The notes under the pieces: model-generated
What the model was told of the DNA's origin: nothing
The model's input: only the letters and a program-made list of their open reading frames with translations
Database searches by the model: none
Made by a program: the position numbers and the translations under genes
Shown here: positions 1 to 30,839 of the stretch, piece after piece
Layout of the letters: every line of letters starts with the position of its first letter
How positions within the stretch are numbered: position 1 is the stretch's first letter
From: a virus
Length of the DNA stretch: 30,839 bases
Direction: 5' to 3' (one strand)
Virus record (IMG/VR): IMGVR_UViG_3300010157_000178
Coordinates: 1 to 30,839 of that record

Positions 1-27
1 AGGCTAAGATGTTGTCGGTAAGTGCCA

Positions 28-258
28 TTAGCTTCGGACAACGCTAGTGAGGTTGTTGCTGCCATCGTAGGACAGAGTGAGGGTCTTGATAACCGTAGCT
101 CCATCTTTAATAACAATAGTCCCAGGCTTATCCGCTGCCACATAGTTAGAAAGCTGGTAATCGTATGCCGTTGCAGAAGCAATAGCACTAAAAATTTGCC
201 AACGCTGTTCACTATCTGTTGTATCAACAAATTGCGGAAAAGTAAGTGGATTTGCCAT
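28..258 (-). CDS. Small virion-region protein, unknown (76 aa)
   Basis: Unrecognised. It is the last complete gene at the left edge of the minus-strand head module, downstream of the capsid gene and two other small virion-type genes. The protein is mixed polar and hydrophobic with no Cys, no membrane segment and no signal peptide. Its C-terminal half (VIKDGATVIKTLTLSYDGS) reads like alternating beta-strands, as in head-completion or decoration proteins. The start codon follows a 60-nt spacer that contains a strong hairpin. A structural or head-completion role is inferred from position only. Confidence 0.7.
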   Translation of the reverse strand: MANPLTFPQFVDTTDSEQRWQIFSAIASATAYDYQLSNYVAADKPGTIVIKDGATVIKTLTLSYDGSNNLTSVVRS

Positions 259-278
259 AACAATTTACTATATGTAGA

Positions 279-307
279 TGCTATGGAGGGATTGAACCTC
301 CACAGCA
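279..307 (-). other. T-arm-like RNA hairpin between two virion genes
   Basis: Two 11-nt arms (279-289 and 297-307) flank a 7-nt loop. Read on the minus strand the loop is TTCAATC and all 11 positions pair, one of them as G-U. On the plus strand that position would be an A-C mismatch, so the structure fits minus-strand mRNA. The inner 5-bp stem plus loop matches a tRNA T-arm, but there is no D-arm or acceptor partner. No T-run follows, so it is not a standard terminator. A processing or mRNA-stabilising role is inference. Confidence 0.6.
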
Positions 308-318
308 CCAAACTTTAA

Positions 319-1005
319 TTACATAAGGATACCAACAACATACACATCTCCCGTCAGCGCACCAATGCGTCCAGCGGTATCAGCCGTGGAAGCCTCAGTA
401 ACAAGCGAGGGGTTGTAGTACGAGAAGGTAGTAGCAGTCACGGAAAGAATGGTAACAGTACCATTGTAAGCCGCATTGCCAACTGTAAGAACATTAACAA
501 CTGCGCCAGCGGTAAGCCAAACGGGAACGCTGGCAACCGTAAGGGTTGAAATGTTGCTTGTAGTAGAACGATTCGTCGTAGCAAGAGCAGGAATAGCGGC
601 AGTTGCAACATTCAGACTAAGACTCTGAATTGCAGCGGCTCCATTACTGATCAAGGCAGTGGAAACAGGAATTTGACCAAGCACATAACCATTCGTTGCT
701 GGCGCAAGAACGGTTTGTGAAAGAGATCCAGTTCCATCAATTGCCACAACAGGAGTTGCAGGAAGGGTAGCAGTGGAAATATTCTTTCCAACAGTACCAT
801 TGTTCAGAGCAACAACTGCTTGAGTTCCATTAGTTCCAGCGGCGTTAGTATAAACAACCGTTGCAAGTGTAGGAATGAATACATTTTCATCGTATTGCAG
901 TTGACCAATAACAGTAGATCCAGCTTTCGTGAAATCTACCGAAACAGGCCCAAAGCGAACTACAGTGAGATTATTAGGGACGGGAGGCGTATTAATATTA
1001 GACAT
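319..1005 (-). CDS. Ala/Thr-rich virion-type protein (228 aa)
   Basis: Unrecognised in detail. The protein is rich in Ala, Thr, Val, Ser and Asn, almost free of charged residues and without Cys, with repeated short beta-strand patterns throughout. This composition is typical of phage head decoration, fibre or tail-surface proteins. The segment AYNGTVTILSVTATTFSYY near residues 180-200 resembles a motif common in phage structural proteins of this type. It lies between the capsid gene cluster and the 76-aa gene on the same strand. A structural role is inferred from composition and position. Confidence 0.75.
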   Translation of the reverse strand: MSNINTPPVPNNLTVVRFGPVSVDFTKAGSTVIGQLQYDENVFIPTLATVVYTNAAGTNGTQAVVALNNGTVGKNISTATLPATPVVAIDGTGSLSQTVLAPATNGYVLGQIPVSTALISNGAAAIQSLSLNVATAAIPALATTNRSTTSNISTLTVASVPVWLTAGAVVNVLTVGNAAYNGTVTILSVTATTFSYYNPSLVTEASTADTAGRIGALTGDVYVVGILM

Positions 1006-1024
1006 ATTTTTAGGTTTTTAAGTT

Positions 1025-1354
1025 TTAGTAGTAGCTAGGAGTATTATACACAACATTGTTAAGAGTATAAGTTACATTTACTGTGCCAGCAGTTGTGCTG
1101 ACTACGATAGGAATGAAAAGCGTTCCATTTCCAGAGGTAGTAAATGCTCCCGTAAATACAACACCATTGATCGTTGCATTACTACCAGAATTAGCAGTAA
1201 TAGACCAAGATATTGCACTCTTAGGAATTGTAAAACTTGTACCATTAGGAACAGCAACGAAGTAGGGAGTCAAGGGTTGCCCCCACCCTACATATCGTAG
1301 GGCGGGTGCATTCAAGACATCCGATGGGGCGTAAACTGAAGCGTTAAGTGACAT
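1025..1354 (-). CDS. Small beta-rich virion-type protein (109 aa)
   Basis: Unrecognised. It is encoded directly downstream of the capsid gene (20-nt gap) on the same strand. The second half (TFTIPKSAISWSITANSG to the C-terminus) has an Ig-like alternation of hydrophobic and Thr/Ser/Asn residues with no charge, as in capsid decoration or fibre domains. It ends in NTPSYY. It may be a decoration protein, but there is no catalytic motif and no family assignment can be made from the sequence alone. Confidence 0.72.
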   Translation of the reverse strand: MSLNASVYAPSDVLNAPALRYVGWGQPLTPYFVAVPNGTSFTIPKSAISWSITANSGSNATINGVVFTGAFTTSGNGTLFIPIVVSTTAGTVNVTYTLNNVVYNTPSYY

Positions 1355-1374
1355 AGGATGTTTGCCTTAGTTGA

Positions 1375-2784
1375 TTAGATTGGTTCCGTAACCACACTCG
1401 AACAGACAAAGCAGTCGGGGGTGTATTGCGGCGTGTAGTTAGGGACGAGATTGCAAGCAGCAGGGATCACGAGCTGTACATTGTTCAACCTGTGAAGGAT
1501 TGAGTGCATCAGCGTTGGATCTTGGAACTGCATTCCCATACGGAACTGGTTCCAGAAGAAACCTTGATCTCGTTTGATGTTGCATTCCCAATCTGGATTC
1601 TTCCACTCCCAATCGCCAGCGTAGTTCTGGGTCATGCCTTGTGCTTCACCAATACCACTCTGGGAAGGGCTGATCCATTTGATCATGGCCTTGTTGACCC
1701 AAGGATTCGTGATACCAAAGTCGGCATACTGGAAGGCTTGATTCTGAATATACTTGCAACCAAGCTCTGTGGATACAGGAATATAAGGAAGAACGCGAAC
1801 CAGACGAGGCCATGTAGTTGGATCATTGGCATTGAAGGTTGGAAGAGATGCATTGTACACCCAATCCACATTCAAGCGAACGCCATTGATGTCATTACAG
1901 AAAGCGTAGTTACCGATGACGCGATCAATACCCAAAGAGTACTGAAGTTGCTTGTCATCAAAATCACTAACACTCTCCCAATATCCACCTGACTGCTTGG
2001 CGTACTGCCAGAGCTGACGAAGGACACGGGCATCAGGAACAATGATCTCAAGGAGAGGGCGACCAGCGGCCTCACTCACATCAAGACGATATGCATCATC
2101 TTCACGCTGAAGATTGACGAGGATGTCATCAAGCGTATCAAGCGAAAGAAGGCCGATGTTGTTCAGTTGGCTAACGGGGAGTTTCACATAGACATAGCCC
2201 ATGTTGAAAAAACCCTCGTTCGTACCCTCAAAGGGCTGAACGATAAACATCTGATCATCTGGAGTAGCGCAAGAAATAAGAGACTGACCATTGCTGATCG
2301 GAATCCACTTGTGTCCAGAACCACCGATCCAGTTGGAACGAGCGAACTCTTCATGAACATTCTTGGTGATGTTAACATTTGTACCCATGATGTGATCCAT
2401 CTCTTCCTGTGGGAAAAGACGATACATGAAATCGGTAAGCTGATACCAATCTGTACGCATTGCCTTGGTGAAAAGGCTAAAGCTGTAAGATTCTGTGCCA
2501 GGATGAGCAATTTTCTCAAACTGAACCTCATCTGCATTTTGAATGCAACGACCACTCTGAACTTCCTGCCAAGGCTGATCTGGGTTGTACCATCCACGAC
2601 CGAAGCGGAATGCTTTCATAGTCGGAAGAGTATTTAGGGGCCAAGTTTCTGTTTCAAGACGACCATAATAGATCGAATTAATTGCCATCTTCTTAATGAA
2701 GAAAGGATTGTAGTAAGTACGGGCTTCCCTAAAGAGGGAATCCACATCTTGACAACTAGAGAATGTTACTCCGTTTTGTGCCAT
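1375..2784 (-). CDS. Probable major capsid protein (469 aa)
   Basis: Likely the shell-forming capsid subunit. The assignment rests on position (portal, 94-aa gene, scaffold-like gene, then this), a typical capsid length, and a globular composition rich in Trp, Tyr, Phe and Asn without enzymatic motifs. I chose the start at 2784 (MAQNGVTFSS). An in-frame ATG at 2877 would add 31 residues (MVARSLTNQN...) that look like translated leader. A 262-nt gene-free leader with its own promoter-like sequence precedes it, which fits a very highly expressed gene. I do not recognise the exact capsid family. A tail or internal head protein is the alternative. Confidence 0.65.
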   Translation of the reverse strand: MAQNGVTFSSCQDVDSLFREARTYYNPFFIKKMAINSIYYGRLETETWPLNTLPTMKAFRFGRGWYNPDQPWQEVQSGRCIQNADEVQFEKIAHPGTESYSFSLFTKAMRTDWYQLTDFMYRLFPQEEMDHIMGTNVNITKNVHEEFARSNWIGGSGHKWIPISNGQSLISCATPDDQMFIVQPFEGTNEGFFNMGYVYVKLPVSQLNNIGLLSLDTLDDILVNLQREDDAYRLDVSEAAGRPLLEIIVPDARVLRQLWQYAKQSGGYWESVSDFDDKQLQYSLGIDRVIGNYAFCNDINGVRLNVDWVYNASLPTFNANDPTTWPRLVRVLPYIPVSTELGCKYIQNQAFQYADFGITNPWVNKAMIKWISPSQSGIGEAQGMTQNYAGDWEWKNPDWECNIKRDQGFFWNQFRMGMQFQDPTLMHSILHRLNNVQLVIPAACNLVPNYTPQYTPDCFVCSSVVTEPI

Positions 2785-3046
2785 ATAATTAGTTTGTTTG
2801 TTTTTTAGAATTATGTGCCATGAAAAGGTCGCCCCTTCCAAAACACGGTTTTGGTTTGTGAGCGATCTGGCAACCATCGCGGATTGCTCTTATTACCCCA
2901 CTATTCTCCAGTTTGGCGACCTGCTTTTTATTTATGTCTGACGCTATCAGACTCGTCGCTTCTACCGAGAACAGTTGGCTAATCAGAACAACTAATCCAG
3001 TTGTTTGGAACTATTATGCATTTTTAATAGTTCGTCAACAATAAAA
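2785..3046 (-). promoter_or_regulatory. Long leader region of the capsid gene
   Basis: This is the only large gap inside the head operon. It holds a promoter-like pair, an 8-bp inverted repeat (3009-3016/3025-3032) and a second hairpin, GTCTGA/TCAGAC (2936-2941/2947-2952, 5-nt loop). No clear Shine-Dalgarno precedes the chosen start; the last 20 nt are A-rich. Part of it could encode a 31-residue N-terminal extension of the capsid protein. I favour an independent transcript leader boosting capsid over scaffold expression. Confidence 0.5.
3009..3038 (-). promoter_or_regulatory. Promoter with overlapping inverted repeat upstream of capsid gene
   Basis: On the minus strand TTGACG (3038-3033) and TAATAG (3016-3011) are separated by 16 nt, close to a sigma-70 arrangement. 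The perfect 8-bp inverted repeat AACTATTA/TAATAGTT covers the spacer and -10 box. It could be an operator for a phage regulator or a weak end hairpin for the scaffold mRNA. Confidence 0.45.
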
Positions 3047-4381
3047 TTATCTATTTTGAAACTTGCGAAACAAAGCCTCTGGGGTTCTGTTTTCATTATC
3101 ATTAGATTTTTCTGAAGATGAAGAACCAATACTTCCTTCAGAAGTACTAGAACCACGCATTTTCTTAATTGTCTCTTTGAGTTCTATGTTCTCTTTTTCA
3201 AGAGCAAATGAATATGCTCTGGATTTTTTAAACTTTGCTCCCTGCATAAGAACGCGAGTAATTTGTTCTGGAGCGTAGTTGCTATTTTCGCTCAGTGCAG
3301 CTTCAGCAATCAGTTCGTCTTCTGTTGTATCATCATCAATATTTTGTGAAGAGATGATCTTGGCAATGTCTTCATTGTATTTAATAACATCTGCAAGCTG
3401 TTGCTTTGCTTGATCAAAAGCATCTTGCCAACGCTTTCCAACTTGGGATTTTGTAAGTTGATTACGACGAGTATTTTCCTGTTCTGTTTGCGCTTTGGTA
3501 ATTTCCCAATTCACAATAGCTTGGTTTCTAGCCTCTACTTTGTTCAAGACATCATAAGCCGTAGAATTAAATTTTGCCTGTTCCATTGGCGAAAGATTTT
3601 CGTAAATGTTGTTAAGCGTTTGTTTTGAGATTTCACGCTGTCTTGACCTTTCATTAGCATCATTTGAGGTAAGAGAAGCCTCATATGACTGTACCGCTTT
3701 GGTAAATTCAGTCATAGATGTAGGATCTTCACCAAGAATCATCTTGACTTGGTTGTATCCATGAACAATCGGAGCATCAAAGTTTTCTTTAAAAATAGGA
3801 CTTGCTGGAAGATTTAAAAAAGCATTTGTTTTGCGTACATCCTCAAGATCACGAGTAAGTGATTCTTCTTTCTCTTGTTTTTCCTTGATGGCTTCCTTGA
3901 GTTCTATGCGAAGTTTTTCAACTTCCTTTTTGCTTTCACTATCATCAATTTTTGAACGCAAATCTTCAATTTCCTGTTTTGCGCTATCATACTCTTGGAC
4001 TCTTTTCTTTAATTCAGTAGTTTCTTTAACAAGCTGTTCATTTGTTTGTTTCAGAGACTTAATAAACCCAGGCTTCTTTTCATCATCAACTAAAGATGCT
4101 TTTACTTCTGGTTCTTCGCGGTTTTCTTGAGCAAACCTTACTTTTTCTTTTTGTTCAGAAATACGATCCTGCTGTTCTTCAGCATCAGCAGCAGTCTTTG
4201 CTCCAAACTTTCGGAACAGATCCTCTGGAGTACCCTTCGGGGCTTCCTTAATTTCTGTTTTAAAAAATGTATCTGCTTTCTTCAAAGCTGAATCCCTTGC
4301 TGCTTTATCTGCTTCACGGGCATTTTGAGCATTAATGCTTTTTTGCGTTTCGGTTGGCTCGGCTATTGCGGTGTCGGACAT
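3047..4381 (-). CDS. Scaffold-like coiled-coil protein (444 aa)
   Basis: Probably the capsid assembly scaffold. It is highly charged (Lys/Glu/Gln), has no Cys, and has a long coiled-coil region from about residue 70 to 185 (repeated heptads such as ELKKRVQEYDSAKQEIEDL). It sits between portal/94-aa and capsid genes, as scaffolds do. A nine-residue motif is present twice: TPEDLFRKF at residues 51-59 and TPEALFRKF at 433-441, three residues from the C-terminus. Scaffold C-termini commonly dock onto capsid protein, so the motif may be a docking peptide. A minor head protein is the alternative. Confidence 0.72.
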   Translation of the reverse strand: MSDTAIAEPTETQKSINAQNAREADKAARDSALKKADTFFKTEIKEAPKGTPEDLFRKFGAKTAADAEEQQDRISEQKEKVRFAQENREEPEVKASLVDDEKKPGFIKSLKQTNEQLVKETTELKKRVQEYDSAKQEIEDLRSKIDDSESKKEVEKLRIELKEAIKEKQEKEESLTRDLEDVRKTNAFLNLPASPIFKENFDAPIVHGYNQVKMILGEDPTSMTEFTKAVQSYEASLTSNDANERSRQREISKQTLNNIYENLSPMEQAKFNSTAYDVLNKVEARNQAIVNWEITKAQTEQENTRRNQLTKSQVGKRWQDAFDQAKQQLADVIKYNEDIAKIISSQNIDDDTTEDELIAEAALSENSNYAPEQITRVLMQGAKFKKSRAYSFALEKENIELKETIKKMRGSSTSEGSIGSSSSEKSNDNENRTPEALFRKFQNR

Positions 4382-4402
4382 TGTATTTTGTGGTTGTTTT
4401 GG

Positions 4403-4687
4403 TTACTTGAGAAGTGACATTTCTTCATCTGACAAAGAATCATCCAAATCTGGATCATAGTCTTTTCGATGATTTACGGAAACAGCAGATTTTTTTAGCG
4501 CATTATCAACTGAATTGAATGTGTTTTGTGCTGCATCAACAGCAAAATCTTGAAGTAAACGAAATACAGCAACAACAGTTGAGTAATCTTTATTTACAAG
4601 TTCTTCATAAACATAGGTTTTTAGTTCACTGTATCTTTTGTCATTAATTATTGCTGCTGCAAGATTAACTACATTTAAATTATCCAT
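4403..4687 (-). CDS. Small acidic-tailed head-module protein, unknown (94 aa)
   Basis: Unrecognised. It is predicted to be mostly alpha-helical, with an acidic C-terminus (DPDLDDSLSDEEMSLLK). Its start overlaps the portal stop by 8 nt, which implies translational coupling, and it precedes the scaffold-like gene by 21 nt. Position between portal and scaffold suggests a head-assembly cofactor. No motif supports a specific role. Confidence 0.75.
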   Translation of the reverse strand: MDNLNVVNLAAAIINDKRYSELKTYVYEELVNKDYSTVVAVFRLLQDFAVDAAQNTFNSVDNALKKSAVSVNHRKDYDPDLDDSLSDEEMSLLK

Positions 4688-7292
4688 TATTTTGTCCTAT
4701 TTGCGGGTTGCTTTGTGCTAACTGTTCTTGTTGAGCAATTGCCTGCTGTTGCATTGCTTGTTCTTGAACATTCTGTTGTTCATTATGACTCAAATCTTGT
4801 TCGTGACTATCCTGTATCATGCTAGAATCATGAGATGCTTTAGCTCTTTTAATTTGAATCTCATTCTGGGCTTTAGCTCTCTTTGTAGCAAGATCCGTTG
4901 CAACTCTTTCCATTGCATTTGAATTGTGAATTTGTGATTTCTGAGCCATTGCTGCCAACTTAATGTTTTCTTTCTTCTGCAAAGCGTTAGTTTGGATGGA
5001 TTCTCTAGCAACCAAACCTTGGAGCTTAATTGTATCAGGATCTTGGTTCTGATTACCTTGCTGCTGTTGTTTTGCTGCTTCCATTTGTGCAAGCTGACTT
5101 CCAATCTCATCAGTTCCACGCTGAAGCTGTTGCATCATCATTGCAAATTCCTTTGCCATAGCTTTCTTTGTAGGATCTCTTTGTATAAAACTAAGGTGAG
5201 CTACCATATGAGGCCCCTTAAACCGCAAGATGCAAGCGTAGATGTCTTTAATAAGGTTAAATGCTTCATCAGACACCCCTTGAGTAGCTTGCTGGCGTGT
5301 TGGGGCTTGTGGATTAACTCCACTTGATTGCATGGCCTGTTGGGCTTCCTGCAATGATGCACCAGCATCTTGAATATGACCTTTGAAATGATCAACATGG
5401 TTTTGATCAGGATAAACTCTAAAGTTTGCTGCATTTCCTTTAGGATCAGTCATTCCGATATTCTCCATTGAAATTATTGCCTGTTCGCTAGGAATATCAA
5501 TTTTTGTTTGCTTCATGTAGCGATTAACATTTTGGCGACCATTCAAGGCAGCAATAGCATCGGCAATTGCATTGGCTTGCCCCTCATTCATAGGAGTCAT
5601 TCCTGTAAGTGAAACTGTTTCTTGTGCTGCCATCAACTTGTAGGAAGGGCTACCAGAGCCAGCAAGCATATTGCTTTCTAAGTTTTCAATATTTTCCCAC
5701 TTCCAAGCCTCTTCTGGAACTTGGTTTTCATTCATGAAATCTACAAATTTTTCCTTTAATTTATATCCATTTCCTCCACGCTTTGTTCTGCTCATCCTCT
5801 TATATAGCATACGAAGCCAGCGAGTTTGATTGTCATTGAAGCGACGAATTTGTGTTCCTTGGAGCTTTGCGGATTCAGCCGCATCCATTTCAGCTTCTTT
5901 CTTTGTACGAGATTTACCAGTCTTAGAATAATTCCCAATATTGTATGCACCAATCCCACGATAAAGATCGGCTTGGTACATTTGCATTCCAGAAAATAAC
6001 TCTCCAAGAGGAACTGATAGATTTACCTGTTGTGGCTCTACATCTTGGGGAAGGATCATCCAAGGCTGCCACTCCATCTGCTTGATTTTTTTTGTGGATT
6101 CAGCATTACCTCCCTTCAGCATTAATCGTGTACTCCAATCCATTGCATCAAATGCACGATTCATGTGGATGTCATATGCCCTACATTGGATAAAGATTGC
6201 TTCAGCAAGTCCTTGAACTTCATGCCAGATACCAGAACCCGTTGAGTCAGTCATTGGGGCAATCACATCCTCCCAGCCATTCTCATCTTTTTCTACCCAA
6301 TCTTTTCGGTAATAAATAAAGCCTGTTTGGTCACGATACTCTTCCTCTGTAAGATCTTTGCGACCATTTTCTTTGTAGCCGAGTACAAGCCCACCATAGT
6401 TTTGCAACAAAAGCATTTTAGAGATACTTCCATTGAACTCCATGATATAAAGTTCATACAACTCAATTCTAAGTGTATAGAGTCGGGAAAGATTCATGTT
6501 ACCAGACGCAACATCTCTTAGCCATTCGGTATTGGTGTAGGTATTCCGATAGTTTGTAGTAAACATTCTTAATGCATCTACACAAGCCCAGAAGTTCCAC
6601 CCCATATCTGAAGCGTGTTTTTCTGCCTTTATAGGATCTTCTTCACCCCCAGTAATCTTTAACCAGAACTCAAGGGGAGTATAAGAACGCTTAATGCAAA
6701 GCTCACCAAGATTAGTAAGATCAGCATAGGTTTTGTCAGGAATAAGAACATTCGAGTTATGGAAACTCTTTGTAGGCCAACCATCTCGATCTTCAGCAAT
6801 TTCAAATCCTTTTCCATAAAGGGTCATTTCCTCCACATCCAATTCAACATTATAATTGTAGGATGTCCAAGATCGTAGCATTCGATCAAATCCAACGCTA
6901 ATCAAGTTGCTCCAAATTTCCTTTTCGCTAGGATTTCCAACTTTGGTGGTAATATTTGCAGCAGTATTGCGCTCCATTACCATGTCCACAAAACTAGACT
7001 TTTGATTGTCTACAATAAACTTCATCTGACGAAATGGCACATTGCTCATTCCAGAAAGTTGTCGTGCAGCTACCTGACTATAATCGGTAGGGGGGAATCC
7101 CTTGTAGCACTTGTAAATACGGCCCCATTTGCGCTCTCTGCCAGCATTATCAAGTCGAAGATTCCAACAAATAGTAAAAGCATCGTTGGCTGTTTGAACT
7201 CTACTAGTTGGAGCAACGCCATTTGAGTTGATGGTATTAAAACCCCAACTTGATACGCCCTCTCGGTTTACTATTTTTTTGGTTTTAGCCAT
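4680..7292 (-). CDS. Portal protein (870 aa)
   Basis: Dodecameric ring through which DNA enters and leaves the head. The size, the neighbours (divergent large terminase on one side, scaffold and capsid on the other) and the general composition fit a large portal of the podovirus-like type. The N-terminal 600 residues are globular and rich in Trp, Tyr and Asn. Residues from about 640 on are extremely Gln-rich and helical (QAMQSSGVNPQAPTRQQ, then repeated QQQ and HEQ stretches), as in a portal barrel or tail extension. It starts within a TAATG overlap with the upstream gene. The fold is inferred; no short diagnostic motif exists for portals. Confidence 0.82.
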   Translation of the reverse strand: MAKTKKIVNREGVSSWGFNTINSNGVAPTSRVQTANDAFTICWNLRLDNAGRERKWGRIYKCYKGFPPTDYSQVAARQLSGMSNVPFRQMKFIVDNQKSSFVDMVMERNTAANITTKVGNPSEKEIWSNLISVGFDRMLRSWTSYNYNVELDVEEMTLYGKGFEIAEDRDGWPTKSFHNSNVLIPDKTYADLTNLGELCIKRSYTPLEFWLKITGGEEDPIKAEKHASDMGWNFWACVDALRMFTTNYRNTYTNTEWLRDVASGNMNLSRLYTLRIELYELYIMEFNGSISKMLLLQNYGGLVLGYKENGRKDLTEEEYRDQTGFIYYRKDWVEKDENGWEDVIAPMTDSTGSGIWHEVQGLAEAIFIQCRAYDIHMNRAFDAMDWSTRLMLKGGNAESTKKIKQMEWQPWMILPQDVEPQQVNLSVPLGELFSGMQMYQADLYRGIGAYNIGNYSKTGKSRTKKEAEMDAAESAKLQGTQIRRFNDNQTRWLRMLYKRMSRTKRGGNGYKLKEKFVDFMNENQVPEEAWKWENIENLESNMLAGSGSPSYKLMAAQETVSLTGMTPMNEGQANAIADAIAALNGRQNVNRYMKQTKIDIPSEQAIISMENIGMTDPKGNAANFRVYPDQNHVDHFKGHIQDAGASLQEAQQAMQSSGVNPQAPTRQQATQGVSDEAFNLIKDIYACILRFKGPHMVAHLSFIQRDPTKKAMAKEFAMMMQQLQRGTDEIGSQLAQMEAAKQQQQGNQNQDPDTIKLQGLVARESIQTNALQKKENIKLAAMAQKSQIHNSNAMERVATDLATKRAKAQNEIQIKRAKASHDSSMIQDSHEQDLSHNEQQNVQEQAMQQQAIAQQEQLAQSNPQIGQNNG

Positions 7293-7681
7293 TATCCAAT
7301 TACTTGGTTGAGTATTTCTCTACGCTTTTGACAAGATGGACAATTCTTTGCTCGTGTTTCCAATTGGGCGTTAATGCCAAATGTGGAAGCAACCTTGTCT
7401 CCTAGATGTGCGAATTTATGTATAACATTCGCAACCGCATCACCAGCTTCTTGCCAGCAATACTGTCCTGCAATTCGTTTACAAATCTGCTGCTCAATAA
7501 GATATTCTAAATTTTCTGGAACATCAACATTCTTATTTATCATGTCATTTTTTACCTTTTGGGCAAATTGACGACCAAAAGTAAGATCCATTCCATTTAC
7601 ACGATAAGTTTTTTCTTTATCGTCGGTGTATTGATACCAAAGACCACCAGGGATCGCATCGTTCGGGTTTTTCAATCTCAT
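7292..7681 (-). CDS. Cys-containing protein preceding the portal (129 aa)
   Basis: Unrecognised. It is the first gene of the minus-strand head operon, directly downstream of a strong promoter and overlapping the portal start (TAATG). It carries a C-terminal CPSCQKR pair plus two more Cys in the middle (EQQICKRIAGQYCWQEAG), which could make one metal site. The N-terminal part contains a short YRVNGMDLTFGRQF segment. The position suggests head assembly or packaging, without direct evidence. Confidence 0.75.
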   Translation of the reverse strand: MRLKNPNDAIPGGLWYQYTDDKEKTYRVNGMDLTFGRQFAQKVKNDMINKNVDVPENLEYLIEQQICKRIAGQYCWQEAGDAVANVIHKFAHLGDKVASTFGINAQLETRAKNCPSCQKRREILNQVIG

Positions 7682-7703
7682 GTGAGGCTAATGCTTGCTC
7701 ATT

Positions 7704-7732
7704 TTTATAAAATAAGTCAATAGTATTTTCAA
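7704..7732 (-). promoter_or_regulatory. Sigma-70-type promoter of the head operon
   Basis: On the minus strand TTGAAA (7732-7727) and TATAAA (7709-7704) are separated by exactly 17 nt. The distance to the 129-aa start at 7681 gives a leader of roughly 15-20 nt. The -35 box lies one base before the ATG of the divergent large terminase, so transcription of the two modules may interfere. Confidence 0.7.
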
Positions 7733-7733
7733 C

Positions 7734-9662
7734 ATGGAATACAACGGATTCAATTTACGACCACCCGAAGATACAACTTATGGATTGAGTTTTCTAGAAA
7801 CATCTCCTCAATTTATGAGAGAGCTGATTGCATACAGATTGACCCGTGGTGAGTTTGGAAGGAGAGAGAGAATCAAAATGGGAATCAAATTAGAGAATAC
7901 AACTCTAAAAAATCCTGCACAACACATGATCAACTGTTTTCAATTAATTTTTGAAGATGATGTTTTGCTCCATTCTCAAGGAATAGTAAATAATTATGCC
8001 GTAGACATCGTTGACTTGTTTTGTAACGAGAACGATTGGGGAATTGCAGGGTGCGCCAGTAGTGGAAAAACTTTTTCTGTAGCTGCTTGTATTGTGATTG
8101 ATTGGCTTTGCGCCCCGAATTGTACCTCAACCTATGTTGCATCTACTTCTTTAGATGCTTCAGAAGATCGTTTATGGGGTAAAGTCTGTACGCTCTATCG
8201 AGTTGCAATGCGTAATTTGCAGTCTAAATATGGAAAGGATTCAAGCATTGGAAACCTTGTAGAATACCGAAGGATGATTGTTTTTGAATCAATTGATACC
8301 AAGGATTCTGAGCGTGACTATACAAATGCCATAAAAGCCCTAGCTTTTCCTCGTGGGGGCGAGGGCAAACGATCTGTTGAAAACACAAGGGGTCGTAAGA
8401 ACGCAAGAATGCGCTTATTTCTCGACGAATTGGCTGAAATGGATCTTTATGCGCTTGATACTCGCGTGAACCTTGGAGCCAATCCTGACTTTATATTTGG
8501 GGGTATGGCAAATCCTTCAAATACGGCAAATAATCCTCACACTGAACTATGCCAGCCAGATGATCCGATGGAGTGGGATGCTGTAACAAGATATACCCAC
8601 AAATGGACTACTAGAACAGGTGTTGCGTTACATCTTTCTGGAGAAGATAGCCCAAATTTCAAAGTTCCTGATGCAATAATACCTCCATTTGATCGCTTCC
8701 TGACTATTGAAGGAGAAGCTGCAACATTAAAACGATGCTACGGAAACAAAAATGCCCTAGAATATTGGAGAAATGTCTATGGTTGGTGGCCCGATAGTTC
8801 AGTAGAACTCACAATTTTTTCAAAGCAATTTATCCAAGCGTGTGATATTGCTTGGGAACCCACTTGGAGTGATCGAACAAGAGTGGTGTGCGGCTTTGAC
8901 CCTGCATTTACTGCTGGAGGAGATAGATGTGCAGCTACTTTCTGTAGATATGGCCCAAATGATACTGGAAGAAGGGTAGGTTTTTATCTTGGAACTAAAG
9001 AATACTCTTCATCTGTTGGTGATGTTTTCGAGGAATCTATTGCAATGCAATTGGTAAAAGATTGTTTAGAGTATGGAGTCCATCCAAGAGACTTTGGATT
9101 GGATATTTCGGGCGATGGAGGCAAGATGCTGCGAGCAATCATCATTGAATGGGGAAAATTCCATCCAGAGGCCATGTTCATCCATCCTATTTCTTCTATG
9201 GGAATGCCTACGGATCGAAAGATTAGCAGTCTTGATAAGCGCACTGCTAAAGAAGCCTATGATCGCAGGGTAACGGAGTCTTGGTTCCAAGTTCATACTG
9301 CCATGTCAACTAAAAGTTTAGTTGGCATAGATGTGGAAAAACATAGTTCAATAGTAAACGAGCTTTGCAGTAGGCTTTATTTTCACAAAGGAAGAAAGGT
9401 AGCTGTTGAGAAAAAGCTAGACATGAAAAAGCGCATCAAGAAGTCGCCAGATTTGGCTGACTCTTTGACCTACGCAGTGGAGATGCTTAGTAAGGCAGGA
9501 CTTGAATTTACTTTTGAAGATGATGCAAAGGAATCCTTAGACATCTTGGAAATCAGGGATTGGGAGGATCGGCTAATTCACAGCAAAAATAATTCTCAGG
9601 AAGAAGTTGACAACGACGATTGGGGATATGGCAGTAGCTCGGTTGATCCAGATGGTTTTTAG
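7734..9662 (+). CDS. terL: Terminase large subunit (642 aa)
   Basis: The DNA-packaging motor: an N-terminal ATPase and a C-terminal RNase H-like nuclease that cuts concatemers. A Walker A-type loop GCASSGKT is at residues 106-113, followed by a hydrophobic strand. Walker B plus catalytic Glu are in MRLFLDELAEM (D231, E232). The nuclease Asp cluster is in CGFDPAF (D389), GLDISGDGG (D457/D461) and DLADSLTYA (D576), in the order expected for TerL. The length is normal for large podovirus-type terminases. It is transcribed divergently from the portal operon, and its small subunit is about 6 kb away. It has no visible Shine-Dalgarno. Confidence 0.95.
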   Translation: MEYNGFNLRPPEDTTYGLSFLETSPQFMRELIAYRLTRGEFGRRERIKMGIKLENTTLKNPAQHMINCFQLIFEDDVLLHSQGIVNNYAVDIVDLFCNENDWGIAGCASSGKTFSVAACIVIDWLCAPNCTSTYVASTSLDASEDRLWGKVCTLYRVAMRNLQSKYGKDSSIGNLVEYRRMIVFESIDTKDSERDYTNAIKALAFPRGGEGKRSVENTRGRKNARMRLFLDELAEMDLYALDTRVNLGANPDFIFGGMANPSNTANNPHTELCQPDDPMEWDAVTRYTHKWTTRTGVALHLSGEDSPNFKVPDAIIPPFDRFLTIEGEAATLKRCYGNKNALEYWRNVYGWWPDSSVELTIFSKQFIQACDIAWEPTWSDRTRVVCGFDPAFTAGGDRCAATFCRYGPNDTGRRVGFYLGTKEYSSSVGDVFEESIAMQLVKDCLEYGVHPRDFGLDISGDGGKMLRAIIIEWGKFHPEAMFIHPISSMGMPTDRKISSLDKRTAKEAYDRRVTESWFQVHTAMSTKSLVGIDVEKHSSIVNELCSRLYFHKGRKVAVEKKLDMKKRIKKSPDLADSLTYAVEMLSKAGLEFTFEDDAKESLDILEIRDWEDRLIHSKNNSQEEVDNDDWGYGSSSVDPDGF

Positions 9663-9690
9663 CATTGATGGTCATGGTAATATATTTCTG

Positions 9691-9720
9691 TTGACACATG
9701 GATAGATTGCGTGGCATATT
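9691..9720 (+). promoter_or_regulatory. Promoter upstream of the accessory block
   Basis: A perfect TTGACA (9691-9696) is followed after 18 nt by CATATT (9715-9720). It lies 28 nt after the terL stop in a 421-nt gene-free stretch. A transcript from here would run through a foldable region into the DDAH-like gene at 10084. Confidence 0.45.
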
Positions 9721-9737
9721 CACCGCATCTGAATGAT

Positions 9738-9811
9738 TGCGCCGTTCTGATCCTATAATTTTCCTCAAAGAAACAAAGGGCCGTTGAGTGGCGCATCACT
9801 TGGCGGCCCTT
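9738..9811 (+). other. Foldable, pseudoknot-capable leader segment
   Basis: Two pairs of complementary arms interleave: TGCGCC (9738-9743) with GGCGCA (9790-9795), and AAGGGCCG (9776-9783) with CGGCCCTT (9804-9811). The A-B-A'-B' order would make a pseudoknot; alternatively the second pair makes a simple hairpin. The rest of the 9663-10083 gap holds GGCGATTTTGCC (9939-9950), an ACCCGAT copy (9893-9899), two G6 runs (10010-10025) and weak open frames on both strands that I do not accept as genes. A regulatory RNA or leader is inferred. Confidence 0.35.
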
Positions 9812-10083
9812 GCCCGTTATAGCAAGTGAGGATGGGCATGAATGCGTACCATGTGATCCAACAACAGCGGCTCTGGAGAACCAAAACTCCTTACCCGATG
9901 AGAGAGAAGAGAAACACCCTGCTTTCATTTCTAATTGCGGCGATTTTGCCATAATTAAATATGAGATCAGTAGTTTCTTTTCTTTTCTGACAGGCTTTCT
10001 CACATGAGTGGGGGGATCAGGGGGGTATTTCCTTTAATGTTTTGCTTTTCTTTAGCCGTGTAATCTGTATGCTGTTTTGACTT

Positions 10084-11040
10084 ATGGCTAGATTCTCCCC
10101 TCAAGAGTTCAGAAATGGTTCAATGATTCCTTCAGTCCTAGAAGGTAAGATTGATTCTTCTGTTTCTTCCTTGATGAAAACCGATACTCCTAAATTTGGT
10201 GGCGGTCAGTACAAGCGCAAGCCTAGTTTCCTCATGTGTCCTCCCAAATACTTGTCCACGGCTATTGCCAACAACAAGTTTATGAAGGGTCAGAAGGTAG
10301 ATACGGAAAGGGCAATGCGTCAGTACACCCGAATCAAGCGTCTCATTACTGCTCTCGGTGTAAAAGTACTTGAGTTGCCACCTACCAAGGGAGCGCAAGA
10401 TCAACACTTTGTTGCCAACCTTGGTCTATCCGTTGATCCTTTTATCTTCATCGCAAAAATGAGTGCAGATGGTAGGCAGATTGAAGAGGAACCTGGTCGT
10501 AGGTTCTTTGAAAAAATGGGTTATACCGTTCTCCAACCTCCTCACTCTTGGGAGGGAGAAGCTGAAACAAAGTACTGGAAAGACAATATTTATTTTGGAG
10601 GTCATGGAAAGTTTTCCGATTGGAAAGCACAAGAATGGATTTCCAAAAAAGCTGGGGTTGAAATTATCCCCATGAAGATGGTGAGTGATAATCTTTACCA
10701 TTTGGATTGCTGTATCCATGTCATCGACAAAGATAATTTCATGGTTTGCCGTTCTGGTATTGATTCCGAATCATTTAAGCGTCTTGAGAAGCTGGCAAAC
10801 ATCATTGTGGTTCCCAAGGAAATTGAAGCTACTGGAGCTACCAATTTGATCCGTATTCCAGACAAGAACATTGTCATCAGTGGTATGTTCCAGCCAGAGT
10901 ATGACAACTATCGCAAGAGCATGGAATGGATGTTGACTACAATGGACAAGTTTAACAACTCGGTTATCTTTGCAGACATAGATGAGGCAGATAAAAATGG
11001 AGCAGATTGCTCATGCCAAGTCATGCACATTACTTTTTAG
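10084..11040 (+). CDS. Guanidino-modifying enzyme, DDAH/amidinotransferase-like (318 aa)
   Basis: Member of the pentein superfamily that hydrolyses or transfers the guanidino carbon of arginine-type substrates through a Cys covalent intermediate (dimethylarginine dimethylaminohydrolase, arginine deiminase, amidinotransferase). Visible family landmarks in order: FLMCPPKY (49-56, the family's strand-1 motif), DQHFVANLGL (106-115, Asp before the F-x-A-N turn), WEGEAE (156-161, acidic substrate-binding site), FGGHGKFSD (171-179), YHLDCC (205-210, catalytic His206 and Asp208) and a C-terminal Cys (C309 or C311, followed by a strand). All active-site positions seem kept. About 40 extra N-terminal residues precede the fold. 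Substrate unknown: arginine, methylarginine or a related guanidine. The gene is not a standard phage function; it lies between terL and small phage genes, so it is part of the phage. Confidence 0.82.
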   Translation: MARFSPQEFRNGSMIPSVLEGKIDSSVSSLMKTDTPKFGGGQYKRKPSFLMCPPKYLSTAIANNKFMKGQKVDTERAMRQYTRIKRLITALGVKVLELPPTKGAQDQHFVANLGLSVDPFIFIAKMSADGRQIEEEPGRRFFEKMGYTVLQPPHSWEGEAETKYWKDNIYFGGHGKFSDWKAQEWISKKAGVEIIPMKMVSDNLYHLDCCIHVIDKDNFMVCRSGIDSESFKRLEKLANIIVVPKEIEATGATNLIRIPDKNIVISGMFQPEYDNYRKSMEWMLTTMDKFNNSVIFADIDEADKNGADCSCQVMHITF

Positions 11041-11041
11041 G

Positions 11042-11212
11042 ATGAAATCCCTCTTTGATAAATTCATAGGAGGGATAGCTTATCTGAACGGTCTTTGCCC
11101 AAAATGCTGGCAAGAAATTTATGGTGGACAAGAAAGATCCTGCCATGTATGCCGTGTCGCAGGAATGATTACTCCTAATCATATCTGGCATAGATTCATA
11201 ACCAAAAAATAA
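11042..11212 (+). CDS. Zinc-ribbon mini protein (56 aa)
   Basis: Unrecognised. Two Cys pairs, CPKC and CHVC, separated by about 14 residues can form one zinc ribbon; the rest is basic and aromatic. I chose the ATG at 11042, one base after the stop of the DDAH-like gene, rather than an upstream in-frame start inside that gene. Tight spacing means co-transcription. Nucleic-acid or protein binding is possible. Confidence 0.7.
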   Translation: MKSLFDKFIGGIAYLNGLCPKCWQEIYGGQERSCHVCRVAGMITPNHIWHRFITKK

Positions 11213-11213
11213 T

Positions 11214-11396
11214 ATGGCTACAAAGAAATCTGGTATCCACATCAAGGAATCCCACAAAGGTCGCTTCACGGCGATTAAAAAGAAAACTGGCAAGACTACT
11301 GCTGAACTCAAGCACAGCAAAAGTCCTGCTGGTCGCAAGATGGCAACCTTTGCACAGAATGCCGCAAAGTGGCATCACGGAAAGAAATCCAAATGA
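11214..11396 (+). CDS. Small basic phage protein (60 aa)
   Basis: Lys-, His- and Thr-rich with no acidic patch. It contains KESHKGRFTAIKKKTGKT and a C-terminal FAQNAAKWHHGKK. I recall this arrangement (a short Gly-Ile-lysine start and an ARNAKKWHHG-like end) from small conserved proteins near phage packaging or head genes, whose function is unknown. Net charge suggests DNA or RNA contact, for example inside the head. It starts one base after the previous stop. Confidence 0.75.
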   Translation: MATKKSGIHIKESHKGRFTAIKKKTGKTTAELKHSKSPAGRKMATFAQNAAKWHHGKKSK

Positions 11397-11515
11397 ACAA
11401 ACAAGCAACCAACATATCTGCCAAACCTTATGCCGCTCTTCGTCCTGCTAGAGTTTCTTACGGCTCCATTCAAAAGCCAAAAACCAAAACAAAGCGTAAA
11501 CTTAGAAAAGTTTAA
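11393..11515 (+). CDS. Tiny basic protein (40 aa)
   Basis: Short open frame in the ATGA overlap with the 60-aa gene (stop at 11394-11396) and one base before the next start. It is very basic at the C-terminus (KPKTKTKRKLRKV). The perfect packing between two accepted genes and the absence of another frame here support it as real. Function unknown; it may bind nucleic acid. Confidence 0.55.
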   Translation: MNKQATNISAKPYAALRPARVSYGSIQKPKTKTKRKLRKV

Positions 11516-11516
11516 T

Positions 11517-11834
11517 ATGAATGCCGAACAAGATGCTTTTGATATTTGGTCTAAAGCTGGAACGGCTGGAATGGAAAAATACAAAAAGGGCCAGAAAGAA
11601 CACAAGAGTGATTTTTGGACTGCTGGAGCAGGATGGTATGCAGAAAACCTAAAAGACGAACAGCTTGATTTGATCAGCTATCTTCACCACTTAACGGAAC
11701 GGATCAAAACCTGTCAGATGCTTGCAAAGATGATGGAAGCAAATGAAATCTCATTAACTGATGCAGCGGTTCTTTTAAATAATCTTGTTTCCAATCTTCC
11801 CCCAAGGAAACGCAGCAATAAAATTCATGACTAA
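11517..11834 (+). CDS. Helical protein, possibly MazG-like (105 aa)
   Basis: Not firmly recognised. A predicted all-alpha protein with WYAENLKDEQLDLISYLHHL around residues 40-59. The E-x-x-D-x-x-x-Y spacing resembles the metal-binding helix of all-alpha NTP pyrophosphohydrolases (MazG/dUTPase-like), which are common in phages. The second acidic pair of that family is not obvious, so this is only a suggestion. I place the start at 11517; a frame start at 11430 would cover the whole 40-aa gene. Overlaps the metallophosphoesterase start by 8 nt. Confidence 0.65.
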   Translation: MNAEQDAFDIWSKAGTAGMEKYKKGQKEHKSDFWTAGAGWYAENLKDEQLDLISYLHHLTERIKTCQMLAKMMEANEISLTDAAVLLNNLVSNLPPRKRSNKIHD

Positions 11835-12630
11835 GAAAACACCCTTGGGAGCAGTAATCATAAGCGATCTCCACTGTGGTTCTGTTGTAGGGCTTTGGCC
11901 TGACAATCACATCACATCAACAGGAAATAAAATCGGTCTTGGTAATAACATTCACCAAAAATGGTTGTGGCAATGCTGGAATGACATCGAGGTTAAAATT
12001 AAAGATCACTTCAAGGGAGAACCATTTGCCTTGATTATAAATGGAGATTGTATTGAAGGGCGACATCATGGCACTACAGAAATTGTAGTTGCCTTAAATT
12101 TAGATCATGCGCTCGCTGCTATCGAATGCCTAAAGCCATTATCTAAACTTGCTTCCGTAACCTACATGACTGCTGGAACAGAATGCCATGTTGGAGATTG
12201 GGAAAAAATGATATGCCAAGAAATTGGAGGAAAATGGCTAGGAGACAAAGGACTCATCGAAATCAATGGAACGCTGATTGATATTGCTCACCATATGCCG
12301 ACGAGTTCTAGGGCATACCTTGAGGCAGGAGCGATGTCTATAACAATGGGTAATGCTCGCCAAAACTACTCTCGTGTTGGGCATAGAGTTCCCAAAGTAT
12401 ATTTACGGGGACATCGACATACGGGGGGAATATTCAATGATGGATCAGGAGTATTAATGGTAACGCCAGCTTGGCGGCTATTGACCAGATATGCTTACAA
12501 GGTAGTTGGTGATTCTATTTGTCGTCCAGGGTTTGGAATACTTGATTGGCGTGGATGTGCCAAAGGAGATTTACCAGCAACCAAACTAACCGTATATGAA
12601 CCAAAAGAAAATAAACCCATCGGAATCTGA
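11827..12630 (+). CDS. Calcineurin-like metallophosphoesterase (267 aa)
   Basis: A two-metal phosphoesterase of the Mre11/SbcD/calcineurin superfamily. Signature motifs appear in order: SDLHCG (D14, H16), INGDCIEG (N72-G73-D74), GTECHVG (H121, in the place of GNHE), IAHHM (H155/H156) and RGHRHTGG (H196, H198). This is a complete set of metal ligands. No nuclease accessory or capping domain is present, so substrate could be a nucleic-acid end or a small phosphoester. It overlaps both its neighbours, so it belongs to the accessory operon. Confidence 0.88.
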   Translation: MTKKTPLGAVIISDLHCGSVVGLWPDNHITSTGNKIGLGNNIHQKWLWQCWNDIEVKIKDHFKGEPFALIINGDCIEGRHHGTTEIVVALNLDHALAAIECLKPLSKLASVTYMTAGTECHVGDWEKMICQEIGGKWLGDKGLIEINGTLIDIAHHMPTSSRAYLEAGAMSITMGNARQNYSRVGHRVPKVYLRGHRHTGGIFNDGSGVLMVTPAWRLLTRYAYKVVGDSICRPGFGILDWRGCAKGDLPATKLTVYEPKENKPIGI

Positions 12631-12895
12631 TTTAAGAAAAAGCATTCTTGATTCTATTAGTGAAAAATTAAACCTTGAAATACCGAGAGAAGAAGATTTT
12701 GAAAATACGGAATGGGTAAATGCCAAACAAATGGCAAAATACCAAAACATTTCTATAGATGCATCCACAAAGCGTTTGAGGAGATCACATCAAAGGGGGG
12801 AGTTGGAAATGAAAACCATCATGTGTCGGTGTGGAAATGCTACAGCAAAAGTAAACTTCTATAAAATAGCCGATGAAATTACCAGGGCGTATTAA
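12596..12895 (+). CDS. Possible helix-turn-helix-type protein (99 aa)
   Basis: Unrecognised small protein. The middle part (WVNAKQMAKYQNISIDASTKRL) looks like a helix-turn-helix (MerR/excisionase-like: position-specific NAKQMAKY, then a recognition helix), followed by a basic stretch and CRCGN. The start overlaps the phosphoesterase by 35 nt and the end overlaps the HExxH gene by 23 nt, both in different frames. It could be an excisionase-type DNA binder or a transcription factor. The exact start is uncertain. Confidence 0.65.
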   Translation: MNQKKINPSESDLRKSILDSISEKLNLEIPREEDFENTEWVNAKQMAKYQNISIDASTKRLRRSHQRGELEMKTIMCRCGNATAKVNFYKIADEITRAY

Positions 12896-13124
12896 AATAC
12901 AGGATAGGAAACTTGGAAAACAAAAGGCTCACGGACTAGCTTACCAAAGTGAATCAAGAATAGAAATAGATCCTAACCAATCTTCCAAAATGAGACTCGA
13001 TACTGTTCTGCATGAGGGGATACACATCCTAAACCCTGAACTTCCAGAAATGAAAGTGAGAGCTTATGCCAATCGTCTATCTGATCTCCTTTGGCGTGAC
13101 CATTGGAGAAGGATAGAAAAATAA
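12873..13124 (+). CDS. Mini HExxH metalloprotein (83 aa)
   Basis: Contains TVLHEGIHIL (H47, E48, H51), a HExxH zinc-protease signature, followed by ELPEMKVRAY, where an acidic residue (E59) could be the third ligand, and by RLSDLLW. The pattern resembles the zincin core of SprT- or ImmA/IrrE-like proteins, but the whole protein is little more than the two core helices plus three N-terminal strands. It could be a minimal peptidase or an inactive zinc protein. It overlaps the preceding gene and ends one base before a convergent gene. Confidence 0.7.
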   Translation: MKLPGRIKIQDRKLGKQKAHGLAYQSESRIEIDPNQSSKMRLDTVLHEGIHILNPELPEMKVRAYANRLSDLLWRDHWRRIEK

Positions 13125-13322
13125 TTATGTGTACTGCAAGATGCTACCCTGATTGTGCGCAATGAGCTGAAGGATAGATTTACCTTCATCAGTAGCTACA
13201 TGACCTGTACCTTGGCATTTCCAGCATGGGTTACCCAAGCCTTCATCATACCAATCACTGCCAGTTCCACCGCACTCATCACATGACTTCTCAAGCTGCA
13301 TCATGCTGAATATGTTTTTCAT
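13125..13322 (-). CDS. DnaJ-like zinc-finger mini protein (65 aa)
   Basis: Two CxxCxGxG repeats, CDECGGTG (C14, C17) and CWKCQGTG (C33, C36), form one zinc site like half of the DnaJ Cys-rich domain. The J-domain is absent. It is transcribed against its neighbours from its own promoter and has one of the few good Shine-Dalgarno sequences here (GGTGAGG, about 4 nt before ATG). Proteins of this kind occur in phages; role unknown, perhaps protein-protein or RNA contact. Confidence 0.72.
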   Translation of the reverse strand: MKNIFSMMQLEKSCDECGGTGSDWYDEGLGNPCWKCQGTGHVATDEGKSILQLIAHNQGSILQYT

Positions 13323-13331
13323 ACAACCTCA

Positions 13332-13359
13332 CCTATAACAATTTTTTTTCCAATAGCAA
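13332..13359 (-). promoter_or_regulatory. Promoter of the DnaJ-like zinc protein
   Basis: On the minus strand TTGCTA (13359-13354) and TATAGG (13337-13332) are spaced by 16 nt, with an A-tract between. A Shine-Dalgarno and the ATG at 13322 follow directly, giving a very short leader. Confidence 0.45.
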
Positions 13360-13377
13360 CACTTTTTTGTAAAATAA

Positions 13378-13602
13378 ATGAATATACAAGAGCATTCATT
13401 TGAGGAAGCTAAACGCTTGGCCCTTCTAGGTGAGGATTTTGGCGAGCTTGTTGGCATAATAGATCCAGAACAAAAAATGTTACTCAGAGTATTTGTTTGT
13501 AACCTACCAGAAGAATTGGCAAAGAAAACAATCTACGGAAAAGTTGCAGTGACTCAACAAAAAACAGTGACAAAGTCTAGGGGAAGGCCAAGAAAGAATT
13601 GA
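13378..13602 (+). CDS. Small protein with C-terminal AT-hook (74 aa)
   Basis: The N-terminal part is a compact mixed helix/strand domain without known signature. The C-terminus KSRGRPRKN contains the GRP core of an AT-hook, which inserts into the minor groove of A/T-rich DNA. It lies just before the non-coding iteron region, so it might act on it. DNA binding is well supported by the motif; the biological role is inference. Confidence 0.7.
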   Translation: MNIQEHSFEEAKRLALLGEDFGELVGIIDPEQKMLLRVFVCNLPEELAKKTIYGKVAVTQQKTVTKSRGRPRKN

Positions 13603-13631
13603 CTCTACCTCCCCCAACTATTTTTAATTTT

Positions 13632-13755
13632 GGCGAATTCGCCATAATTGCCGATCATTTTGCCGATCCTTAACAGCAACCATTGTATCCTTTGCGCGAC
13701 ATATTTGCCGATAATGTAGCTGGAAGTATACATTATCGGGTTGTTGCCGACCATT
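13632..13755 (+). repeat. Palindrome plus TTGCCGA iterons
   Basis: GGCGAATTCGCC (13632-13643) is a perfect palindrome. It is followed by four copies of TTGCCGA at 13648, 13660, 13705 and 13744; three continue with T and two of them read TTGCCGATC. Spacings are 12, 45 and 39 nt. Iterated same-orientation sites of this sort are typical of initiator or repressor binding. Confidence 0.6.
13708..13739 (+). repeat. 11-bp perfect inverted repeat
   Basis: CCGATAATGTA (13708-13718) and TACATTATCGG (13729-13739) are exact reverse complements with a 10-nt loop. The left arm includes an iteron core, so the site is both an iteron and a possible cruciform or dimer operator. No T-run follows. Confidence 0.7.
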
Positions 13756-13788
13756 GACATCTGTTCACGCAATCGTGAACGCTATACT
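13754..13788 (+). promoter_or_regulatory. Promoter-like boxes enclosing a palindrome
   Basis: TTGACA (13754-13759) and TATACT (13783-13788) are good boxes but 23 nt apart. Between them lies the 7-bp inverted repeat GTTCACG/CGTGAAC (13763-13769/13774-13780, 4-nt loop). The spacing is too long for a standard sigma-70 promoter, as in promoters that need a DNA-distorting activator (MerR type has 19-20 nt). Alternatively an operator with fortuitous boxes. Confidence 0.4.
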
Positions 13789-13928
13789 TATCATGAACAA
13801 TACACTGGGCAAGTTTAGCGTTCGCATTAGGTTTACTCTGGAGGCTGGAAATGAAGCGTAGCTTGATTAAAAAATGATGGGATAATCACCCATGAGGGGA
13901 ATTAGTGCATACAAATCTAAACGCTAAC

Positions 13929-13950
13929 GGAAAAAATGGGTACTTTTTCC
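13929..13950 (+). other. A/T-stem hairpin
   Basis: GGAAAAA (13929-13935) pairs with TTTTTCC (13944-13950) across an 8-nt loop. The U-rich right arm makes it terminator-like on the plus strand, but the stem is mainly A-U and weak. Confidence 0.4.
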
Positions 13951-13980
13951 CTCTAGGTTTTGTACCAAGAGTTACTACTC

Positions 13981-14070
13981 ACCCGATTATGCACCGCATT
14001 ACACCCGATCGGGAACAAAAGCCCAGAAAAGTGGTGTTATTCTATAAAATATACCCGATAGGGAATAAAA
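13981..14070 (+). repeat. ACCCGAT repeats
   Basis: Copies at 13981-13987, 14003-14009 and 14053-14059. The last two belong to an 18-nt near-repeat (14003-14020 and 14053-14070, two differences, exactly 50 nt apart), each including an ACCCGAT-N-GGGAA partial palindrome. Further copies occur in other control regions at 9893 and 15224. Probable protein-binding sites. Confidence 0.5.
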
Positions 14071-14160
14071 TCTGAGCTACTCCCTTCCCTCATAGGAAGG
14101 AAGAGAGTTCACTTAGAATAACCCTAACAGCATAGCTTGCGCTACACTTTGCGGTTGGAT

Positions 14161-14189
14161 GCACTCTACACAAGCCGAGTGTAGTGTGC
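14161..14189. other. 11-bp hairpin next to the tRNA-like element
   Basis: Arms 14161-14171 and 14179-14189 pair at 10 of 11 positions with a 7-nt loop; the single mismatch is T-T. It lies about 15 nt beyond the 3' end of the minus-strand tRNA-like element, so it could be the end hairpin of the minus-strand operon. No T-run is present. A smaller 6-bp hairpin is at 14083-14100. Confidence 0.5.
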
Positions 14190-14204
14190 AAAGAAAATTG
14201 TAGC

Positions 14205-14264
14205 TACGGAGCTAGGAATCGAACCTAGAAAATTCTGCTGCTCTACCAATTGAGCTACTCCGTA
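14205..14264 (-). tRNA. tRNA-like element lacking an anticodon arm
   Basis: Read on the minus strand: a 7-bp acceptor stem (TACGGAG with CTCCGTA), TA linker, perfect D-arm (GCTC, loop AATTGGTA, GAGC), A26, and a perfect T-arm (CTAGG, loop TTCGATT, CCTAG). Only 10 nt lie between A26 and the T-stem where about 22 are needed, so the anticodon stem-loop and variable loop cannot both form. Discriminator is G and no CCA is encoded. Either a tRNA with a deletion, or a tRNA-shaped RNA without decoding function. It is the last element of the minus-strand operon, 6 nt after the 70-aa gene stop. Confidence 0.6.
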
Positions 14265-14270
14265 CAGCTT

Positions 14271-14483
14271 CTATCTATGGCTATCTTTGCCTTTCTCAAT
14301 CCCAAATGTAGCGTTGTACGACATCTTTATTTGACAAGTATTAAAATGCCTCACAGAACCATCCTTGCACATACATACTGTCCACACATTGTTGTCAAAT
14401 ACACCAGAGGTATCAACATAGATAGCGTACCCATCTCCTGCGGGAGTAATCACAGGCATCGGATTTTTAAATTCATGGATCAT
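14271..14483 (-). CDS. Small conserved-type phage protein (70 aa)
   Basis: No named function. The pattern FKNPMPVITPAGDGYAIYV, then VWTVCMCKDGSVRHFNTCQI, and a final NATFGI, is one I associate with a small beta-barrel-like protein found in many phages. It may be a small SH3-like or OB-like domain. Last gene of the minus-strand terS operon, just ahead of the tRNA-like element. Confidence 0.72.
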   Translation of the reverse strand: MIHEFKNPMPVITPAGDGYAIYVDTSGVFDNNVWTVCMCKDGSVRHFNTCQIKMSYNATFGIEKGKDSHR

Positions 14484-14592
14484 TGCGTGGTTCTAAAATT
14501 GGCCTCCAATAACAGGTCGCTGCTAAATCTAATTCGCACTATAAGTGATACCCCTCAGACCTAGCCCCTCTTTGATTGGAGATAACAAAAAC

Positions 14593-14955
14593 TTACTTAA
14601 GGAAAGTCAGCTTGTAAAGTGTTAAATCAATCAACTCAGCAATTCCATCAACCAAATTCTGGATCTCACTCTCATCACCCAAAACATACCTCTCATCCTC
14701 CAAAAGGATTTTTAGAAAAGTAATATACTCCAAAGAATCCTTATGCTCACTATACTGACAAAGCTGATCAGGATACTCAATCAACTCACTGTGCCTACCC
14801 TGCCATGCCTCAATCACACCATCCACCAAATCTGGCATAGCAGTATAAAATCCTTGTAGTGCTTTATGCTCAGAATAACTACGACTTTGCAAATGGAGTA
14901 CATGACCAATCGTAGCAGAATTTAATAGGGTGATGAGTAGTTCGCCTTCGTTCAT
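14593..14955 (-). CDS. Helical ferritin-like/DUF5856-type protein (120 aa)
   Basis: All-alpha protein with GHVLHLQSRSYSEHKAL near residues 17-33 (His and Glu spaced as in Dps/ferritin-like first helices), then FYTAMPDLVDGVIEAWQGRH. This resembles small phage proteins classed as DUF5856, with a predicted four-helix bundle. Metal binding is suggested by the His/Glu/Asp positions but a full di-iron site cannot be confirmed. Function in phages is not known. The family label is from memory and is moderately certain. Confidence 0.72.
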   Translation of the reverse strand: MNEGELLITLLNSATIGHVLHLQSRSYSEHKALQGFYTAMPDLVDGVIEAWQGRHSELIEYPDQLCQYSEHKDSLEYITFLKILLEDERYVLGDESEIQNLVDGIAELIDLTLYKLTFLK

Positions 14956-14994
14956 ATAAAAACTCTACCACGGGGCTATAAACGCTGTAAAGCC

Positions 14995-15210
14995 CTATTC
15001 CAATCCACGGATCATGTCGCGATCCCAATCACTCAACCTAGGATCTTCAATGTGATCCTTCAGTATCTTCGTCAGCTTCTTCCTCTCCATCTTCATTCCA
15101 CCATAGCCACCAGGTTCTTTGGTTGCCTTTTCTCCAAGCTCCGTTGTTAGACTACGCAACAGCATAATGCTTGGACTTGTAAATTCGCTCTCTGGGTACC
15201 GTAATGCCAT
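14995..15210 (-). CDS. Small basic hypothetical protein (71 aa)
   Basis: Unrecognised; second gene of the terS operon in transcription order. It has a basic middle (KMERKKLTKILKDHI) and ends RLSDWDRDMIRGLE, all likely helical. The leader on the minus strand carries two CGGGTAA motifs directly before the ATG, one of them a reverse copy of the ACCCGAT element. Confidence 0.65.
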   Translation of the reverse strand: MALRYPESEFTSPSIMLLRSLTTELGEKATKEPGGYGGMKMERKKLTKILKDHIEDPRLSDWDRDMIRGLE

Positions 15211-15521
15211 TACCCGTTTATTTACCCGATTACACCCATATGCGTCAAGGGTTACATATTGCTAAAAGAATCTTTCAATAGGGAAAGTCTCCAAACTGGA
15301 TTTTTTTTCATTGGGGCATGTCGCTACCCCATCGCCTCCCATATGATGGCCCTACCCCACCCCGCCCCCCGAAAGAGATTCCTTAAAAAGAGAGCCTACC
15401 TTTCCAATGCCTTGGGAATTTCCCAGCATCATGAGCGTGCGCCGGAATTATCCAAGGGACCGGCATCGCCTACCTGATCAGGCCATTACTAATTGATCAG
15501 GCCATCACCAAATCAATAACA
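15211..15521. other. 311-nt gap upstream of the 71-aa gene, downstream of terS
   Basis: No gene accepted; a short plus-strand frame here lacks a good start and has a low-complexity translation. It holds an ACCCGAT copy (15224-15230), a T8 run, a 5-bp hairpin TGGGG/CCCCA near 15314-15334, a C-rich stretch, and two TGATCAGGCCAT copies next to the terS end. Confidence 0.45.
15475..15505 (+). repeat. Direct repeat TGATCAGGCCAT next to terS
   Basis: Two exact 12-nt copies (15475-15486 and 15494-15505), 19 nt apart, each containing the TGATCA palindrome, 17 nt beyond the end of terS. Small-terminase binding sites (pac/cos) are often in or near terS, so a packaging-site role is possible. Confidence 0.45.
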
Positions 15522-16088
15522 TCATGATAACACTTCCGCTTCCAACGGATCAGACAGAGACGAACCCTCTAGGAGGCCCGCTATCGCGTTTTTATTTGAT
15601 GGGCTGGTAGATTGTACCCCTAAAAAATGGGGCGAACTCATGGCAATCAGGATCTGGAAGGGATTGTTTGCCTGTGGCTCACGGTCCGAAAAATTATCTC
15701 CGATCATCCTGTTGTCCGCCTCGATGGCTGCCAACTTCGAGACAACCTTGACCCTTCTCGATGTACCGTGTTCACCTTGGGTCTCGGCAATCTCCTGTAC
15801 CAAATCAGGATCAGGATTGGCCGCATTGCATCGAACTGCGCGAGCCAAAAAGGAACGCTTTTCAGCGAATGAGAGAGCATCGGCAGCGAAGGATTTCTCT
15901 CTTAGTTTCTTCACATAGGATGCGATTCGTTCTTGTTTCAACAGCTTACACCCATAACTCCCGTAATCTTCGGATCGTTGACTTCGGAAATTGTACCCAG
16001 CCCTTCTAACACTTTCGGCGATGCTCATTCCTCTAGTCGCATAGTTATCGGCGAACTTCTTTTGCTTGGTGTTTAATGGCTTTTTCAT
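15522..16088 (-). CDS. terS: Terminase small subunit (188 aa)
   Basis: DNA-recognition subunit of the packaging machine. The N-terminal LNTKQKKFADNYATRGMSIAESVRRAGYN is the helix-turn-helix typical of Terminase_2-type small subunits, followed by GCKLLKQERIASYVKKL and a helical oligomerisation part with SKLAAIEADNRMIGDNF, another family-like piece. The C-terminal 60 residues are Ser/Asn/Pro-rich and probably flexible, as in the TerL-contact tail. It is unusual in being on the opposite strand and 6 kb from terL. Confidence 0.85.
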   Translation of the reverse strand: MKKPLNTKQKKFADNYATRGMSIAESVRRAGYNFRSQRSEDYGSYGCKLLKQERIASYVKKLREKSFAADALSFAEKRSFLARAVRCNAANPDPDLVQEIAETQGEHGTSRRVKVVSKLAAIEADNRMIGDNFSDREPQANNPFQILIAMSSPHFLGVQSTSPSNKNAIAGLLEGSSLSDPLEAEVLS

Positions 16089-16585
16089 TCTTTGACTTTC
16101 TACCTAGTTTCCGGCACCTAGTCAATCCAGTTGAGATTTGAACCAATCTCTTCGAGATTTATCATTCGAGACGCTTTCTTTTTGATTGGCGAAATCTTGA
16201 GCGAATGATGGACTTTAAGAGAATAGAGTGATGAAGGGAATTTAGAGAATAGACAGCCAGTCTTGAACTGTCCCCGATTCAAGGGTACAAGATTGGTCGA
16301 CGAAAAAGCAAGCATAAAATTGTTATATTCCATATAAAACATTCTAAAAGGAATGATAAAGGTGATAGGGTTTTCCGCGCGCTAGGATGCCCTGTAGCGA
16401 AGTTAGTAAGGCTTGACGGTAGACTGTACCATGTTCAAAAAGGCTCTTTTATGCTCTTTCAAAACTTGGCACGCTTGTTGCTATAGGCTGAAAAAATAGT
16501 TGAAAATAATACTTGTAATGTTTTGTAGGATCTTTTATATTGTACTTGTCATAAAGACAACCAACCAAACACACACACCACACAC
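16089..16585. other. Divergent control region between terS and the early operon
   Basis: About 500 nt without an accepted gene. A 74-codon minus-strand frame (16118-16342) has no family resemblance and no neighbour coupling. The region contains a good plus-strand promoter and an 8-bp inverted repeat ATCATTCG/CGAATGAT (16161-16168/16202-16209). A minus-strand promoter for terS must also lie here; I cannot pick one. Confidence 0.5.
16513..16541 (+). promoter_or_regulatory. Promoter of the long plus-strand operon
   Basis: TTGTAA (16513-16518), 17-nt spacer, TATATT (16536-16541). The predicted transcript begins near 16548 and has a roughly 38-nt leader, of which the last 29 nt (16557-16585) are only A and C. 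Confidence 0.65.
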
Positions 16586-16897
16586 ATGAAAAACAAAGCT
16601 ACCACCACCGAACCAATGACCACAAACCACAACATCGGAAGGTATACCGTCTGCATCTCATCCAAGGACGAGGGATCGAATCCCCATGCTTTCGAGATTG
16701 CGACGGATGAAACAAACAACTCGTCAGAATATTACGCAGAGGGAAGTCTGGAGATTGACCAGAACAAAATTGTGACTGGATACGATGGTTGTTATTCGCT
16801 TCCGCTTGCCGTTGCTATTGTGCTAGCTAAATTAGGATTCGGATTTGCCCCCTTCGTTTTCCCCGAAGAAAAGGTAGAATCTCTTCTAACCAAGTAA
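16586..16897 (+). CDS. Early-operon protein, unknown (103 aa)
   Basis: First gene after the early promoter. Thr/Asn-rich N-terminus, then VCISSKDEGSNPHAFEIATD and a hydrophobic C-terminal segment (SLPLAVAIVLAKLGFGFAPF) that could be a helix or a membrane-associated stretch. No family recognised. Its A/C-only leader and first position suggest strong early expression, possibly host-directed. Confidence 0.72.
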   Translation: MKNKATTTEPMTTNHNIGRYTVCISSKDEGSNPHAFEIATDETNNSSEYYAEGSLEIDQNKIVTGYDGCYSLPLAVAIVLAKLGFGFAPFVFPEEKVESLLTK

Positions 16898-16976
16898 CCC
16901 AACCCACAACACACCACCACACAACCCACAACACACCACCACACAACACACACCACACCACAAACAACACACACAC
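16898..16976 (+). promoter_or_regulatory. 79-nt A/C-only leader with tandem 22-nt duplication
   Basis: Every base from the stop of the previous gene to the next ATG is A or C. It includes two exact adjacent copies of a 22-nt unit (16901-16922 and 16923-16944; both begin AACCCACAACACACC). Such an RNA cannot pair with itself and has no Shine-Dalgarno, so it probably acts as an unstructured ribosome landing site. Confidence 0.65.
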
Positions 16977-17324
16977 ATGAAAACAACACTTACAGAATGG
17001 CAAGTTGCCGACGAATTGAAACGGGATGAATGCGCGGGATGGTCATACGAGGGCGCGAAGGCCCTCGCAGCCTACCTGTGCCAGATTGACGAGGATTCCG
17101 GAGAGGACACCGAACTCGACCTTGTGTGTATCCGATGCGATTGGTCAGAATATGCGTGCGCTCAAGATGCCGCGTCTCGATACTCCTGGGAATTTTCGGG
17201 CGACGAAGACGAAATCGAACCCGAAGAATTAGACGAGCTGAAAGAAGAATCAGCTCTGGAGTATCTGCACGACCGAACCCAAGTTATATTATTCAAAGGC
17301 GGCCTAATCATTGCAGACTTTTAA
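16977..17324 (+). CDS. Acidic phage protein of a conserved unknown type (115 aa)
   Basis: Strongly acidic (many Glu/Asp). The pattern WSYEGAKALAAYL, then DLVCIRCDWSEYACAQDAA, an acidic DEDEIEPEELDELKE stretch and a final LEYLHDRTQVILFKGGLII resembles a small protein family seen in many phages and plasmids, without known function. The charge would suit a DNA mimic or anti-defence protein, but that is speculation. Expressed from the A/C-only leader. Confidence 0.8.
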   Translation: MKTTLTEWQVADELKRDECAGWSYEGAKALAAYLCQIDEDSGEDTELDLVCIRCDWSEYACAQDAASRYSWEFSGDEDEIEPEELDELKEESALEYLHDRTQVILFKGGLIIADF

Positions 17325-17326
17325 CC

Positions 17327-17467
17327 ATGAAAAAATCTTGCTTCATCACCGCTTACAATCGAGAGAAAAACATCCGCACCCTCTCTCTCCAACTCCTGCT
17401 ATTACTAAATATATTCATGATATTAGCTGCAAGAATCGCTTATCTTTTAACAAACCAACAAAATTAA
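17327..17467 (+). CDS. Tiny membrane protein (46 aa)
   Basis: Starts 2 nt after the previous stop. Basic N-terminus (MKKSCF...REKN) followed by one hydrophobic segment (about residues 19-42, LLLLLNIFMILAARIAYLL) and TNQQN. One transmembrane helix with the N-terminus inside is predicted. Function unknown; small phage membrane proteins often act on the host envelope. Confidence 0.55.
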   Translation: MKKSCFITAYNREKNIRTLSLQLLLLLNIFMILAARIAYLLTNQQN

Positions 17468-17471
17468 CAAC

Positions 17472-17666
17472 ATGACCACGCTACGCAAAGCACAAAAAGC
17501 CGCCAGCATTTACAACCGCATCACAGACCCATACTTGCCCTTGAGCGATCACCAGCACAGAAGCAGATATAAACTGGCCAAAAAATTGCGTCAATTCTTG
17601 GCTTCCCACCCGTGCCAGATTATCGAGTGGAATAATGGAACGCTTCACCCCATGCCAAATGTTTAA
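17472..17666 (+). CDS. Small basic protein, unknown (64 aa)
   Basis: Starts after an A/C-rich leader ending AACAACATG. Basic and helical (TLRKAQKAASIYNRI, KLAKKLRQFLASH), then CQIIEWNNGTLHPMP. No recognised family. Spacing of 4 nt to the gene before and after supports it as an operon member. Confidence 0.65.
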   Translation: MTTLRKAQKAASIYNRITDPYLPLSDHQHRSRYKLAKKLRQFLASHPCQIIEWNNGTLHPMPNV

Positions 17667-17670
17667 ACCT

Positions 17671-17868
17671 ATGAAAGCAAAAACCACCACACTACGCGAA
17701 CCCGTCACCTTTTGGCCCGATAGGATCGCGCCCTATCGCGTCACCATGAAAGCAGGAGATGATCTTTTTCTCCTGCTGGATGAAGGGGAAGAAATTCTTG
17801 TTTCCTTATGCCCTGAGCCGACCTCGGGAGATTCCCGATGGATCAGCCGTGAACTTGTCAGCCTATGA
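17671..17868 (+). CDS. Small protein, unknown (65 aa)
   Basis: The chosen ATG at 17671 lies 4 nt after the previous stop; an earlier in-frame ATG would overlap that gene. Mixed strand pattern (YRVTMKAGDDLFLLLDEGEEILVSL), likely a small beta-fold. The stop codon overlaps the next start as ATGA. Function unknown. Confidence 0.62.
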   Translation: MKAKTTTLREPVTFWPDRIAPYRVTMKAGDDLFLLLDEGEEILVSLCPEPTSGDSRWISRELVSL

Positions 17869-18002
17869 AACCCGCCGCCGCCGATCAGTTCCAACTCATC
17901 CCAGAGGCGATGATGCCCTTTAACCTGGCAGGAGAAACCTTGCCGCCCGAACCGCCGAAGGAAACCACCAACACCGAAACCCAACCCGACCTCATACCAT
18001 GA
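17865..18002 (+). CDS. Tiny Pro/Glu-rich protein (45 aa)
   Basis: ATGA overlaps at both ends. N-terminus MKPAAADQF carries the first GCC tract of the repeat series; the second half is Pro, Thr and Glu rich (LPPEPPKETTNTETQ) and likely disordered. Unknown function; accepted because of the tight coupling on both sides. Confidence 0.5.
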   Translation: MKPAAADQFQLIPEAMMPFNLAGETLPPEPPKETTNTETQPDLIP

Positions 18003-18253
18003 AAAGCAAAATCACCCTTGGGAAGAATTGCGTCTCAGGATTCTTCTCTGTTCAAGATGGAGACATTTACACGCTCGCAGACGGAACCGCCGCCGTTGTC
18101 ACAAGCGGATCAGGATGCTTTTGGGCCTTGCGTTACCTTAACGACCAAGGGAGACCAGACTTCACCCGCCCACCAGTTCCCGAGTGGGAAAATATCGACG
18201 GACAATCCGCGATGGTTCACATGATAAACCGAGAGTATTACAACGCAAACTAA
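17999..18253 (+). CDS. Small beta-type protein, unknown (84 aa)
   Basis: ATGA-coupled to the preceding gene. Sequence such as VQDGDIYTLADGTAAVVTSGSGCFWALRYLNDQG suggests a small beta-barrel; the C-terminal half has VPEWENIDGQS. No catalytic motif or family recognised. Confidence 0.65.
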   Translation: MKSKITLGKNCVSGFFSVQDGDIYTLADGTAAVVTSGSGCFWALRYLNDQGRPDFTRPPVPEWENIDGQSAMVHMINREYYNAN

Positions 18254-18258
18254 ACACA

Positions 18259-18501
18259 ATGAATACAACCGCCGCCGCCATGACCACGCAAACCACGCCA
18301 GAACTCGAACGATGGATTGACCGGAGCAGGAGAGCCCGCCGTCATCTCCATGAGATGCAGAAGCAAATAGAAAAAGACCACGGAGTAATCCGAAACTTTC
18401 CGAAACTAGAAATGCTTCAGAGTGAATTTAAACACGCCGAGAGAATGTGTTGGCACTTTGCAAACATCCCAAACGAGTCTCCCGCAGTATTTAACAGCTA
18501 A
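18259..18501 (+). CDS. Helical protein, unknown (80 aa)
   Basis: The ATG at 18259 is preceded by an A/C-rich AAACACA leader; an earlier in-frame ATG would overlap the previous gene. MNTTAAAMTTQTT start with a GCC tract, then a helical charged body (RARRHLHEMQKQIEKDH, LQSEFKHAERMCWHF). Coiled-coil-like; unknown function. Confidence 0.65.
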   Translation: MNTTAAAMTTQTTPELERWIDRSRRARRHLHEMQKQIEKDHGVIRNFPKLEMLQSEFKHAERMCWHFANIPNESPAVFNS

Positions 18502-18507
18502 AAAAAC

Positions 18508-18696
18508 ATGAACCTAGAAACCGCCGCCGCCGAAACCATTTACACCGATAAGGGATACGCAAGCCGATACGATTATCTACTTCAGCTTTGCGAGAAATAC
18601 TGCCTAGAAAGATCCATAGTCTTTTCCGTTGCTTCCCTGCTAGGAGAAAACGAAGACTTTGACGAATTAGTAACAACCCTTAATGGCTTAGCTTAA
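18508..18696 (+). CDS. Small acidic helical phage protein (62 aa)
   Basis: Begins MNLETAAAETI with a GCC tract, then YASRYDYLLQLCEKY, SIVFSVASLLGENEDFDELVTTL. I recognise this as a common small phage protein pattern (leading Ala-rich stretch, then L..L.E.Y.....V..LA..LG.nEDFD.L) of unknown function, often in early operons. Helix-turn-helix-like geometry is possible but not clear. Confidence 0.72.
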   Translation: MNLETAAAETIYTDKGYASRYDYLLQLCEKYCLERSIVFSVASLLGENEDFDELVTTLNGLA

Positions 18697-18747
18697 TTCT
18701 TAAGACATCCGCGAAACAACCGCCGCCGCATAAACTAAACTAAAAAT

Positions 18748-18879
18748 ATGGACGAAGAACAAAAACGCCGCCTCGATGCAATATCTGATCAAATCCTGAT
18801 GCTGGGAGTCGAGGTTCAAATCCTGATACGCCGCCTTGATGAAATCGAAGACCAAAAAAACCAGCAAAATGAAAGTTGA
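18748..18879 (+). CDS. Tiny helical protein (43 aa)
   Basis: MDEEQKRRLDAISDQILML and a second helix with RRLDEIEDQKNQQNES; amphipathic and probably a short coiled coil. The stop overlaps the next gene's start region by 11 nt. A 51-nt gap before it contains a non-coding GCC tract. Unknown role. Confidence 0.5.
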   Translation: MDEEQKRRLDAISDQILMLGVEVQILIRRLDEIEDQKNQQNES

Positions 18880-19063
18880 ATATACTTGCCAAAACGAAAA
18901 ATGCCAGCATGAATTTCATGTTACCTTTACCGCCGCCGACCACCAAAACAATTCCGAAATCACGCCTGGTGAATGCTCCAAATGCTCAACCGAAGTTGAT
19001 TTTGAAACAGTAGAAAATGACGCAACGCCTGACAAAGATGATTATGAAGAACACGAACGATAG
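18869..19063 (+). CDS. Zinc-ribbon mini protein (64 aa)
   Basis: MKVEYTCQNEKCQHEFHVTF at the start and ECSKCSTEVDF in the middle give a two-pair (C-x4-C, C-x2-C) zinc ribbon; the tail is acidic (DKDDYEEHER). Start chosen at 18869 because the ribbon begins there; a start at 18836 would add Lys-rich residues overlapping the previous gene. Possibly a transcription- or RNA-polymerase-interacting protein, by fold only. Confidence 0.68.
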   Translation: MKVEYTCQNEKCQHEFHVTFTAADHQNNSEITPGECSKCSTEVDFETVENDATPDKDDYEEHER

Positions 19064-19259
19064 ATCCACGCCGACATTCTCGACCGATTCAACCGTGATC
19101 AAAAAACGAGTGGGATGCACTCGCGATTATTCCGCGAGCGATTACGATGGAGACCGACCGAACCTCAACTGGTGCGCGTTCCTGATGCTCCTGGAATCCT
19201 CCGAGATACTAGATAAAGCCCCGAAATTCCGCACAACAATAACCCCAAAAAGATTTTGA
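19044..19259 (+). CDS. Small protein, unknown (71 aa)
   Basis: Overlaps the zinc-ribbon gene by 20 nt. The product has RVGCTRDYSASDYDGDRPNL and a hydrophobic WCAFLMLLES. No family recognised. The alternative start at 19017 adds 9 residues. Supported mainly by the open frame filling the gap and codon-like composition, so it is less certain. Confidence 0.45.
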   Translation: MKNTNDRSTPTFSTDSTVIKKRVGCTRDYSASDYDGDRPNLNWCAFLMLLESSEILDKAPKFRTTITPKRF

Positions 19260-19312
19260 AATTAACTTGCAAATGCTAAATCAGATGCAATAATTAGAAA
19301 TCAACCTCAACC

Positions 19313-19498
19313 ATGACCATGACAGAAACAACCAATACAACCGCCGCCGCCACCACAGAAGCTACCGAACACTCCTTCCTTGGCCTCTATATCCGCAAGG
19401 ATTTGAAAGACAGGATCGCCGCCGCCGCTAAGGATGAAGAACGCTCCATGAGTAAGTTTGCCAGCAGGGCATTTGAAAAATACTTCGCACAAGCATGA
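19313..19498 (+). CDS. Ribbon-helix-helix (CopG/Arc-like) protein (61 aa)
   Basis: After a Thr/Ala-rich N-terminus coded by a GCC tract, FLGLYIRKDLKDRI supplies a beta-strand (residues near 22-28) and helix, then AAAKDEERSMSKFASRAFEKYF the second helix, the usual RHH layout. RHH dimers bind DNA with the strand; likely a small transcriptional regulator in the early operon. Confidence 0.68.
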   Translation: MTMTETTNTTAAATTEATEHSFLGLYIRKDLKDRIAAAAKDEERSMSKFASRAFEKYFAQA

Positions 19499-19593
19499 AC
19501 TACACGCCATCTGCCAGATTCATGGCTTGTCTAATCTTATTGAGCTGGCTCGTGATCTCCGTAATCATCTCCGAAAAATTTGCGTCACGCTGA
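19495..19593 (+). CDS. Tiny membrane protein (32 aa)
   Basis: ATGA overlap with the RHH gene. Hydrophobic core LILLSWLVISVIIS after a short N-terminus, ending EKFASR. One transmembrane helix. Function unknown; accepted on coupling. Confidence 0.45.
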   Translation: MNYTPSARFMACLILLSWLVISVIISEKFASR

Positions 19594-19627
19594 TGCAATA
19601 AACAACAAACAACAAACCACAACAACC

Positions 19628-19765
19628 ATGACATATACTGTAGCCGAACTAAACAAAATGGCACAAGACCTCGCCAATAAAATTGGACATATCAGAATTG
19701 AGTTGCTCCAAGAAGTCTACACCCTCGCGCACAGCGAAGATGAAACCACGGAAACCGATGCTTAA
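19628..19765 (+). CDS. Small helical protein, unknown (45 aa)
   Basis: Leader of 27 A/C-only bases (19601-19627) directly before ATG. MTYTVAELNKMAQDLANKI then RIELLQEVYTLAH and an acidic tail; two amphipathic helices. Overlaps the next gene by 26 nt. Unknown role. Confidence 0.55.
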   Translation: MTYTVAELNKMAQDLANKIGHIRIELLQEVYTLAHSEDETTETDA

Positions 19766-19955
19766 GGAAATCATCGAGCGTATACGAGCAATGCAGACCA
19801 AGGCTACCCCTTATAAAACCTTGATTGATACTAGGAAACTATCTACTGCAAAAAAACAGAAGATCCGCAAGGAAACAACAGAGCCTCAAGTAAAAAACAA
19901 GAAAGCACCTAAGTCCATGAAATCAATGGGCAAGGGAATGAAGAAGGGATACTAA
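19740..19955 (+). CDS. Small Lys-rich protein (71 aa)
   Basis: Highly basic throughout, ending KAPKSMKSMGKGMKKGY. It starts at ATG 19740 or at 19758 (MLKEII). The overlap with the previous gene and the basic repeats suggest nucleic-acid binding or a disordered tail protein. Followed by a strong hairpin at 19962-19995, so it may be the last gene of the first transcription segment. Confidence 0.6.
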   Translation: MKPRKPMLKEIIERIRAMQTKATPYKTLIDTRKLSTAKKQKIRKETTEPQVKNKKAPKSMKSMGKGMKKGY

Positions 19956-19961
19956 AAAAGA

Positions 19962-19995
19962 GTGGCTAGGGAGCCATGAAAAACCCCCTAGCCAC
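19962..19995 (+). terminator. 10-bp hairpin with a start codon in its loop
   Basis: GTGGCTAGGG (19962-19971) pairs perfectly with CCCTAGCCAC (19986-19995); the 14-nt loop contains ATG (19976-19978) in frame with the ERF gene. The stem is followed by ATTTAGT, not a T-run, so termination would be inefficient. It may separate the tiny-gene segment from the recombination segment or control which start is used. Confidence 0.5.
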
Positions 19996-20029
19996 ATTTA
20001 GTCACAGCAACCACGCAAGCAACCACCAC

Positions 20030-20725
20030 ATGAATAATACAACTGATTCCGTAAGTCAACTCAACGCTTCGTTTGTCACAGCACTCGGAGAATTACGCAA
20101 TGTAGCCAAGAATGCAGTCAACCCGCATTTCCGTAACCGTTACGCCTCACTAGACGCAATCTTGGACGATGTACGGCCTATACTAGCTGCAAACAACCTT
20201 GGAATCTCCCAAGAACCCCTCTTTCTGGACGGAAAGGCAGGAGTGGTCACAAGGATTATCCACGCATCAGGGGAGTCAAGAGAGTCAACATTGCTCTTGC
20301 CAATTAAGGATCAGACCGCACAGGGAGTGGGATCAGCCCTAACCTACGCAAAACGCTACGCCATCTCATCCATCCTCGGCATTACCGCCGACGACGATGA
20401 CGATGGAGAGCTTGCCAGCAAGCCGGTAGTTCAGAAGCCTGTCATAAAAGTTGAAGCACCTAAAGCGAAGCAGGAGAAGCTAGCTGTATCCGTTACAGAG
20501 CTTGTGGAGGCCAGCATGAAGGCAGCAGAGGCACAAGACCCGCTGACTACTCTTGCGTCGATGATGTGGGACGCTGACATGGACGATGCTCATGTCATTG
20601 AATTCCTGATCGCAAAAAAGGCAATCAAGGATCGCACTGTTCTCTTGAAAGATGTAAAACCAAAGGTGATCAATCGACTCATCGAAGTATGGGACGATGT
20701 TCTAGCCTTCAAACCAGCACTATAA
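20030..20725 (+). CDS. erf: ERF-family single-strand annealing protein (231 aa)
   Basis: Annealase of phage recombination. Family features: VTALGELRNVAKNAVNPHFRNRYASLDAILDDVRPIL (about residues 15-51), ISQEPLFLDGKAGV, then LPIKDQTAQGVGSALTYAKRYAISSILGI, the ERF core, followed by ADDDDDGE and a more divergent C-terminal third. Start chosen at 20030, after an A/C-only CAACCACCAC leader; ATG at 19976 lies in a hairpin loop and adds 18 residues. Paired with an exonuclease and SSB-like protein immediately downstream, as in phage recombination modules. Confidence 0.9.
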   Translation: MNNTTDSVSQLNASFVTALGELRNVAKNAVNPHFRNRYASLDAILDDVRPILAANNLGISQEPLFLDGKAGVVTRIIHASGESRESTLLLPIKDQTAQGVGSALTYAKRYAISSILGITADDDDDGELASKPVVQKPVIKVEAPKAKQEKLAVSVTELVEASMKAAEAQDPLTTLASMMWDADMDDAHVIEFLIAKKAIKDRTVLLKDVKPKVINRLIEVWDDVLAFKPAL

Positions 20726-21792
20726 TGGACGAGCGTAACGGACGACCATCGGCAAGCGGATTCTCTCGGCTTGCCCTATGCCCAGGTAGTTTTGCCCTAG
20801 AGCAAACACTCCCAGAAAAGGAGGCTAATAAATATATGCAGCTTGGAACCGATGTTCATGAGGTGCTTGCTGATAAAAAGGACTTCGATTCATTAACAGA
20901 GGAAGGTCAGGACATTGCAACAAAATGTCTAAACCAGTTCTCAGGAATGATAGGTCAGTTGGATCTTGGCGAGCGAACCAAAGAAATAATTGAGCAGAGA
21001 TTCTGGTATTTGGATTGGTTTAGCGGAGCGATTGATCGTATTGACTTCTTCGGAGAAACCGCCGTAGTAACCGATTACAAAACAGGACGCACGACGCAAG
21101 GCAAGGCATCAGAAAATCAGCAACTCAAGGCTTATGCCGTTCTGGTTAAGAAGGCTTTCCCAGAACTCAAGACCATCCTTGTGGCAATAATCCAGCCTCT
21201 TGCAGGAGGCACTACGATTGCAGAATATGGCGAGGAGGAGCTTGCCGCCGCCAAGGAGGAAATCCTTAGAATCGTTCGCGCCTCTCTTGAGCCAAATGCC
21301 CCAAGGATTCCCAGCCCAGATGCGTGTAAATGGTGTAGGGCTAAGAGCATATGCCCAGATGCTTATGGCAACGCTAAAGCCGCTTCAACAACCCTACAGA
21401 TAGCCTCTAGCGTATCCGTATCTACCTTGTCTAACGAGGAGTTGGCATCCTTGGATGCTAAGGCTGAAATCGTTGAAGATTTTATCGAACAGATCCGAAA
21501 GGAACTGAAGTCACGCCTCATGTCAGGGGCGCAAATCGCTGGACTCTCGCTAGGCAAAGGTCGTACAACCAGGAATGTCACAGATAATGCCGCCGTTATA
21601 TCTACGCTTGCTAGTATTCTGTCACATGATGTTATCATGGATTGTGCGAAATTTAGCGTATCGTCACTTGAGAAGGCATACGGAAAAGCGAAAGGACTCA
21701 AGGGGAAGGATGCCAAGGCAGCACTTGATGAAGCACTTGGATGGATCATCGAAACCAAGGAATCCGAACCATCACTCCAGCGTGATCGTTAA
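20725..21792 (+). CDS. PD-(D/E)XK exonuclease with Fe-S cysteines, Cas4/AddB/DUF2800-like (355 aa)
   Basis: Probable 5'-3' exonuclease partner of ERF. Nuclease motifs: GTDVHEV (H45), GAIDRID (D104) and TDYKTGR (D117, K119). Four Cys frame the nuclease: C19 (LALCPGS) near the N-terminus and C201, C204, C210 (CKWCRAKSIC), matching the [4Fe-4S] arrangement of AddB/Cas4 nucleases. After residue 220 a helical domain extends to 355. Begins in a TAATG overlap with the annealase. The DUF2800-type assignment is by resemblance. Confidence 0.87.
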   Translation: MDERNGRPSASGFSRLALCPGSFALEQTLPEKEANKYMQLGTDVHEVLADKKDFDSLTEEGQDIATKCLNQFSGMIGQLDLGERTKEIIEQRFWYLDWFSGAIDRIDFFGETAVVTDYKTGRTTQGKASENQQLKAYAVLVKKAFPELKTILVAIIQPLAGGTTIAEYGEEELAAAKEEILRIVRASLEPNAPRIPSPDACKWCRAKSICPDAYGNAKAASTTLQIASSVSVSTLSNEELASLDAKAEIVEDFIEQIRKELKSRLMSGAQIAGLSLGKGRTTRNVTDNAAVISTLASILSHDVIMDCAKFSVSSLEKAYGKAKGLKGKDAKAALDEALGWIIETKESEPSLQRDR

Positions 21793-21799
21793 CGATGAA

Positions 21800-21994
21800 A
21801 TGCCAGATGACTGTCGCGCTTTATGGATTAAGTTCGGAGGTAGAGAATGGATTATATTGCATCACGGCTTTTCTTTTATTGCATACCCTGGCGATAATAA
21901 TCCAGTTGATGCCAAAGAAATCAAAAGACTCTATCGCTATTTAAGACAAGAGGGATTCATTTCAGACCAAGACAAACCAACCAACAACCCATAG
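21800..21994 (+). CDS. Small protein, unknown (64 aa)
   Basis: MPDDCRALWIKFGGREWIILHHGFSF, then PVDAKEIKRLYRYLRQEG: mixed strand and helix. The start is 8 nt after the exonuclease stop; the weaker in-frame GTG at 21782 overlaps it. Unknown family; position suggests a recombination or replication accessory role. Confidence 0.6.
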   Translation: MPDDCRALWIKFGGREWIILHHGFSFIAYPGDNNPVDAKEIKRLYRYLRQEGFISDQDKPTNNP

Positions 21995-22006
21995 ACAAAA
22001 ACCATT

Positions 22007-22321
22007 ATGAACCTAGAAATCAACATTGAAGTATCGAAAATTGATAAACAATTCCTAAGAACAAACAAAAAGGGAAATAAGATCCTTGATATTAAAACAA
22101 AACCAAAGCCCTCAGAGTATTCGGATGGTTATGTGTATCAAGTTGTACCCAAGGAAATGCGAGGAGAAGGCATTCGAGGCCCCATTGTTGGCAATTACAA
22201 AAATTGGGATGAGCCACAGAATGTACCATCGTTTGTTGATAAGATAAAACCAGCACCAGCATTCCAGAACCGACCAAAACCCCATGTAGAAGAAATTGAG
22301 GAAGACGAAATTCCTTTTTAA
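22007..22321 (+). CDS. Small protein with SSB-like acidic tip (104 aa)
   Basis: Residues 95-104 are EEIEEDEIPF, the same design as the DDDIPF tip that bacterial SSB uses to recruit replication and repair proteins. The middle is Pro-rich and basic (KPAPAFQNRPKPHVE). N-terminal about 70 residues (EINIEVSKIDKQFLR, DGYVYQVVPKEMRG) may be a short beta-barrel, but it is too short for a normal OB-fold SSB. Location directly after ERF and exonuclease supports a ssDNA-binding or SSB-mimic role. Confidence 0.72.
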   Translation: MNLEINIEVSKIDKQFLRTNKKGNKILDIKTKPKPSEYSDGYVYQVVPKEMRGEGIRGPIVGNYKNWDEPQNVPSFVDKIKPAPAFQNRPKPHVEEIEEDEIPF

Positions 22322-22343
22322 CCCAACAAACATAGCAACCACC

Positions 22344-22571
22344 ATGAAACCCTACTGCAACTGCGAAGAAATAAAAGACGAGCAAGGAAATAACTACAAC
22401 TCCGTACCAGAGTGGCATGACTGTCAGTACATCTTTGCAAGAAATCAACTAATCCCAACAGCGGATGAGTTTGCCATTGCAAATTCTACCAATGAAGAAG
22501 GATTCTTGAATCCAGATCGTTACACTCAACTATTTAGCACCAAAATGGATGCTTTAGCATTAGAGCTATGA
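22344..22571 (+). CDS. Small Cys-containing protein, unknown (75 aa)
   Basis: MKPYCNCEEIKDEQGNNYN and HDCQYI give three Cys near the start, maybe one metal site with His. Remainder helical (EEGFLNPDRYTQLFSTKMDAL). Start at 22344 follows a CAACCACC leader. ATGA overlap with next gene. Unknown function. Confidence 0.65.
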   Translation: MKPYCNCEEIKDEQGNNYNSVPEWHDCQYIFARNQLIPTADEFAIANSTNEEGFLNPDRYTQLFSTKMDALALEL

Positions 22572-22783
22572 ACTATCCAAATACAGCTACACAGTATCTT
22601 AAATCGGAAAATATCCGATTACTTATTAAAGACAATGACGGAAGATTGCGTTGTCCTACACTTGACGAACGAATCATGGAAGCGTTTATGGCAGGAACAA
22701 GATCGGTTAATCGTATCTATTCCAACCTAGATTGTTTTTCCAATAACAAGGGAAACATTAACTTCCCAAAGGTAAATATATGA
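22568..22783 (+). CDS. Small protein, unknown (71 aa)
   Basis: ATGA-coupled at both ends. The pattern LIKDNDGRLRCPTLDERIMEAFMAGTRSVNRIYSNL is rich in charged residues and might be a helix-turn-helix (MEAFMAGTRSVNRIYSNL), but it is unconfirmed. Confidence 0.62.
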   Translation: MNYPNTATQYLKSENIRLLIKDNDGRLRCPTLDERIMEAFMAGTRSVNRIYSNLDCFSNNKGNINFPKVNI

Positions 22784-23088
22784 ATGATTTAGGAGATTTA
22801 TTTGAATGGGTAGTTTCAAAGGCTACCAATATTCGCAGCACATCCTTGGAGGCTTATGAGGAATTAAAGGAAGAGGGAGCCTTGGGGAAACAGGAGAAGG
22901 TAATTATTGATTCCATGCAAAAGGGATGGAACTATTCTCTTAGGGAGATTGAGAAGATCACAGGCATACAGATCAATTCCGTATCAGGCAGGGTGAATGG
23001 TTTAAAGAAAAAGGGTTTTGTAATTGAATGCGATAAGCGTCAATGCACCCTTACTGGACGCATGATTATTCCTGTAATGATTGCATGA
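22780..23088 (+). CDS. Winged-helix DNA-binding protein (102 aa)
   Basis: YSLREIEKITGIQINSVSGRVNGLKKKGFVIECDKRQC (about residues 48-88) is a helix, recognition helix and wing; the preceding SLEAYEELKEEGALGKQEKVI part matches the N-terminal helices of a small phage winged-helix family. It has AAAGG about 10 nt upstream of the ATG, one of the few SD-like sequences. Probably a regulator in the recombination/replication segment. Confidence 0.78.
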   Translation: MNDLGDLFEWVVSKATNIRSTSLEAYEELKEEGALGKQEKVIIDSMQKGWNYSLREIEKITGIQINSVSGRVNGLKKKGFVIECDKRQCTLTGRMIIPVMIA

Positions 23089-23426
23089 CAACGAAAGAAA
23101 GCAAAAACAAACGAATCGCCATCGCCTGTGGGCGGACATTTATCACCTCAGACGGAGTTGGAAGACCGCCTTGGTCTGTCCGATGCGGCTTTGATGATAC
23201 GCACATCCCAAACTATCAAAACGGCCTCAACGCCGTGCACGAGGCTGAGCAATTACTTATCTACGGTGAATGGGTAGAATGGCTAGATCACATGGGACTT
23301 ATACTTGGTTTAGATGAGACGGAGGGGTGGGATGCTGATAGCGTGCCAGTGCTTCAGAGAGCCACCTCCGCACAACGTGCCGAGGTTTTCCTCCGCACCA
23401 TCGGACAATGGGAGGACGAGAAATGA
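23085..23426 (+). CDS. Small protein, unknown (113 aa)
   Basis: ATGA overlap with the winged-helix gene sets the start. The N-terminus has KRIAIACGRTFITSDGVGRPPWSVRCGFDD, followed by HEAEQLLIYGEWVEWLDHMG and helical C-terminus AQRAEVFLRTIGQ. No recognised family. Coupled to the following gene by ATGA. Confidence 0.68.
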   Translation: MTTKESKNKRIAIACGRTFITSDGVGRPPWSVRCGFDDTHIPNYQNGLNAVHEAEQLLIYGEWVEWLDHMGLILGLDETEGWDADSVPVLQRATSAQRAEVFLRTIGQWEDEK

Positions 23427-23794
23427 ACCCCGACACCACACCAACGCAACGCTGGGTAATCAAAAAAGGAGATTTCGACGGCAAACCTTACCTTTGGGAT
23501 GACCGAAAATACGACAACTACGACTTGGGATCGCTGTGCCGTATTCTCAACGAGTACGAAGAGAAAACCGACGAGGTCGCAAGGCTCCGTGAGGAACTTC
23601 AAGACATTCTAGACGGCATGAAATTCATCATGGATGAAAAGTGTGCCGAGTCCGAAGTCCATTGCGGTTGCGTCCCATTGCTCAAAATCAGTTTCAAGAA
23701 ATCAGAACAAGAGGTCGCAAGACTCCGTGAAGAGAACGCCGAACTGAATGATAACTACCTACAGCTAGTAAACACGAATACTACCGTTATGTAG
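23423..23794 (+). CDS. Coiled-coil protein with repeated EVARLREE (123 aa)
   Basis: EVARLREE occurs twice (about residues 51 and 97), together with DEKCAESEVHCGC between them. Both DNA copies share GAGGTCGCAAG, so a short internal duplication seems recent. Predicted coiled-coil at the ends with a Cys-rich (C-x6-C-x-C) loop in the middle. Unknown function. Confidence 0.65.
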   Translation: MNPDTTPTQRWVIKKGDFDGKPYLWDDRKYDNYDLGSLCRILNEYEEKTDEVARLREELQDILDGMKFIMDEKCAESEVHCGCVPLLKISFKKSEQEVARLREENAELNDNYLQLVNTNTTVM

Positions 23795-23872
23795 TAATGC
23801 TGCTACACATTCCGAAGATAAGTAGCACGAACATGACAAATAACTAAACATAATAATTAAATACACTCAACG

Positions 23873-24169
23873 ATGACAAATAAATCAACAAACCGATCAA
23901 TGATAACGAACACAGACAATACACAAATGATAACGAACAATGACAACGGGGTTGCAAAAACTCCGATCAAGCTATCAAAGCGACCATACTATTACGAGTG
24001 CGGCGATGGATGTTGCACGGAGTGGGGGGAAACATGGTTTGTCAATGGTGAAGAGGTTTGCTCTGGGCCATGCGATGACAACAGGCTGCAACAGCTTTTA
24101 GCTCACCTAGGATTCGATGCTCGTATCGTGAATGAAAACGAAAACGTCGAGGAGGGTTGCGAACTATGA
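23873..24169 (+). CDS. Cys-rich small protein, unknown (98 aa)
   Basis: Low-complexity Thr/Asn/Lys/Met start (residues 1-25) with a 13-nt direct repeat at 23900-23912 and 23937-23949, so the real start may be at one of the internal ATGs. The body has YYYECGDGCCTEWGETWF, EEVCSGPCDDN and a C-terminal ECG-like cluster, with several Cys able to bind metal. ATGA overlap with the next gene. Confidence 0.62.
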   Translation: MTNKSTNRSMITNTDNTQMITNNDNGVAKTPIKLSKRPYYYECGDGCCTEWGETWFVNGEEVCSGPCDDNRLQQLLAHLGFDARIVNENENVEEGCEL

Positions 24170-24363
24170 ACCAACCACAGACACCCAACAACGAGGTCGA
24201 AGTTTCATCTGAATTATCTAAACTCAAAGAAATGGTTATGGATGCCGCGATGCGGGGCGACGCAATGGCCGCGCATTGGAAAGATCGCGCCGAGAAAGCC
24301 GAGGCACTAGTCAAGCAGATCCACCATTACGCAGGAATCATTGAAGGATTCACTCAACAATGA
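24166..24363 (+). CDS. Small helical protein, unknown (65 aa)
   Basis: Start set by ATGA overlap; the upstream ATG at 24157 is less likely. Helical with SELSKLKEMVMDAAMRGDAMAAHWKDRAEKAEALV. No family recognised. Confidence 0.6.
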   Translation: MNQPQTPNNEVEVSSELSKLKEMVMDAAMRGDAMAAHWKDRAEKAEALVKQIHHYAGIIEGFTQQ

Positions 24364-24560
24364 CAAATAGAGCAACAAACACACTAGCCAACGACATTGC
24401 GCGTTGCAACGGATCAGGAGACGACATTGAAGGATGGCGCGAGGGATGCGAGACTTGTCTTCGCAGGACTGCTCCAAGGCCAGAGGTTTACAGCATGATT
24501 ATGCCACCACAAATCATCACATTTAAGTGCGAGTATCTTATTGAGCCGATAAAAAACTAA
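24360..24560 (+). CDS. Small Cys-containing protein (66 aa)
   Basis: Has ARCNGSGDD, REGCETCLRRTAP and KCEYL, a four-Cys arrangement that resembles a small phage zinc protein pattern (C-x-G-x6-C-x2-C-x...C). No enzymatic motif. ATGA overlap with the preceding gene and 2 nt before the next. Confidence 0.62.
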   Translation: MTNRATNTLANDIARCNGSGDDIEGWREGCETCLRRTAPRPEVYSMIMPPQIITFKCEYLIEPIKN

Positions 24561-24561
24561 A

Positions 24562-24897
24562 ATGATTAAAGCAAAAGCAAATATTACCAGACGGGTTGCT
24601 GGAACAATGAACAAAACAGAGCAAGCCTATGCTTCATTGCTTCAACAGCGAAAGTTGGGTGGAGAAATACATCACTGGCAGTTTGAGGCTATGGCATTGA
24701 AGCTCGCAAAATTAACAACATATACTCCTGATTTTCTAGTAATTCATAAAGATGGATCTATTGAGTTTATAGAAATTAAGGGGTTTTGGCATCAAGCAGG
24801 TAGAATAAAAATTAAAGTAGCCGCTGAAATGCATCCTTGGTTTATATTTACTGCTGTTCAGTATAAGAAAAAGACTTGGACTTACGAGCCATTTTAG
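24562..24897 (+). CDS. DUF1064-like nuclease (111 aa)
   Basis: MNKTEQAYASLLQQRKLGG, the family start motif (E20), is followed by YTPDFLVIH (D57) and EFIEIKG (E71, K73), a PD-(D/E)XK core resembling Holliday-junction/T7-endonuclease-I-type folds. It could start at 24562 or 24607 (MNKTEQ). Likely an endonuclease for branched DNA or debranching before packaging. Confidence 0.8.
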   Translation: MIKAKANITRRVAGTMNKTEQAYASLLQQRKLGGEIHHWQFEAMALKLAKLTTYTPDFLVIHKDGSIEFIEIKGFWHQAGRIKIKVAAEMHPWFIFTAVQYKKKTWTYEPF

Positions 24898-24941
24898 TAT
24901 TATGAACACCTTAATGGGAGTGAGATCCCTAAAACAAAACA

Positions 24942-25031
24942 ATGAATTTGACCCTCTGCTATTCCCGATGCCCGTTTTGTGGCTATCTCACACGGAAATA
25001 TGCAGGGGGTTTTTCATTAATAAAACTATGA
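24942..25031 (+). CDS. Micro zinc-knuckle ORF, possibly truncated (29 aa)
   Basis: Frame beginning MNLTLCYSRCPFCGYLTRKY contains CPFCG and a third Cys. Its TGA overlaps the HNH start as ATGA. It may be a genuine micro gene or the truncated remainder of a zinc-binding gene into which the HNH gene was inserted. Only composition and coupling support it. Confidence 0.35.
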   Translation: MNLTLCYSRCPFCGYLTRKYAGGFSLIKL

Positions 25032-25528
25032 ATAATGATATATCATATCAGAAGTTTGGAAAACTTACTGCTATTTGTTTAGTTAAAAATCCAACCAAAG
25101 GATCGCATAGGTATTGGAAATGCAAATGCGATTGCGGAAATGAAAAAACAATACGAGCAAATCATCTAATAAATGGAAAAATATTGGGATGTGGTTGCGA
25201 TAGATACCAAAAGGTATCAGAAAAAAACAAGAAGCATGGACACGCATCTGGAGGGAAATTGACAGGAATATATATTTCTTGGGCTAAAATGATTTCAAGG
25301 TGCGTAGATCCTTATAATAATAGATGGCATAGATATGGAGGTAGAGGAATAAAAGTATGCGATAGATGGAGAGCATTTGAAAATTTCCTTATTGATATGG
25401 GAAGCTCTTGGGAAAAAGGGCTTTCAATAGATCGAATTGATAATGAAGGAAATTACGAACCATTAAATTGCAAATGGTCAACCGCAAAAGAACAAGCTAA
25501 CAATAGGTCAACTTTCAAAAAAATATGA
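25028..25528 (+). CDS. HNH-type phage endonuclease with zinc ribbon (166 aa)
   Basis: Likely a homing (selfish) endonuclease. A Cys cluster at residues 32-36 (CKCDC) and 55-57 (CGC) forms a zinc ribbon; then RYGGRGIKVCDRW (102-114) and SIDRIDNEGNYEPLNCKW (133-150), the typical phage HNH/AP2-like ending. Start at 25028 is fixed by the ATGA overlap; ATG at 24902 would add 42 unrelated residues. The gene is markedly AT-rich relative to neighbours and its stop overlaps the next start, so it is seamlessly embedded. Confidence 0.8.
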   Translation: MNNDISYQKFGKLTAICLVKNPTKGSHRYWKCKCDCGNEKTIRANHLINGKILGCGCDRYQKVSEKNKKHGHASGGKLTGIYISWAKMISRCVDPYNNRWHRYGGRGIKVCDRWRAFENFLIDMGSSWEKGLSIDRIDNEGNYEPLNCKWSTAKEQANNRSTFKKI

Positions 25529-26022
25529 AGAGTTATGAACCAGATATATGCCCCTGTTGTGGGCAAGAAGTCCAGCTTGAGAATAGCCCTAAACGGCGCA
25601 AGAAAGCCGCTATAGACGGTTTTGAATTCTTCTGGTCAGCCTACCCTAAAAAGATTGGCAAAGGAGCAGCAAGGGCATCTTGGGCAAAGAACAACCTACC
25701 AGAGCTGGATATACTCCTAGCGGCCTTACGGAAAGCAATTGTCTCACCAGATTGGCAAAAGGAGATGGGCAAGTTCATACCTCACGCTTCCACTTGGCTG
25801 AACCAACAACGATGGGAGGATGATGGTATGGACTATTCAGCTTTAAAAATAGAAAAGCCAACCATTACTTCTAAACTTGGAGTAAATGAACAAGAAGCAT
25901 TCGAGTGGAGATCAGCAGCATACCCAGAATCAGTTCAAATTCACCCTCAATGGCATACATTGCCGTTTAGCTCTTGGCCTAAATCAACCCAACAAGAATA
26001 CCTTAATAGTATTACTAAATAA
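25525..26022 (+). CDS. Replication-type protein with zinc motif (165 aa)
   Basis: N-terminal CPCCGQE (residues 9-15) then a helical domain FEFFWSAYPKKIGKGAARASWAKN ... GKFIPHASTWLNQQRWEDD, common in phage replication or helicase-loader-like proteins (YPKK / ASTWLNQ.RW). The C-terminal third is divergent. It may function in replication initiation or helicase loading; without an ATPase motif this is inference. Confidence 0.72.
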   Translation: MKSYEPDICPCCGQEVQLENSPKRRKKAAIDGFEFFWSAYPKKIGKGAARASWAKNNLPELDILLAALRKAIVSPDWQKEMGKFIPHASTWLNQQRWEDDGMDYSALKIEKPTITSKLGVNEQEAFEWRSAAYPESVQIHPQWHTLPFSSWPKSTQQEYLNSITK

Positions 26023-26030
26023 AAACACAA

Positions 26031-26240
26031 ATGGACATAGAAATAAAACAATTCGTAGCAGATTTTTTAATTGTGAACGCTAGACCAGAGTTAACTATGC
26101 AAGAAAAACTAGATCGTTCTAATGCAGAGCGTGATCGCGCTATAGCAATAGCAGATGGCGTAATGGAATGGGAAACAATTCAAGACACCAGAAACAGCAT
26201 GAGGGATCTTGCTGAACTAAAAAAACAAATAAACCAATGA
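26031..26240 (+). CDS. Small helical protein, unknown (69 aa)
   Basis: Charged, fully helical (QEKLDRSNAERDRAIAIADGVMEWETIQ...). Leader AAACACAA is A/C-only for 9 nt. ATGA overlap with the next gene. Unknown role. Confidence 0.6.
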   Translation: MDIEIKQFVADFLIVNARPELTMQEKLDRSNAERDRAIAIADGVMEWETIQDTRNSMRDLAELKKQINQ

Positions 26241-26527
26241 GATCATCAATTGATAATATACTAAACGAGATTGGGCTAGATACTCCAGACCTAGCACCAA
26301 TGAATAGGAAGGAAGCAATAGAAATGGGATTGGTAAAACTTATTGAAAAGCCGAAAAAGTGCGCTTGTGGTAAATCAGCTTATACATCTAAGTCTAAATG
26401 TGATTCAGCTATTAAACACAGGCTGTCTGCTGGATTTGGAGGAATGGGAATGCTCCGAGCCTATGAATGTGACATCGTGCGAGGCAACTTTCATATGTCG
26501 AGTGTTTGTGTAAAATATAAAAGATGA
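26237..26527 (+). CDS. Small zinc-binding protein (96 aa)
   Basis: KKCACGKSAYTSKSKCDSAI, then MLRAYECDIVRGNFHMSSV: Cys pattern C-x-C plus C and C/H later, like small phage zinc-beta-ribbon proteins of the transcription/HNH-adjacent type. Terminal SVCVKYKR. Coupled by ATGA to genes on both sides, including the second HNH gene. Confidence 0.65.
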   Translation: MRSSIDNILNEIGLDTPDLAPMNRKEAIEMGLVKLIEKPKKCACGKSAYTSKSKCDSAIKHRLSAGFGGMGMLRAYECDIVRGNFHMSSVCVKYKR

Positions 26528-27138
26528 TTGAGAAAAAACATAAAAAGGGAGACATAAGAGAGGACGGTAAAATTTACTGGTCTCGCAGTAAACAATCGCC
26601 TACGGGGGAAGTATGGCTTACTCCAGATAAATATTACAAACGGCATAATAAAAATAATGAATTCGCTAGGGTGTGGCGAAGAAATAATCCTGACAAATCA
26701 AAATGCAGTTCTCGTAAATGGAAAGAAAACAACAAAGAAAGAGTTTTAACAAAAGTAAAACAATGGAGAATTAATAATAGAGAATGTATAAATAATTGGG
26801 CAAAAGAATATTCCAAAAACAAAAGATCAAATAACCCTTTATACAAATTAAGTGTTTCAATTAGAAACCTTATATCAATGTCATTGAAAAAAAGAGGCTA
26901 TAGTAAAAAAACAAAAACATATCAAATACTTGGTTGCTCTTTTAAAGATTTCCAAAACCACATTGAATCTCAATTCAAAGAAGGAATGACATGGGAAAAT
27001 CATGGTGAGTGGCATTACGATCATATTGTTCCCGTAGCATCAGCAACCACAGAAGAAGAGCTTATAAATATTAACCACTACACAAATTTTCAACCCCTAT
27101 GGGCTGAAGAAAACATAAGAAAAGGAAAAAAATCATGA
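26524..27138 (+). CDS. HNH endonuclease (204 aa)
   Basis: Second homing-type nuclease. HYDHIVPVAS (H164, D166, H167) followed by INHYTNFQPLWAEENIRKGKK (183-203) is the HNH signature of this family (catalytic His, then structural His/Asn). The N-terminal 100 residues are repetitive, Lys/Arg/Asn-rich and probably DNA binding. AT-rich codons (AAA, AAT, ATA) differ from surrounding genes. ATGA at the start and overlap with the next start mean seamless insertion. Confidence 0.85.
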   Translation: MIEKKHKKGDIREDGKIYWSRSKQSPTGEVWLTPDKYYKRHNKNNEFARVWRRNNPDKSKCSSRKWKENNKERVLTKVKQWRINNRECINNWAKEYSKNKRSNNPLYKLSVSIRNLISMSLKKRGYSKKTKTYQILGCSFKDFQNHIESQFKEGMTWENHGEWHYDHIVPVASATTEEELININHYTNFQPLWAEENIRKGKKS

Positions 27139-27347
27139 ACCAATTACAAGCCCTAACCATGCTGACGCTTATGCATACAGCACCAATCCAACCACAGACA
27201 TTCTATGTGGCAAACCTATCAGAGAATGATGGAGCCAAGTGCGGTGAGTACTACATGGTTTTCCCACAGAACCAAGTAATGCCACAGCAGGATTCACCTA
27301 TAACGCATTGCGTTATGGAAGAGCATGAAGGTAACGAGGGAGAGTAA
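27135..27347 (+). CDS. Small protein, unknown (70 aa)
   Basis: ATGA overlap with the HNH stop. Pattern LTMLTLMHTAPIQPQTFYVANLSENDGAKCGEYYMVF with an acidic tail (MEEHEGNEGE). No recognised family; small-molecule or protein-binding roles cannot be told apart. Confidence 0.55.
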   Translation: MNQLQALTMLTLMHTAPIQPQTFYVANLSENDGAKCGEYYMVFPQNQVMPQQDSPITHCVMEEHEGNEGE

Positions 27348-27348
27348 G

Positions 27349-27978
27349 ATGAATTTAGAACTATTTGATGCTCCTGTTATCCGTAGTATTTATGAATCAC
27401 AAGATGATATTCTAAATGCTATTCTTAAACTTCATTGCAAGCAGGGTTTTGATTGTGACATGACCTATGGAAATGGTTCCTTTTGGAAAACTATACCAAG
27501 ACCCGTGCTATGCTATGATGTCCAACCACAAAAGCCAGAAGCAGTTCAAGGAGATAGTCGGGCATTACCAATCGAATCAGAATGCTTAAACAGCATTGTA
27601 TTTGATCCACCCTTCTTAACTTATGTAAAAGGGGGAAGAGATCACAAAGAAGGAAAGGTTGCCATGACTGCTAGATTTGGCGGCTATTGGTCTTATGATG
27701 AATTAGAAGATCATTATAGGGATACAATTAGCGAGGCTTGGAGAATACTTAAAAAGGGAGGCCATTTTGTATTCAAATGCCAAGACATTATTCACAATCA
27801 CAAAATGCATTGCACTCATTATAATACGATTGCAATGGCAGAGAATGAAGGATTTAGACTTGCTGATTTATTCATACTAGCGGCAAAGCACAGGATGCCT
27901 TCACCACAAAAAGGTCAACAAAAACACGCTAGGATATTCCACAGCTACTTTTTAGTATTTCAAAAACCCAAGAGATAA
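27349..27978 (+). CDS. DNA N6/N4 methyltransferase-like protein (209 aa)
   Basis: Rossmann methyltransferase. Motif I-like CDMTYGNGSFWK (36-47), motif IV DPPF (86-89, in VFDPPFLTY), a middle LKKGGHFVFKCQDI strand and a C-terminal FILAAKHRMP segment. Motif IV of the DPP(Y/F) type suggests amino-methylation of adenine or cytosine. No target-recognition domain or restriction partner is visible, so it may protect phage DNA or be an orphan. Last gene of the plus operon. Confidence 0.82.
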   Translation: MNLELFDAPVIRSIYESQDDILNAILKLHCKQGFDCDMTYGNGSFWKTIPRPVLCYDVQPQKPEAVQGDSRALPIESECLNSIVFDPPFLTYVKGGRDHKEGKVAMTARFGGYWSYDELEDHYRDTISEAWRILKKGGHFVFKCQDIIHNHKMHCTHYNTIAMAENEGFRLADLFILAAKHRMPSPQKGQQKHARIFHSYFLVFQKPKR

Positions 27979-27979
27979 T

Positions 27980-29497
27980 CTAACGCTTCCGTACAGGCTT
28001 TTTAAATTTTCCCTCGTAGTTCAAGAACTCCAACTCTTCCAGAGGCATCTTCCTTTCCAGTAACCATTCCCTTGCCAGCCTACCATTGCGTAGGTTGCAT
28101 AAATCAGAGTTGATATGTTCCGTTTGTTCCCACATAGAATCATGCCGCTGATGGTAGATAGCTTTTTCTATCTCCTGTCCCTTTGCTAATTTGATTAGCT
28201 CTCGCATAATCCTATCCCATGAGTGCCTACCAATCACCATGTCAGGGTACAAGTGATGGTTCCTTCTCCACCATCCCACAGGGATTGTAAACAAGTCACA
28301 ACCAGGGTATTTATCTCCTGCAATCTGATCGTCTGGAATGATCTTATCTAGATACTTGTAATCATGTCTGAAGGCATATCCTAGTGGAGCTTTCCGAATC
28401 TTCTCTATGATGTCGGTCGTGACGCAAATATCCGTATTGGTAATCACCACAATGTCGGTGTCCTTCCTTCCACAACAAGCAAACTTGATCATCTCCTTGA
28501 TCATGGGGATTTCCTTCTTCTGGTTTGGTATTGAGTTGGCAGAGTGCCTGACAAAGCAATTGTCATCTAGACCACAATCTACCCAACCAACATTCCAAGT
28601 GCTTGCGGCTAGATCATTGCGGCGTTTCTCTTCTCCTGCGGCATTGGGTAGCCTTGAGTAAACATGAACAATATCGGGATGCTTTGGCTTTGCAGGAGGG
28701 TTGCGGATCAGATCCAAGATCCTAGTTACATCTCTAGGGAAGTTCTTGTAGCGTGTATAAGAGGCATAGGAGGGCCTCCAAGCGGCTCCATGCCATAAGG
28801 TCGGTGAATCTGCCACAAGTGCGTGTACAGGCTTCTTAGTGGCGTATGAGAGGTGCAAGTTGCCACTATCCGTTAGGATCATTGCTGCTGTATTGGGATG
28901 ATCCATAATCCCAAGAAGATCATACATCCTTTCAGCCTTTATTTTAGCCAGATCAACAATGTGAAATTCTTTTAAAGAGTGATTCAATATCTCCCAAAGC
29001 AAATCGCTATACGGAAAAGGAGATGAAATGCCTCCAGTTGAGACGACAATCCAAGGTTTTAGCGTAGGGATATACTTGTATAACCTTTTTTCTCTTTTCT
29101 TATCCCTTTTATCAAATACCAGCTGAGGTTGACTAGGCCAAAGTTCTAACTTATCAGCTAGTTTCCAAGCATCTTTCTGGAAAGAATCACATATGATCTT
29201 TGGGGCATGACTATTGCCATAGACTTGACTTACGATCACATCGGAGATGCCAACGACCTGAGATGTTCTGACATCATCGGAAAAAGTTTTAGCGAATGCT
29301 ATAGCACCAGAAACATCTTCAAAACGCCCATCAAACACCAATGGCTCGACATAAGAAACGCCATCCAAGATGGATGCATAATCTTTGGAAATGACAAGAC
29401 GGGCTTTTACCCCCGTCTCTTTGTACTCATTTAGGAGAACAGGAAGGAAACAGATTATGTCTCCATATCTTCCAGTATTAACATGGACTCTAGCCAT
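27980..29497 (-). CDS. Two-domain glycosyltransferase, GT9-like N-domain (505 aa)
   Basis: Residues 1 to about 265 resemble a GT9/heptosyltransferase: an early GRYGDIICFLPVL (9-21), a mid-domain WIVVSTGGISSPFPYSDLLW, then TDSGNLHLSYATKKPVHAL (209-227), equivalent to the GNDTG-P-HLAAA donor-binding motif. From about 275 a second domain has HVYSRLPN, VVITNTDIC (350-358, a possible DxD-like acidic site for metal-nucleotide) and a helical end. This could be two sugar transfers in one protein, to DNA, virion or host surface. It overlaps the upstream gene by 8 nt. Confidence 0.76.
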   Translation of the reverse strand: MARVHVNTGRYGDIICFLPVLLNEYKETGVKARLVISKDYASILDGVSYVEPLVFDGRFEDVSGAIAFAKTFSDDVRTSQVVGISDVIVSQVYGNSHAPKIICDSFQKDAWKLADKLELWPSQPQLVFDKRDKKREKRLYKYIPTLKPWIVVSTGGISSPFPYSDLLWEILNHSLKEFHIVDLAKIKAERMYDLLGIMDHPNTAAMILTDSGNLHLSYATKKPVHALVADSPTLWHGAAWRPSYASYTRYKNFPRDVTRILDLIRNPPAKPKHPDIVHVYSRLPNAAGEEKRRNDLAASTWNVGWVDCGLDDNCFVRHSANSIPNQKKEIPMIKEMIKFACCGRKDTDIVVITNTDICVTTDIIEKIRKAPLGYAFRHDYKYLDKIIPDDQIAGDKYPGCDLFTIPVGWWRRNHHLYPDMVIGRHSWDRIMRELIKLAKGQEIEKAIYHQRHDSMWEQTEHINSDLCNLRNGRLAREWLLERKMPLEELEFLNYEGKFKKPVRKR

Positions 29498-29693
29498 TGG
29501 CTTTCACGAACTCGACATGAAAGACTTTTGCCAAACCAGCGGCATGAATAGCAAGAACGCTTACACGATCTAATCCACCCTTCTTTCCTAGCATCTCTGG
29601 AGATAGCTCACCAGATGCTGACAGCCCAGAAATAATTGCCTCCCATGCCGCTTCTTTTTGCATATCTCCAACAGGATCAGCTTTGATCGTCAT
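29490..29693 (-). CDS. Small protein, unknown (67 aa, start uncertain)
   Basis: The product (MTIKADPVGDMQKEAAWEAIISG ... VLAIHAAGLAKVF) is helical. An in-frame ATG at 29831 would give 113 aa, but the extra part is read out of frame through the acidic tail of the upstream gene and is Lys/Pro/Ser-rich. The ATG at 29693, overlapping that gene by 17 nt, is more plausible. Unknown function; sits between a virion-type region and the glycosyltransferase. Confidence 0.58.
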   Translation of the reverse strand: MTIKADPVGDMQKEAAWEAIISGLSASGELSPEMLGKKGGLDRVSVLAIHAAGLAKVFHVEFVKANG

Positions 29694-30063
29694 CGGAATA
29701 GGATTTGGTAAACTTGGTTCTAGGCTGTTCTGTGGGAGGGGGAAGGACTTTGAGAGTGACTTCTCCTTCTGGGTAGACTTCTTCTTTTGATACTTCCTCT
29801 TGATCTTCTGTGGTTGCTGGTTCGTTTCCATTTTCTTCTTCTTGGGGTAGTTGTCCGTATTGTTTGGCGTATCGTAGCGTCTCGACTACAAAGTAATTAC
29901 GCTGCTCCAACAGGGCAATAACAACTGCTTGGTAAAAACTTACTTCTGGGAGCTTGCTTTTTTCTCCATGCTCACGAATCTCTTTAAGATTCAGATCGCC
30001 TGGGAATTCAGATTGCTCAAACGGATATTTAAGTGACGGAGGAAGGATATATTTTTTAGACAT
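29677..30063 (-). CDS. Small protein with acidic tail, unknown (128 aa)
   Basis: N-terminal half globular (SLKYPFEQSEFPGDLNLKEI, VSFYQAVVIALLEQRNYFV), C-terminal half acidic and Pro-rich (EEENGNEPATTEDQEEVSKE). Second gene of the minus-strand block that starts with the large virion protein. The acidic tail overlaps the next gene's possible long reading. No recognised family. Confidence 0.68.
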   Translation of the reverse strand: MSKKYILPPSLKYPFEQSEFPGDLNLKEIREHGEKSKLPEVSFYQAVVIALLEQRNYFVVETLRYAKQYGQLPQEEENGNEPATTEDQEEVSKEEVYPEGEVTLKVLPPPTEQPRTKFTKSYSDDDQS

Positions 30064-30122
30064 AGTGGTTGCTGAAGTGAAAATGAAATATGCAAAATTT
30101 CCTAACAGTTGGCAAGAGATTT

Positions 30123-30839
30123 TTACTTTAACCCAAATGGTTTTGCGGTTGAACTTTTTAACCCAAATGGTTTTGCGCTAGAACTCTTCAATCCAAATGG
30201 ATTATTGGAAGATGATGGACTTTGCCTTGATTCCAATGACTTCTTGTATTCTTCAATATCAGCAGGAGTCTCAAGCCTTGCCCCCAAGAGGGCAGCAGAT
30301 CCAGCTTTAGCGACCGCAGGAAGTATTTCCTTTTGTGTTGCAGCTTCAGAAATAGGAATTGGAGCAAATTGTTCTTGAATAACTTCGCGGTAAGTCAACT
30401 TCCTCCGACCTCTATCTGGTTGTTCGCTAGACCAAGGAACTGTATTTCCTACATAATCTTTTCTAGTTGCCGCTACAATAATATCTCTAGTAATCGGGCT
30501 TAATCCACTTCTTAAATAAGTATAAAGAGAGTCTTTCATTGCTTGTTCACGACCTCCTTTTGCTTTTTGCCAGCGAGAAAGATCACCAAAAACAGCATTA
30601 TATTCCGATGCCAAAAGCCTTGCTATACGAGTGAATGCACCAACTGTAGCAAAGTTGTAACCAAATCCCTTGTAAGAAAGCCAATCATTCTTTTTAGGAT
30701 CGGTAAAGTTAATGCCTTGATTACTTCCAGTAACAGATAGCAATGCTTGGTTTGCAAGCAAGGTTCCAGTTAAAACACCCAAGAACTTTGCTTTGTTTTT
30801 TGCTTCATAAACAGCACTCATCCTTTCTTCTGGAGATAC
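30123..30839 (-). CDS. C-terminus of a large virion/polyvalent protein (partial)
   Basis: The frame is open to the window edge (VSPEER precedes the first internal Met), so only the last about 239 residues are seen. Content such as FLGVLTGTLLANQALLSV, LLASEYNAVFGDLSRWQKAKGGREQAM, SGLSPITRDII and VPWSS resembles C-terminal regions of large polyvalent or internal virion proteins of podovirus-like phages (LPD38-type segments, by memory). It ends in three FGLKSS-type repeats. Likely ejected with DNA or part of the internal core. Confidence 0.65.
   Translation of the reverse strand, partial: VSPEERMSAVYEAKNKAKFLGVLTGTLLANQALLSVTGSNQGINFTDPKKNDWLSYKGFGYNFATVGAFTRIARLLASEYNAVFGDLSRWQKAKGGREQAMKDSLYTYLRSGLSPITRDIIVAATRKDYVGNTVPWSSEQPDRGRRKLTYREVIQEQFAPIPISEAATQKEILPAVAKAGSAALLGARLETPADIEEYKKSLESRQSPSSSNNPFGLKSSSAKPFGLKSSTAKPFGLK
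30131..30200 (-). repeat. 30-bp tandem repeat coding FGLKSSxAKP
   Basis: The core ACCCAAATGG or ATCCAAATGG recurs at 30131, 30161 and 30191, a 30-nt period. On the minus strand it encodes NPFGLKSSSA, KPFGLKSSTA and the final KPFGLK of the virion protein. Confidence 0.75.

Follow-up and report, generated by a model that had tools for sequence, protein, structure and literature searches.

What a phage would do with an enzyme that modifies guanidino groups, and on which substrate such an enzyme would act, is the question raised by a gene on a 30.8-kb virus record, IMGVR_UViG_3300010157_000178, whose full stretch of 30,839 nucleotides is referred to here as the window. The gene (positions 10,084–11,040, plus strand) encodes a protein of 318 residues, and its reading frame begins with an ATG, the first start codon past an upstream in-frame stop. 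The reading frame and the motifs FLMCPPKY, DQHFVAN, WEGEAE, and YHLDCC named in the original prediction are all present. Sequence searches matched the protein to DDAH_eukar in Pfam (PF19420; E = 1e-10), to PHROG 12759 (function unknown; E = 2.7e-19), to ArgZ in the PDB (E = 3e-17), and to DDAH and ArgZ models in NCBIfam (E = 1e-20 to 1e-25), and every relative recognized in these four collections is a pentein. The gene is confirmed to be real and its homology to penteins to lie far beyond chance. A close relative is encoded on 55 further virus contigs. Comparison with two close relatives (94–95% protein identity) gave dN values of ~0.03–0.04 and a dS of ~0.86 (dN/dS ~0.04); this low dN relative to dS means that strong purifying selection acts on the pentein.

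The structure was modeled with AlphaFold2 from a 67-sequence alignment, from which the rows of both deposited phages had been omitted. The resulting model has a pLDDT of 87.9 and a pTM of 0.83; a model built from the single sequence (pLDDT 34) was discarded. Low confidence (pLDDT <50) is seen in residues 1–5 and 12–43, within an N-terminal tail (codons 1–44; 10,084–10,215, plus strand) that, by alignment, is present in the close clade only. The best structural match is the arginine-dihydrolase domain of ArgZ with bound arginine (6jv1; Z 38.0, 1.4 Å, 260 residues), and DDAH (Z 29), AstB (Z 29), and ADI (Z 27) rank lower. Profile searches and structure prediction had been proposed as checks on the fold; all matches were penteins, and the best fold was that of ArgZ, not a non-pentein one. 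Judged by these profiles and the predicted structure, the protein belongs to the pentein superfamily of guanidino-group-modifying enzymes, with an α/β propeller and a Cys–His–Glu set.

Conservation was counted over 120 distinct viral and bacterial homologues. Asp106 (10,399–10,401), Arg131 (10,474–10,476), the triad residue Glu157 (10,552–10,554), the catalytic His206 and guanidine-binding Asp208 of an H-x-D motif (10,699–10,707), and Cys311 (11,014–11,016), all encoded on the plus strand, are invariant in 120/120, which bears out the earlier choice of Asp106, Glu157, and His206 as catalytic landmarks. Asn112 (10,417–10,419, plus strand) is Asn in 119 of the 120. The nucleophile had been given as Cys309 or Cys311. 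In the structure alignment, residue 318 of the model pairs with ArgZ residue 271, so that Cys311 falls on ArgZ Cys264; Cys309 was rejected, being Cys in the nearest clade only and Ile or Leu in other relatives. The nucleophile is thus Cys311. By alignment (6jv0 and 6juz for the Asn), ArgZ Asn71, Glu118, His168, and Cys264 all have equivalents, namely Asn112, Glu157, His206, and Cys311, and Asn71 is presumably the residue with a role in full removal of the guanidine group. Asp106 would be the equivalent of the ADI and DDAH Asp that contacts the substrate amine, its spacing agreeing with that of the corresponding NnhA residues (PMC11659421). Profiles, the confident model, and conservation all support a complete catalytic set.

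The original label, DDAH/amidinotransferase-type, holds for the pentein fold and the complete catalytic set but is not the most fitting one for the type of enzyme, since the nearest solved fold is that of ArgZ/AgrE and the H-x-D motif is of the ADI/ArgZ kind. DDAHs share the fold, the Cys/His/Glu chemistry, and the PF19420 match with the window protein, which, however, has Asp rather than Lys in H-x-[DK] and an Asn instead of the second Asp. DDAHs carry Lys where ADI and ArgZ have the Asp of H-x-D, and this Lys accommodates the dimethylamino group (PMC11659421). A DDAH identity was rejected on the H-x-D motif, with its invariant Asp208, and on scores below the NCBIfam equivalog cut-offs for DDAH (89.9/300, 26.5/450, and 23.6/340 bits). 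With the N-terminal domain of ArgZ/AgrE (Synechocystis Sll1336, Anabaena Alr4995), the window protein shares the fold, the Cys/His/Glu residues, Asn at the Asn71 position, H-x-D, and the first carboxylate-binding Arg. In contrast to ArgZ/AgrE, it is phage-encoded, is only 23% identical, has EGEA for EGAGD, and lacks the ornithine cyclodeaminase domain; its score against the NCBIfam arginine dihydrolase model NF052232 (80.5 bits) falls short of the cut-off of 450. Of the pair of carboxylate-binding Args of ArgZ/AgrE, the first is kept as Arg131, and the second position holds Phe177 (10,612–10,614, plus strand).

Position 177 is Arg in 74/74 bacterial homologues and in 20 of the 23 distinct other viral homologues; in each of the 23 distinct close relatives and in the loci L059–L061 it is Phe. 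A further search added five loci with Phe177 (L294, L295, L297, L299, and L302) and one with Arg177 (L305), and a pattern scan of DNA for the motif of the L060 type gave true matches at known loci only. In the tree, the Phe177 proteins form one single clade (support 100/100), and among the virus and bacterial homologues searched, the clade of the window protein was seen in viruses only. The outgroup in an earlier tree, Spirulina ArgZ, carries Arg at this position by alignment, and Phe177 is therefore derived. In NnhA, a 2-nitroimidazole nitrohydrolase, the places of the two Args that bind the carboxylate in ADI and DDAH are taken by M168 and S216 (PMC11659421). M168 lies 19 residues after W149 (Asn112 in our pentein) and S216 lies 19 after E197 (Glu157); Arg131 lies 19 residues past Asn112, and Phe177 lies 20 past Glu157. 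From this spacing and the ArgZ alignment, we infer that Phe177 replaces one carboxylate-binding Arg, and that the other, Arg131, and the amine contact, Asp106, are kept. Both proteins would thus be penteins that lost a carboxylate-binding Arg, but both Args and also the amine Asp are gone from NnhA, whereas the window protein lost one Arg only (PMC11659421). With Phe in place of this Arg, the substrate may be something other than free arginine. Compensation by Lys176 was considered and rejected, as the Lys of the close clade gives way to Gln or Leu in L059–L061. The seven active-site residues are retained in 12/12 representatives with Phe177 and 36/36 with Arg177.

Neighboring genes of the pentein homologues were clustered, and a gene resembling pyruvoyl-type phosphatidylserine decarboxylases (PSD-like) stood out. 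Considering loci with full flanks, it adjoins the pentein gene in 19/19 other viral loci and 53 of 70 bacterial ones, often with an overlap of a few bases, and in none of 34 close relatives or two other Phe177 loci. All 18 PSD-like proteins sampled match Pfam PS_Dcarbxylase and retain the Gly-Ser motif, the self-cleavage site at which members of this decarboxylase family form their pyruvoyl group. The converse search found 80 viral PSD-like loci, with a pentein directly upstream in 76/76 of those with an upstream flank; Arg177 was readable in 72 of these 76 pairs and Phe in none. The pair thus occurs in at least 76 viral loci, among them T4-like contigs (L067:2982–7619 and the related L062–L085 and L180–L259), where it lies downstream of the major capsid gene. 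At the level of whole records, the PSD-like gene was present in all six Arg177 virus records tested and in none of 20 Phe177 records searched, some of which are fragments; SpeD and SpeE were likewise not found in the Phe177 records searched. The wider pentein family is part of a two-gene module with a PSD-like decarboxylase, described here for the first time, and the partner has been lost in the phage-only branch of the window.

Deposited phages carry the family too. The search of related phages that the original prediction called for returned, besides the 55 virus contigs, 38 Campylobacter and six Bacteroides phage records, some naming the protein "amidinotransferase"; the gene is hence not unique among phages, and phage penteins are already known from annotation. 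The PHROG 12759 members, the Campylobacter Fletchervirus "amidinotransferase," and the homologue in Bacteroides DAC phages belong to the same sequence family and have the same catalytic set (PHROG 12759 is matched by 69/69 members of our homologue set A2). The Campylobacter and Bacteroides proteins differ from the window protein in sequence (25–26% identity by tblastn), in having kept Arg177, and in being encoded along with a PSD-like decarboxylase, both genes being present in Campylobacter phage NCTC12673 and Bacteroides phage DAC19. Plasmids, when searched, gave distant dimethylargininase-like matches only. The idea that the pentein gene is connected with DNA modification by deoxyinosine or 7-deazaguanine in Campylobacter phages was considered and dropped; no paper was found that makes this connection.

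Other decarboxylases take the neighboring place in some bacteria. A close PSD-like gene was not found in cyanobacteria and Bauldia, although their proteins have Arg177. In Dulcicalothrix, Tolypothrix, Cylindrospermum, and Xenococcaceae, the pentein gene adjoins one for a PLP decarboxylase, for which the best solved match is a lysine/ornithine decarboxylase in Tolypothrix, the only copy tested; in Spirulina it adjoins an Orn/Lys/Arg (OKR) decarboxylase gene. A gene of the agmatine-deiminase family lies close by in three of these decarboxylase-bearing cyanobacteria, and one virus (L305:3920–6461) has, in a row, genes for an Arg177 pentein, a PSD-like decarboxylase, and an agmatine-deiminase-family protein. 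TPR and cyclase genes adjoining the pentein in L148 and L160 were examined as candidates and are not decarboxylases. The occurrence of three non-homologous decarboxylase families beside one hydrolase suggests, by association, that the module could convert arginine to ornithine and then to putrescine. Among the bacterial loci L089–L165, a gene of a cluster containing MATE exporters is found in 39 and one of an ABC exporter cluster in 18, which suggests an exported amine product of the bacterial pair.

In the window, the pentein gene follows the terminase large subunit gene terL (7734–9662, plus strand; phrog_2, E = 1.7e-14), an order shared by related contigs. A small Cys-rich (CxxC) reading frame (11,042–11,212, plus strand; start picked by eye) lies directly past the pentein stop and has tblastn matches in 50 related contigs. 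Two conserved genes (134 and 281 amino acids) follow at 11,430–12,630 on the plus strand, in 46–48 related contigs, and neither protein has a match in Pfam or PHROG; the 281-residue one (11,785–12,630, plus strand), whose place downstream of the pentein is conserved in 46 contigs, shows, by eye, motifs like those of metallophosphoesterases. Upstream of terL lies the gene for an 870-residue protein (4680–7292), portal-like by eye, and a gene resembling that of a terminase small subunit (PF03592; 15,522–16,088) lies on the other strand, ~6 kb away from terL. A tblastn search of 50,697 phage records returned no relative of the TerL or the 870-residue protein, and the phage therefore represents a lineage with no relatives deposited there. 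Another Phe177 contig (L294:1545–4978) encodes a TerL 78.5% identical to that of the window but a pentein only 55.5% identical; the pentein gene is either fast-evolving or has been swapped at a constant location. In L060, L299, and L302, the pentein follows the gene for a protein of 835–841 residues, portal-like by eye (a search of the phage collection with those of L060 and L299 gave no match), and in T4-like relatives such as L067 it lies ~1.2 kb past the major capsid gene. Such a late, head-assembly gene position would suit polyamine supply for packaging.

The most likely reading is that the pentein is a late-gene hydrolase of arginine (or agmatine), predicted to feed host ornithine or polyamines. 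In its specific form, which we favor while giving it slightly less than an even chance, an intact, cofactor-free hydrolase with the ArgZ fold would convert host arginine, late in infection, to ornithine (or citrulline) and ammonia. Cys311 would attack an arginine-like substrate at its guanidine carbon, His206 and Glu157 would activate water, and Asn112 would allow either deimination or, as in a dihydrolase, removal of the whole guanidine group; the ornithine would then feed host polyamine synthesis, needed for phage replication and DNA packaging. We favor arginine because the model matches arginine-bound ArgZ so closely, because the seven active-site residues are kept with either residue at position 177, and because relatives are linked to three decarboxylase families and to agmatine-deiminase-like genes. 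Added to this, phage replication depends on polyamines, and genes for polyamine enzymes occur in other phages (PMC9992855). Against arginine stand Phe177, the lack of PSD-like, SpeD, and SpeE genes in the Phe177 records, the low identity to ArgZ, and the missed NCBIfam cut-off.

The alternative that survives best, though we consider it unlikely, is that the Phe177 clade acts on agmatine, yielding putrescine or N-carbamoylputrescine, a reaction for which the carboxylate-binding Arg and a decarboxylase partner would both be dispensable. It is attractive because both were lost in the same single clade, and the amine contact Asp106 is kept; in L302, moreover, a second, different pentein of the agmatine-deiminase family (PF04371; L302:4910–5779) lies 4 nt after the Phe177 pentein, although an agmatine hydrolase would have no need of a deiminase next to it. 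Its standing is lowered by Arg131, the other carboxylate contact, which is invariant in the clade, and by the single origin of the two traits, which are not independent evidence; some bacterial Arg177 proteins likewise lack a PSD-like partner. A broader version is a shade more doubtful: the phage-only subfamily would have shifted from arginine to a guanidine that lacks a carboxylate, such as agmatine, giving putrescine directly, and would derive from an unrecognized, widespread arginine-to-polyamine module of ArgZ-like hydrolase and PSD-like pyruvoyl decarboxylase common to phages and bacteria.

It seems improbable that the enzyme hydrolyzes a guanidine not belonging to central arginine metabolism, such as methylarginine, arginine in proteins, or a host defense or signaling molecule. 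NnhA shows that loss of carboxylate-binding Arg can accompany a non-arginine substrate (PMC11659421), and the clade is known from viruses only; yet the DDAH-type Lys is absent, the amine Asp and one Arg are kept, and no neighboring defense or counter-defense gene was recognized. The anti-defense or methylarginine role first proposed thus found no supporting evidence, and the neighborhoods of relatives point to ornithine or polyamine supply. An amidinotransferase, with arginine as donor and some amine (conceivably a small one or a modified base) as acceptor, is more improbable still: such enzymes belong to the same superfamily, phage homologues are so annotated, and AGAT, StrB1, and SxtG match the model at Z 24–25, but the hydrolase fold fits clearly better (Z 38 for ArgZ), the protein lacks the larger size of AGAT, and the partners in relatives are decarboxylases. 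No amidinotransferase Pfam match appeared at E 0.01, though the fold by itself is compatible with transfer as well. A non-catalytic pentein for structure or for RNA or protein binding, as in RESC5 (among the structural matches) and eIF6, is very improbable given that every catalytic residue is invariant across 45–95% identity.

Phages are known to carry polyamine genes, and the route proposed here is a different one, of two small enzymes; like the AdoMetDC-derived pyruvoyl ADC/ODC of phages, these are phage-encoded and proposed to raise polyamine supply, but they are non-homologous. The main text of PMC9992855 mentions no dihydrolase, amidinotransferase, or PSD-like route, an ocean survey treats psd and GATM/GAMT in separate pathways (PMC11360552), and we found no paper in the open-access literature tying the pentein to the PSD-like gene. 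Genes for the ArgZ-like hydrolase and the PSD-like decarboxylase are found together across many bacteria and in phages that are unrelated, and seem to have been catalogued apart, the one as "amidinotransferase" and the other as "phosphatidylserine decarboxylase." If the proposed route is true, phage gene catalogues that treat the pair as creatine or phospholipid genes need rereading, and the Phe177 clade would be a natural experiment in how a pentein changes substrate upon loss of its pathway partner.
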